Below, piece by piece: positions 1 through 64,000 of a stretch of 64,000 bases of DNA. A program made the translations under genes and the position numbers. Numbering within the stretch: position 1 is the stretch's first letter; the number at the start of each line of letters is the position of its first letter. Origin of the DNA: Tetraselmis striata (lineage: Eukaryota > Chlorophyta > Chlorodendrophyceae > Chlorodendrales > Chlorodendraceae). Location: assembly GCA_006384855.1 (NCBI GenBank), contig VCJN01000950.1, positions 1 through 64,000 of the forward strand, read 5' to 3'. The notes under the pieces are model-generated. The model worked only from the letters and a program-made list of their open reading frames with translations, ran no database searches and was not told the DNA's origin.

Positions 1-2
1 CT

Positions 3-1448
3 CCGGACGGCCAGCCCCCATACCCCCGCGAGGACGCCTCACCGGCGAGTATCGGCACGTGCTGCCGGGCTGGGCGTCGACGCCACGTATCCCCGTGGCA
101 GGACCTGGAGCAGCTCAGCAACATTGGCGTGTGGACGCGCGTTACAGCGCTGCTGGACAGCTGGGCGGACGGCTGCCGGCGACCGGAGTTGAACGCGCGC
201 GCGGCGTGTCGCGCCTGGGCGGCCGCCCTGCCGGTGGTGGCGATGGAGACGGTGAGCGACGAGCTGCACTGCAGTGGGGCGATCATGGGCGGGTCGCTCT
301 GCGCGGAAGCGGGGCTGTGCCTCTGCAAGTTGGTACACTTCTCGGAGGGCCTCTCGACCCTTCGCATCGAATCGCTCGAGCTCCCCGCACGCCCGGCGGT
401 GGCGCTCGCCGCCGTGGCGCGCCTGCCGGCCCTCACCAGCCTAGGCCTCAGCCTCTCGCCGGGCCGCGACGATGCGCAGCTGCGTGGGCTCGGCTTCCCG
501 TCCGGTCTCACATCGCTGCGGCTGCACGGCGCGGGCGCGGACGCCCTGGAGGCCGCCGCGCGGCTCCCGCGCCTGGCTGCTCTCGCGGCCTTTGCTTCCC
601 CAGCGTTCTCTGCGGACGGTGGCATCAGCTTGCCCACCATCGCACCGTTGGCCAGCGCTGCCGCGAGCTTGTGCTCCCTGACCGTGGAGTGGTCGCCCTC
701 CTGGGGCGAGGCCTCGTATGACGCCCTGGCGGGGCTGACCAGCCTGGAACACGCCGACCTGCGCGGCTTCTCTCCGCGCGCTCTGCGCGCACTGGGCAGC
801 CTCCCAAGCCTCGCCCGCCTCGAGCTGTCTCTCGACTACGGGGAGCTGGACGATCCGATGGCCGACGAACTAGGCCCACTGACCGTGCCACCCGTGCTCG
901 AGACCCTCGAGCTGGAGGTCATGCACGGCTCCGCGGGGCAGGTCGGCCGCTTGCTGCGGGTGCTGTCGCCGCTGTCACCCGCGCTGCGCGTCGCGGAGCT
1001 GACCAATTGCCAACTCGACGACGCGGCGGCAGCGTCCCTGGGCACGTTCTCGGCGCTGAGGTGCCTGCATTTGGAGGGCTGCGACGCGCCAGAGACGTTG
1101 CTGGCCCGGCTGGCGCCCCTGCGCAGCCTCGCCTTGCTCGAGCTGGGCTCCGTACGCCTGAGCGAAGAGGGGCTTCGCCACCTTGCGAGCGCTCGGCTTC
1201 CGGCTCTCGTCCGACTTGGCGGCCTCACCCTCGACCCGCACCGATGCGACCCCGATTGCCTCGCGTCCGCTGTGTCCGATGCGGTCGACACCCTTCCTTT
1301 GCTCCGCCACCTACAGGTCAGACTGTGCTGCGAGGCGCTTATTGCCGACCCCGATGATCCTCTAACCGCTGCCTTCGCTGAACGCCTTGCAGCGCACACA
1401 GCACGCCGGTACCCGCACGTGCATTTAGAGCTCTCCGCTAGCCCCTGA
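3..1448 (+). CDS. Leucine-rich-repeat protein, 5' end outside or spliced
   Basis: One long GC-rich reading frame ends at TGA 1446-1448 and is open to the left edge, so the true start lies outside the window or in an upstream exon; a good acceptor (GTGGCAG) precedes the codons for DLEQLSNIG near 103. The first ATG inside the frame is only at 243, so an internal start is unlikely. The product is built of irregular leucine-rich repeats of the L-x-x-L-x-L type (for example LTSLGLSL, LETLELEV, LRCLHLEG, LALLELGSV), as in ribonuclease-inhibitor-like or F-box/LRR proteins that act as binding scaffolds. The segment before the repeats (WTRVTALLDSWADG, ACRAWAAALP) could be a degenerate F-box, but I cannot confirm that. 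No signal peptide or membrane segment is visible. The partner and pathway are unknown. Confidence 0.75.
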   Translation, partial: PDGQPPYPREDASPASIGTCCRAGRRRHVSPWQDLEQLSNIGVWTRVTALLDSWADGCRRPELNARAACRAWAAALPVVAMETVSDELHCSGAIMGGSLCAEAGLCLCKLVHFSEGLSTLRIESLELPARPAVALAAVARLPALTSLGLSLSPGRDDAQLRGLGFPSGLTSLRLHGAGADALEAAARLPRLAALAAFASPAFSADGGISLPTIAPLASAAASLCSLTVEWSPSWGEASYDALAGLTSLEHADLRGFSPRALRALGSLPSLARLELSLDYGELDDPMADELGPLTVPPVLETLELEVMHGSAGQVGRLLRVLSPLSPALRVAELTNCQLDDAAAASLGTFSALRCLHLEGCDAPETLLARLAPLRSLALLELGSVRLSEEGLRHLASARLPALVRLGGLTLDPHRCDPDCLASAVSDAVDTLPLLRHLQVRLCCEALIADPDDPLTAAFAERLAAHTARRYPHVHLELSASP

Positions 1449-3377
1449 GCTGCTCTGGATTTCAAGCCAGCTGCGCGCGCATACCCGCGCCGCGTTTATT
1501 GGTTGCTGTATGGGCACGTCTCCGTCCCATAGGACTCCACCTGTACCAATAGTTGTACGCATAGCCAATCGACGTTGTCGAGTTGTACCCCTTGTATCAG
1601 CAGTGTAACAGTAGCCACAATGCATCAGTGGTCCAAATGCGCACCGAAACAATCTAATAAATCAACACTTTTCTCAAAGCACATGTGTACCTGTTCTACT
1701 CGTGCAATGCCACTGTGTGTCGACCTTTCCTAGGTGATTTCAATCGATGTGCACAGGCCGGAAGCCGCAGCCCACCCATCCACCAGCCCCGCCCGCATTC
1801 ATCCTGGCCGTCCATCACATGCCCGTCGGATAGCTGCATGTCTTGACAATAAGGCTCTTGCTTCACGTTGCAGAAAGAGGGCGCCAAGAGCGAGTACGTT
1901 TAGCAGCCAGAGGCCAATTTGCGCATCCTTTGCCTCTTGCGTCTCGTGGAGTCTTATGTAGTGTACAATGTGCCACAATCAGTTTCGAAGTCACGAAGAT
2001 CGTCACATACCCTCTGCTTGTGATTCGGCAGTTCACTCTTAAAACGATGCTGTGGTCTGTTAGCACTCATTACTGATTGCCCCTGCCATTTCCTACATAT
2101 TTCGAATTGATTCCCCATGTGCACACTGGGCGTAGATGACTGCCCCCGCTATGACATGTTACACCATATGAGTATTTGCTGCTCCTCGGTCTGGGTACTG
2201 TGGGCTCTGCTGATGGGGAAGGGGTAGGCGGGGAGGGGCCGTGCGCTGGGGGCGCTCGAGCTGCAAATAGCCTGGTAGCGGGCGGCGACTACGGTAGGGG
2301 GGACTGGCCCGGAGTGTATGAGGTTAAAAGGCACAAGGAATCCCTGGTCAGAGAAATAGGGTAAGGGTTAGGGACGGGAAGGGGGGGGGGGTTACATGCA
2401 GAAAACCCATGGGGGGTTACAAAGTCGAAAAGGATAATACAGAGGAGACGGGTCCTGCGCCCAACAGATGAGGGGCTTGGCCTTCAGAGGGCTACATGCT
2501 ACGTGCAATGCCCCCTCGGGCGCAGCAGACCCTATTTTGATTCGTATGGCCGGGCCGTGAGGCAGCTGGCCGGTGCAGTTGGAAAACTGACATAAATAGG
2601 GCTTTAAGAAATTTCAAATTTTATTTCGAATTCTTTTATGATCATTTGTACCCTAAACCCTGTAGGAGAGTGATGGGTGGGAACGCATGTTGTCCCGTGG
2701 CCCCCTTCCTCCCCTCATGTCCGCTATCTCGTGCCAACGGCTAACCCATCCACCCTGAGATATCATCAAGCGTTGCATCCGATCGCAAGGTTTCATCAGG
2801 GCGGCACGATGCGCCCAGCCAGCGAGCTAGTCTGCGAGGGGTTAGTGATGTTGATGTTGCAAATGCTACAGAGTGAGTATCTACAGGGAGGAACATGTGA
2901 GACAGCGGAGACATCGACGACCGAGCGGAAACTGGTCTCCCGCGCAGCTGGTGGAACGCCCCAACTACCAATTGCAGCACACCCGCAGCCATTTTGCAAA
3001 ACTGTTTTACATTGGGGAGGGGGGGGGGGGGGGGGGGGGGGCAGATTTTGTCATGAACGTTTGGCATGGCGGCACCACGTAATCATCCGGCGGGGGCAAA
3101 GCCCCAATGATCCACAACGTTTCTCTTTGTAGCGAGCTGAGTTTGCACGACAGATACAATCAGCAGATACAATAAGCAGAATGCAAGTAACGCAATACAA
3201 AATTGAAAGCGGTGGCGAGGGGGGGCTGTCGGCAACGTCCCACTGAGCAGGTTCTATGGTGTGCTCTGGAGACCCTGAGAAAGCAGTAGCTAATAACCGG
3301 CAAAACATTATGGTACATCCCACAGGTCATGCGTATCCCGCGTCCTAACCTCATTCCTCTAGGTGCCTGCTAATACG
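1449..3377. other. Intergenic region without recognised gene
   Basis: The stretch mixes AT-rich and G-rich sequence. It holds short CCCTAA-like words (near 2360 and 2650), two poly-G runs (about 2381 and 3010-3041) and no frame with convincing protein composition. A TGTAA word near 1607, about 160 bases after the LRR stop, could be part of its polyadenylation signal, as in other green algae. Confidence 0.5.
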
Positions 3378-3630
3378 GTGCATCCCTTGTCCGCTCGGTA
3401 GAGCGGTCGTCTCGTATGTGAGAGACCCGGGTTCGATTCCTGGCCGATGTATTTCGGCAACATCGTCCCGGCGTGTCCCGGGTTTACGCGGTTGATGCAT
3501 TAGCCCTTCGGGGTTCGAATGAGGTAATGGTCTATGGGCTATGCCAGGCCTACACTACGACTGCAGTTGGGGCACGAGGTCAAGTGCTGGGGCGGCTTCG
3601 GCCGATGTCCCGGGGCGAACTTTACTTTTA
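3378..3630 (+). repeat. tRNA-derived SINE-like repeat, copy 1
   Basis: The first 75 bases look like a tRNA head: an A-box-like TCCGCTCGGTAGAGCGG, a stem-loop around CTCGTATGTGAG and a B box GGGTTCGATTCCTG. The anticodon loop does not fold as a proper 7-nt loop, so a working tRNA is unlikely. The body continues with CCGGCGTGTCCCGGGTTTA and ends in GCGAACTTTACTTTTA. Related sequence occurs on the minus strand at 44640-44915 (head plus body) and 43285-43470 (3' part), which is the pattern of a dispersed SINE family transcribed by RNA polymerase III. Confidence 0.6.
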
Positions 3631-4435
3631 GGGGAAAAAGTGAGGGGGGCGGGGGGTAGGCTGCTGGCGTCGTCGTCAGGTGATGTTCACTATACCGCAC
3701 AGGCTGCTCATCTATGAACTAGCCTCCAGGCGCTCAGCTCTGCGCGGTGCAGCTGGGCGAGTCTTCGCTGTGGCACTGTAGCAGCGACCCTGTGGTGAAC
3801 CCCATTCTGCTGCTCAGGCTCGAGAGGGTCATGCAAGGCGCGACCATATTAGAAAGGGTGTGAACAGAGGGATGAGAGGGATTTCTCATCTGAGAGGACT
3901 GCGGCACGAGGTGCGGGCAGGAAGCCATGTTGCACTCACATTGGCGCTGCAATGGAGCATGTGGCAATAGGAATGGAAGAGGCGGCGGGGAGTGGGAGGT
4001 GGGGGGGGGGGGGGGGGGGATCTCACACCCCCATCCTTTGGGCATCACTGTTTCCTGCCCTGCCCTGCGTGAAGAGTGCCGCATGTGACTGACCGTGTGT
4101 GTGTGTGTGTGTACGCATTGCCCCACTGCTGCTGCCCACAATGTGATGTGCGAGTAGAAGCTAGCCAAACCGCCAGCAGGTGCGACTATCCCGCTTGTAC
4201 TCGGCGAGCAGTTTGCACCTGGCTGAATAGGCGAACCCCCAATTCCAGACGAGGCGGAGGAGGGGCGGAGGGGGGGGGGGGGGGGGGGATTCCCAGGCTG
4301 CCCTGTGCACGGCCAATGATGGTAGCGCTCACGGGGCATGAGTGGTTCGGTGGCAGAGCTTAGTGTTACAGTGCGCTAGGCAGAAGGTGACACGGGAATC
4401 AATGGGGGGTGAGGGGAGGAGAAGGGGGGACTAGG
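3631..4435. other. Intergenic, homopolymer-rich
   Basis: The stretch contains poly-G runs near 4003-4019 and 4269-4288 and a short GT repeat at 4095-4112. A 201-codon minus-strand frame spans it but is mostly proline, histidine and serine from low-complexity DNA, so no gene is called. Confidence 0.5.
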
Positions 4436-5213
4436 CTAGATGTATCCGAGGAACGCGCAGGTGACGGCCAGCAGCGAGATGACGAGGATGATGTTGAAGA
4501 AATAGTTGCTCCCCATCGGCTGCGGCAAGGGGGGAGGGGAGGAGTCGCATTTGGACGTCAGGCACAAGAAAGAAATGGGATCTCGGACGAGCTGGCCTGC
4601 TTTGCCTGGAGTTTATTCTGGTACGATAAAGAGTGTTGGGGGGCGGGGGGGGAGGGGGGGGGGGGGGGGGCACCTTGTTGGGGCTCCCACCCAGGCCATA
4701 GTACTCTGCGCGCAGCTTTGCCTTCTGTTCCTGTCAATACCGGGGAGTACATGGATGTCAGCATGGTGAGGTTGGCATAGTGTGTGCAGGTGCGTGCATT
4801 TCGATGTGGGTAAGGATGTGCATATGGATGTATCAAGCCGGGGGGGGTGGGGGGGGGGGGGGGGGGGTACCTCGGACATCGACGACCGATTTGGGCTGCC
4901 GAAGCCCGCCTACAACCAATCGGCAGCACACAGCCGTCAGGGTCGACACGAGATGGGGGACATAAGTTGAACGCGGGGAGATTGGGGTGAGGAAATGTAG
5001 CAGCGAGCTTATGCAGGTGGGCCGGAGGGGGGGGGCGCACGTCCTCCTGCTCGTCGGCGTAGATGGTTTTGGGTTTCTCCTCCTTGTCCTCCCCCTCCGC
5101 GCGCACTGTCATCCGGCTCGCCCTACGCCGACGACACGGGCGTTCCAGGTCAGCGGAGCACCGTGTATTCATCAATGCGTACTACCAGGTCGTGAAACTA
5201 AGCCGGGGGGGGG

Positions 5214-5244
<31 letters not shown>

Positions 5245-5371
5245 CTCACCGGGAGGGCGGGCGGGCGGCGAGCGGCATCGGCACGGCGAGGCGGGCCGCA
5301 TGGGGGCGGATCGCTGGCCGAGAGACACCGCTCCCGAACAGGCCGACCGGCGACATGCACATGGCGCTCAT
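4436..5371 (-). CDS. Small plastid-targeted single-pass membrane protein (127 aa)
   Basis: Five exons on the minus strand join in frame: 5371-5250, 5122-5041, 4909-4871, 4730-4674 and 4519-4436 (384 nt including stop). All four introns have GT-AG borders, and each starts with GT followed within a few bases by a long C run. Residues 1-50 are a typical chloroplast transit peptide (MSAMCMSPVGLFGSG, rich in S, A, R and P), with a likely cleavage context at SRMTVRAEGE. The mature part is acidic (EGEDKEEKPKTIYADEQED), then has EQKAKLRAEYYGLGGSPNK, and ends with one hydrophobic helix (about residues 105-125) and a very short tail. A thylakoid or envelope tail-anchored topology is inferred. The motif YYGLGGSPNKPMGSNYF looks conserved, but I cannot assign a named family. 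The start is the first ATG before the transit peptide. Confidence 0.8.
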
Positions 5372-5998
5372 GGTAGCTAGTAGGCGGTGCTAGAGGTTCA
5401 CTGAGTGGGCTTGAGTGACTGGCGGGACGGCTGTGGTCATGTAGCGAAGGGAATGGCGAATCGCGATCGTAAATACCTGAGACGCTGGTCGAAGGAATAT
5501 AATATATCTGCAGCCCCGAAGCACAGCAGGTGGGTTGGCGCAGGCAGCACCGGAAGGATTCCTCGGGGGCATAGGGCAACCGCGGATAAGCATTTCCGGT
5601 GTACGTTATACAGAATTCAACTATTGAAATCGGGTTACAGCGCAGCAGCACACTCGGCTCTTGTGGCGGCAGTTCTTGCTCGCAGCGAGCGCCACGACAC
5701 AACCCTTCACAGCATCTGGGCAGTATTTAAGATTTTGGCAGCAACTCCTACATCGTGGCGCCTCAATTGCCTTGAAACGACGACAGCCTGCCGCTGACTG
5801 TAGATCGCTACACCACGTCAGGGAATCGACGCCGCGATGATATGCTGATCAACTCGTGATGCACAAGTCGCCGAAACCAGCGAAACTTGGCATGCAGACC
5901 TGTTGCATTTCGCATGTTCAGGTCAACAAGGCTCCCCTTTGTGCCAAGGACAGCCTGCGTCTGCCACCCCGTTCAGCATCTAGACCCTTTCCTTCCCG
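5372..5998. other. Intergenic between divergent plastid-protein genes
   Basis: This 630-base spacer separates the minus-strand plastid membrane protein gene from the plus-strand FKBP19 gene, so it probably holds both promoters. No TATA box or repeat stands out. Confidence 0.45.
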
Positions 5999-7831
5999 AT
6001 GGCGATATACGCCGCACCTCTTGCCGCCGCGCGCGCCGCCGCTCTCACGCCGCGACGCGTCGTCGGCAGCGCGCAGCAGCGTGGCGCCCAGCCACTCCGC
6101 AGCGGCAGGTGCGCCCAGCCTATCAACCCTATGGCGCGGATCGACCGCCCCCTCCCCCACCCCCGACCCTTTTCCGTGGACTGCCGCCACCGATCACTCC
6201 ACTGCGGCTACATGTATGCGCTGCAGCTGAGTTCCTCGTGACTGTCGTCGATTGCCAGGGGTTGCCGCCCAGTCGCGGATTCTGGAGCGGGTGCCGGTGG
6301 CGTTGACACAGCACCTGCGACGGCACTTCAAGGGGGCCGCCGGGCTGCGCTGCTGGCGTCTGCGGCGCTCGTGCTCGCGCCCGCCGACGCCGCACGTGCC
6401 ATCGGGTACGACACGACTCATGCCACACTTGTGTCACCAATTCCCCATACTGGTCCCCACGTAGTCTCTTCCCTATGTAGCCCTGCGCATCTCCCCTGCT
6501 TGTCCGCCATGGCACTGAGTGCGAAGGCAGCCACACTGCGCCCCAAATATGCGGACTCCCCTCCTCCCCAAGTGAGCTATGCCCTGAAAAAGAAGCGGAA
6601 ATTCCTTTTTGCACATGGGAACCTCTGACCTCGGGCGTGTATGGGCTCTGCGCTTGGCGACTGATGCTTATTCAGCAAGGCCAAACTGGGGTCGGTGCTG
6701 AACCCACAGTGCCGCCGCATCGACTCAGGTTCAAGAAGGAGCTGAAGAAGAAAAAGATTCCGGCAGAGGACTACACCCCGTTGGACGATCAGCTCAGAAT
6801 TTACGAGCTGGTTCAGGGCTCCGGCGAACCAATCAAGGCGTCTGATGTGGTGACGGTCAGCCCCCCCCCCCCCCCCCCTTCCCCTCTCTTACCCGCCTGC
6901 TCAAGCAATCTCACAGAATCACTGTGCGATGAGGCTCATCGCTGGCGGCTTCGTTACCTGCAGGTACACTATGATTGCTACTTCCGTGGCATCGACGTCG
7001 TGTCCAGCCGCTCCGCCCGACTGCTAGGCGGGAACCGCACCATCGCAGAGGTGTGCGCTCCGGGAGACAGCCTCCGCCTCCACTGCCCACGTCATCTGCA
7101 CCGTGCTGGCGGCAGGGCCTGCTCCTGCCGGCAGGGGCTGCCCAGCTGAGAGTGCGTCCTGCGAACCCACGCCGCACAGCATAGCGCTTACGTGCCGCGA
7201 TCCCACGCTGCCCAGCCGATTGATGTGGTGGCAGGCGGCAGCTTGCCCCGGGTCTCCAACAAGGCGACGTTCGACGAGCGCGCGGGCGGGCTCTTCACCG
7301 CGGGAGGCGGGCCCAAGCCGCCCCCAGCGCTGACCAATGCGGTCCTGGGGATGAAGGTCGGGGGAAAGGTGACAGCCGCTGCGTTAACACCGACTGCGGC
7401 CGTCGCGCTCACTTGCCGCGCTCGCTACAGGCTTAGCGCTCACCATTTGTTGGTCCCAGTTGCATGGAAGGGTAGAGACCGGCGGTGTGGATGCGTCACA
7501 GCATGTTAATCACGTCCCGCGTCGTCCTGCGCCAGTGCCTCCACACGCATGACGGCTAGGGATGAGTTTTTTTTTTTTTTGCGGGGGGGGGGGGGGGGGG
7601 AGAGAGGGGGGGAAGGCGGTCACTGCAGCGCTTCTTTCAGCAACTGCCTTTGAGTACATGCCAGTATTGTGAGCCCCCCCCCCCCCCCCCCCCCCCCCCC
7701 TTCTGCCTGCGCAGCGCTCCATCCTGGTCCCGGCGGAGCTTGCGTACGGTGCCAAGGGCGAGCTTGAGATCCCGCCTAACACTGACATTGAGCTGCAGGT
7801 GGAGGTGCTGGAGAAGAAGTCCTCCAAGTGA
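5999..7831 (+). CDS. FKBP19: FKBP19-type peptidyl-prolyl isomerase, thylakoid lumen
   Basis: Six exons join in frame: 5999-6108, 6259-6405, 6729-6855, 6964-7050, 7216-7368 and 7715-7831 (246 aa). FKBPs catalyse cis-trans isomerisation of peptidyl-proline bonds. Exon 1 gives a stromal transit peptide (MAIYAAPLAAARAAALTPRR). Exon 2 adds a twin-arginine lumen signal: RR at 64-65, a hydrophobic stretch, and an alanine-rich cleavage site near 79-84 (ADAARA). Residues 87-128 contain FKKELKKKKIPAEDY. The FKBP domain (129-246) shows VHYDCYFRGIDVVSSRSARL, LLGGNRTIAEP, GLFTAGGGPKPPPAL and GMKVGGKRSILVPAELAYG, matching plant FKBP19 as I remember it. Intron 3 begins GTCAG plus a C run, and intron 5 ends with a C run before its acceptor. 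Family assignment is confident; the precise lumenal role is unknown. Confidence 0.9.
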
Positions 7832-8288
7832 GGCGGGCCGGCATCTGTTATTGCCCGCTATAGTGCCCAAATTTTGACAGACCCGCTTTTTAAAGCAATC
7901 CATTAGCGCAGGAGTGTTGGACCCCCCTCTCTACCCCTAACCATCCAACCCTAAAACCTAAACCTACGTGGACGTTATTCTCCTGTCTTGCACCTCGCCC
8001 CTGCGCTCCCCCCCCCCCCCCCCCCTCCGCCTGCATGGAGCCTCCAGACCGCCATTGCCCCCCGGAGAGGCACCCTCGTGTGGCCGCAGATGTTCAATAT
8101 TTCGCTGCTTCACCGGTATAACAAGGAGGGGGGTTGGGGGGGGCGGGGGGGGGGGGGGGGCAACATCCCCGCGACCTCCGGAACCCATTATTTTAAATAC
8201 ATAAAACTCTGTGGAGGAAAACAACAAATCGTCTATTATTCATCGGCACCGATCGGGTTGCTCCCTATCATGTGGCCTGGTGAGGCAG
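7832..8288. other. Spacer between convergent 3' ends
   Basis: This is the region between the FKBP19 stop and the stop of the BTB gene on the other strand. It holds a C run near 8011-8024 and a G run near 8131-8160. No gene is seen. Confidence 0.5.
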
Positions 8289-9927
8289 CTATCGGAAAGC
8301 GGACGAGCGCCGCGCAGATTTGGCACGCGCCACCGCCGCTGCCGAGCCGGGCCGCGCAGGAGCGGCACAGCGGCTGGCGGCCGCCGTCCTGGGGCGCGGC
8401 TGGTGACTCTTGGGCACTGGGCCCACGCGCTGCGCCGCCAGGTGCTCCATCAGCGCCAGCATGCGGTCGGCCTGCGGTTGTGCAGGGGAGTGGGGGTGAG
8501 AGGCAGCCGGAAAGAGACTGCACAGGCGACGGAAATGCTCCACATCATACGTTCATCTTGAAGAGCATGACTTCACCATGATGCAGTTGAGATGTTGCGG
8601 ATACGGGTGCCGATTTACCTGTAAAAACCCGAATATTTGCTCCCAGAAGGGCTGTGCCGGCGGATTGTTCTTGTAGAAAGTGAGATATTCGCGGAGCTGT
8701 TATTATTAATAATATTTTGTAATGAGTTAGACGGTACAGGACGGTATACCGTTCCAGTACGCACAGAGGCCGCATGAATAAGCAATCATAAGCAACGCCG
8801 GCAGCATCGCAGAACCGTGCGGGCAAGCCTACGTGGGATGATTATAGCGTGCACACAGCGCCTAGAATAAACCCGTGGCGACAAATAGAGTGCTAAGGAG
8901 AATCGGATCTGCGGAATGCACATATCATTATTGATGAGCAGCAGTTCTGGTGATCGCCTGACAGGGGGTAGTACATTAATACATTCTGCTGCTGCTGCTG
9001 CCGGTATATACATACGGTAGTCGCTATACGCCGGTAGTATAGCGTCCATTGATGTAGTGGTAGTACATTAATACATTCTGCTGCTGCTGCAGCCGGTATA
9101 TACATACGGTAGTTGCTATACGCCGGTAGTATAGCGTCCATTAATGTAGTGGTAGTACATTAATACATTCTGCGGGCATATACCTACGGTAGTCGCTATT
9201 TGCCGGTAGGGCAGGGCAGGTTCCTAAAATTATTCTCGATGGCGGGTGCCCATACTAAAACGCAAAAGGGCACGGCGGGTTCTTAAAAGACTTGTTCTTG
9301 TAAGTGCGTCGGCACCTGGAGAAAAGGGAACCCTTGTATTATTTGTAGGACGGCCGCTCAGATGGGAACAAACCCTCTGCAGACATCATGTGGCTTACGC
9401 GCATCGATGCAGTGTATTGCAGGCATCGAAACGGCACAGCACGGCTTTAAAGAGCGTGGTACCTTTGCACAAATCTAAAGTTGTGATAGGTCACAATGCA
9501 AATACAGACGATGCAATGGGTGAGTAAGAGTGCCGACTGATCTTCAATAAAAACCTCTATCACAGTACAACCGAAATGGAATTAGATGCGACCTGAAAGA
9601 ATATTTGATATTGTTCGGCTACGCTGCTTACCAGATTTGACTCCTGGCAGTTGGGGCCGGCTCTTATCGGCAGTACTCTTATCACCGTGTCAGCACCCCT
9701 AGTCGATAAGTAAAGTCGATGCAGTTATAGGATTAATTTGTTGCGGAACTGATGGATTGATGGATTGATTAATGTGGTATTGATTAGCAATGCTGTGCTT
9801 CTGAAAGGTATCACTGTGCATCCAAGTTGCGGTATTGCAGCACTGTCACCCACGTGCACCTGATGAGTGGGGGAATCTGGTGGGCATGGAGGTCAGCAGG
9901 TGATGATACTAACTTCAGTGGAAGGGT

Positions 9928-9970
<43 letters not shown>

Positions 9971-11108
9971 GTGTGTGTGTGCGTGTGTGTGTCTGGGGGG
10001 GGGGGGGGGGGGAGGGGGGGGGGGGCGCACGTCGTCCTGGCGTATGAGCTCCTGGAAGAGCGCCGCCTGCAGCGCTGGCTTGACGCGCGAGCTACTATTA
10101 TTGTCCGTAACGGCTCGAATGGAAGCGGTGTAGCGTCCCGCCCCCAGGGAAGCTAGGAAGCTGCGCTGCTCCGGGGGGGGCTCCTCGCCGCCGCTGTCGT
10201 CAGCCTCGCCGCCGCCGCCGCCGGCGTTCGGCTCCGCTGGCCGAGTGGCCAGCTGGAACGGCCCTTCGTCACCGCTGAGCTCGTCCACACTGTCGCTGTC
10301 GCTGGTGGTGCCGTCGGGGTACGCCCCGGTCATACTCGGCGCGTCGTTCGGAGCGCCTGCCTCGCCGCCGCTGCTTTCGTCGCCCGTGGAGCCTCCCTCG
10401 CGGAGTGCCTTGCCTTGGACGGACTGCGAGCCAGAGACGGTTGCCGCTAGCTCCTTCCCGCCGCGCCTCGACTTCGCAGTCGACGGCCTGGATGCCCGTC
10501 GCGGAGACGGCGGCGCTCGCTCCTCCGCCTCCGGCTCCTCCCCCTCCTCGTCGTCCTCGTCTTCGTCCTCGCCGAGCCCTGACGAGAAGCCACGCGAAGG
10601 CTGCTGATGCAGCTGGTCCTGCCCGTCTTCCCAAGGTATCACAATTAGCTCCTCGAACAAGGATAGCAGCCGCAGCACGTGGTCGTGCTCCGCCGGCGTG
10701 CGGCCCGTCGCGGCGGCCTCGCTGTCGATCTGCGCGACCAACCAGAAATCCGCGTCAAAGTGGCCCTATAGAGTTCCTGCAAGCTACCGCAAGCAACAGT
10801 AGCCGGGCTTCGGGGCGGCCGTCTGGATGTCGTCGGAATGTGGCTCGGCATGGCGCTACTAACGCACCCGCAAATTTCTGCCAGCCCCATGTGACCGTAA
10901 GCTGTCATTGGTTCAGGGTGGCAATTTTCATACGTTTGCGTTTTCTTGTATGATGGCGTCACTTGGCTTTACTGTGCGCCTGCGTTAAGACCGCACTTTC
11001 ATAAATTATAATCCCTGTCTCTGACAATCACTCGGAAAGATAAGGATGCCTATGACGGATAGGCATCCATCGCGATATGGTCCACCCGATATACTCATGC
11101 TCCGGGGG

Positions 11109-11152
<44 letters not shown>

Positions 11153-13118
11153 CTCGTGCTCCCGGCTGGCGCAACCCTTGTGCGAGGCGTCGGTGCTGTG
11201 GAAGCGGAACGCCACAGCGCCGCAGCATGGGTACGCGCCGTTGTTCTTGGAGCCAGCAAACACGGGCGGCCGCGGGTGGAACGTGCAGTGACGCGCCTCG
11301 CAGACGGGGAAGTGGCGGCCGCACGTGGTGCAGCGCATCGTCTGCACGTAGCCCCAGATGTGCCAGTATATCTCGCGCCACGAGTGCCCGCCCTTTCGCA
11401 GCTCCGCCAGGTACTTCTGGAAGCGCCAGCGCGGCTCGGGCGCGTGCAGCGCCACCACGTTGCCCCTGTGTGAGACCACGCCACCGGGTCTCAGCCCGTT
11501 TGCTTCCCTGGATGTGTTGGCAGCGGGCGGCTGACATGAACTGTGAACGGGGGGAGGGGGGGGGGAGGGGGGGTAACCTGTAGTCCACAACCGCCTTGGC
11601 AGATGGGCAAGACAGCTGCGTGCGGTGCGCTGCGGAGAACAGCAGCCCACACTGCGCGCACCTGCGATTGCCAGGCGGAGCCCGCTGAGTGTCGTCTAGA
11701 CATGTTATAAAAGATATAATCGAAGGTAAACAGAGGGGGGAATTAATCAAACAAAGATATGTAGACGTCTTGCACAAATATTATAATATGTTTGTGTAAC
11801 TGCGTGTGTGTAGTGTATGTCTACTGGTATGCTTCCACATGAAAGGGGGCTGATGCACGTGCCAGATTGTGGCGCTACACCCAGCACCAACAGAGAGGGG
11901 TCGGAAGAGAAGGAACTCGAGCCGGAAGGGCTGCTGACACCCTGGATCCCGGCACGGACGTGGGACCCCTAGGTGCCGCGAAGTACTGTGGAAAGATGCC
12001 GTCGATTGCGCAGCGCAATCCCTAAACACTGGGAAAGAGGAGATGGCTAGCCAACGAACACATTTCTGCAGACGGAAGAATGACAATTTCAAAGAAACTA
12101 ATCAACCTCGCGTATACCATTCAATGGGATTCGCGGTCCAAAACGTAATGAATGGTTCGCAGCATCGATTCGGAATATCTGTAAAATAACAGCTGTGCAT
12201 TCTGTTGATTCTGATATACTGCAATATGGTATGGCTAGGACGCGCCCAGCCCGGAGGCCTGGGGGTCGCTAAAGGGCATCACCCAACCCCAATTGGGTGC
12301 CTGGCTGTAACCCTAAGTATTTCAATATGTAGACAGTGCTTCTCTCCTTGCGCCAGGTCGGGGTGTGTGTATGTGTTTTGGGGGACGGGGGGGGGGGGGG
12401 GGGGGGGGGGGTAAATTAAAGTAAATAGTAAACCCAGAGTGCAGTAGCGGTAATGGTCAGCCCTGTTGTTTGGGGAGATAAGGGCCAAAGTGGGAGGGGA
12501 TGGGGGCAGGGGGGGGGGGGGGGGGGGGGGACTTGCCGGACGAGCGTGGTGTGCATGGAGCGCAGCAGCAGCTCCACGCGGTGCTTGTACAGCCGGTTGA
12601 CGAGCACCGCCGACTGCTGCGCGTGGTCGTCCGCCTTGTCCTCCCCGCCGCCGCATCGCTCCCACAGCGCCTCCAGCGCCTCCTCTGGCACCACACGCGC
12701 CATGGCTGTGTGGATGTCCTCGGCCAGGGAGCTCATGTCCAGCGGCAGCGCCGTCACCTTGCTGAAGTTCTGCCCGATGAAGTCCACGCACTCCCGCACC
12801 AGCTCGTCCATCTGGGCCGTGTGGGGCAGCACCCTGGCTGAGCACCCCCCCCCCCCCCCCCCCACCCACCCCGCTCTCCATCAGGTGAGGCATCGCACCT
12901 CCAGAAAGTGGGAGGAGATGAGCACCGGCAGGCAGTTGCCCAGGCCGAGCGAGGGCCGCTCCGGGCCCGGCTTCATCTTGGCGTATCGCAGCAGCCACGC
13001 AAAGACAGCGACATCGCAGTGCACGGAGATCTCCACGTCCTGATTTGGCGCCACGCGCTTGAGGTAGGCCTTGAAGTACCTGGAGGGGCAGAGGCGAAGC
13101 AAAGGCGCCGGCGAAGGA

Positions 13119-13166
<48 letters not shown>

Positions 13167-13326
13167 GTCAGCTCTGCCCCTTGCAAGACCGCGGCCGCGG
13201 GTATTACAATGTCCTGCGTGTCAATCCCTCTGCCACTACCGGCTGTGTGCCTGACCCTGCTGGACGTCTTGCCCCAGGCAGCAACTGAGGGCAGAAAAGT
13301 GGGGTGGGTGAAGTGTTCGGGTGTGT

Positions 13327-13373
<47 letters not shown>

Positions 13374-14035
13374 CTACAAACTGGTTAAACTGGATATGAG
13401 TTGACTGTTAACAACCCCCAAAATCGACGAAAAACGGCGCCTCTGGTGAAGATCCCGAACCCCAAGTGTGCTAAAGTGAATGGGCCACTCTGGGGTTCAA
13501 TACCTGGTATTTTGGTCCTGTGGTGATCGCTTTTATAGGTCAGTACCGGTATGCAGGTCATGAATTATATCCAGACCAGGGTAGAAAGCGGTCATTAGTG
13601 CTCGTTTGCAGACCTCCACGCCCCCCCCCCCCCCCCCCCCGGGGGAAGTCACCGGCGACAACTCGGGCGACGCCTCAGGGCGCGGGTGCTTTCATGCGGG
13701 GGGGTGGGGGGGGGGGGGGTGGGGGGGGGGGGCGGGGGCCCGCGCTGTCCCTGGTCAACCCGCCCCAGCGGGGGAGGCGCCAAGCTGAGGCTGGATGCGC
13801 GAGAGCGGAGTTAAGGGGGTCGAGGAAAGTTTCCAGCACGATCGTGAGATGTGATTACCGGCTGGGTGCTGAGAGAGGTTTGTGTGTGAGTGAAAGGCGG
13901 GGGGGAATTGAGGGGGGGGGGGGGGGGGGGGGGGGGGGGACACCTCATGGAGCGCAGCAGCGTGTCGGTGTCGCAGCTGAAGTCCTGCTGCACTCCGCGC
14001 CCCTCGTCGTACACGTGTATCGTGACCGTGCCCAT
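8289..14035 (-). CDS. SANBR/KIAA1841-like BTB-domain protein (620 aa)
   Basis: Seven minus-strand exons join in frame: 14035-13944, 13079-12899, 12811-12537, 11661-11578, 11465-11153, 10765-10031 and 8471-8289 (1863 nt with stop). Residues 1-182 align in order with the atypical BTB region of animal SANBR: VTIHVYDEGRGVQQDFSC, EISVHCDVAVFAWLLRYAK, LGNCLPVLISSHFLE and MDELVRECVDFI. Residues 183-315 form the family's zinc-type module: CAQC 184/187, CTTC 256/259, C271-H274, YPCCG 291-292, KGC 309, REH 314, with SWREIYWHIWGYV before the second pair. Residues 316-560 are acidic and disordered, ending FQELIRQDD; the last exon supplies RMLALMEHLAAQR and a basic tail. Intron 3 uses a GC donor (CCG|GCAAGT); this alone restores the frame and family alignment. 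Animal SANBR regulates class-switch recombination; the algal role is unknown. The first ATG and the last 1.56-kb intron are the least certain parts. Confidence 0.85.
8968..9205. repeat. 92-bp tandem repeat in an intron
   Basis: Units start at 8968, 9060 and 9152 with GTAGTACATTAATACATTC; the first two are 92 bp and the third is partial. Each of the first two units includes a CTG run and GCCGGTATATACATACGGTAG. The array lies in the last intron of the BTB gene. Confidence 0.85.
9930..10025. repeat. GT microsatellite joined to poly-G
   Basis: A (GT)n tract of about 60 bases with a few C changes runs directly into two poly-G blocks ending at the 5' splice site of the last BTB-gene intron (sense strand: GTGCG then C run, then AC repeats). 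Confidence 0.9.
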
Positions 14036-14243
14036 TGCGCCCGGGGAAGGGCACTCAGCCGCTCAAGCTATCAGTACCTACGTTAGGCTGACCCCATGCA
14101 AGCAGCGGTATGGTGAGGCAAGAGGCGCGACGTCAGAGCGACTGGGGGATGGTATGGAGACAGGCCAGCGGCGCTGTGGTCAGCTGGAGTCCGCTGCGTG
14201 CTGCTCTCGGCGCTCCACAGGTATGACCGCTACTGATGCGCGC
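14036..14243. other. Upstream region of the BTB gene
   Basis: This is the GC-rich stretch before the first ATG of the minus-strand BTB gene and the likely promoter side. No motif is recognised. Confidence 0.35.
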
Positions 14244-14267
14244 GGGTTTTAGGGTTTTAGGGTTTTA
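14244..14267 (+). repeat. Interstitial TTTTAGGG telomere-like repeat
   Basis: Three GGG words are separated by TTTTA (GGGTTTTAGGGTTTTAGGG). This equals the Chlamydomonas-type telomere unit TTTTAGGG. It is too short and too internal to be a chromosome end. Confidence 0.7.
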
Positions 14268-14352
14268 CCTAGGGCTTCAGGGTCTGACCGCTACTTGGGC
14301 GGTTGTTAAGCGCGCGCAGCGCGCACCACGGCGGCAGCTGTGAATAAGGCCT

Positions 14353-14548
14353 GTATGACACGGGACATGCTCGACCGGTAGACCGCTCTACCGCCGTAAT
14401 TTATACACGCACAGCGCGCCACGTCGCAAAAAGCAAATGGCGACTAGCCAATCACCATGTAGTATTTTCACTTTTTCAGTTCCGTTTTGAGCCCTCATAA
14501 AGGTATGACACGGGAACAGCTCTACCGGTCAAACTAGCGGCTATCGCC
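14353..14548 (+). repeat. MITE-like 196-bp repeat, copy A
   Basis: The copy starts GTATGACACGGGACATGCTC, contains ACCGGTAGACCGCTCTACCG, ACAGCGCGCCACGTCGCA and TAGCCAATCACCATGTAG, and ends with a second GTATGACACGGGA-type word at 14503 and CTACCGGTCAAACTAGCGGC. It matches copy C at 22386-22581 almost base for base over most of its length in reverse orientation. There is no coding capacity. Confidence 0.85.
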
Positions 14549-15264
14549 CTACAGAGCATCGCACGCAGGACCAGCCGCACTTGCCGCTCGGTCTCTTGGG
14601 CTCAAGTCGGTTGAGCGTTGTCCGCCCGCGACATAAGATCCAGAGGGAGACGGGTCAGCGAGGCCAGCGGGGCGACGTCCTTCCGGTCGAAACAAGCTAG
14701 GAGGCAGCGCCCCGCTGGGCGCACCGGATGGCGAGACGTGCCGCTGGACAACGGCATGGCGCCCGGCGCCCACTGCGCCCGAAACGCCAGCTTTGGCGCC
14801 ATTGCCAAGGCGCACTGTTTGCGGGCGAACGGGCAGTGGCCCTCCGGATGCGAACAGGCCAAGGGGATAGGCAGGATTCAAACAACTACGGGGCGAGATC
14901 GGCCGGGTGGAGAAAGAGGACACGCTTGACTGGCCGCTTGACCGGCCGCCCGTGGCGCCTTGCGGGGCGATTCCGGGCGCGCAGCCATGGCCGTGATCTA
15001 GTCTCACAGTGAGTCTCACAGTGAATCTCATGAGGCGTGGAATCCGTGTACCGCCCGCGCGAAGTTTCGGTGGGACTAGAGGGAGCGGCGGGCGAGGGAT
15101 CTTGCGATGAAGGTGGATTCGCCATCGACAGGGTGCCGCGTTCAAAATAGAGCGGTAGAGCGGTAGCGCGGGGGGTGGCATCGGTAGCTACCGATCCCAC
15201 CCTACCGCCGAAATGCTAGACCGGTCTATCGCTCTAGGGGTGGCCGCTCTACGGCCGAATTGCA
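14549..15264. other. Sequence between inverted repeat copies
   Basis: This GC-rich sequence is enclosed by repeat copy A and the inverted partial copy B, so 14353-15345 as a whole has about 80-bp inverted ends. A 210-codon minus frame crosses it but has a biased, non-protein-like composition. Confidence 0.45.
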
Positions 15265-15345
15265 CTTTTTGCGACGTGGCGCGCTGTGCGTGTAGAAATT
15301 ACGGCGGTAGAGCGGTCTACCGGTAGAGCACGTCCCGTGTCATAC
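15265..15345 (-). repeat. MITE-like repeat, partial copy B
   Basis: On the minus strand this repeats the first 80 bases of copy A (GTATGACACGGGACGTGCTC to GCGCCACGTCGCAAAAAG) with only a few differences. Confidence 0.85.
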
Positions 15346-16780
15346 ATACAGGCCTAACACGGCGCTAGCTCACCGCGTACCGGTACCGGTTATTTATACA
15401 CCACTGCTAACAAGGAGTTTCTCCAACCCGATCTACATCCCTTCACATAAGTTTGGGGTCCCTTTTCGGCAGTCTCAAGACTTCAGAAATCTAGGGTACC
15501 TGAACGTAGGGTGTATGAGATGAAACCCTGGAATCTCAGAGGGTTTTATAAGACCTGCATGACGAGTGGTTCAAACCGACGCTTAAAGACCTTTGACTAG
15601 GGTGTCACGCTGCACTTGGTGCGTGGATGGGCGTCGCCTGCAACTGCACCAAAACCAGGGTCGGTATCACGCACACGCCGATGCGCGTGAATAGACAACC
15701 GGACGGCGGGATGGCCATGAACGCGTGAGGAAACACATTGACGAGGGGCTCGGGTGCATTTGGTTGGGCTGCAGCCGTGTGGGCGGCAGCTAGTACATGT
15801 CACGTTGCGATACTGACATGGCATTAGTGTTGGCCACGCTCAGCAACACCCCCTTGGCTTTAAAACGCTATAACTTCGTCTCAGAGTTTGCTCAGAAAAT
15901 CTTTTCAAAAATACCTCGCAATGCCTCGTTTGAATCTGCGTCGAAACCAATCTTCCAAAATCAAAAAAATTGTGGGGCCCCGGAAAAATCCCCAAAGATG
16001 ATCATCCAAGTTGCCCCTCACTGCCTCATGTTCCCACCCATGTCGGGGGCGTGGCTTTGCCCCAAGTGCGTGTCTCAGCCCCATACTCGGTTGCGCGAGA
16101 GCGTTATGTGTGTGGATGACCACGATCCACCAACACTTGGCATGTGCCGCCTCCTAGCGATACGCACATCTACCACCCAAAATGCCATTTTCCACAGTAT
16201 TTTTTTAAAGAAATTTCACATTAATTAAAGTCCACGCCCCTACCGCGCCACCGCGCCCACGAAACGGTGGAACTGGCATTCCACCACGCGCCCCCGTAGT
16301 AAAGCATTGCCCTACGCCAAGGGGGCCATCGAGCGCCTCTCCTACGTGCGTTCGCCACAGAAACAGCAGCATTTTCACCCCCAAACTGCTCCCCACAGTG
16401 GCGAACTTGTCGTTGGGGTGTCACGTCGTGCCAATAGTGACATGATTTCAGTGGCCTGCACGCACGGTGTGTGCAACTTATGCCAAGGGCCGTATTCATC
16501 GAGTTTGGTGCGACGAGTGCCGCTATTTCCATAGGTTTGGACGGTTGGCGCAACCCGCAATTTCCTAGCGCCAAAAGCAACGCATCATGCACTGATTCCG
16601 CGTTTTATAAAGGGCGCCCACAAATGGTCGTGTTGTCACGCGGGTGGGCATAAAGGTTTGCCCGAACTATTCCCACTACTGTAGTTAGCATGTATGCACA
16701 TGCAGCCGGCGTTATACTAGCCCATGCATGCGCTTTTCGATCGAAAATGCAAAACCCGGACTTATGTGGAGGGTGTACAT
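15346..16780. other. No recognised gene
   Basis: The sequence has mixed composition. A 143-codon plus frame at 15797-16228 and a 123-codon minus frame at 16221-16592 occur but show no domain or codon bias that I can support. Confidence 0.4.
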
Positions 16781-16882
16781 ATATATTACAAATATATATA
16801 CATACATATATATACACACACATGTGTGTTTATGTATGTATACATATAGACATACATATATGTACATATATATATGTATGTA

Positions 16883-16954
<72 letters not shown>

Positions 16955-16960
16955 CGTGTG
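16781..16960. repeat. Compound TA/CATA and GT microsatellite
   Basis: An AT/ACATAT-rich tract (about 16778-16887) passes into an unbroken GT run of about 62 bases (16888-16949). Confidence 0.95.
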
Positions 16961-19900
16961 CGATATTGATTTATTTATTCAATTATTGGAAGAGAGAGTG
17001 GGTATGAAGGGGCTTCGCGCATGTTATATTATTGCATTGTCATGAAAAGCTAGCAACCCCAACCACGGATTGCGCCCCCCCCCAGCAAACTTATTTACCG
17101 CCACAAAACTGATGCCAAGTCTAGCAGCCCCCTCGCGCTGCCACTACTATCTATGGCACGCTTCATCGAGCGCACCACAGCCCGCCCAACCTCCCCTCTA
17201 TGTAGTGGGTTTGTTTGCCTGGTGCAGATTCCTGATTATCACAACTTGTAACCAGACATGGCATTCTGCGGCAAGCAAGACGTTCCATGTGAAATCTCGT
17301 GTTCTCGTCTTATCATCGCCATCGCAAAGCATCGCCACCGCCGCCACCGCACACTGCCGAGATACTACGAGTGTACATTCGCTAACAAATCGAAGCCAAC
17401 CGATAATGCGCGGCATTCGGCGCGCTTTGGCAGTGCAACCGTAGTACCGCCGAAGCCAGGCGCCATATCGCACGCTACACCGCTCACACACTCCGTCATC
17501 GGTCACCAGTGACCAGTCCACACTTCACGCCCACTCACCCCTCAGCCCCCACGTACACTGGTGGAGTTCCAGCAATCCGGGCATTATACAATGTGGTATA
17601 TCACTGGCCGCGGATTTTATGGCGAACTATGACGACCCACCGGGCGCCCCCCCCCCCCCCCCAACTCGATACACCAACTCAACAACCCCCCGCCCCCGCA
17701 GCCCAGGCAGCCACAGCAGCATAAACAACCAGCCCCGCGTAAAAACACGTCCGGGCAATGGGGCTAGGTTTGCGAACCCTCGCGAACCCTCCGCGAAGGG
17801 TTCGCCGGACACTTCGCCTAAAATCCACCAGTTTTGCACGCAATTCACACACACATGCATATCGCAAACTGACTCGCGAATTTGCTTCTTTAACAACCCA
17901 GTAAACGATCCCCGAACCATGCTATTCCGTGCCAGTGTCTTACGCGTACCTGACGCCAGCAATAGCCCAGCATAACGTACATGCAAGACTTACATGGACG
18001 GTACCAGTGCATGATTGGTACACGTACTTGTACGCTACCATGTAGTAGTTACCCGCTAAATTGCTATATACGTTGCGTTGCATCCATCCATACGACTACG
18101 GTACCGGCATGGGCATGCACCGCCGGGCGTCGGCCGTTATATGCAGCCGGCGGCGGGCGCGGCACGCGCACACCTGTGAACCGCCGGCCCTAGTACCGGT
18201 ACTTGGTGCGTTAAAGCTTTGCCCTCCCCCCCGTCCTTGTCAAGGATCAATTATAAGGATCCCATAATACGAATTTGGACATCTTTCCCCCCATCCACCC
18301 TCTGCCATGGTGGACTTGACGACCGTCCTTTTCCTCTGAATCGCGAGCCATCCCTCCGCCTCCACCCCCGGTTGGGGATGGGGGCGCGGGGCTTGTGCAC
18401 GGCCCTGGCGCGTTGTGGCAGGTGGCACCTTAGTAGCCTTGACCCCGCCCGTGTTGTCAAAGCCGCGGAGGAGATGTGCGAGCTGGGCACCGGCGTCTTA
18501 TACCGTTGCTAGTCCGGTCGATTCCCCGTGTATTGTTGTTATTCGGTGAGCACACTACTCTCGTCCCTGTCATGCCGTCGGCGCCTCCACCTATATACCT
18601 CATATCCAGCCTAGTCCCGATATTGGAGTGGTCCGGGATTAAGTGCTGGAAAGATCTTCCCTACTGCATGGAGCGGTTGCTGGCGGGTGGCGTTGCCTTA
18701 TCGGAGGCTGCCATGGCGGTTCCCGCCTCTGATGGCCCGTATCTGGATTAATTTCCTTATGGATTTCTAAATGGATTTATTGAAATTTGTAGCTAGTGCA
18801 TGATGTAATATTGTAGGAACCAATCCTTACACAATCCTTACATGATAATGCGACTACTCGAATTAGTGACCCTGCCACATAAATGACTGGTGTGAAGTCA
18901 GTATGGTGGGCTGCTGTGCGTTGTGGAGTGTTGGCGGATGTAGTGTGACGTATACGAATTCCAATCCATGTACTGCAACGACTGACATGGCAGAATTTAG
19001 TAATAATGCCTACTACCCATGGCTTTCCGTAACTGGATCGCTGCCTAAACGGCCGTCGTAGACCCTGCAAGGGTTTCACTGGTGCCAGTCCTGTCCCAGG
19101 GGCAAAAAATGCCATTTGAAGTGCGGAGGCCCAGCCAACATCCCCGGAAAATCTCTTAAAACATTACAGAAAATTTATACATTAGGCCACTCAGAATTAT
19201 TGTTAATGTGTTTTAGGTACCCCCCTCTAATCTGACCCGCCCCTCCATAAGTTTTGTAGCTGGCTGATGTACTGTTTTAAGTACTATCAACATCAATGTC
19301 CATTGGAAAGGTGCTGCAATTGTCCATATATTGTGTAGGGGGCAACTGCCACACACGTAGGTGTGCATATCAATGCACGAGGGCAGCGTTGAGAGCACAA
19401 AGCACACGATTATACAGCAGTAGTGTTCTATGGCTATTCCTCCCCAGCCTTCTGGCGTGTGCCCACCAGGCTAACTCGAAGCGAGACCGAGTGGGCACCT
19501 CTTCCATCGAATCCCACACGTTAGATTGTCTTGGAGCATGCGGCTGCCACCGGACTCGCCGGTCACATGCCGCCTCTTATTGCCCGAGGATGGCGAGCTG
19601 AACAGCTCATACTCCACGACGACCACTAAAATGTATGTGTTCAACGAGCTCAACGGATAGGCTAGGGACCACGTCGTTCACTGCATACTCTATAGCTTGC
19701 TGCGCACGGTACGGGCCTCTAGCCAATCCTGCTCTAGGGGGTAGACACTGTGAGATTCAGATGTGACGTAAATGTGCCCTACTGGTGACGAACGACGACA
19801 TACGGGGACGATACGGGACGGACGAGGGACGTGGATTTCATACCCAGTAGCGACGACTATCGCGCGCGACCTGTAAAGTACTATATGAATTTCTCGTTTC

Positions 19901-20308
19901 CATAATTTCATCAAATTGATATGCGCACGCGGGCTCGCGTGTCGCCCTCCGACGCGGAGCACCCGGGCTAAGTACAGGCGGATGTACGCACTCATTGCAC
20001 ATCGCCGCACATCGCTGACCGCACATCGCTGACCGCTGACCCCGCGGTGTGCCGCGATGTGCGGCACGACGGGCGGAGGTGTGGGCGGATGTAGGTGGTA
20101 CGGTAGGTGGTAGGCGGTAGGTGGTGTTCGTAGGTGCGCGTTTTAATGCAGCCGCCCTAACTGCTGATGATTGTGTAACGCCCCAGCACGCGCATGAAGT
20201 ATGGGGTCGCCTCACGGTCACCGCCGCTCACCGTTGAATCAAGCGCGGACAGCCGCGCACTCGCATCTGTGTTGCCTGCCGGTGGTGGGTTACATCCACC
20301 CCAACTCT
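16961..20308. other. Long stretch without supported gene
   Basis: The sequence is GC-moderate with no frame I can assign. A C run lies near 17648-17662. A GC-rich inverted and direct repeat of the word GCACATCGC occurs near 19998-20070. ORFs up to 127 codons overlap each other on both strands and look random. Confidence 0.4.
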
Positions 20309-20356
20309 CAACCCCCCCCCCCCCCCCCCCCCCGCCCCTCGCGCGCGGCAGCAGGC

Positions 20357-21173
20357 ATGCCGGCAAAGGGATGGATAGCGAGTGTGTCGAAGGATGGCGT
20401 GTACTCATGCAAGCACTGCCGGGGCAACGTGACGGGCACTTGTGAGAAGATGGCGCGAGAGCGGCACTTCCTAAAATTCCCGAACTGTAGCCACTCGTTG
20501 AAGCGTGCGGCTAAGTTGCGCCGCAAGGCCGCCTTATCACAAGCAGCAGCAGCAGGGGCGGCAGCAGCAGCAGCAACAACAACAGGGGCGGCAGCAGGAG
20601 TAGCTGCAGCCGTCGGAAACGGCCCGCCGGCGCCGGTCTCGGACGACGGCGGCTCGAAGGTGGACGATGTGATGGGCGTGGGGGAGGACCCCGTTGGCGA
20701 AGACGGTATGGACATCGACGCGCCTGCGTGGCCGCCGGCGGGCGTGGAACCCGCGATGAGGGCGTGATATGGAAAGGCGATTCCGGCGACTTCTACATGA
20801 AGGTCATCGCCAAGAAGTTCCGGGGAGTATGGCACTACGGCGTGATAACCGGCGTCGTTACCGAGTGGGTGTTGGAGGACTACGGCGGGGCGACCCAGTG
20901 GCGCGCTGTTTTCGAGGACGGGGGCATTGTGGGCCTTCTGCGTTCAGAGGTGAGTGGGCCCGGCCTGCGTGCTGGTGGCACCACTCAACTGCGGTTGTAT
21001 GGAATCACACGCACCCGCCCGGTCGGCGTGGCAGGTTGTGGAGGCTATGACGGCTGCCCAGGAGCACCCCCCTGTGGATGCGGACGGGGAGGCTCGCTTG
21101 GTAACCGTCCATGAAGGCGATGACTTGTCCAGTGAATCACGCACCTTGCCCGGCGTGCGGTCAACACAACCCG
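20357..21173 (+). CDS. BED-like zinc finger plus Tudor-like domain gene, incomplete model
   Basis: A frame from ATG 20357 (MPAKGWIASVSKDGVYSC) to 20767 holds a zinc-finger-like motif: C-x2-C (CKHC), a spacer of about 27, then C and H (FPNCSHSLK). An alanine/glutamine-rich linker and an acidic stretch follow. In the next frame, 20755-20949 gives IWKGDSGDFYMKVIAKKF and RGVWHYGVITGVVTEWV, ending at a strong donor GAG|GTGAGT. The exon from 21035 continues it with VVEAMTAAQ, so a Tudor-like fold (WHYGVIT...WRAVFEDGG) spans the 85-nt intron. The frame changes by one base near 20745-20765, which is either a decayed copy or a consensus error. BED fingers are common in transposases and transposon-derived genes; I see no catalytic domain. 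The end at 21173 is approximate. C runs precede the first exon and lie at 21301-21326. Confidence 0.45.
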
Positions 21174-22233
21174 GCTGGCGGAGGCCAAGCAGAACACTGG
21201 CTGCCGTGGCGTGTGCCATGTGCATGTGGTCCGGGGCTATGTCAGCATGGTCAACCTCTTCCCCCTCGCGCCGTTCCACATGTGGTCCCCCCGCCCCCGC
21301 ACCCCCCCCCCCCCCCCCCCCCCCCCGGCGGGCCACATTCCCCGATGGCAGCTGTCGCGAATATTGTAATTCAATCATTCTTCGGCAAACCGCTGCCTGC
21401 CCCCGCCCTCCCCCTCGCGAATATGTATGTAACGTGAGCACTCTTTGGCAAAACATGGCAGCCAAACCGCCCATCTGATGACCTTTGATCGGACGGCTGG
21501 CAGGCCCGTTCAGCAGTACTAGCTATAATGTACACAAAATTCCCCACTTTGGCCAAAAAGTACGGCTGAGATTTGCGCTCCCATGTACTAATAGTCGTAG
21601 TTATCCACAGGACCACTGTCCATCGTGCCCGGGTACCGGGTACCGGGTACTATGATACCCGGTACCGGCTCAATAAATATATCGCGTACTACCCGGTACT
21701 GCACGGACAACCTTGTACCTTGTACGTCAGTGCCATGTAACATTTTACCGGGCTCGTACGGCTACCAGAATGATGACAAAAAGGATTTATCGCCCGCCGG
21801 CAATAACGCCGGATGTACTCGCACGTAACTGGATGGACGTGCCGCCACCAGCAGCAGCCTTCACGGATAAATAATAGTCGCTAGTAGTAGTGCTTCGTCA
21901 CCTGTATGTCACATCTGAATCTCACAGTGAGATCACGGGCTTATCGGAAAACCCGAAAACTCCCTGCCGTCCCACTTCACCTCCTCCTTCACGGTGTGCC
22001 TGGTGGATACCGACATGGTGTTAGCTACCCAAGCCGAAGGCTGGCGACGTGAGGTAGGAGTGGTTGTGGACTGATAGGTATTTACGCTCGGGGCAGCATC
22101 AGCATGCCGGCCTAGCGCGGCGGCGGCAGTGCTGGAGAGGGTTGTGCGTTGCGTACGATACGGCGGTTAGTTGGAGCCGGTAAGAAAAGCGGAAATAAAG
22201 TACTAGCTACCAAACTTTGCCCAGCTACAAAAT

Positions 22234-22264
<31 letters not shown>

Positions 22265-22385
22265 TGTTTTGAGCGACATATGGCACCTAAAACACACTAA
22301 CAATTCTTACTGGTCTTAATGCTCTCAAGGATTTTTCACGATACGCGCTCGATGGTAGCGGTAGGCCGGTAGGCCGGTACCGGGT
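21174..22385. other. No recognised gene
   Basis: The stretch contains a C run (21301-21326), a palindromic GTACCGGGTACCGGGTAC cluster near 21630-21665, and a second long C run at 22233-22262. Downstream exons of the Tudor-like gene could lie here but I cannot place them. Confidence 0.4.
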
Positions 22386-22581
22386 AGCGGCTGTAGTTTG
22401 ACCGGTAGAGATGTTCCCGTGTCATACCGTTCTGAGCGCTCAAAAGGAACTGAAAAAGTGAAAATACTACATGGTGATTGGCTAGTCGCCACTTGCTTCT
22501 TGCGACGTGGCGCGCTGTGCGTGCATAAATTACGGCGGTAGAGGGTCTATATGGTAGAGCATGCCCTGATGTGTCATACAG
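22386..22581 (-). repeat. MITE-like 196-bp repeat, copy C
   Basis: On the minus strand this reads as copy A: GTATGACAC near 22582, ACAGCGCGCCACGTCGCA, CTAGCCAATCACCATGTAG, then ACGGGAACATCTCTACCGG. The two full copies differ by scattered substitutions, which suggests independent insertion of one family. Confidence 0.85.
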
Positions 22582-23908
22582 CCGTAAGTAGCCGAAACCG
22601 TAGCGACTACAGCCGAAGCTCGTAGATCTCACAAGATCATCGTCTGCTGACCCGCGCCAAAAATAGCGGGAAGAATCTGACGTATTCACATTAGCAATAA
22701 CGGTATACTGATGAGTGGTGACCGCACAGTTACAGCCAGTAGTTAATAGGTACATATAATATTATTGTGTCATCATCTAATGGCACACGCCCGCCACACC
22801 TCATTTACAGTTAAGCCACACGGCCCTCTGGGTAAACGGTCGGTAACACATGTCCGACCCGCCGGAGCCCGGAGGGCCGACAAAGTTCCGGCGGCGAATA
22901 CCGGCCGTTGCTTCCCTGCAACGTGATCCTTACCACGTTGTACTTAGAAGCGTAGTCCGGGCCTTTACCGGCGGCGCGCTACTCGTCACGCTCATCGTAT
23001 GTCCGGCCCGTACTGGTGTGAACCGGCCCGTACTGTTACCGTCGCCCCTCTGCCGTATTCGACCCCGCGCCGCGCGAACCAGCAGCCCGCGTGGTTCGTC
23101 AGCGTACCGGTAGAACCAGGGGTAACCCCTGCTTTGCAGCAATTACAGGTACTCCTGCCAATTACTACTGCTGCTCATACTATTGTATCTGATTTATATT
23201 ATATCAGATATAAACGTTCGTTCGCCACATCCGCGAAAGATGCCTTTATATTATATATATTGTCGCTATCATCTATATTATTAATGATAGTATTCGAGTT
23301 CGGCGGCGAAGGCCGGGCGGTGGGTAGTCGGGCGGTGGCCCAAAGGCAAGATAGTTAGAAGCTGCGCTTCCGCCTAGCTGCAGACTTGTGTATTCAGATC
23401 GCGTCGGCGCCACTCCAGCGGTTCCGGCTCTCACCCACTCTTAGACCAGCACCCGACCAATCTCAAAGGATTTTGAACGTTGATAAACCGAGTTTTGCGC
23501 CTTGGGTGTTGTCGTTTCTGGCGACTTCACGGGCGCCAGCGCCCAGCCTGAGGCGGCGAGGGGTTTTCTGCGGACCGTTGGCGACCGTTTCGACCGCAGC
23601 AACCAGCTCATCGACACCCCAGTCTCGCAGCACACGCCGCGGTAGTCTCAACGGATCCGAGACCAGAGGCGTACTTGGACCCAAGAAACGGAATCGGTAC
23701 CTCTTCACGCCACTGCTCGAGCTACTGAGCTGGACTCCGCGCTCGAGCTGTGCAGTCGCTACAATCTGTATTTGCCAGCTGGCGTATATCAGCAGTATAT
23801 TAGACCGGCCTTTGCCGCCAGCTGTCGCTCCACCCCAGGCGTTGCCGAGCCCGCGTCACGAGCGAGGGCGCCGTACCTCAGCGCCCGCCCGCCCCTTTAG
23901 GTGGCGCA
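22582..23908. other. Upstream region of receptor-like gene 1
   Basis: GC-rich and AT-rich blocks alternate. Long plus frames (22850-23113, 23386-24138) overlap the start of the next gene in another frame and are not supported. The promoter of the next gene should be here. Confidence 0.4.
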
Positions 23909-26900
23909 ATGGGCGCCGGCAGGTGCCTAGCCGAGGCGGTGGGCGTGGCGCTGCTGGCGCTGCTGAGCGGATGCGCGGCGGAGCCCTGGAACCTGCCGAC
24001 GTACGAGCTCTGCCACCACTCCCGGCTGGCTCGGATCCCCAACGAGGCCAGCGGCGTCACGTACAGCCATGTCACCAACAGCCTTTACGTCATCACGCGG
24101 CGGCCCAGCGCCGTTGGCGAGTACTCCCTACGCGGTGATTACCTGCGGATGTACTCACACAGCGGCCTGCGTGACCCCGAAGGTGCGCCTCCCGGCACAT
24201 GCATGTGCAGCCGCGATAATAGTGGTACACCCGTACTCGTATAATACTAATGACATGTACTGAATAACTCGGATATTGCACCTGATCCGACTTACACACG
24301 GGTAGTGTTACACTACTCCTCGTACGGGTTTAGGGCCCGTACATCTGGCGGTGCGGGTTTATTCCAGTGTGCTCCGGCGCTCCGGCCCCGGCTCGTAACG
24401 TCCGGAGACGGAGCTGAAGCAACGCCCCTTGACGCGTTCGCGCCACCCAGCGACAGCGACGGCATAGGCCGTATACATCCCGGCGTTGCCTGGAGGTCCT
24501 ATATCTCCCAGGGGCGGCAACGCTGTCCTCCTCGCGTGAAGGCGATCTAACTCCCATCTGCCCCCCCCCCCCCCCCCCCCCCCCCTTCACTCCCTTTTGG
24601 TAGGAATCACTTGGATGTACGACTACAATTTTGCGGTGGCACAGGAGGGTGGAGGCATCGCAGCGATAACAATTATGGAGCTGGCGCCTTGGAGCCGGGC
24701 CGCCATCCTGCAGAAAAAGCTCGTCATGAGAAGCATCCGCTGCCAGTCCAACTTTTGCCTGGAGGGCATCACGTACGACGCCGTCAGCAACGTGTTTTAC
24801 GCGATGCAGGAGATGAACCCCATGCGCATCTGGCGCATTACGATGGACGGCCAGGCCACCCAGATCATGAACGGGCGGGAGAACTGGGACCGCAACATCG
24901 TGCGCGACCTGGCAGGCACGTACTTCCGTCCTGGGGACGACGGGCTGTACATTCTGTCTCAGACGGAGCAAACAGTGATCTTCATGACTTGGGAGGGCGA
25001 GATCGAGGATGATCAGGTGATCCGGGTACGAGACAACGTGGTGGAGGGGCTCACCTTCACCCCTGACGGTGCGCTTATGATCACGGTTGGGGAGCCCAAC
25101 GACCTCTGGATCTACTCAACGGACGGCAACTGCAACTGGCGACCCAGTGACATGGCGCAGGAGGACATGGCGCTGTTGGCGCCGGCCCAGACTGCGCCGG
25201 AGGTTAAGGAGCCCGCCAATGAGCGGGGGTACTGCAACTGGGATGGCTGCGATGGCCAAGTGCAGGGCAGCGAGTGGTGCAGCCTGAATGTGGACCACTG
25301 TGTGCCCGGCTGCGGTGGCACCTGGTGCTGGTTTGGCGGCATTGGGCGTCCCATCTCGCCCGAAAACTACGTGGCACCGGCGCCGCCCGCGCCTCTGGCG
25401 CCGCCAACGGATGCCCCCACCCCTGCCCCCACTCCCCCACGCCCGGGGTTCTGCGGTTGGGACACCTGTGACGGCGGGCGCTCGGAGGACCCATGGTGCT
25501 CTCTCGCGGCCATCAACTGCGTCGTGTCCTGCGGCGGCCAATTCTGCTGGGACGACGGCGGCGAACCTGTGACACGCGACAACATCGACCTCCCGGAGAC
25601 CGCTGCGCCCACGCCCACGCCGGCACCTGCTGCTGCCCCGACGCCCGCCCCCAGCACCTCCCCGGCCACCACCCCAGCCCCACAAACCACAACGCCAGCG
25701 GTGGACCTGCCAGGCACCTCCCCCTTCAACCCCGACTTCGCCAACGGCTCGGAGGCAGTGATCCACATGAGCCTGCAGGGAATGAGCCCCGCTACCTTCA
25801 CTCCACTTCAGCAGCTCTACTTCCGCGAGGTGAGCTGTCGCCCACTCACGGGGCCTGTACATAGGGGCATTTTGCTGCTCTGAAGCCGTAACAGATGGGC
25901 CGTCCCCTGATTTGCTGCTGCTGCTTTCGTGTTTCTTTACAGGCAGTTGCGAATGCCGCATATGGCAACCCGGACGCCTTTCTGATTGTGGTGTTTGACA
26001 TCAACGGCGGCAACGACCTGTACAACCTCTTCTCAACTGTGTTTGAGGACAGCCTGGACCAGGAGTCGGTTGGCGATGTGCTGGACGCCATGGCGGGCCG
26101 GAACCGCCGGCTGCTGCAAGAGCAGGTGTGTCACGCTCGATACCACCCTCCTGGAGCATCTCGCCAGAGGGTTGTGCCTGCTGTGTTTTTGTACACGGTC
26201 AGGTCACAAATCTCCGTTCATTTTGGAAGGCTGGGTCAAATCTCTTCGTAGCTGTCCTGACACCCTCATGTTGAAATTGACCATCCAGGAGCATCTGGAG
26301 GTGAAGGTCCATCTTCTGGGGGAGACAAAGCAACACGCTCTGCTGCTGGCTACAAAGCTCCAGAACGCCGTTGACACCGGGGCGTTCGAGTCTGACCTCA
26401 GGACGCGCGGCTTTGTCCGCAACACGGCGGTATCCGTCCTGGATGTCGACGTGCAGGCCGTGAGCGTGGCGCCACAGTACTACCCGCCAAACCTGGTCAA
26501 CACGGAGGAGGAGGCAGCGCAGGTGCCTGTGCTGGTGCCGGACAGCTACGAGGAGATTGAGGTCACGGACTCTACACCCTTTGGCCTGGACACCAACACC
26601 ATCATCATCATCGGAGGAGCAGCCGGTGGCGTCCTGGTGACCATTATTGGGATTGCTGCGACGGTGTGCGTATGCCGACGCCGCAACCGTGCGGGCAAGG
26701 CACAGAACACCTCAGGTGCGCCATTGCTTTTGGCCTGCTACCACCCCCCCCCCCCCCCCCCCCCTTCTGTCCATGTGTACAACTATAAAAAGCTTGGAAT
26801 TGAACATTTGTTACATGCAAAGAAAGCCGCACTGAAATCCTTTTCTTCTCGTCTTGTCTGGCTGGTTTTCAGGGAGGAAAGTATCCTTTGAGAACGGTGC

Positions 26901-27267
26901 GGATCAGAGCAAGTCGCAGCCCGACAGCAGCGCGTTCACGCCGAACGCCGCCGGCAATGGCCTGGCGGTGCAGATGGGAGACTTGAACACTTCCCCCGGT
27001 AGTGTGGGAGAGGGCGGGCAGCCCAACGGGGGCCGGCGGGGGCACCAGCGCATGCCCAGCGACGTGGCAGCCATTGCGGGGCTGCTGCAGTTTGAGGACA
27101 ACTACACCCCGACAGGGACGCCCGGGCACTCGAGGAACACGAGCACGGTCATGTCAGAATTCGCGGACGCTGCAACGGGAAGCGGAGCGCGGCACGCTCG
27201 GAGTGGCAGCGATGCGGCGCTGCTGTCCAACAAGAGCTGGGGAGATCTGCAGGGATTGAACAAGTGA
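23909..27267 (+). CDS. Receptor-like type I membrane protein with SdiA-regulated (YjiK-like) ectodomain, paralogue 1 (834 aa)
   Basis: Five exons join in frame: 23909-24182, 24604-25829, 25943-26125, 26289-26715 and 26873-27267. Residues 1-24 are a signal peptide (GVALLALLSGCAAEP). Residues 26-270 match the SdiA-regulated/YjiK-like beta-propeller family: ASGVTYSHVTNSLYVITRRP, GLRDPEGITWM, CLEGITYDAVSNVFYAMQE, VVEGLTFTPDGALMITVGEP. Two copies of a six-cysteine module follow (301-335 and 374-407; core WCSL...C...CGG.(W/F)CW), separated by Pro/Ala/Thr linkers. Residues 470-620 form a compact repeat-like domain (FTPLQQLYFREAVANAAYG, then LEVKVHLL) shared with paralogue 2. A transmembrane helix (665-690, IIIIGGAAGGVLVTIIGIAA) is followed by CRRRNR and a 140-residue Ser/Gly-rich cytoplasmic tail without a kinase. 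Intron 1 ends with a C run before its acceptor. The ligand is unknown; an extracellular matrix or sensing role is inferred. Confidence 0.82.
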
Positions 27268-28599
27268 ACAAGTGGTCCTGGTGGGCTGAAAATGACACGT
27301 GAACAAACGAGAATGTCATAGCCACGAGGCATACAGGCGCTGATTTACAGACGCCTTTAGACGATGCGGGACCAAGGCCTTGCCCAAGGATGCTCAGCCG
27401 TACGCGTTCGCCCTTTGTATTGCTATATCGCGTGCCGCCATTTTTGCCCGTTAGATCCCTTCAGTTGAGTGCATGCTGTTGCGGCACTGCTCATGAAAGC
27501 TCCGACCGCTTCTCACCAGCGTCACTTGTAAATCAGGCTGCTCTTCTGCATGACGTGATGCGGATATCCAGCCGCGCATGGACTGCAGCACGAGCTTTAC
27601 GAGTACGTGGACATGCATGCCATGCGCTGCACAGGGTGGACTGGTGTGGGTGGATGCGCCGCCTGACTGGCCTGGTGGTTCTCCGCACTGCATCGCCGCG
27701 CATCACACGCTTCCCAAAGCATTTGCCATGATACATGTTTCTCACGATTTTACCCTCCACGCAATATTCCATAAATAACCGCGCGCCAACGCCGCTGACT
27801 TGCCTATTGCCTATTGCCTATTTTAGCAGTATGATATGCACATACATGTTACATGAATTGACAAATTGCGTTTGCAGGTAGCTTGGATCGAAAGGCAGCC
27901 AAACCGGTGTCAGCAGCAGTATAACACATGGAAATAGAGGCAGGTTCCATGTAGGTGCGCCCTGTGTGCTGGTGTAGCGCTATTCGTACTCGAGACGCGT
28001 CAGTATTGCCAGCAGTACTAGCGACTGCTATCGTTGGTACCTGGTATTACTACTCATCACTACCGACTACTGCTTGACCTTTTCCTCTGTCAGTAGCTGC
28101 TGTACTTGACGTGAATTCTACTTGTCCAGCAGCTGCTAAGCATTAGACGCTGCCCGTACTTATTATTTGTTGTTAATAAGGCAGGTCCGATTTAATTTTA
28201 TATGTTTTAGAACCCCCCCCCCCCCCCCCCCCTCTTTTCCCACCCCCTGTACTTTATTTATGTTGATCTCACAGTACTTTGTAGAACATGCCCAAAGCTG
28301 CATACTAACTATCACTGGCATGACTTTTTTTGATGGTTTCAATGCATGGCTGTGTGCAGAAGGGTGTTCCCTGCCATATGCAAGCATAAAACGAAGAGGG
28401 GGTGGGGCACTTTTTGGAACCATCATCAAATACAGTCAGCATCAAGGCAACCCAACCATATGGTGGCCCTATCCACCCCTCCATGTCGTGCTATGCGGCC
28501 GCTGATCTGTTGTATGTCGCTGCTACTTGCTGCTACTGTTGTGGCTGCTCTGCCCTCTACTCACCCATGCTACGCAATGATCTCTGCCTATCTAGCTCT
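27268..28599. other. Downstream spacer, no recognised gene
   Basis: This is the 3' flank of receptor gene 1. It is AT-richer after 27770, with short CTGCTGTAC-type words near 28000-28130 and a C run at 28213-28232. No gene is supported. Confidence 0.4.
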
Positions 28600-29815
28600 T
28601 GCAGCTTCTCAGCAAAGTTGGCCTTGGCGCCCCTCACGTGAGCACCTGGTACCCGGCAGCACGCTCACAGGTTTTGCATAGGGGCAAAAAAATGTTGTAG
28701 GCAGTTTGTAACTCAACATCAATGAGGCCTCCATCTGCATCACCTGCCCATCACCGCGATGCATATTCAGTGGGCACAACATAGCAAGGCAGACATTAAG
28801 ATAAGGCACGGGGCAGGAAATGAGGCAAGGAGGGGGTGCAGAGATGGCAGCAAGCCTCACCTGATGACCCTGCATACACTGCACACAAGGTGGAGATGAA
28901 CTCCGAAGTAGGGTTCTTCTTCTTGTGTATGTAATACTCAATCTCCACCAGAGCAGCACAGGTTAGGCGGGAATCGCACGCAAAGGAAGCGTGATGAGGA
29001 TGGTCCTCATCCAGAGGTTGCACGCCACACAAGTGTCAGAGTTCTGACCGTCTGCAAGGCCATTGGCAGCCAGCCACCTGCGCCACAGCAAGGTGACATG
29101 ACGGTTAATCAGTGGTGTGTCAGCTGCAGATGATATACTAAATTTGGCATGCAGAAGGAGGCAGAGCAGCTCACCGCCAGTTGATAGTCTCCGCTGGTGT
29201 GAGAGCTGGCTCCCCGTCATCAGCTCGCGATGGAAACACCAAGTTGCAACATGCTTGCCAAGAGAACATGTACCTCGGCTTCTTGCAGTCCGGCTCCTTG
29301 CAGCGCACAATTCCATGCAATGCCTCCGATCTGGAATCCCGTCCGATTTCCAGCTACACGAGCACGGGACGACACAGCAGTGGCAGTGTCTTGCCTGGCA
29401 GCCGGCTGTGTTGGCCTTTCAGAAGGTGCTGCCAGGTGCGACTGCTGGCCCCGGCCACGGCCCCAGCCAACCCCGCTCGAAGTCGAGCATAGACTTGGCT
29501 AGAAGCCGGCCTTCCCATATCACGGTGATCTCCAGGCAGAAGTCGTCGTCGTCAGCCATCGTGGCGGCAAGGATGAGTGATGGTGGGTTAGAGTGAGCCA
29601 GCGGGAGGTGTCTGTCCAGCCCGGCCAAGCGCCGTCCAAGGATGTGCCTCGCCTGGATATTAACGGCGGGGGTGCGGGGCTGAGCCCCCGCCAACTGCTC
29701 ATGCACCGCTCCCAGCCGCCGAGTACTGCTTAAGTACGTGAAAATAAAGATGAGCCCACTTCCAAAGTGACCCCCCCCCCCCCCCCCCTCCTCTGTTTCT
29801 TCGGAAAGCATATTT
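28600..29815 (-). pseudogene. Discontinuous coding-like region, unknown
   Basis: Several minus-strand frames look protein-like but do not connect. Near 29560-29430 there is ATMADDDDFCLEITVIWEGR; near 29330-29230 there is RCKEPDCKKPRYMFSW with a C-x4-C pair; near 29000-28870 there is CDSRLTCAALVEIEYYI then KKNPTSEFISTLCAV, ending at a donor-like CAG|GTGAGG. I cannot name the family. It lies next to transposon genes on the left side of the mobile block, so a decayed mobile-element gene, or a spliced gene I failed to assemble, are the main options. Confidence 0.3.
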
Positions 29816-30131
29816 ACATGAGCTAGCAGCAGAAGGCGATATCAGGAAATCACCAAAAAAAAAGGGCAATCAGAAAGGTCCTCTACAGCGACTGCGAGGT
29901 GGAAGCAGTAACATGTGAAGACGCAGAATGGGCACGAGCCCACGCATCAGACTTGGCCATTTGCACACCGGCAGAGAGAATGCCGCCCAGGGGCCAGGGT
30001 ACCATGCACGCAAGCCGGAAAGTAGAGTACTAAAACAGAACATTTAAATACACCCAAAGCTGCTCCCCTCCAAGCGCTCCCACGTTGCCCGTGCCGGCTG
30101 CTCGGCCGCCGGGGCTGAGCCGGCGTCTGCA

Positions 30132-31220
30132 ATGCGCTCGGCGGCCGACCTCCGAGCTATCCCGCATTACTCGGACTTCCCCTTGCACTCCATGCGGAAA
30201 GTACAAGAAACCCTGAGCCACCGCATTCACACGGTCCGTTTCGCAAAGCTCGTTGCGCGTATGCCTACAAGTGGCCCTGACAGCAACCGCTTCCGAGGCC
30301 GCCTCTTACGCGGTGCGACAGCGTTCTTGGTGACTGATCCTCCAAGCGAGGGTCGCCTTGGTGAAGTCCGTGAGCGTTCCCCTGAGTACTACGATTCCAT
30401 GTTCCGTGTTGCCGCTTGCCGCCCATTTGGCCTTCCGGCAGCTCCTGTCCTCTCCCTTGGCGAGCCATGCCCTTGTGCTTCTTGCTCCTTCTCGGTACAA
30501 GGCATGCTGGCCCGTTTTGAGGATGCTGGCGTGGAGTTCACTCCTTCAACTTGGGCGGTCGCGTACGCTGATCACGTGGCACGTTGCTCTGGGGGCAACT
30601 CCAATCACGCCGCACACGAGTGGGCCGCACATGGCCTTTCCGACATTTGCCACGACGTGAAGTCCGCGCTGGGCGTGGGTGTCCAGATCCTCACGGACCC
30701 GTCGGTGCTTGTTTCTCTCCCGAAGGGCAGCGACGGCCGGCCGGCCGATGTTGGGCTTTTCGGATATGGCGGTATCCGCGGAAACACGGTTGCTATCGAT
30801 ACCACCATTGCCCCCATCCTCGGCGTGTCAAGCTCGGATCCAACGACTGCTTTGAGGGCTGCAGAGCGCCACAAAATCCAGAAGTATGACGAGGGTGTCC
30901 GAAACGCCGCCGGCATGCTTCGCTTTGTTCCTTTCGCCGTTTCCGAGTTTGGCTCGCTGGCCCCGCACGCCGAGGCTTTCTTGGTGGAGCTCGCGAAAGC
31001 TAGCCACACACACACTGGCCAAAAAATCGGCCAGCTCTTGTCTGCGTGGCGCCGCCGTTTCTCCTTGCTCATCAACATGGCACATGCAGACAACGTTCTT
31101 GGCGGGGTCGCGTCCGCGCGTGCGGCACGTGATGGTACTCCTGCGCCTGCGTCGCGTCGCTCGTCGGCATGTGTTGCTATGACCCGGGTCATTGGCTGCA
31201 AGCGTCCTCGCCGCGGCTGA
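30132..31220 (+). CDS. Intact ORF resembling the restriction-like nuclease tail of non-LTR retroelements (362 aa)
   Basis: A single unbroken frame runs from ATG 30132 to TGA, GC-rich and with good codon bias. The C-terminal half has the order seen in the tail region of many LINE-type reverse transcriptases: a cysteine cluster (PCPCASC, 114-121), DHVARC and histidine residues near 150-165, then RPADVGLFGYGG, VAIDTTIAPIL, ERHKIQKYDEG and LRFVPFAVSEFG. The D...(D/E)-x-K spacing (PADV, IDTTI, HK) suggests a PD-(D/E)XK-like nuclease, by inference. No reverse transcriptase domain lies before it: the N-terminal 110 residues (MRSAADLRAIPHYSDF) match nothing I know. The ORF sits 320 bases left of the 5.1-kb transposon but outside its inverted repeats. 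It could be a solo domain captured by another element or a host gene derived from one. Confidence 0.55.
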   Translation: MRSAADLRAIPHYSDFPLHSMRKVQETLSHRIHTVRFAKLVARMPTSGPDSNRFRGRLLRGATAFLVTDPPSEGRLGEVRERSPEYYDSMFRVAACRPFGLPAAPVLSLGEPCPCASCSFSVQGMLARFEDAGVEFTPSTWAVAYADHVARCSGGNSNHAAHEWAAHGLSDICHDVKSALGVGVQILTDPSVLVSLPKGSDGRPADVGLFGYGGIRGNTVAIDTTIAPILGVSSSDPTTALRAAERHKIQKYDEGVRNAAGMLRFVPFAVSEFGSLAPHAEAFLVELAKASHTHTGQKIGQLLSAWRRRFSLLINMAHADNVLGGVASARAARDGTPAPASRRSSACVAMTRVIGCKRPRRG

Positions 31221-31541
31221 TAGCCTACCCCGGGGCGGGGGTCCCTTTGGTCCCTGGCAGCTAAGTGATTTCGTGGTTCCCTTGGCTCCTTCTTGGTTCT
31301 TGGCTCCCTGTCCTCCTGCTCGACCTTGGTTTCAGGCTTATGTCTCTCTTTTGCTGGCAACCTTTCACAGTTGACGTTAGTTCTGTTTGTAGTGCGCTTT
31401 TGTGAAAGCCCTTATGTAATTAATTTTAAATACACCCACCCACCTAATAAGAAATAATTATTAAGAAGAAATAATTACATATATAGCAATAATTCCCATT
31501 TCACGACTACGACGGTACTGGGGCGTGCCAGCAGTGAGTAT
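31221..31541. other. Spacer between nuclease ORF and transposon
   Basis: The 3' flank becomes AT-rich (TTAATTTTAAATACACCC, then AATAATTATTAAG) and ends at the AT target duplication of the transposon (31540-31541). Confidence 0.5.
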
Positions 31542-31660
31542 AGAGGAGTTCCACAATAAGGTGCCCGTACAGAATTACGGTGTTAAGCAGTCGTACCCGT
31601 ATTTTCGCTACGGAGAACCGCTCCGCCGCAGCCCAGGGCCAGCGCACCGCGCCCGCGCAG
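31542..31660 (+). repeat. Left terminal inverted repeat
   Basis: The repeat starts AGAGGAGTTCCACAATAAGG, continues GTGCCCGTACAGAATTACGG and ends in the GC-rich ACCGCGCCCGCGCAG. It lacks the GCC present after AGAGGAGTTCC in the right repeat. Confidence 0.92.
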
Positions 31661-31739
31661 TTGCATTGCTGACCGCCGTCGGCACATCGTCATTCCAACC
31701 CTAACCGCACCTGACCGCTCCGTGTTGGCCACCCACGAG

Positions 31740-34173
31740 ATGGGCATCCCAGGTCTCCTTACCCTCGTTGACCCCATATGCGAGAAGACCAACTTGTATG
31801 CACTGGCCCGCGGGAGGCGTTTAGGCATTGACGGTCACGTTTGGATGCACCAGTTGGGCTACCACCACGCGCAATCCATCGTCTTGGACAAGGACTACGA
31901 GCCGCTCGCCAAGCACTTCCTGCAGCAAACACAGTCTGTTCTCGGGCGAGGGGTAGACCTTTTGTTTGTCTTCGATGGAGCACCCACGCCCGCGAAGCGG
32001 TCTACAGACTCCGCGCGTCAGGTTAGGCGTGCGAAAGCGTATGCCGCAGTTCAGTACGATGGCGCTGAAGCCGACCCTAAGATGCTGCGCGCCGCTGTTT
32101 CCTTGGGATGGCCGGCTGTCGTGGCAGTGTTATCACAGCTCCGCCGCGCAGGGATCCCCTACATCGTCGCGCCCTTTGCGGCAGACGCGCAGCTGTCTTT
32201 GCTTGCGCGCGACGGGAAGATATGGGCTGCAGTCACAATCGACAGCGACTTCATCATCCACGGCTTGCCCAGGGTTTTTCTTAAGGTCAGCTGGAGGTCA
32301 GGCCGTTGTCTTCTGTACTCCAAGGCGGTGCTGCAGGATCCTGACCGGAGGCCAGAACTGCCATCCAAGTTTAAGCCGCCGCAGCAGCTTTTACCCATCG
32401 TGAAGGATGCTGGGCTGCCTGCTCGGTTGTGCTTCGGGGCTGCTGGACGGCTGTGATTATGGTACCAAGATAAGGGGTGTCGGTGTGGTGAAAGCCGCGG
32501 AAATCCTGGAGGATGTGGTTAAGCAGCATGGTGCTGTTGCGCTCCAAGATGTCAGAGGAGCAGTGACTATGATGGCGCAGGAAGTTCTAAAGCACCTCCA
32601 CAGGCGGGGAGGAACCCCCCCCCCCCCCCCCCCCCTCTTCCCAAAATGGTAACTCCAGTGCCAACTTCACATTGTGGAGTGCTATTTTTTCTATTCTTTT
32701 TTCTTGCCAAGTGTGCACTTTAAACAATTCTGCATCACTATTCTGCATGCTGTGTGCTGTGCAGATTTTGATGCCGATGCATGGATACCTACTGCACTTA
32801 ACGCCTTGATGTATTTCAGCACGCGCTGGCGTATAATCCCGAAACGCGCAAAGTGGAGACTGTCGACCATATGCCAATCAACGAGGCCATCACGCGCTGG
32901 CCCTTCCTCGGCTTCAACATCAATGATTGTGATGCGGAGGGCAGGGCATTGGGCCTCATCACCCCTGCAGGGGCAACTCAGAAGCTACCTCATGTGAGCA
33001 GTATTCGCACTCCAGCCATTGCAAGGCAGCTGACAGAAGATATGGTCTTGGGCCCAGAGCTGCGGGAGCCTTTTCCATTACCAAATGAACATGGTGAGTG
33101 GCCGGCTGACTTCCGCCCGATCGTTGCACGACTGCGGCACTGGTGCCGTACCAGGCATGGAATGCCTTTATTCTCTGGGGCATCTCGCTCCGACCTAGTG
33201 AGGCGGGTGAAGGAGCGTCAATTGGTGGAGAAAGAAATGCAGGATAAGGAAGAGCGGGTGCTGTCTCGTGACCCGCATGGCCGCAGTCTCCAGGATCATA
33301 TTCTGTCCAGTCACCCTGATCAGGCATGGCATTTCGCTGAGGCTACTGATGGCGAACGACAGGAGCTGCTGCCCACAGAGGGCTGGGTGACTGGCATTCA
33401 ACAGATTGGGCGCGATGCGCCCACTGTGGATCAGACGCTTTTGCTGTCGCACTGGGAGCACAGATTACACCTGCTGAATGGTGGTACGCGTACAATCCTG
33501 GACGACGCCTTCTCCCGCGTTGCGGAGATGCAGCACCTGCCTCACTTTGCGTTTCACCCCAATGAGAACGCAACCATGCCTCGCACTCGGCATGGAGGGT
33601 GTCAGAGGTCGGTCTTCTTCAAGTTTTCAGCCCCAGCCAGCCAGCGTATGGAGACAACCTACCACGTGTGGGTGGAGTGCAGCGTGTCAGCACTTCCAGG
33701 CTTGCGCCCTTTCATTTCCCGCATCCTGCGTTGTGGCTGCACATGCCCTCTGAGATCAAGTGCAGATTGTGTGCATTTGCTCGTGCTTATGGTGGTCATT
33801 CTGAACCTGCCGCGCCCATGGGGTGAGCCACCCTGCACCTCTTTGCGCTGCGCATGGCTGAATCCTGGGAACGGCGACACCTACGACGTCACCACCCCCT
33901 TGCCTTTCATTCCATTCATGCGCACCAGCTTCACTCCTCAGCGCCTCAGTGGGATGGGACGCAAGTGGGATGGCGAGGCGGGTGCTGCCCTTTTCAGACA
34001 ATGCAGGGTGGCGCTACAAGTTCAACCTTGTGCCACTCGCGGACCGCGATGCCGTTCAACATGGCCGCAACACTGCAGCACGTGTGGCTGCCAGGGAGGC
34101 GCTATGGGAGGAGATGCAGCGTGCCCTAAACGGAGACCGATGTGCAGCCGATGTTGCGTGGCGTGGGCTGTGA
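31740..34173 (+). CDS. FEN1/EXO1-like (Rad2/XPG family) nuclease with SWIM-like zinc motif, interrupted
   Basis: ATG 31740 starts MGIPGLLTLVDP, the hallmark N-terminus of Rad2/XPG nucleases. Acidic metal-ligand positions are visible: D31 (RLGIDGHVWMHQ), D79 (LLFVFDG), D149 (PFAADAQ), D168 and D170 (TIDSDF), then the helix-hairpin-helix GLLDGCDYGTKIRGVGVVKA from about 32440. The usual glutamate of P-Y-E-A-D-A-Q is alanine (A147). The frame shifts by one base near 32404; a possible intron covers 32600-32840 (a C run is at 32617-32635). HALAYNPETRKVETVDHMPI resumes at 32844, as in the EXO1 region after the hairpin. Further on, CGCTCP...CVHLLVLM (about 33728-33790) fits a SWIM zinc motif, followed by CTSLRCAWLNPG. 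The C-terminus probably changes frame near 33945 and ends at TGA 34171 (ALWEEMQRALNGDR). XPG enzymes cut flaps and 5' ends; a role in processing transposon ends is inference. Confidence 0.7.
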
Positions 34174-34373
34174 GCTTGATGTTGTGGCTGCAAACACGTA
34201 TTTGTGCTGTGTGCATGCAGTGCAGGGCAGAGCAACATATGGTAGGCCACATCATAGGCCGGGTGGGACAGGGGCCCTCACCCATACCCTTCCACAAGGT
34301 GGGGGATATATATGTAATCATCATCCACATTATTTTACGTGTGAGACGGTTCAGAAATAGATATTGCATTACA

Positions 34374-36431
34374 TTAGAAGTCTGCCTCTGCAGCCTCTTG
34401 CTCTGCATCCACCGCATCAGTGGATGTTGAGCTGCAAAGAGGGCGCTGCAGGTTGCACAGATGTCCTACGACATTAAAGGCCTTCTCTATCATATCTAGA
34501 GAGTACAGAGACAGTTTCTTACCAGAGAAGGCCCTTCAGTTCTGCACGCGGCTGAAATGCCGCTCTACATGGATGCGCAGGTTAGACTTCTCTCCGTTGC
34601 CCTGCCTCTCATCCGCTGTGTAGTGACGCTGCCCCTGCCAACGCCGCGCTGGTGCAACAATGCGTGCACCGCGCGCAACAACCAACGCCTCGCACTGGTC
34701 AAACCCCTTGTCTGCTGGGATGCAGTGACCCCTCTGCATGATCTGCAGCCAGTGGGAAACGCGTAATATGTCTGTGTCTGAGATGCGGCCAGGATATGCT
34801 TGAGAGGTACCGCAATAGGCACCCACAGGGAGGACTGCAGCCAACAACTTGGCTGTGTGGGTTGTTTTGTAATCGGAGTAACATGTCCGAGCTGCTTTCC
34901 TGCTGCATGGCTGCTGGAGCCTGAGCTCTGTGCAGTCCAGCACAAACCGGACCAACGCGCCGTACGCCTCCCTCCACTCAGGATGCACCCGGTCCAACAT
35001 ATCCGCCGTGCTGGGGACGGGGAACTCCGCTTTGAAAACTGATCAAGGTAAGAAATCCATGTCGGGAAAATGCGGGTGAGGCACGACACCTTGATTCCTG
35101 ACCACGCACTGATGACGCGGGTCCCCAGCCCAGTGCGTAGTTTCACCAGAGTGACCAGCAAAGCATTCTGCGTAGTGAAGGTCCGCTGTTCCGGTTTCCC
35201 GACTGACTCGCGTTGTGCAGTGCCATTAGCCTCCGCCTCCATGCGCTGCATGCTCTGCTTGCCGTTCCAGTAGCGCAGCCGGTCCGCCACTCCCTCGCAG
35301 TTCACCCATTCAAAGAATTTCTGCAGAGACTGGGCAGTTGGAAACCCAGCAATGTGATTGATGCAAGCATTCCAGGCAGAACCTTCCTTCATCACATTCT
35401 CCCATGTGAGCCGGTCCACCAGTCCGTCCAGCATGCCGTCAATCTCCGCATTTTTCCTCTCCAGCTCCTTAGCCAGGTTAGCTATCACATTGCCACATGT
35501 GAGCTGAGCAGCGCCAAGCTGCGCCTGCACGTGCTCAAGCTGCTCCATCAGCACCTCCTTCTCCCTCGCCGCCTGCCCAAGCTTCTCCCGCAGCCTCTCC
35601 GCCTCTATTTTTGTTGTTTAGTAAGGATTCTTGTTGTCCGCCAATTGTTCCTCCAACAGCTTAATTCTCGACCGCATGTGGGAAACCCCCAGAGGGTCCA
35701 TCTCTGATGCACCAGACCGAGGGCGAGGAGCAGGCGGTTGCTGCATGGGCTCATTTAAACCGCCGCGTGGCAGCGGCGAGCCCCAACGAGCCGGGGCACT
35801 AGGCGGCAGCCTAGGTGAGGGGGGGATGTTCTCCTGCTCCCTAATGCTCGGAGATCTTGGCCTCACTCTAGAGAGGACAGAGGACGTAGCTGCTCGCTGT
35901 TGGCTGTTTGTGCTTATGCTCCTGAGCGGTGACCGAAACGCTGCCCGCGGACCTACCGGCGTCGACGGCTGCACACCAGTGGAGCCTACTGCGGCAGCCA
36001 TGCCAGCTCCACGGGAGAGAGGGCGCTGACGCACGGGGGTAGCAGCGCTGACGGGCGGCGGCCGCGGCGCTTCCCGTCGCGCGCAGTTTTGGTCAACTGC
36101 ATCCTTGAACGGCAGAGGGGTTGCACCGGGCTTCAACGCCTTACCCACCGCGCCACCTTTTCTCTTGATGTCCCTTTTGTCGCTGTCCGCGAAGTGGGAG
36201 GTGTGTACCTTGTAGCTCCTAGGATGCTTGAGCTCCTTGCTTGTCGCGGTAAGTTGGGTCATTGAAGACGAGGATGTCGACGACCTTCCGGTAGTGGTCT
36301 GGGTCACGCGCGAGCGTGTCCATGCCATGCGCATTCTTGGTGACCGGTTTGCGACAGTTCGGGTGGTTGCAGACGCAGTATTCCCCGCGTGCATCTTTCG
36401 GGGTGGGTAGCGGAGTGTTTTGCGTCGACAT
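34374..36431 (-). CDS. THAP-domain DDE transposase (DDE_Tnp_4 type), interrupted
   Basis: ATG 36431 opens MSTQNTPLPTPKDARGEYCV. An N-terminal THAP-like finger has CNHPNC, then HPRSYKVHTSHFADSD and KPGATPLPF, equivalent to the C-x-H-F and AVPTPF elements, although the cysteine before S-H-F is histidine. A Pro/Ser-rich region and a coiled coil (KLLEEQLADNK, RLREKLGQAAREKEVLMEQL) lead to a helix-turn-helix (LLVTLVKLRTGLG, TRIFPTWISYL) and the catalytic core: VLDCTELRLQQP (first D), IPADKGFDQCEAL (second D), NLRIHVERHFSRVQ (E). A C-terminal exon with DMIEKAFNVVGHLCNLQRP follows an intron that ends near 34497. Single-base frame changes near 36237 and 35035, a TAA near 35619 and a TGA near 34537 interrupt this copy. 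Catalytic residues are kept, so the breaks look recent or are consensus errors. Confidence 0.75.
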
Positions 36432-36517
36432 GATGTGGGTATGAGAGGTAGGAGATGACGATGTGGTGACTGGCGACAAGATGTCTGAGCAATGTGGGAG
36501 CGACCGAGTCAACAATT

Positions 36518-36639
36518 CTGCGCGGGCGCGGTGCGCTGGCGCTGGGCTGCGGCGGAGCGGTTCTCCGTAGCGAAAATACGGGTACGAATGCTTAACACCG
36601 TAATTCTGTACGGGCACCTTATTGTGGCGGAACTCCTCT
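36518..36639 (-). repeat. Right terminal inverted repeat
   Basis: On the minus strand it reads AGAGGAGTTCCGCCACAATA and then follows the left repeat to ACCGCGCCCGCGCAG. A G-rich tract (36649-36675) lies just outside. Confidence 0.92.
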
Positions 36640-36800
36640 ATGGTGGAGGGGGGGGGGGGGCGGGGGGGCGGGGGGTTTGTATGGGGATAGGGGTTATGAG
36701 CCTGTGACGAAGCCGCCGCCACCACGAGTACCATAGTGGCCGCCATATCTCATGAAGTTCGTTCCATATAGTCGCTATTTCCCGCGCGTTTCGTGAATTT

Positions 36801-37108
36801 TTTTGTTATTAATATACGATGAGTCATGAATCGCGCTGCAGCAGCAGTATAGCGACTTTATACGGTCGTCTGACAGCATTATATCAGTGAATTCACGTTA
36901 ATTGGGCGGGACACGCGAAGGCACGTCCTATCGTCCTATCGAAGACTTATTAGCGACTATGGGGAGAATTAGTTTTTTATTGTACGAACGATAAGTCATG
37001 AATCGCCCTGCAGCAGCAGTAGTAGCGCTTTGTAGTCGTCTGACAGCATTATTAATATCAGTGAATTCACGTTAATTGGGCGGGAAACGCGAAGGCACAT
37101 GTCCTCGC
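36801..37108. repeat. Imperfect direct duplication, about 170-bp period
   Basis: Two copies (about 36801-36935 and 36973-37108) share GAGTCATGAATCG-like, CTGCAGCAGCAGTA, CGTCTGACAGCATTAT and GTGAATTCACGTTAATTGGG. They lie just outside the tyrosine-recombinase region and could be its subterminal repeats. Confidence 0.75.
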
Positions 37109-37139
37109 GAAGACATAAACAGTCGCTACTGCTAAGATC

Positions 37140-38260
37140 GGAGAGAGCGGTAGATTGACGAAGAAGGGGAAGAGCCAGGTCACGAAGGGGGCACCGGGAA
37201 GGCCACCGCTGCGGAGTCTTGTTTTTACTTGGAAGTGGCGGAGTGGCGCGATGTGACTGAAGAAGAACCACGCGCCAAGCGAAGGAAGGGCGTTGGGGCC
37301 GATGTAGTCCAGATCGACGTCGGAGTTGGTGGCTCACCCACCTTGGTAGCGAATGTGGGACAGTGGGACTCCGATGGCGTTAGCGGCAGATGCTGCTCCT
37401 TTGCGAAGGTTGTGTGAGCTCTAGGATGAATTGCCGGCGGACGGGGAGGGAAGCACCGACAAGACAAGCGGTTGTAGAGAGTAAGTCCGACATTGTAATG
37501 GCGGTCCAAGACTTGGGAATGCTCGTTCGGGGCGACCGCCTAGAAGTTTGTTTCGGCCACGGCAACATGGACCCGGGGGGCAGACTGTACGTGGTCGATG
37601 AAGTGGTGTAGGAGACGCATGATGCGGGGGTGCTCCGACTTTGGAAGGAGCAGAACGCGCAAGTCGTCGGGGCCGCGCCGACCGGCGCGTCCCTTTTCAC
37701 GGTACACCTGCATGGTGATGTTGTAGTCGCCGACATGCACGTCCCGCACTCGGCAGGAGACGATAATAAGTCCCATGGCAGAAAACATGAAGTTGACAAC
37801 CGAGGCTCGGAAGTCGTACTGGTAAACACAATCAACTCTGCGTGCTCGACGAAGTTGTAAGCGACACTACCCGGCAGAGGGACTCGCAAAGGGGCCGCCT
37901 CCGTGCGGCGTTGCCTTAGCAATAACAGGCCGCGACGAGCGGCGGTAAGGTGTAGGCTGTCCTTGGCGATCGGGTCGAGGTTGTGTAGTTCAAAGAAGGT
38001 GTTGATTGCTGACATGTAGGATTGTAACCACGTAGCCCCAATAATGTGGCCCCGCTCACCAATCCAAGCGACGCGACGTACCGGACGACAGTAGCAGACT
38101 AGCAGTGGTCGCCTCCATCGGGCTGATGTTCTCGGAGTCGTGGCAGAACTCCGCGAATTGAGACAGTCTGCCGGCGTAGCTCTTGAGCGTCTCAGTGATG
38201 AGGGAGCTGGAGAGTAGGTCGAGTGTCCGCTGTCCCAACTCGCGTCCGAGCCGAACGCCT
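37140..38260 (-). mobile_element. Broken tyrosine-recombinase element (Crypton- or DIRS-like)
   Basis: Minus-strand frames show a SAM-like N-terminal core-binding region (ITETLKSYAGRLSQFAEFCH, WLQSYMSAINTFFELHNLDP) and the catalytic C-terminal region of a tyrosine recombinase (SSHNLRKGAASAANAIG with an arginine, HIRYQGG, later LDYI as the likely tyrosine). The coding region is spread over more than one frame, so the element is broken, with several breaks. Neither a reverse transcriptase nor a capsid gene is recognised nearby, so I cannot choose between Crypton and DIRS-type. It is old enough to have lost its frame but keeps clear motifs. Confidence 0.6.
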
Positions 38261-41200
38261 CATGCAAACGAGACTGGAGTGAAGCAACTTAGGGGGCGAC
38301 AGCTTCGGGCTCATCAATTACGTGAGTACGGCGCTTGACCGACATTGCAAAGTAACATCAGGGCGGTTTTTTTTTTGCGAAGTACTCCGCTGCGGCGCGC
38401 GGTTAGGTTGCCGGCGGTTTGCCGGTAATTGTTGGACGGGTTAGTGAGGGGTTCAGTACGGGTTGCGGGGCAATGTTCAGGCAGGAGGGCCGCCCCGCGC
38501 GTCCGTCGAGCTCGTAGCGCATGTCACGCGCGTAACGTACACGCGCGAAGCTTGGTCGTTGCGAACCCGTTGAACCATGTAGTGTAACAACCGACGGACG
38601 CAACGATGAAATGGTGCGGGAGTCAGGCGCGGATTGCTGAACCGCCATGTGCAGGTGCGCGGATGGTTGAGCCGCACTCGGATGAATATGTAAGGAGAGC
38701 CTCACCGAGGAATGTCTAAATGAAGTCTATCAGGTGGGAGGGTCCGGCCCGGACACCTGGCGCTCATCCCGCCGTTGAACTACAAGGGCACGCCGCGCGG
38801 CGGTCACCGAAAAGTGACCTCGCAATGCGTCAGCAGCTCCGACGAAAGCCGCCCCACACCGTCACTTGTGCTCACCTTCGTGGCCATGCCCGCGACCGCC
38901 GCCACGTCCACGTCCACGCCCGCGTAGTCCGCCCGCGAACGACGACGCCACCCGAGCAATAGCGGTAGCTTTCGCGCTGGTGGCCACCGTCGCCTCGAAG
39001 ACGCGACGTACCTAGTCCTTCATCAGGTCCTCGAAAATCGCAGAATCCAAACGCTCGGCGGCAGGCTGAAAATGTTGGGCTCGCAGTACGTCCAGAACAC
39101 ATTGGTCGCCATGCACACGCTTGACCTCGTTGAGCCTCCGCATGAAGGCTAGACGAAAGCGAAACGCCTTGTCGATGGCCTCGGCGTGATTCCGAGCGCG
39201 CGCTAGGTAGATAGGGGGTGAAGTATTGATTAGCAGCGAAAACATAAGCAAGGTAGCAGCTTGTCGAGAGCCACGAAGAGAGCGCCCATCTCCGAAACAC
39301 GGCATCCAAAGGTACTCCTTCTAAGCCGGCAAACACCGGTCATCCTGCTTGAGGTACTCGTTCGTCAGGCCGGTAATGAGGGGAAAGAGCCCATGAACCT
39401 TGCTGACCGGTCGAACGGCCTCATAACCAGACTTTGCTCGCTGCAGGAGCTATGGCACCGCGAGGTAGTCGTCCTCGTCCCCCACGAATTTTGCTCCGAC
39501 ACGGCCGCTCTGGGCTACCTCTAGCAAGTCGGGGCGCTCTGCGGCTCCCCCGCTGCCTGTCGGCTGTCCAGCGACGCGCTACGTACCCGGAACCAGAGCC
39601 ATGTGCTCCGTCTCCATTAACAACATGGTCACGAGCCGTCAATTGAGCTAACGCTGTTGCAAGCTCGCGCAACAATGTAGACTGAGCCTTCTTGTCTGCT
39701 TATAACGATTCGAGCGTCGGTTCAACGACGGATTCTGGCACTGGCCTGCCCAACCAACTGCATACCCGCGTGTCTCCACTGCTTTAGTCATCTTGATGAC
39801 TTCACTTGCATGCCTTGGCAATCAGCTAAACATCGATGAAACTACTTGCGACTAACCGAAATAGGGACTACATATACATTTCGCTTATCCTTGATGTTTT
39901 TCTTCTCCGTTTAGCACGGTCTATCCGAGTTTTCGTACACGCGACAATCCGTATACTACATCATCGGCTATCGGTCATATAGTATATCGTGTTATTATAT
40001 ATTAACCTCACGCAGTACACACATGCGCCATGTATACTAAAGGCTTCGTAGGCATGATGTTGTTGAGTCATAATAGCGACTATATCATTGTTGATATGCC
40101 ATGCATTTATATTATATACTGAGGATTACACGCTATATCATACTCGTGCCATTCTTGTTTTACCTCGCTGGCGTTGTAACCTTGCTGGAAAGTCCTCACG
40201 CCCATCTGATCGAAACACGGCTTCATCCACCCGTACCCGGCCGGAACATTTGTTCCACACAACCATAACTGACACTGACGACTTGCCAATGCCACCAACC
40301 CACTAGATCGTGGATGTTTACCTTTGCCGAAAAACTGTTGAGAAGCAGGCGGCCAGCCCTTGCATACAACGACAATATAATTATTCGCTCAAACCACATC
40401 AAGGCTCTTGAGCTGATTGAGTCTAAAGGTAAGACCTGTGTGCCTAATAAGACATTCAAAAGCCCCATCAGCCCCGCTTTGAAACCAAAAACCTCCACAT
40501 ACACGATAACAATTACTATTGCGAAAACCCAAATAGACCGATTATCAAAACCTACTCCCGCCCACTATGCTACGACTACTAGATTCCGGCGCAACGCTGT
40601 GCCTATAAGTGACGCCTTCGTTCGCCTGCGCAAATAAAAAACCGCACCGCTCGAAAAACTACGAGTCATCATGGCAGGCGGCCGCATATGACACTAGCGT
40701 CGCAGTCATCCTGCCTGTTACAATTAGATATATATGGATATCAGACAAGTGTTGAATTTATCCTAGCCAGCTCACAAAAAACAATCGACGCTGTTCTTTC
40801 CTATCTATCTTTCCTCACAAATCAGAATCCACATAGTCATTCGACCATTGGCTCCCGCGCGTTCCCCGACGGCCACATGGTCACATGCCCTATCGAGCCC
40901 CGTGTCGGAAATATCGACGCCATTCATGCTAACACTATGCATGGCCCGAGAAACACTTAAAAAAATGCCGATGACACCGTATTCTTTTGCGCCGCAGTCC
41001 GCGATCACGACAATGCAACAATAAACACTAACTAATGCCCAAATCCATTGATAATGCTATATGCTATTGCCAATATTACTACCGACCAATCTGCTATATA
41101 CATCTAACAAGTTCGATCCCTTCTACTATAACATAAATAAACAATTATGCCAACCATTAGATTCCCTTCCGCAGTTACGCCCCGGCTTTGACTTCGAAAT

Positions 41201-41559
41201 ACCACTGCTCTAAGATGCATATCTACCACCCGGCAAAATGTATCGCCTTCCACCAATCCATCTGCCGACTCAGAAGAGTATAAAAAGCATTTAACTGCCT
41301 TTTTAGTAACGGATTTATTGGGCAATCGTTTCCGCCTTCTACTGCACCTGTCATATGTGTCCAACATGACAATATGGGCATCCGCACGTGCATTGACAAT
41401 CTCGTTAGATACATAGATATACCCGCCAGATAATAGGCTTCCCGACACCACACGCCGCCATGTTGTTAGATATGCTCTCCGGCGCCGCGGTTATTCCGCC
41501 CTCGATCTTTTTTGTCTACCACCACCTTGTAGTCACAAATACGGACGCCCACAAAGTAA
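38261..41559. other. Mobile-element-like flank without assigned gene
   Basis: 38261-39700 is GC-rich with overlapping frames on both strands (for example IDKAFRFRLAFMRRLNEV on the minus strand near 39130) that may belong to the recombinase element. From 39700 the DNA turns AT-rich and probably belongs to the retroelement fossil to the right. No intact gene is seen. Confidence 0.35.
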
Positions 41560-42260
41560 CTATCGTTCAAACCTCTGTTCGGTCAGTACGAATTCCTAGT
41601 CATGCCACTTGGCATGTCCAATGCCACGTCGGCGTTTGAACGATGGATTACTAACGTTAGCAGTCGCCTAAAACACGTTTATTCTTGTCTACTTTGAAGA
41701 CGTTTTGGTATTTAACATCTCCCTCGATGAACAAATATCACACTTCATACCACGCTTGTTTTGCTTGCCGACATTGCATACTATTGTTATTGAATTCTCC
41801 CCTCTGCCAAGAACGAACTCGAATATTTGGACAACCAGTTAGCCAGCAGGGCACGCTCTTCCGATAATAACATTTCTGCTTTTCCTGATTGAGCCCCGTC
41901 AAAAACTGCATAACAAATACAACGATTCCTCAAAGTCGGCTAATTAATGTATTTCAAATATTTACGTATTGAATACCCTCGCATGACCGCACCCTTTTTA
42001 TTATATTTGGTCCCAACGTACATTTTTTTGGAGACAACGCGAACATGTACGTTGCATTTTACGATGGAAACAATATATATGCTTATGAATACTCCTTAGG
42101 CGCTGTTTTACTTCAGCAGAGTGCCAAAGGACACCTCCGACAGTGTCCTTATTATATACCAAAGTTTCGCATTCTCCCCATACCAGATACATACCCCACA
42201 TGTGCCCAAGAACTTTTGATTACGCTTGTCCAAATGACGTTGCTATATTGAAGAAAGTTG
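41560..42260 (+). mobile_element. Ty3/gypsy-like LTR retroelement fossil (pol region)
   Basis: Short matches to the Ty3/gypsy reverse transcriptase (a FLVMPLGMSNATSAFERWI-type motif near 41590-41650) and to its RNase H (GAVLLQQ near 42100) lie in the expected order on the plus strand. The coding capacity is lost through several breaks. AT-rich sequence from about 40000 to 42500 may all belong to it. Long terminal repeats were not found. It looks old. Confidence 0.55.
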
Positions 42261-42566
42261 TAAGATCACGGTCATAGCACACAAGGCCACTCTACGTCAC
42301 CTGCCCGCCCAATTGGCGTTCAGCCGCAGTCACTCACTATGACGCCGTAATGTTTTATACCATACCTAGCAAACCCACCCCCGCACCGGAAAGGCCGTGC
42401 TCGACATAATACACCGCAGTAAAACTCTTAGAATGAGGCCGATGCCCGGTAGGTATCGTCGCCCGGATTTACGCTACGACTTCACCAAACATGACGCTCA
42501 ACTGCTTGACAAAGGTCCAACTAACACATATGCATGATTATGTGCATGTATATAGATATTATATTG

Positions 42567-42576
42567 TGTGTATATA

Positions 42577-42627
<51 letters not shown>

Positions 42628-42761
42628 CTGCATTCTTATTCTTCTAGTCTTTGCCAAAGTGGCCTCCCACTCTGTTCTCTCGCGCCTCTCCGCGACGAGC
42701 TTGCAGCTACTCGCCGGTCTCTCCTCCCAGCGAGCAGCATCAAGTTGTGCGCACACACACG

Positions 42762-42816
<55 letters not shown>

Positions 42817-42850
42817 GTATATATATATACATATACGTATACATATATTA
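42567..42850. repeat. TA and AC microsatellites
   Basis: A (TA)n tract of about 55 bases (42570-42625) and an (AC)n tract of about 60 bases (42752-42812), followed by ATATGTATATATATAC-type sequence, flank 125 bases of unique DNA. Confidence 0.95.
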
Positions 42851-43284
42851 ATACCCGTACTACTCATCTGCTCATTGTCCGTGCGCCACCTTTACATGTT
42901 CCACGCCATACCAACGTACGCCCACATCCCACATTATGCCTCTACCAATGCCCAAGGCTGTCCACTGCAATCCCCGATGACTTCAAGACTAGATTGCATT
43001 TCCAAGTCTAGCGCATGCTTGCAACCGGCTGCCGAGCTATATATTATGGCTGTATCGAGCTGTGTACGACCCTGTACACTGCAACAATTCCTTTCATGCA
43101 GACCTTTTCCTTGCTTATGTCACTTTGGCGATGGATAATAATGGATTTTGTTACTAGCAGCGCGCGTTTTATAATTCTATGCGAGTATTATTAATGGCAC
43201 CGGAATTAGCAATAGTATTATATTATCACTATAAGTAGTAGCATCGTATGGAACTGTACGCATAACAAGAAGAAAGGGTTATCA
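42851..43284. other. No recognised gene
   Basis: Unique sequence follows the microsatellites. Frames here extend out of repeat DNA and are not supported as coding. Confidence 0.4.
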
Positions 43285-43470
43285 TACGTATAAACGTAAA
43301 GTTCGCTCCATGTCGGCGGCCAAAGCCACCCCGGCACTTTACCTTTTGCGCCGATTGCATTCGTAGGTCCGCCATAGCCCTCAATAGCGACAAATTAATC
43401 ACTACCCGTACGGTTTCATATATCTCCATTGCGGGGTATTTTTGGTACACCAAACCCAAATCACGTACCA
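43285..43470 (-). repeat. SINE-like repeat, 3' part (copy 3)
   Basis: On the minus strand GGGCTATGGCGGACCTACG, GTAAAGTGCCGGGGTGGCTT and GAGCGAACTTTACGTTTA correspond, with roughly 70 percent identity by eye, to the 3' third of copy 1 (3530-3630). The tRNA head is missing. GGGGTATTTTTGGTACACCA at its 5' side also resembles the tail of copy 2. Confidence 0.5.
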
Positions 43471-44639
43471 AAGTCCAGGTGTTGGTCTAGCATACCCAAA
43501 CCGAGCATGATAGCAAGCCCTGGGGGAGGGCTTTTAGGCCCCGCAACCCCACTCGGTTTATGTTGACATAAAACCGGGTCGATTGACCGCGTGGGTGGGG
43601 GTGCTCTTGGGTGCGTCATCAATATTTTTGGCACACTTTTAACATCCACTAGCCTCCCGGACTGTCTCGTAATTACTACGTAATGGCATATAATCGCGAT
43701 TTCCCCATGATATGGCTGGGCACGCAATCCCCGTATCTACCGTGTAATCGCCACGTCACCGCTAGGCTCAGTAGTCACAATGACATGCCCGGCTCGCCGC
43801 GTTCCGGGTGCTACCTCCTACCTCCTACCATGGGGACCGAAATCGCGATTACCTGTCATTACGTTGTAATTACGAGACATGTTCCGACCAGAAGGCTAGT
43901 GTCTGCTCCGCGTCCACCCACCGCGGCAAAGTTTGCTCAAGGGTTCCAACGAGTGGATGTTGAACATGTAGATGATAAACCAAGGTGGTACCATAGGGGC
44001 GGGGGCTGCGCTTTCGAGCGGTTATTACGGGCCGGGGAGGGGCTGGGACTCTTGGGAGATGCGTGCGGCGCCCGCATCTCCGCGTGTGGGTCGGGGCGCT
44101 ACCGACCGGGGCTATAAAGGCTCCACCAATCCACACATGTGCATATGTGGCGCTGGCGCCCGAGCGACGCCAGCTGGCGACGCCGAACGGGAAGGGAGAT
44201 GATAAGAAATTGGGACACGGAATAGTGCTCAGATGAACCACGTGCTACCTGAGTTACAAGGCGAGCTAGTGATGGTCGTCAGCTCGCCGCCGTTCGCGGC
44301 GCACCCGTAGTGCGCGACGAACGGGCGGTATCTCATGCATGCATACGTGCCGACACCTACTCGGCACTTCTTGGACGGAACTCGCCGCTTCCGCTGCCCC
44401 GCCCCTCGGATGCTAGCTAGTGACGCTAGGATGAGCTTTCATAACTTCGGCGTGGCGAAGGGCATGGTGACGGTTGTGCTGGTCCGCGACGCGGTAGGTG
44501 CGCGGCATATCCAGGAATCCGCGGTCAACCCACCTTGCTTGGACTTTCCACCCCTGTCCCCGAGTTCACCACAGCATACAAGTGGGTATACTCCTCTGAC
44601 GAAAGCCCTAAAAAACAATTTCATTAAGGCTATTAAGCT
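43471..44639. other. No recognised gene
   Basis: The stretch contains two stretches related to AATCGCGATT...ATTACG (near 43690 and 43840) and GC-rich sequence 43980-44200. No domain is recognised in the frames present. Confidence 0.4.
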
Positions 44640-44915
44640 CCCGGATTACATCATATATGGCCAAGATTGGGACAACTACCCCAGTGTACCAATAATGGTG
44701 TACCAATAAAACTACCCCACGATGGAGATTCATGGACTACCTCTGGTCCGGTGGTCGCTAGCGCCCCGTCAAGGCAGGCCTCGTATGCAAATTAACCATA
44801 TTAAATCCAGGACACGCCGGATCGATCTGTCACCCTCACTGCGAGAACCGGGAATCGAACCGGCGACCTCTCGTACAAGAGACCTCTGCTCTGCTACGCG
44901 ATGTGCTGAGCGGTC
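44640..44915 (-). repeat. tRNA-derived SINE-like repeat, copy 2
   Basis: The minus strand starts with a tRNA-like head (CGCGTAGCAGAGC, TCTCTTGTACGAGAGG, B box CCGGTTCGATTCCCGG at 44847-44862), then continues CCGGCGTGTCCTGGATTTAA and GGTTAATTTGCATACGAGG, parallel to CCGGCGTGTCCCGGGTTTAC and GGTTGATGCATTAG in copy 1. The 3' end is approximate. Confidence 0.6.
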
Positions 44916-45577
44916 AGTTCTGCATATAAATACACCAGCCAAGCTTTTTACTTCCTCAGTGCCGGTACTTTCCGTGCATTATAACTGGGGCTAAATCTGA
45001 CAACACCAAAGATAACATATAAATATGGATAAGGATACATCATGGTACATCCATATTAAGGATATATGATATCCTTATATCCGCCAAGTATGGAGTGCAT
45101 AAAGTCTGTAATAAAACCCATTAGCATCAACGATTAGTCGCTGAGAATTACGAGTGGACAGCAGCGAGGGTTCGTCTTTTCGGTGAGCCGGTATCCCCAA
45201 ATTATCCGACTCCTGGTTTTACAGGTACTTGACTATACGAGGTTATTGCGTAATGCATAATTGAAACCTGTGTTCACGTTGAGTGTCCGAACTAGCTACT
45301 GAATTAATACGATTTCTGTTCTGTGCGACGACGGGAGTCGCAGTTCCCGCCAGAGCGATCTGCGAACCGGCGTGGCATGCACAAGTACGAGCAGTCACAG
45401 CAGCGCGCGGTGGTGCTAAGGCAAGGTGCTTTATAACACGAGGCTGATGCGCTCTTCAGCAGGCCCACTACTCCCCTGGCCGCTTCCCGACGCCGCTAGG
45501 AGGATCTCCCACCTCACTGGAATCCCGTTGAGTGCTACCACGCGGTTGTAAAGAGAGGTGGCCTCCCGCCTTCTCCG
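44916..45577. other. Upstream region of receptor-like gene 2
   Basis: AT-rich sequence (45000-45120, with GGATAAGGATAC and CATATTAAGGATATATG) gives way to GC-rich sequence near the gene. No gene is seen. It should hold the promoter. Confidence 0.4.
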
Positions 45578-48500
45578 ATGGCGCCCACGAGCAGCCGCGC
45601 GGTCGGGGTGACCACATTCGTGCTGCTGGGCCTCGCTGCATGCGCGATCGCGGAGCCCTGGAACTTGCCAACGTACCGAATGTGTCGCCAGGTCCGCCTC
45701 AGCGGCGTGACACACGAAGTGAGCGGAACCACCTACAATGCAGTCACCAACAGCTTGTGGGTCGTCACCCGGCGGCCGCGGGTGATAGCCGAGTACACCA
45801 TGACCGGGCGCAAGCTCCGCACCGTCGGCCATAACGGGCTGGTGGACCCTGAGGGTGCGGCGCCGCCACAGCCTGCACCGTCCAGCTTCGTGCCTGTTTC
45901 CGTTTCACTAGACACATTGTAGGGTCTCGGTCTTTACCTTCCTTACAGCATGGTATGGTTAAGATCAATATCACATCGTAGGCACATGATGCCATATCGA
46001 CACAGGTGCGCGACCACCTCCGACGGCGCGTCGCCGTTGCGACCGGGCTATATCCCTGTCCAGAAACAAAACCTCGCGGTCGCGCCGCTTGGAATGCCGT
46101 CGGCTGTGAACGCTGTCTATCGCGCAACCCCACCCCTTCTCGCGCGGTCCGCGCCAGAGACGCTTGCCTGTCCGAATCCTACACGATGTTGCTCGACAGG
46201 CATCGCCTGGATGTGGGACTACACGTTTGGAGTCGCCGAGGAGGGTCGGGGCCGCGGGTACGCTATCACGATCATGAGCGCCGAGCCCTGGCGGCGCGAC
46301 GTCCGCGTCGAGAAAAAGATCGACCTCAGCCGGTTGCCAGACCAACACTCCGGCTCCGGCCTGGAGGCGCTTACCTTTGATCCCGTGGCGCGCGTGTTCT
46401 ACGCCGCACAAGAACAGAATCCAATTCGTCTATATCGAGTGGAGCTGGACGGGCGCACACGCCAAATGTTCTCGCAAAAACCCCGCGGCGAGTTTTACGG
46501 CCGCGACTTCGCCGGTCTTCACTTTCGGCCGGGCCACGACGCGGTGTACGTCCTGTCAGAGGCAGGCGAGACCGTGAGCAAGATCAGCCTCGACGGCAGG
46601 ACAATAGGGGCGCCTCTGCGAGGAATCCGTGGCCGTATGCCAGAGGGCCTCACCTTCACGCCCGACGGTGCGCTGATGATAATCGCTGGCGAGCCGGATG
46701 AGATGTTCTTCTACACCTCCGTGGGCACCTGCGATTGGACTCCTGGCGCGCCTCTTCCCGATTACTATGACCCGCCTGCGCAGAGCGCCGAGTCCCCGAG
46801 CGCCGCTTCATGGCTGGACAAGCCCATAGGTAACGGCGCGATGCACACCTGGTGATTGCATGCTCCAACATAAATGTGGTTCTTGAACCCCCTCCTGTCC
46901 ATTGGCTATGCTCGCGTGACTGATGTGTAGTGTGCATGTGTCCGGAAATATTCATAGACGACAACACTATAGTTGTGCGCCTCAAGCTGGAAGGCATCAC
47001 GCCGGAGCAGTTCAGCCCTCTTGCCCAGATCTACTACAAAGCGGTGAGTCTGATACTCTGCTCGCCGTGAATAGCCACACTGGTCCGAATTTTGCAGAAA
47101 TTGACAACAGCAGGACTAACCCCCCTCCCCCTCTCCCTTCTCTCTCCCCCTCCTCCCTGGGCCCTCCTCGTGCAGGCAGTGGCCATAACTGCCTATGGTG
47201 GCAGCCTCGACGTGCTCCCGCTGGTAACCATGCCCCGCGTCACAAGCACCGACGGCGCCATGTTCACCGAGGTGCACATCAAGCTGCGCCAGGGCGAGGA
47301 CGCCGAGGCGCTGCGAACCACTGTGGAGCACGCCATCGAGACCGGTGCCTTCTACACCACACTGGCCTCCCTCAGCTTCCCGCACTCGGACATCACAGTG
47401 ACAATTGTGGAGACGGATGAGGGCGACGTGGAACACGTGGATGGCCCTGATGGCGCCCCTTACGCCTCGGGCTATGAGGGCTACATCACCCTGCGCATCA
47501 GCGACCTCCCCCCCATCCAATTCACGCCGCTGTTCCAACTGTACCTGCGCTCGGTGGGGCCCCCCTTTACTCCGATGAACCCCTTCACCATGGATCCACT
47601 GCACCCCAGCAGCTCCCTGATTTCACCGCTGATTCTGCCGGTGGCTGTGCACGCAGGCTGTGTCCTCCGCTGCTTATGGCAGCAGACAAGCCTTATCGCT
47701 GGTGGAGGTAACCGAGTCTGAGCCCATGCCGGTAAGCTGGGGCCCATCTGCTCTATTGCCTTTACATGCCGCGCCACGCACTGGCTTCCATCTGAGTCAT
47801 TTCTTCTTTTTGGGCCACCACTGGACGCTGACTCTGTCTCTGTTGCTCTCCACCTCAGTCGCAAGTGGGGATGGTCGCCACACTGCGCATCCTGGCTCTG
47901 ACCCTGGAACATGCCCAGACGCTTCTGAGCAACGTCTCCGAGGCGGCCACCAACGGCACATTAGCTCAGAAGATTACCGAGCTTGGGAGCGAGATCTCGG
48001 TGACTTTTGCTGTTGGCCCCATTACCTTCCGCGAGTCGGAAGTACCCCCGGAGGACTTCCCAGTGCAGGAGCTGGAGCAGCTCAACACTGCCAGCGTGCC
48101 TGGGGATGCGGACTATGAAACCACCATGGCGTTCCTGGAGGACGACGAGGGCGCAATCGGTCTGACCGGCAGCAACCTCTTCATCCTGGTTGGCTGCTCC
48201 GCTGTCGGCGGGGCGCTGGCGGCCGTCATTGCTGTTGTGGCCTACAGGAAGATTTCTAGCAAGAAGACGCGCCTCACTGACAAGCCGGAGGGTGAGGACA
48301 CTGTGGAAGCCTGAGTTTTAATCATTCATGCCGTGTACCAATGCTCGGTAGCACCATGAAGGGGGAGGGACGAGTGTCGATTGTTTCTTGGCAAGCATGA
48401 ATGGATGCTGAGCTTGTGGCACTTGTGTGTGTCTCCAGCAGGGGTGGAGCTCGAGGAGTCGCAGCCGCACCAGCAGCCAGGTGCATTCCATTCTCCGGTG

Positions 48501-48812
48501 GCTTCTCCAGCCCGCCTCAGATCCCCCTTCAGCTCTCCTCCGCTCCTTGGTTCCAAGATCAAGTCGCCGTCACGATTTCCGCGCTCCCCGGAGGAGCGCA
48601 GCCTCCTGGAGGCCGCCGAAGCGGGCAGCGGCAGCGGCAACGAGGGCAGCGCGGACGACAGCCATGGCGCGACCTCCGTCGTTCTGAGTCAGGAGACCTT
48701 CATGAACAGGCTGCATGCGGGCTCCACCACTGGAAGTCCGCTGGAGGAGGAGGAGCCGGTGGGCAGCTACGGCATTGACATCCAGGCTGACCACTCCGAC
48801 CACGACGAATAA
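45578..48812 (+). CDS. Receptor-like type I membrane protein with SdiA-regulated (YjiK-like) ectodomain, paralogue 2 (749 aa)
   Basis: Seven exons join in frame: 45578-45854, 46200-46829, 46958-47043, 47176-47553, 47657-47731, 47859-48291 and 48442-48812. The signal peptide is TFVLLGLAACAIAEP. The propeller (about 27-275) has TYRMCRQVRLSG, VSGTTYNAVTNSLWVVTRRP, GLVDPEGIAWMWDYTFGVAE and MPEGLTFTPDGALMIIAGEP, in step with paralogue 1; the first intron sits at the same codon and phase (after DPEG). The cysteine modules of paralogue 1 are absent. Instead the juxtamembrane domain is doubled: VRLKLEGITPEQFSPLAQIY with KAAVAITAYGG, and ITLRISDLPPIQFTPLFQLY with SAVSSAAYGS. The membrane helix is 587-611 (LFILVGCSAVGGALAAVIAV), followed by YRKISSKK and a 135-residue Ser/Pro/Glu-rich tail. 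The function is unknown; a surface sensing or adhesion role is inferred from topology. Confidence 0.82.
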
Positions 48813-49962
48813 ACAGCACATCATGCTGTACCTTTATTATGCCCACAGCGATGCCGCGCAGGCCCCAGTACGAGCTCGTGTAGCCCAGCCTGGTGCCTGC
48901 CTGGGCCATGCGTGGCGATTGTCAGAGGCGCCACTTTATTTCAAAACGCTCCTAGACAACTAGGACATTGCCGCGTGCTGCTCGCCAGCCTTCTGTCTTG
49001 ATTCCTCAAAGTTTCACATCCGGCGCCCATCGATTTTCCTTATCTACATCTGCATCGTGTAATGCTATGAACGCTACCAGCACACCGGCTGCTTCATGCC
49101 CGCTTCCTCAGTTCGGCGATGGGTAATGCTGCTGCAATGTGAAGCGGCTGCGCCTCCCACAGATCAGACTGTGAGTGCCGCAAATTAGTCGGCGGAAGTG
49201 GGACCGTGGCGCTTCCTGCTGAAAGTGCTTCTGGGAGAGTTTAGGCGTTAGCATGCACCGGGGTAATGCAACCCATGCGGACTCTGGCAGCACCTGGTAT
49301 ACTTGTGCAGATATCATTATAATTGGGTGAGCTTCCCTCCACCGCCATGTTCAGCACGCGCCGCGACGCACCTCCACAGATGTCAGTGTGACTCCATGTG
49401 TAGGATGAAAAGCCTCTAACTTCGTACCGGCGTGGCTGTAGCACAACATACGGGTACATTGTGGGCTTCAACAGGGGGGTTGGGGGGGGGGGGGGGGGGG
49501 GGGGTGAGTAAAGACTGATGTCAGGTAATCATCTCCCGAAGCGGACACTATCGGACATTGTATCGGACGCAGCGGTGAAAATGGCCAGAAATGTCACCGC
49601 TGGCATGTAGCTCAGTACCGGCCAATAAAGCGGAGTGTACTTCGGTGAGCGCTACTGGCCGCGGAGTTTTCATCGTAAAAATAGGGTAAGGGACATGGGA
49701 ACTCTGGGTCACCCACTGGCCGCATTCGCTTGAGCTATGCTGCGTGACGGTGTCTGCACAATGGCGGTCCACTTGCCGCCTTGTTGCGGCCGTTCCAGGG
49801 CGTGTACATGACACAGGGCTACGCTCATCAAGAAAACATGCTTGGTCTAGCTGAGGACACCCAGAAACCAGGGCGGGGTTGAATTGTCATTGATGTTGTA
49901 GGCCGGGGCTTGGCGGTCCGCATGGATATGCGGAAGTTGCTATAAATCCAGGTCGGTCGGCA
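48813..49962. other. No recognised gene
   Basis: This is the 3' flank of receptor gene 2. A G run lies at 49478-49504. Short frames only. Confidence 0.4.
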
Positions 49963-50012
49963 TTTTAGGGTCTTTAGGGTTTACCAGGAGTAAAACCCTA
50001 AAGACCCTAAAA
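49963..50012. repeat. Hairpin built of CCCTAAA words
   Basis: TTTTAGGGTCTTTAGGGTTTA is followed, after a short CCAGGAG loop, by its near-perfect complement TAAAACCCTAAAGACCCTAA. It forms a stem of about 21 bp and resembles telomere-like words placed head to head. Confidence 0.85.
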
Positions 50013-50207
50013 ACACCAGGCCGCCGATTGACCGGCTAGCGTTGCCGTGCAAATCAATGGACATGAGCCCTGGAGACCTACACTTCACATGTGAGAGAGC
50101 CGTCGAAACACAATTGCCGTCGGATTATCATCGTTCATGAGCCGGCTAGTGCTGCTCGTTAATCCCTTCACGAAGCACTGGTGTAGACCTAGGCGTTGAA
50201 GCCTCAC

Positions 50208-50244
<37 letters not shown>

Positions 50245-51011
50245 AAGAAGCTGAATTCCGGTTTATTCCAATAATCCATGTAGGCACCCAGCTCCATTCC
50301 ATGCGGAAAGCGGGCTGCTTGAGAGCGTTGATTCCGACGCGGCAAGGCTGGCGCTGGAAAGTGATAGCAGTAGTCATCCTCGTGGGCATTGAAGAAGCGG
50401 AGCAGGGTAAAGGCACATTACCCTGTCAGCAAGGCAAGTTGCTGCATTTAAAATGGCGGATAGTTGTAGTGGTGCATCATAAAATATGATAACAACCGGA
50501 AATTTATGACTAATTTGTTTGGATGCTTATCAGCCGGCCAGCACACGGCGGCGACGACGAAGGCGCGCAGCATTATTGTTATTATTGCGGCCAATATATA
50601 CCGGTGGTATGGTATCAGGTCGCTATATTTAGATGTACAAATCATGAAATCATGTCAAAACGACTTTAATGCGAGATTCATTCCGGTGATTATAATCCCC
50701 GCCCGCAAATAAAAATTTAATAGCAGCTCGCCGTCCCGCGCGCAACCATTTCGCGTTCTGCATATCCAATATTCAATTTCTTTTGGGGGCGGTCATCGCG
50801 ACTACGACGCGGTGATGCCTCGGCCTATTTGTCAGCCAGCAGCTGCTCGATGCGCCTTTACCTTACACCACCCTGCAGCAGAAAAACTAGCACAGAACCC
50901 AGGGTTGAAGAAGGCCGCCTTGTCTTAGTTAGCACCAACCATTTTCTCGCTCGACACGCACCCGCCTCGCCAGGTGGTAGTGGTTGGAGCTCGTATACGC
51001 AGCACGGCGCC
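50013..51011. other. Upstream region of the sulfotransferase gene
   Basis: A 32-base G run lies at 50211-50242 and AT-rich sequence at 50460-50720. An in-frame upstream ATG at 50850 could extend the sulfotransferase N-terminus. No other gene is seen. Confidence 0.4.
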
Positions 51012-54000
51012 ATGGCTGCGCCCTCCTGCTCGTACGAGTTCACCTTCAAACACCGGTGGAAGGTCACCAACCACATGCTAAGCGGTGGGCTTCTCCCCCG
51101 AACAGTCCCTCGCTCGTAGATTGTCCGCTTTAAAGGGAGCCTTCCTCGCCATGTAATATTTGCACCAAGTGCTATTGTTGGGTTACATGGCTCGTCGGCG
51201 TGCGAATCGCGGCGGGCATGCCGTGTTGTGCTCATCGCAGCGCCGACAGACTGGCTTACTTTCCGGCTTGTCGCTGCACGGGCTGTGCCAGGTATCACGC
51301 TACCCACCTGGCTACGCATGCTGTGGCGCCACGCCCGCGATGTGGACTGGTGGCTCTACTGGCACCGTGTACGTATGGGGAATCGGCTTGCATACTGCCC
51401 GCCGCCCCCCTCACCAACCACCCTGATCGCTGCGGATGACATGCATATGCCATCATGCAGCATCCCGGGTGATGGGCTCCATGCCATCAACACAGCGAGG
51501 ACTCATAGGCTGTCGCTTATCCTCACCACCTGATACCGCTGCGGCAGGTCCTCTTCCTCACCACCCTTTCAGTGTTCAACTCGTGTGGGGCTGCCTTGGA
51601 CTGGTACGCTGCCTCGCATGGACCCCCCCCCTCCCTTCCCTTCCCGCCTCCGCCCCTTCGACATCACGTCATCGCAATAGCTTGGAGCCGCAGGTACACC
51701 TAGTTGAGACTGCCCACTGTGTGCTCCCGCAGGATACTGTACTCCCGGCGAGTGGAGCAGCAGCAGCTGCACCCCGAGCCCGTGTTCATCCTGGGCCACC
51801 CGCGCACGGGCACCACGCACCTGCACAACCTCATGTCGCGCGACCCCACCTTTGCCTACGCAAACACGTACCAGTGCGGTAACACCCCCCCCCCCCCTTC
51901 GTTAGCACTGCCACCGCCCCATGCCCCCATGCGCGCCTTCCCAACACGATCCCCCCAGCCGGCCCTCTCACTCACATGCCAGCGCCGCTTCTCATCGCCG
52001 CATACACCCACCCACTCGCAGGCTACCCCGCCTCCTTCCTATCCACAGAGCGCTTCAACTGGCTGCTGGCGCCCATGCTGGACACGACGCGCCCCATGGA
52101 CAACATGGCCCTCTCCTTCAGCTTGCCGCAGGTGGCACCCCACCAGAGACTGCCACGATGACGGCCGATGCCCCGGCACCGCCGGCCACGTGCTGAGCGC
52201 CCACTACTCCCACCCGGCAGGAGGACGAGGTGGGCACCAACGTGCTCAGCGGCGGGCGGTCGCCCTACATGCCCATCATTTTCATGCGGCGCCACCGCGA
52301 CTTCCAGCCAATGTATGAGTGGGGAGAAGACGCCGCGCCGGAGGACGCCGCAGCGTGGGAGGAGGCGTTTCTACACTTCATGCGCAAGGCGGGGGTGGCA
52401 AGCCGCCCCATACGGGGCCGGGAGCCCGATCAGACGACCTGAGGGTTTCAGCCGATAGCTCAACTGTTTCGTATATACGTTCTGGGTGATTGTGGGCGCT
52501 GTGGGACAGATTGAAGTGCTCCGTTAGGCCATAACAAGCAACAGAATCGGCCGTTTAAGGAATGAGGGGTTATGTGCGTGTGTATGACCGAACGTTCTAC
52601 GCAGAAAATAACGGAATGTCACAAAGGTGTGATATCACGGCTTTAGTATCAATGATACTCGCACTGGAGGGCTGTCAGTGCATACAAGCAGTTTGTAGCG
52701 ACATCGGCGGTGCTGAGTGAACTCCGCACCTTCTTCCCGTGTCGATGTGGGGGCTGCGGCTGAGGGCGGTGGCCATCCGGTGGCAGCAATGGGTTGTCCT
52801 GGCAGCCTGGGGTGGCAGTCCGGGAAGGGGCATTCCCGTGGGCCTCAGGTTCCGCCCCGGGCGAGCGCAGTCAGCCGTGCTGAGTGTTTGCCGGGGCGCG
52901 CGCAGGTGACGCTGCGACACGGCGGCCACAAGCCGCTGCTGGTCAAGTCGCCGGTGCACATGGCGCGCGTGAGGCTGATTCTGCGCCTCTTCCCGCGGGC
53001 CAAGTTTGTGTTCATCCACCGCCACCCGCTGGAGGTACGCGAGCTGCTGCTGTCTCCCGTCCAAAACTGAAGCCCAACATGCATCGGATGAGTCCAGGCG
53101 CTTCACTGGACTTGATCCCCTCCATCACCCGCCGGGCTGCTGATGCGACAGCGGGAATTGCCGCGACCCGGCGGATGCGTTGACGATGTGCCCTTCTTCG
53201 CTGGCGCTCTCCGCCGCTGCAGGTGTTCCAGTCCGCAGCCCACATGGCGGACACGTACTACTGGTACGCCTACCTCCAGCGGCCGACAAGCCAGGAGGTG
53301 AGACGGCGCTTCCCACGCCGCGCATTGCAGTGGTCCATGCGCTGGCAGCGCAGCGGACGCAAACAGACGAAGCGCGTGGTAAGCTCTGCTCCGCACCGCC
53401 CGCCCACAGGTCACCGACTTCATCCTCGAGCAGGGCGAACTGCTGCACCGCACGTGAGCCCCCCCTCTCCCCCCCCCCTCCCCTCTCTCCCTTCCCAGCG
53501 CCTTCGCGCCTTCCGTCCTTCACCCCCTCGATCCCCCTAGCTGCATGTGTCATGTTACCGCAATTTGACAGTCGTTATAACTGAATCCAGCTCTCCTGTC
53601 TCGAAAAGCTGTCTTTCCCCAGCATCAGGGAAGGGCCGGCCCCCCGGTCAACCCGCATAGGGTCCGGTGATTAAAGCGCGCATGGCGGAGCCTCTGTAGG
53701 CCAGCTGGGCCATGCTGCAGTACATGTGCCACTTCCGCATCACCGGTGTCGGTACGCGGCACGTGAGCCGTACGGGGGATTACGCGGCTGACAGAGTGCG
53801 CCCTGGGGATGTTTACATGCGGCAACGGCAGGTACCTGAGGGACCGGGAGCTCATCCCTCCGGGTAACCTGCATGAGCTGTCGTTTGGCAGCCTGGAGGC
53901 GGACCCAAAGGCGGCGCTCCGGAAGATCTACGGCGCATTTGGGTGAACCCTCCCCTCCTTCCAATCCCTTTCCAGCATGGGCTGCAAGGGAATGGATCCG

Positions 54001-54461
54001 CCTCGCAGGCAGTGTATGAGTGTATGCTTGCGTGTATGCTGCTTGCTTGCTTCGTGCTCTCTCATTGAAATTTAAGAGTTGTTGCAACTTTATTCCCGGG
54101 CGAGCCAGCCCCGGCTGCATAAATCCGCCTAGGGTCGGCCGTAGCCGGTAGCTTGCAGCCCTCTGAAGGGCATGATGCCTCCTCACTTGAGAGCACATGT
54201 GGCGCGGCCTCGTGGATCCCCACGCCCAGTGACCGCCATGCCATACTATGTGTGATACTCGCGCCTGATGCTGGCGTTTGGATGCATGATTGCCACGTGT
54301 GCAGGTGGGACTCCTTTGACAGCCTCCAGCCTGCGCTGGAGAGGTACTGCCAGTCCCTTGCCGACTTCAAGAAGAACAACCACCGTCAGCTGAAGCCAGG
54401 CATGGAAGCAGTCGTCCGGGAGCGTTGGCGCGTTATTTTCTCTGCGTTTGGTTACCAATGA
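51012..54461 (+). CDS. PAPS-dependent sulfotransferase family protein (383 aa)
   Basis: Eleven exons join in frame: 51012-51084, 51292-51368, 51548-51603, 51733-51878, 52022-52131, 52221-52394, 52906-53034, 53223-53297, 53410-53453, 53832-53942 and 54305-54461. The enzyme should transfer sulfate from PAPS to an acceptor I cannot predict. The 5'-phosphosulfate loop is FILGHPRTGTTHLHNLMSRD (residues 88-107); the 3'-phosphate-binding region is RLFPRAKFVFIHRHP (239-253), with KPLLVKSPVHMARV before it. SPYMPIIFMRRHRDFQPMY and LHELSFGSLEADPKAALRKI are also typical of the Sulfotransfer_3 group. Residues 48-70 (HRVLFLTTLSVFNSCGAALD) are hydrophobic and could be a membrane anchor or buried helix. The exon ending 52394 could instead end at 52388 with a GC donor; both keep the frame. 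ATG 51012 was chosen because conserved-looking sequence starts there; ATG 50850 is the alternative. Confidence 0.82.
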
Positions 54462-56021
54462 AACCCGCGTGGGCGACATGCCGCTTGCGTCCCAAGGTTC
54501 ACGCGCCCTCTGCAAAGATGAAGTATACTCACAATCAGCGCTCAGAGGGATGCACTTCACCAATGAGGCATTCACCCCGCCGGAAACTTTAGCAAGGGCT
54601 TGGCCGTAGGTCTCCTTGTGCGCTGCCTAGGGATGCGGCTAGGGTCTGAAACCCTAGCCAATCAGTTGCCCTATCTATGGTGAAAACCAGGGCATAAAAC
54701 CCTAGATGAAACCCTAGCTTACCAGACAGGTCTTGGGTTGTCTCGGCCGCCGTGCGCCGGCGGATATGTATGGCAGACGCTACGGCAACATTAACATGGC
54801 GGACACCAGCACGGACGAACCCTCAACCCGACGTCAGCTGCAGACAATGACTTAGCATATGCCACGGAGGATGAGTAGTGCATATCAGGCACCGAGATGG
54901 CGCGGGGAAAACATCACATGCATGACTGCACCGCGGGAAGTGCAGATGGTGCATGGTCTAACTACAAGCCTGTGTCAGTGCTAGCCCAGACAGGTCTACA
55001 CACGCAGTGACGCGTGTCCGGTGTCGCATGTGCCGCTGCCGGCCTTTTGATGTGTAGAACGATAACATCATAACAATCTACCCACATGCACAGTGTAGGT
55101 GGTCGGCATGCTCTAATATACTTGATGGGAAACAACATGCAGCACTTCTCACATCCATCATATTCACACTGATGATTAACTCTTAGTAAAAGTTGCGACC
55201 AAATCAACGGTTGTTGCGTGTCTTGAGTGCCATTAATTGTTGAGTGTCTTGAGCGGTAGTAAGTGGGCGATGGTTTTGTGGGCTGGGATATACGTGTTGC
55301 GCTGACAGGGACCCAGGCTACTGCCTAGTAGTGGCATCAACTGCCAACGCGTCAACATGCTCACGATCCGGCGCCCGCACGACGTGTGGCGCCATCGGAG
55401 TTGGTGGTAACAAAGTTGACCGGGAGGCACTTGATGCGGAGGAGTAATAACAAAATGGGGGCACAATCAGAATGTTAGAGGTAAATGTAAGAAGCCTATA
55501 TAATGTTTGTATAAAGTCTACACTATGGCAGCGAGCAGAACAGGGCATGCAGCATGGCACTACGAGCACTGCTTGCGAGAAAGGCCAAAACGATAGCATA
55601 TATGTACTGCAGTACTACACCAAGTAGAGCTAGGAGTAGGTGGTGGGTCGAAGGGCGCGCCCGCCGCTAGTGTTAACATACAGTGCATCATATGTTACTC
55701 CACCTACAGGAAAATAGTGGTAAGAAGTTCAAACATCTGGCGAGTCGTCATCTAATAATAATGAGTGGCATAGGCGGGAGGTGAGGAACTATTCGTACAG
55801 CGACAGGAACATCACCGGCGGGCGACAAGGCGTAGCGACGTGACAAGTAATCAGGGTGGGCTACTGCTCTGTTACAATGTGCAACTACCAAACGCACCAG
55901 CAGGCCACGATTCTACATATTCTGAAAAGACATTACGCACTGCGATTCTGGCTTGTGTGTTTTGTGCCCTGCTGTGTAATTATTCCACTTGCCTCGACTC
56001 GCCCACCGGAGCGAGCCAGGC
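54462..56021. other. No recognised gene; CCCTAG-word cluster
   Basis: Several AAACCCTAG words in both orientations lie at 54635-54720. The rest is mixed sequence without a supported frame, up to the stop of the minus-strand gene at 56022. Confidence 0.45.
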
Positions 56022-59000
56022 TCAATGTCCGATTTCTATGCCGCCGCTCATGAAGGTGGCCATGGAGTCGAGCTTTTCCGTGAGCTTCTTCTCGTCCAGC
56101 TTGGGGATGTTCCACGCCTCACAGAGGCCCGCCACCAACAGGTGGATCAGCGCGTCCATCTTTTCTGCGAGCGGCCGCGTCGGCGAGTTGGCTGAGCCCC
56201 TGATGACACCCGCAGATGGCCGCCGCTGCGAGCTGTGCGCCCGCAGCTTGTAGAATTCCCAATACGCAAACTTCCCCTCGTGCTCGAAGCGGGACCCTGC
56301 CTGGCTGTTGGCGTCCGACGCGCGCAGTGCCTCGAGCTGCGCCTCTGGCGGCAGGGACAACGCCTCCGCCAGCCTCCCCAGCCCTTCCAGAAAGTCGATG
56401 AAGGTCCAGCTGACGACGCGCTGCCGGCGGCGCAGCTCGTCCACGTTGCCAGTCTGCCACCAGCGACATGCGGAAACAACGGTGAGTGCGCGCCCGTTGT
56501 TTGAGCCCGTTATTTGACATCTCTGCCGGGCTCATGGCACAAAAACACTACAGCACTGGACTATGCTGGACATTATGATTTCGTTATATTGTTATCACAT
56601 AACTTCTATAGCGAAATGTTATACTTTCGTCTGCCATATCGAAATGAACTACCGCCCACGATGTCTCGGACTCTCGGTGCGGCGGCGGTGGAACGTCATA
56701 CGCGAACTAAATCATGGGAACAGTGTACCATAAAAAAAGAGGACACAAAACGACATCATCGAAACCATATTCACGATGCGATTTGAAGATTTGGCCTATC
56801 TCTGTCAGTAAGGCGAAGATCATATCGCTGAACCTACTACTTGTGGTATATTAGTACTCTATCACGACACCCCAAAATACGGGGGGGGGGGGGGGGGGGG
56901 GGGGGGCACCTGGGACCACATGAAGAGCAGCTTGGCCTGCGTGGTGCCAATGCCGCTCCTGGTGCCGACGAGCTGCAGACTGTCCAGGAAGGCCATCCAG
57001 TGCTCCAGCTGGAACCACTTGGCGCTGTCCTTGGCCTTGTACACCTTGTACAGAGCCTTGAGCATCGGATGGTGCGCCTGCAACAACGCCCCGGCCCAGA
57101 GGATTATACAATGGTTTCGGAGCATCGCCCCGCACAGCCGCTTGCTACCTGATCAGGCAGTGGCGCCAGCAGCTGCGACGGAGGTTGTGCCCACGTGGCC
57201 AGTCATGCGAAGGCGGCACATCAGGGGGCAGTTGGGGAAATATCACACGCTGCCACAGCAACCATCGTCCTTCCGCACGCGTATGCCCTCCTCACCCTGA
57301 GGATGACATCCACCGCTTCGTTGTACAGGCGGTCCCGGCGGAACTGGTTGCTGTCCGTGTCGGCCCCGGGCGGCAGCCTCGACATGTGCTCGTCGCACAG
57401 CATGATGACTGCCTCGCTGACGTCCGCGGTCGCACGCTTGCACTTGATGAACTTGGCGATGGCGGCGCGGATGAGGATCTCGATCCACTCGAAGCGCATC
57501 AGCGCGTTGTCGTCGTTTTCGTCCTGCTCCTCCATGGACATCGCCTCCCCCTCCTCAAAGTTCGTGGCGATGAACATCGCATCCAGGGCGCCGTTGCAGC
57601 AGTAGGCAGAGCTCTGGTCAGCTATGCCCACCTGGAATAGGTCGCCAGTAGACACCAACGAAATTAATAAAGACACGGTATTAAGCAGTCGGACAGAGGT
57701 CAGAGAGGTTGCTACGCTGTGCTGCCCCATCAAACACCAAAGGCCATTCGGGAAGCAGATTGATCAACCGAGGCACTATTCGACACGTTGAAGTGGACCA
57801 ATGGGCCGGCGGCGCGCGTCTCGTGGCCGCTGGTCCGTTTTGTGGATACACGCGGGCGCCTTAGTTGACGGACTGCCTCGCACCTCTCTGCAAAAGGTGC
57901 CCCATTGGTTCGCCAGCATGGAGAAGGAGACCTCCCCGATGCCGCTGCCCCGCGCACAGTAGTAGTAAAAGGTGGAACGGATGACGGCGTAACGCCCCAA
58001 CACCGCCTCGTAGATCTGCGGCAACAACAGCTGTCAATGTCACATTGCGCGCCACCTCCCCCCTCCCAGCTTCCCCCTTTTCCGTCCCTCAATCCATCTT
58101 ACTAGCGCGTCGGTGGGAACTAGCTTCAAGCCGCGGGGCCTGGCTATGTTCTACAACCCTTCCAACGTTTGTTTCCTGTTTCTATTCTGTTATTGCTATT
58201 CTGCTCTCTTCTTATTATTGCTGAAGTTCCATCAGAATATACTGTTTAGACGCAATATTAAGGATTACGTACGCGAAAGATTACGTAATCTTCCTGTCTG
58301 CAATTTTGATGCAAGGAATCCTTTATGTCTGCAAAATACCTTTATCAAACGGCATTTGTCCTTACCAGCATACACCTGCGTTAAATACGTATTCAGTTAA
58401 ACCGTATAAGGATTACCTGACGCGTAAAAGTATAACGCGCGTAATCCCGCCAATATGATCCCCGTAATCTTATCGGTGTGCATCGGTCCGTGTTCCTACT
58501 GTATCGCTGTCTCATTTGAAACAATTCGCGTATACCTTTCCTTAATAAATGGGCAATACAAACTCAAACAATGTACTTAGGGCTATCCGAAATCGATTCG
58601 CAACACAACTCGTAGCCTTCTTTCGAACAAATTCAAACTATCATCATATTCTATTCCATTCTATTCTAGCGCTAATTGCCAAACTTCCATCCCACCAACT
58701 GGCTTCCATCCCACCGCTACTAGACTGGTTAGTTCCTTTGTCTAGTAGCTCATGAGCGTGCCAGATACCCCAGGGGCGGTCACCCCCCGCACCTCTGTCA
58801 TCTCGCTCTTGAGGCTCTCGCCCCCGTCTGCCACACCAGCGTCCGCCTTTTTGACCAGCTTTGAGGAAGCGCGTCTTGGCCACCACGCGCGCCCAGTCCA
58901 TGTCGAACTGGAGACATCCGCGGTGGGCACATCAGGCACAGCATGCGTACACTTTGTGAGCAGCCTCCCAGGGCAGGCGGGGCTGGGCAAGGAGACGCTG

Positions 59001-62000
59001 GCGAGGTAGCCCACGCACGGCAAGGCACCGCGGCATGGGGGTTGGCCTGGGAGCCGTGTCGGGCGGCACCTGGCGCTGCAGCACACGGCTGTCGTCGTAG
59101 AAGGCGCGGGCGTCGCACTCCTTGGCCCTCTGCGAGAAGATCGAGTCCTCCAGGCGCCACTGACGCGGCGGCAGCGGCCCCACCCTCTTGACATTCCACG
59201 GGCGTCTGGTGTACTTGTCCTTGGTGTCCTTCGAGCGCGGGGGCTGCGAGAGCGAACGCGCCGTGTCAGCGCTCGCAGCGTTGGCGAGCAGCGCGGCGCA
59301 GACAGCCCGGCGAATAGCTACGGGCCCCGCCCCGGTGACCATGAACTGCAGGGGAGATACCGCCCGGTAGGCAGCCGTGAGCCAGAGGTCCGCGCGCACC
59401 ATAAAGTACGCCCGTTTGGCGTGTAGCTCCTCGAGCTTCGTGGCGTAAATGCCCCTGAGCGCGGCGTTACCTGCGCGCGGAAAATCCGCCTCGGTGACTG
59501 TCAGGAAGGGGGCACAATGGAACTGGTGATGCTGTTGTCGGGAGAGGGGGGGGGGGGTCAGCTGGGCGGCTGGGGCAGCCCCCTCACCTGGGTCCTTCTT
59601 CACCTTGCCATGCAGTGTGCGCACCAGCTCCGACACCCACCGCGCCTCCTCCTCCAGCTCCTCCGCCGCCACCTCGTCGAACGCCACCGCGTTGGCCTCG
59701 CACACAGCGTTCCACATCTACGGCGGCACGCATTGCATCCTTCAGAGGCCGCCCCCCTCGCCATCATACACAGCTCGGCTGCGGACTGCGGGTAGCGGAG
59801 CGCATCATGATTGCAGGCGTCTGGATATGCCCATCTAGCAACGCTATTATCTTTCACACACCCTAAGTGCGGTCGGCCATAATCTCGATGCACGTGATGC
59901 TCACTACATATATGCAAATATGAAGTAACTTGACGGTTGAATCAGCGATGCGTCGATTGTTCAGAAAAATTTAAAAGAACGGGTTCTATATCACTGGCCT
60001 ACAGTTCCATGAATTGTATTGCCAGCGCTTTTAAGTAGTCGCTACCAGCGGCGAGCGTTTGCATTGCCAGCGCTTTGAAGTACCAGAGTTTTTTTTTCCA
60101 TTACCAGCAGCGAGTAGCGAGTACTAGTACCAGTACCAGCAGTTCTGGGGAACTGCCCTTTCTGTAATTCACACCAGTACCAGCAGTACCAGCAGCGAGT
60201 AGCGAGTACCAGTAGTACCAGCAGCGAGCGTTTGCATTGCCAGCGCTTTGAAGTACCAGAGTTTTTTTTTCCATTACCAGCAGCGAATAGCGAGTACCAG
60301 TACCCGTACCAGCAGTTCTGGGGAACTGCCCTTTTTGTAATTCACACCAGTACCAGCAGTACCAGCAGCGAGTAGCGAGTACCAGTACCAGCAGCGAGCG
60401 TTTGCATTGCCAGCGCTTTGAAGTACCAGAGTTTTTTTTTTCCATTACCAGCAGCGAGTAGCGAGTACTAGTACCAGTACCAGCAGTTCTGGGGAACTGC
60501 CCTTTCTGTAATTCACACCAGTACCAGCAGTACCAGCAGCGAGTAGCGAGTACCAGTAGTACCAGCAGCGAGCGTTTGCATTGCCAGCGCTTTGAAGTAC
60601 CAGAGTTTTTTTTTCCATTACCAGCAGCGAGTAGCGAGTACCAGTACCCGTACCAGCAGTTCTGGGGAACTGCCCTTTTTGTAATTCACACCAGTACCAG
60701 CAGTACCAGCAGCGAGTAGCGAGTACCAGTACCAGCAGCGAGCGTTCGCATTGCCAGCGCTTTGAAGTACCAGAGTTTTTTTTTCCAGCAGCGAGTAGCG
60801 AGTACCAGTACTCATAGCCTCCCAACCGTGAGATCGTAATCGGACGGCTGTGTAATTAAGGGCCGTGGGCGGGCGGGTGGGTGGGCGGGTGGGTGGATTA
60901 TAGTACTTAGTAGTGTATTCCTGTAGATAAGCGCTTTAGTCATGCACCTATAGGCCCGATCCGCTGCACTATACGGGTATCCGTACGGCAATAAAGCTCA
61001 CCGCCGAAAAATCGACGCTTCGCTGGATAAGCTGTGTATCTAGAGGTCCTGTTGATTGTCCTTGGAACAAGCTGCGGGCATGTGTATATTGCGCATACAT
61101 ACACACGCGAGATATCCGGCGGCTTTGAACAACACAACAGCGCAAGTTAGCCCGGGTGCGCACGCTCCCGATGGCGGGACCGGAAGCATGTGGCAAAGGC
61201 GCAGCCCCGAGGGTTGGCAGCACCACCTTGCGGTTCTGGCGCCTCAGCACGCTGGGGCAGCCGTGCGCGCCAGAAAACCCGTAGTCTTCGTGGTCGAGCA
61301 CGTAGGGCTCCAGCTGGGAGGGCAACCGAAACAGCCACCGGTCGGTCCGGCAATTAGAACCCTTACAGCGGCAGCACACCGCGGCGGGAAGGGAGGGGGG
61401 TGGGGTGGGGGGGGGGGGGGTCTGAGAGAGGCGCACTTGCCTGCTCATACTGGCTCAGCTGCTGGCTCAGCTCCTGCCGCCTCTGCCGGCGCTCCTCCTC
61501 TAGGCTGGCCTGTGGCACGGCCTGCTGCTTGGCCTTCCTCGCCGCTGCCGCGGTCATGTCGTCCCAGGTCTGCTCTGCCCAGAGCGCCGCTCTCTTGGCG
61601 CACTCTGCGGGTCGATGGCGGCAAGAGACCGGCCGGTCCCGCTGCTGGTGATGAGACAGAGCATGATGCGCACGGTGCGGTGGAACGTCAGCTGCACGGC
61701 GGGTGGCGCGGGCAGGGCAGCGCACCCTCATCTGTGAGCTCCTGCGGGGCCGGGATGGGGACAGCGGTCGGTCGAGCCATATCCTGCCCCCAAACCTCCA
61801 GCAGCCCCGCCCGCTTCTTCTTGCGCTCCTCCGCCGCCTTGCCCAGCGAGTGGCTGTCCATCCTCAGCAGGTGGCCGATCACGTCGTTCTGCTTGCGCAA
61901 CCTGACCCGCTGCTTCAGCTGGCCCCAGAACTTCTTGCTGGGGCGGTCGGGGCCGGCAGGCGCAGGCACGACTTGCCGTGTATCCGTTTTGGGCGGCAGC

Positions 62001-62233
62001 TCCCGAGGGGCCACGCCCCGCGCGGCGTTCTGCCACCGGTCTGCACGCAGCTGCGCGTCATCGACGTGGTGAGCCGGCCCTGGTAGGTCCCCGCCAGGCG
62101 CAGGGCCTTCCTCTTCCACCATGAGTGCCAGCTCGTCACCATCTTGCTGCCGGTGGTGGTGGGAGCGGGGCTTGCCCAGCGGGTCCAGAAACGTCTTTGC
62201 GGGCGTCAGGTCCGCGCTGCAGCGGCGGCGCAC
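56022..62233 (-). CDS. Long conserved protein of flagellate type, function unknown; 5' end unresolved
   Basis: Minus-strand exons with matching phases: about 62233-61726, 61604-61441, 61313-61164, about 59717-59331 (probably split), 59243-59070, 58907-58793, 58015-57884, 57631-57296, 57077-56910 and 56453-56022. Early exons are basic and coiled-coil-like (LEEERRQRRQELSQQLSQ). Later ones carry helical blocks: FDMDWARVVAKTRFLK, IYEAVLGRYAVIRSTFYYYC, NDDNALMRFEWIEILIRAAI, RRDRLYNEAVDVILRAHHP, LKALYKVYKAKDSAKWFQLE and RVVSWTFIDFLEGLGRLAEA. These remind me of unnamed proteins conserved in flagellated protists, so a ciliary role is a guess. The intron after 61441 uses a GC donor (CAG|GCAAGT). The exon 58907-58793 contains one extra base in the T run at 58860-58862 that shifts the frame; all other exons fit, so a consensus error is likely. 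A minisatellite fills the long intron 59718-61163. Confidence 0.6.
60061..60815. repeat. Minisatellite with two-unit higher order
   Basis: Units of 170-174 bp start GCATTGCCAGCGCTTTGAAG at 60061, 60234, 60404, 60578 and 60748 (last partial). Units alternate: A has TACTAGTACCAGTACCAG and CCCTTTCTG, B has ACCAGTACCCGTACCAG and CCCTTTTTG, giving A-B-A-B with a 344-bp super-period. Minus-strand ORFs of over 100 codons here are products of the repeat. Confidence 0.93.
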
Positions 62234-63404
62234 TTGAAGGGTCAGCGCAGCGCCAGTCCCCGGGGCCCAAGGCCAGGAAGCACACAGCTCATCGGCATGA
62301 CACGATATTGAGTGATACGCATGCGAGATGCCCGGCCTATCGCATTCCTAGTACAGAGACGGGGCATGCGTGGGGATGCTGACCTCTGTCCCTCCGGAAA
62401 GGGACTAGCATCAGGGCCTCTGGGTCCGCGGGCCCGTATGGAGACTGGCGCACCAAAATGCCGTTGTTTGGCATTGGTCGCCGCGCTCTGGCTGGCCAAT
62501 GTCTTACAGCGGCCTGCGAGTTGGGACTTCTTGTCGCTGCTGCTCGGAATGAGCAGCTGTGGACCATGTCCGGACATGCACGCAAAGCCTCAGCTGTGGA
62601 AGGTGGCAGTGCCAAACTTTGCCAGTACCGTGCACGAAGGGCGAGGAAAGCGGTGTGTGTGTGTGTGTGTGTGTGTGTGTGGACATGTAGATGGATGCTA
62701 TATCATGATGCTAAATATGTTTATGTACACCGTTCCACATAAGGCCCAGGCCCCTTTTTGGCCCAATCTGAGTTGGCGAATAAAGGCAGCTGACCCTAGG
62801 GTTTATGACATGAAACCCTGGAACATTGCACTGTTATGTTCATATTTTATCGTCACAGGGTTTGATGAAACCTTAATTATATCCTAGCAACTGTCCAGCA
62901 CGAGTGGCCACAGTGCCACATTGGGCGTTTCCCAGCAACATGCTGTCCGTGAATTTGCCCCCAAACCAGCGGAATCAATACATAGGGCTTGTCTCATACC
63001 CTGAATAACCTGATTTCCATGCCCCACATGCATGGCGGATAGCTTTCACCATCATACCAAGGTAATGCGGCATGAGTATGGGGGTAGTTGCGCTCCATGA
63101 CTGCATATCCACATGGATGGCGCAATCTGTGGTTTTGGAGCGCTAGCGCCACAAGCTGTAGTTTTCTTGCCTAAATAACAGTGTTGATGGCAGCAGCCAC
63201 CACATGGCAATGTCGGGTCTATCGCGCTATCACGGTATTTTCCCCCAGCCCTGCGACCCTTAGCAACATGCATGCATGCGCACACGGCCCAAATGAATCC
63301 GCGCATGGGCAGGTGGATTGAATCTGCAATCCCCATACGTATGTGGAGGGTGTAGTATATTCATAATGAATATATGTGCATTATTCATCCTATTCTATCG
63401 GTAA

Positions 63405-63435
<31 letters not shown>

Positions 63436-63764
63436 AAACACACATACACTCACACACACATACATTTAAAGCGCGTGGTATGGGGCCGTTCCCTGTACTA
63501 CGCTATACAGTCCGGTCGCTGTTGCTCGAATTCTGCGCCAGGTACAACTTGATAAACCGAAACATAAAGACACATCGTATTGCCTGCGATATAGCAGCAT
63601 TGATGTCGCAAATATTGCGAGAATAACGTCCAGTAGACGTACGTGGCGGATCTATTATCCAAACGGACATGATCCAAACGGACATCTGTACCATAACAGT
63701 CATCTACGCGAGCGCCGACGTTGGTAGCACGATTATAAAAGGAAACAACTTGATGCTGAAATAC
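62234..63764. other. Unresolved 5' region and intergenic DNA
   Basis: The first coding exon and promoter of the preceding minus-strand gene may lie here but could not be identified. A GT microsatellite sits at 62654-62682 and an AC-rich one at 63410-63466. A CCCTAGGGTTTATGACATGA word near 62795 resembles GGGTGTATGAGATGAAACCC near 15508. Confidence 0.4.
63410..63466. repeat. AC-rich microsatellite
   Basis: (AC)n is interrupted by AAAA, CATACACTC and similar words. Confidence 0.9.
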
Positions 63765-64000
63765 AGAGCCCCGGCTATACGCTCCTTGAAGGTTGTGCAA
63801 ATGTGCATGTTCAGCATCGCGCACCTTGTGCCTGACCATCATGTCACGACACTTATCTTCTACACGGTCTGCGGCCTCGCGCATGTACTGGTAAGACTCT
63901 TCCATCGACAGCCCCGGGACGTCAGGGCCGTACTCTGCGTTCTCGCCTGCGTGCACCCAGGCATAACTTAGATCCGCCCAGCTGAGCCGGGCTCTGTTGG
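63765..64000 (-). CDS. Partial gene, possibly universal stress protein-like
   Basis: The minus-strand frame is open to the right edge and reads RARLSWADLSYAWVHAGENA, YGPDVPGLSMEESYQYMREA and RVEDKCRDMMVRHKVRD, then AYSRGS before a donor-like TCT|GTATTT at 63764. Downstream of that the frame loses protein character. The spacing of a PGLSxEESYQ helix region after a hydrophobic start is reminiscent of universal stress protein (UspA-like) domains in green plants, but no nucleotide-binding motif is inside the window, so this is only a suggestion. The missing start and 3' exons lie outside the window or unrecognised to the left. Confidence 0.4.

Follow-up and report, generated by a model that had tools for sequence, protein, structure and literature searches.

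To our knowledge, the reason why some DNA transposons carry an accessory nuclease has not been settled. In the accessible text on ISL2EU (PMC4482050, PMC9179366), elements of about 5 kb are described that possess two ORFs, the second of which encodes a nuclease, an AT target duplication and a transposase with a helix–turn–helix (HTH) and a DDE_4-type domain; the Tetraselmis striata element described here is similar in all these respects, and the length of its terminal inverted repeats (TIRs) falls inside the reported ISL2EU range of 6–259 bp. The differences, as far as the same sources go, lie in the second ORF (YqaJ in ISL2EU, EXO1/XPG-like in the Tetraselmis element), in the start of the TIR (usually GG in ISL2EU, AG here), in the target (A-AT-T in ISL2EU, whereas T-AT-A is favoured here) and in THAP, a trait of the ISL2EU transposase that profile searches did not find in the Tetraselmis element. 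Moreover, the 25 ISL2EU families in the accessible part of PMC4482050 are all from animals, whereas the present element resides in a green alga.

Kolobok provides a second comparison, since its lineages also bear differing accessory nucleases, namely DEDDh in KolobokD, a lambda-exonuclease-like enzyme in KolobokE and His-Me in KolobokP (PMC9587614, accessible sections). The Kolobok transposase superfamily is a different one, however, and in those sections no Kolobok lineage has an XPG/EXO1 enzyme; the terms ‘XPG’ and ‘FEN’ are absent from the main text of that paper. The first-pass annotation of this locus, made from the DNA alone, knew of no described transposon with such a nuclease, and no published family with an XPG/EXO1 second ORF was found in the open-licence PMC literature.

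Boundaries, copies and target site

The element occupies positions 31542–36639 of the window (the whole 64 000-nt stretch of T. striata DNA that was analysed) and is bounded by TIRs of about 120 bp (Table 1). The 120-bp inverted repeats of the first-pass annotation were borne out, with 98 % complementarity over a 110-nt core and 26 matches in a TIR search of the T. striata genome. Both TIRs were present in 10 of 13 retrieved loci. When the window was counted, 10 of the 11 two-TIR copies retained both genes, at least in part, so the nuclease is indeed kept by other copies; the lone exception was a 0.8-kb deletion derivative. TIRs started with AGAGG in family 1 and with AGAGT in family 2, which has diverged and possesses TIRs of its own.

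Table 1. Features of the element and of a related empty site in the window
Feature	Positions	Strand	Basis or remarks
Paralogous empty site for C1398, with one AT and without the element	15720..15904	+	Evidence for AT duplication; outside the element
Left AT target-site duplication	31540..31541	.	Flanks of copies; empty sites of two other copies
Left TIR, start AGAGGAGTTCCACAATAAGG	31542..31660	+	26 matches in own genome
EXO1-like Rad2/XPG nuclease exon 1, ATG 31740	31740..32611	+	Pfam XPG_N/XPG_I; alignment to C2226 copy
Intron, donor mutated in window copy	32612..32764	+	C2226 copy: 152-nt GT-AG intron matching transcript
Exon 2: EXO1-type tail (QHALAYNP), linker, SWIM-like module	32765..34172	+	Frame broken in window copy
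CxCx7CxH SWIM-like motif (CTCPLRSSADCVH)	33738..33776	+	Pfam SWIM below cut-off
Transposase	34374..36431	-	N-terminal Cys/His-rich domain, coiled-coil-like stretch, HTH_Tnp_4, DDE_Tnp_4
Right TIR	36518..36639	-	Repeat comparison; genome matches
Right AT target-site duplication	36640..36641	.	Flanks

The AT flanks, also noted at first pass, were present on both sides of the element, and paralogous empty sites for two other copies revealed a 2-bp AT duplication. Flanking bases favoured T-AT-A: among readable ends, T stood on the left in 11 of 16 and A on the right in 10 of 13. The ends can also be read as TA-GAGG, but with one AT and no two further bases at the empty site for C1398, a TA duplication was rejected. 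Chance repeats flanking a host gene were likewise ruled out by the copies, the gene pairing and the empty sites. The element is therefore real, with TIRs, an AT duplication and many copies in T. striata. Its DDE_4 transposase, TIRs and short target duplication are traits of the PIF/Harbinger-ISL2EU-Spy (PHIS) type, and its IS5 matches were weak and far below the cut-off. Taken jointly with the nuclease mechanism proposed below, it is probably a cut-and-paste DNA transposon of the PHIS type with two genes.

Transposase

On the minus strand, the window transposase matched DDE_Tnp_4 with E 1e-23; the match of the C1116 copy, in whose numbering the DDE residues are D498, D573 and E622, had E 1.5e-25. 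HTH_Tnp_4 was above the cut-off in the window (1.5e-6) and in family 2 (1.7e-8), and below it in C1116. A THAP finger with a DDE_4 core had been annotated originally, of which the core was recovered and the finger was not: Pfam THAP had no match at E≤1 in the transposase N-termini (for P0049, none at E≤5), nor did the PDB yield a match at E≤10 to a profile built from five such N-termini. The N-terminus does possess a conserved Cys/His pattern ending in HxxHF, which may be THAP-like.

Nuclease gene and SWIM-like module

The Rad2/XPG nuclease annotated on the opposite strand was confirmed by plus-strand Pfam matches in the window to XPG_N (E 4.7e-11) and XPG_I (E 3.7e-10). The C2226 copy, read through a single intron, was identical to a transcript-derived protein (697/697 residues), and splicing of this intron joins the nuclease to the SWIM-like CxCx7CxH module; the transcript-derived protein starts at an internal Met, approximately 60 residues into the nuclease, whose N-terminus is consequently without transcript support.

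When the affinity profile was rebuilt from element sequences without EXO1 rows, it scored EXO1 at 108 bits, FEN1 at 76, RAD2 at 57 and GEN1 at 39, and a profile that included EXO1 rows ranked the families in the same order. The best solved relative by sequence profile was EXO1 (PDB 3qea), whose acidic residues are also those of the element nuclease in the alignment. By sequence, then, the nuclease is assigned to the EXO1 branch of Rad2/XPG, nearer to EXO1 than to FEN1, RAD2 or GEN1, and only the EXO1 half of the earlier ‘FEN1/EXO1-like’ label stands, a FEN1-like identity being ruled out by the profile scores. NCBIfam returned weak FEN1, Rad2 and IS5 names only for the element proteins, all below the cut-off. 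The seven acidic metal-binding positions were invariant in a 12-row nuclease alignment and were all kept in 14 of 21 tabulated copies.

Homologues of the nuclease numbered 48, of which 18 or 12 were included in alignments. In a tree of 28 homologues and seven extracted T. striata sequences, rooted on two FEN1 rows and built without XPG, GEN1 or host EXO1 rows, the element nucleases formed one clade (support 100/99) separate from EXO1-named proteins, the exception being P0017, named exonuclease-1 by a source, which grouped inside it. A candidate for EXO1, separate from the element nuclease and with two matches next to it, was located at C2863; the search with the element nuclease, which gave 82 matches, did not retrieve it.

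Unlike eukaryotic EXO1, the element nuclease is transposon-encoded and has a SWIM-like module attached. The four residues of the CxCx7CxH motif reported at first pass were invariant in a 10-row alignment, whilst Pfam SWIM was matched only below the cut-off, in three of eight second-ORF proteins (E 0.08–0.21; 0.13 in a separate Pfam search), with no match in the other five. Against the PDB, the module gave a single match (E 0.93). The nuclease lay upstream on the same strand at 25 of the 30 SWIM places. Outside T. striata, the equal sizes of the contigs for P0007/P0056 (8284), P0008/P0058 (18063) and P0011/P0053 (3070) suggest that nuclease and SWIM occur together there too. Among 10 matches to the C-terminal part, no relative carried YqaJ.

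Association of nuclease and transposase

Within the 224-Mb genome, 27 of 33 related transposase places had this nuclease within 10 kb, invariably in convergent orientation (27/27), and six had no detectable nuclease core. The core-less places inspected, C1842 and C1199, retained the tail and SWIM only; in the SWIM-only copies inspected, the SWIM part was interrupted by stops and preceded by other sequence. Divergence of the nuclease was correlated with that of the transposase (r = 0.96, 28 pairs of eight elements, picked as subfamily representatives from 19 with enough coverage). Between F1 and F1b, the nuclease had pS 0.75–0.77 and pN 0.19–0.22, and dN/dS was 0.10 for the C-terminal part and 0.16–0.20 for the transposase; these values show purifying selection on the nuclease between subfamilies. 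The nuclease thus accompanies this transposase across diverged subfamilies and is no captured host gene. The pairing on one contig was observed within T. striata. Two scans of viral contigs found no relative.

YqaJ as a hidden partner was also ruled out: the T. striata genome yielded two YqaJ matches only, on contigs without a DDE_4 match among the 150 scored of 187 candidates. One of the two (L076) lies in a GC-rich, viral-looking stretch of long open frames.

Possible role of the nuclease

The retention of the pairing over long divergence suggests that the element carries its own DNA-end-trimming enzyme for moving or multiplying. In the mechanism proposed, the transposase would bind and cut the TIRs, the SWIM-like part would bring the nuclease to the element ends or to chromatin, and the nuclease would strip 5' strands at ends made by transposition, by resecting the donor break in the 5'-to-3' direction, by trimming 5' flaps at the insertion junction, or both, with the outcome that repair would restore or complete a copy rather than lose it through end joining. 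Such 5'-strand processing is probably the role of the nuclease, as judged from its sequence. The first-pass interpretation, a mobile element of new architecture that brings its own flap nuclease or 5' exonuclease, is supported, the observations behind it having been confirmed in part. With a well-understood repair enzyme as second gene, a concrete function can be proposed, and the YqaJ partner of ISL2EU offers a natural comparison. A core repair enzyme would seem to have been recruited by a mobile element, possibly from a eukaryotic host, and retained under selection.

YqaJ is of the lambda-exonuclease type and digests 5' strands too, so the simplest reading of its apparent replacement is that a 5'-to-3' exonuclease was swapped for one of unrelated fold. 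More tentatively, and with a chance a little short of even, a deep PHIS lineage of chlorodendrophyte algae and metagenome organisms may have exchanged YqaJ for an EXO1-type enzyme whilst keeping the SWIM-type module; if so, what the second gene must supply would be 5' resection and not a particular enzyme fold. The argument from shared 5' polarity is not general, because accessory nucleases of opposite polarity occur in other transposons, as exemplified by the 3'-5' DEDDh enzyme of KolobokD (PMC9587614, accessible sections).

The nuclease might instead act solely as a junction or flap processor that trims 5' overhangs at a new insertion and lets 2-nt gaps seal, without steering donor repair. 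The AT duplication implies such gaps upon insertion, and the XPG/EXO1 family has flap activity; however, any transposon could rely on host FEN1/EXO1, the enzyme is EXO1-type rather than FEN1-type, and other PHIS groups have Myb-like partners or none (PMC4482050, PMC9179366, accessible text), which makes this a rather unlikely, if serious, competitor of 5'-strand processing. A role of the second protein mainly in DNA binding or targeting through its SWIM-like module, comparable to the Myb-like partner of Harbinger and with nuclease activity secondary, is improbable. DNA-binding proteins do partner other PHIS groups (PMC4482050, accessible text), and C1842 and C1199 lack the nuclease core, but the stops and the other upstream sequence of the SWIM-only copies argue otherwise, as does the purifying selection on the core, in which none of the seven acidic residues varies across 12 relatives. 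That the nuclease is simply a host EXO1/FEN1 gene, or a neighbour caught once by chance between two TIRs, is suggested by its resemblance to a eukaryotic repair enzyme but is contradicted by the convergent pairing, by the diverged family with TIRs of its own, by the single clade of element nucleases and by the separate candidate for the alga's own EXO1; it is extremely improbable.

State of the copy in the window

The window nuclease carries a catalytic E147 to Ala substitution, a +1 frameshift at about 32438 and loss of the splice donor GT at about 32612, and the window transposase has two stops and a broken frame. The copy is a decayed, dead member of its family.

Structure and copies of the element

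The element and the other features of the window are listed in the table; its limits were recovered here at the same coordinates as in the first-pass annotation, with the inverted repeats and AT flanks noted there.

Table. Positions of the element and of other features in the window
Feature	Position	Setting	Repeat or frame
Two-gene element	31542-36639	flanked by AT on either side	inverted repeats ~120 bp
Open frame (+)	30048-31220	just outside the element	390 codons
Repeated blocks	36816-37098	directly right of the element	~170-174 bp spacing
Open frame with SdiA-regulated match	24540-25880		
Open frame with SdiA-regulated match	45923-46852		
Tandem array	60043-60811		~173-bp units

The left terminal inverted repeat (TIR) had at least 26 matches in the genome of Tetraselmis striata, a chlorodendrophyte green alga (224 Mb, 2903 contigs, the window included). 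Both TIRs were present in 10 of the 13 fetched loci, giving 11 copies with that of the window, and 10 of these 11 carried both genes at least in part, which answers the question, raised in the first pass, of whether other copies with these repeats keep both. Most copies had the ends AT|AGAGGAGTTCCAC...GTGGAACTCCTCT|AT, some ends being altered, and long alignments with the window element were at 94-98 %. The eleventh, on contig C2631 (~43895-44685), is a 0.8-kb internal-deletion derivative that kept both TIRs and is MITE-like. The copy on C2768 has an insertion of ~4.7 kb within the nuclease gene, close to the end of exon 1.

Joined flanks were tested for nine copies, and searching among the fetched loci gave an empty site for two. 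Those of the C1398 copy matched window positions 15720-15904 (90 %) without interruption, and those of the C2218 copy, whose left AT reads AC in the filled site, matched fetched locus L002 (75 %). Because both empty sites have a single AT, the target duplication of the element is AT. Left flanks ended in T in 11 of 16 cases and right flanks began with A in 10 of 13, as read by eye from the copy ends of the window-type family (F1) and of the diverged family 2.

The window copy is dead, since its nuclease has Ala in place of E147, a +1 frameshift near 32438 and a lost splice donor, and its transposase has two stops. Better-preserved copies sit elsewhere in the genome.

Transposase

The C1116 copy encodes a transposase of 684 residues (read whole, starting at the first Met within the N-terminal block) with a Pfam DDE_Tnp_4 match (E 1.5e-25); HTH_Tnp_4 passed the Pfam cut-off in the window and family 2, while its match in this copy fell short of it. 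A five-row alignment showed no change at the catalytic residues D498, D573 and E622; one of the three is missing in some T. striata copies, and the C1445 copy lacks a piece with two of them. The THAP finger proposed in the first pass was not recovered, as profile searches found no THAP in the transposase.

Nuclease and SWIM-like module

On the strand opposite the transposase, XPG_N and XPG_I are followed by an intron, beyond which the gene continues with a tail of EXO1 type and a CxCx7CxH module that is SWIM-like. The nuclease and the cysteine motif of the earlier reading thus stood, but Pfam matched SWIM below the cut-off only. Protein P0052, a transcript by its source name (mmetsp), is identical to the C2226 copy over 697/697 residues once a single 152-nt GT-AG intron is removed; it starts at an internal Met and is without about the first 60 nuclease residues. 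The window nuclease corresponds by eye to gene model TSEL_010930 (P0002) of the T. striata assembly, in which it is fused to the 390-codon frame; this fusion looks like an annotation artefact. The frame had no Pfam match at E<=0.01, and a similar one adjoins another element copy, on C1842.

A profile of 12 element-type nucleases scored EXO1 (108 bits) above FEN1 (76), RAD2 (57) and GEN1 (39). Seven acidic positions were invariant across the 12, and all seven were present in 14 of 21 tabulated T. striata copies, the other seven copies being changed or uncovered there. The phylogeny suggested in the first pass was obtained in part: a tree of 35 rows, with two FEN1 rows as root and none of XPG, GEN1 or host EXO1, placed the 18 element-type nucleases (seven from T. 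striata, one from Prasinocladus and 10 assigned by similarity) in a single clade (100/99) on the side of EXO1. The 82 matches found with the element nuclease as query did not include a host EXO1 candidate (C2863:80350-80938, two neighbouring matches); XPG-family matches on C2450 and C1069 were XPG- and GEN1-like by eye.

Association of nuclease and transposase

When 42 transposase and 82 nuclease matches were merged by us into places, 33 places had a related transposase, and the nuclease lay within 10 kb at 27 of them, always on the opposite strand and convergent (27/27), against a chance expectation of about 0.005 per place. The SWIM part was kept at three of the six places without nuclease (C1199, C2170 and C1842; on inspection, the nuclease core is gone in C1842 and C1199), and the nuclease lay upstream on the same strand at 25 of 30 SWIM places. 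Family 2 (C2683, C1259 and C2011), which has its own AT-flanked TIRs, AT|AGAGTTTTTCCACAATAA, was 53-54 % identical to the window in the nuclease and 58-59 % in the transposase. Pairwise identities of the two proteins correlated at 0.96 over 28 non-independent pairs from eight elements chosen to represent subfamilies. The nuclease-transposase partnership is an old one; the parts and their co-inheritance are shown, as are the AT duplication and, for one copy, a transcript-derived protein.

Between F1 and its sister F1b the nucleases were 78-79 % identical, with pS 0.75-0.77 and pN 0.19-0.22, and dN/dS was 0.10 in the C-terminal part and 0.16-0.20 in the transposase, all rough values with synonymous sites near saturation. 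Ratios within F1 (0.53-1.15) rest on few changes and are little informative.

Diverged nuclease and SWIM pairs occur on C1619 (336116-338168; 40 and 27 % identical to the nuclease and SWIM queries), C418 and C1728. No transposase match was found near them with the transposase query or among the DDE_4 matches listed; they may be relics, or older lineages that use a different transposase.

Comparison with ISL2EU and possible role of the nuclease

Excerpts of PMC4482050 describe ISL2EU as 25 families, from animals only, with an AT duplication at A|AT|T targets, a DDE, HTH and THAP transposase, TIRs usually starting GG and, for most autonomous candidates, a second ORF encoding YqaJ. The element agrees in its AT duplication and HTH and DDE transposase, whereas it differs from this description in YqaJ, the GG start, the A|AT|T target and, by profile, THAP; we therefore call it an ISL2EU-like member of the PIF/Harbinger-ISL2EU-Spy superfamily, not a member of ISL2EU. 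Both YqaJ matches in the T. striata genome were on contigs without a DDE_4 match among the 150 listed. One YqaJ gene (C2605:158500-164500) lies in a GC-rich stretch with long ORFs that looks like integrated viral DNA rather than a transposon.

The earlier suspicion that the XPG-nuclease architecture was undescribed held in searches of the open-licence PMC literature, where no transposon family carrying an XPG or flap endonuclease was found among the papers listed; the excerpts of PMC12730594 contained no transposon of this plan. That the element is a so far undescribed variant of a known transposon kind, with an XPG/EXO1-type second gene, is well supported.

In the mechanism that we propose, the transposase would cut and join, the SWIM-like part would serve in recruitment and the EXO1-like part would remove the 5' strand at the donor break or the insertion junction. 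YqaJ, of the lambda-exonuclease type, acts on the 5' strand. By this analogy, resection of donor ends is the favoured role of the EXO1-like nuclease, because the YqaJ partner of ISL2EU would likewise be a 5'-strand enzyme. Excerpts of PMC4482050 and PMC9179366 give YqaJ as that partner, but a 3'-5' enzyme in KolobokD, described in an excerpt of PMC9587614, speaks against a shared 5' polarity. Flap trimming by the nuclease comes close behind donor-end resection.

Elsewhere in the window, the two frames with SdiA-regulated matches (PF06977, E ~5e-13 each) lie 20 kb apart.
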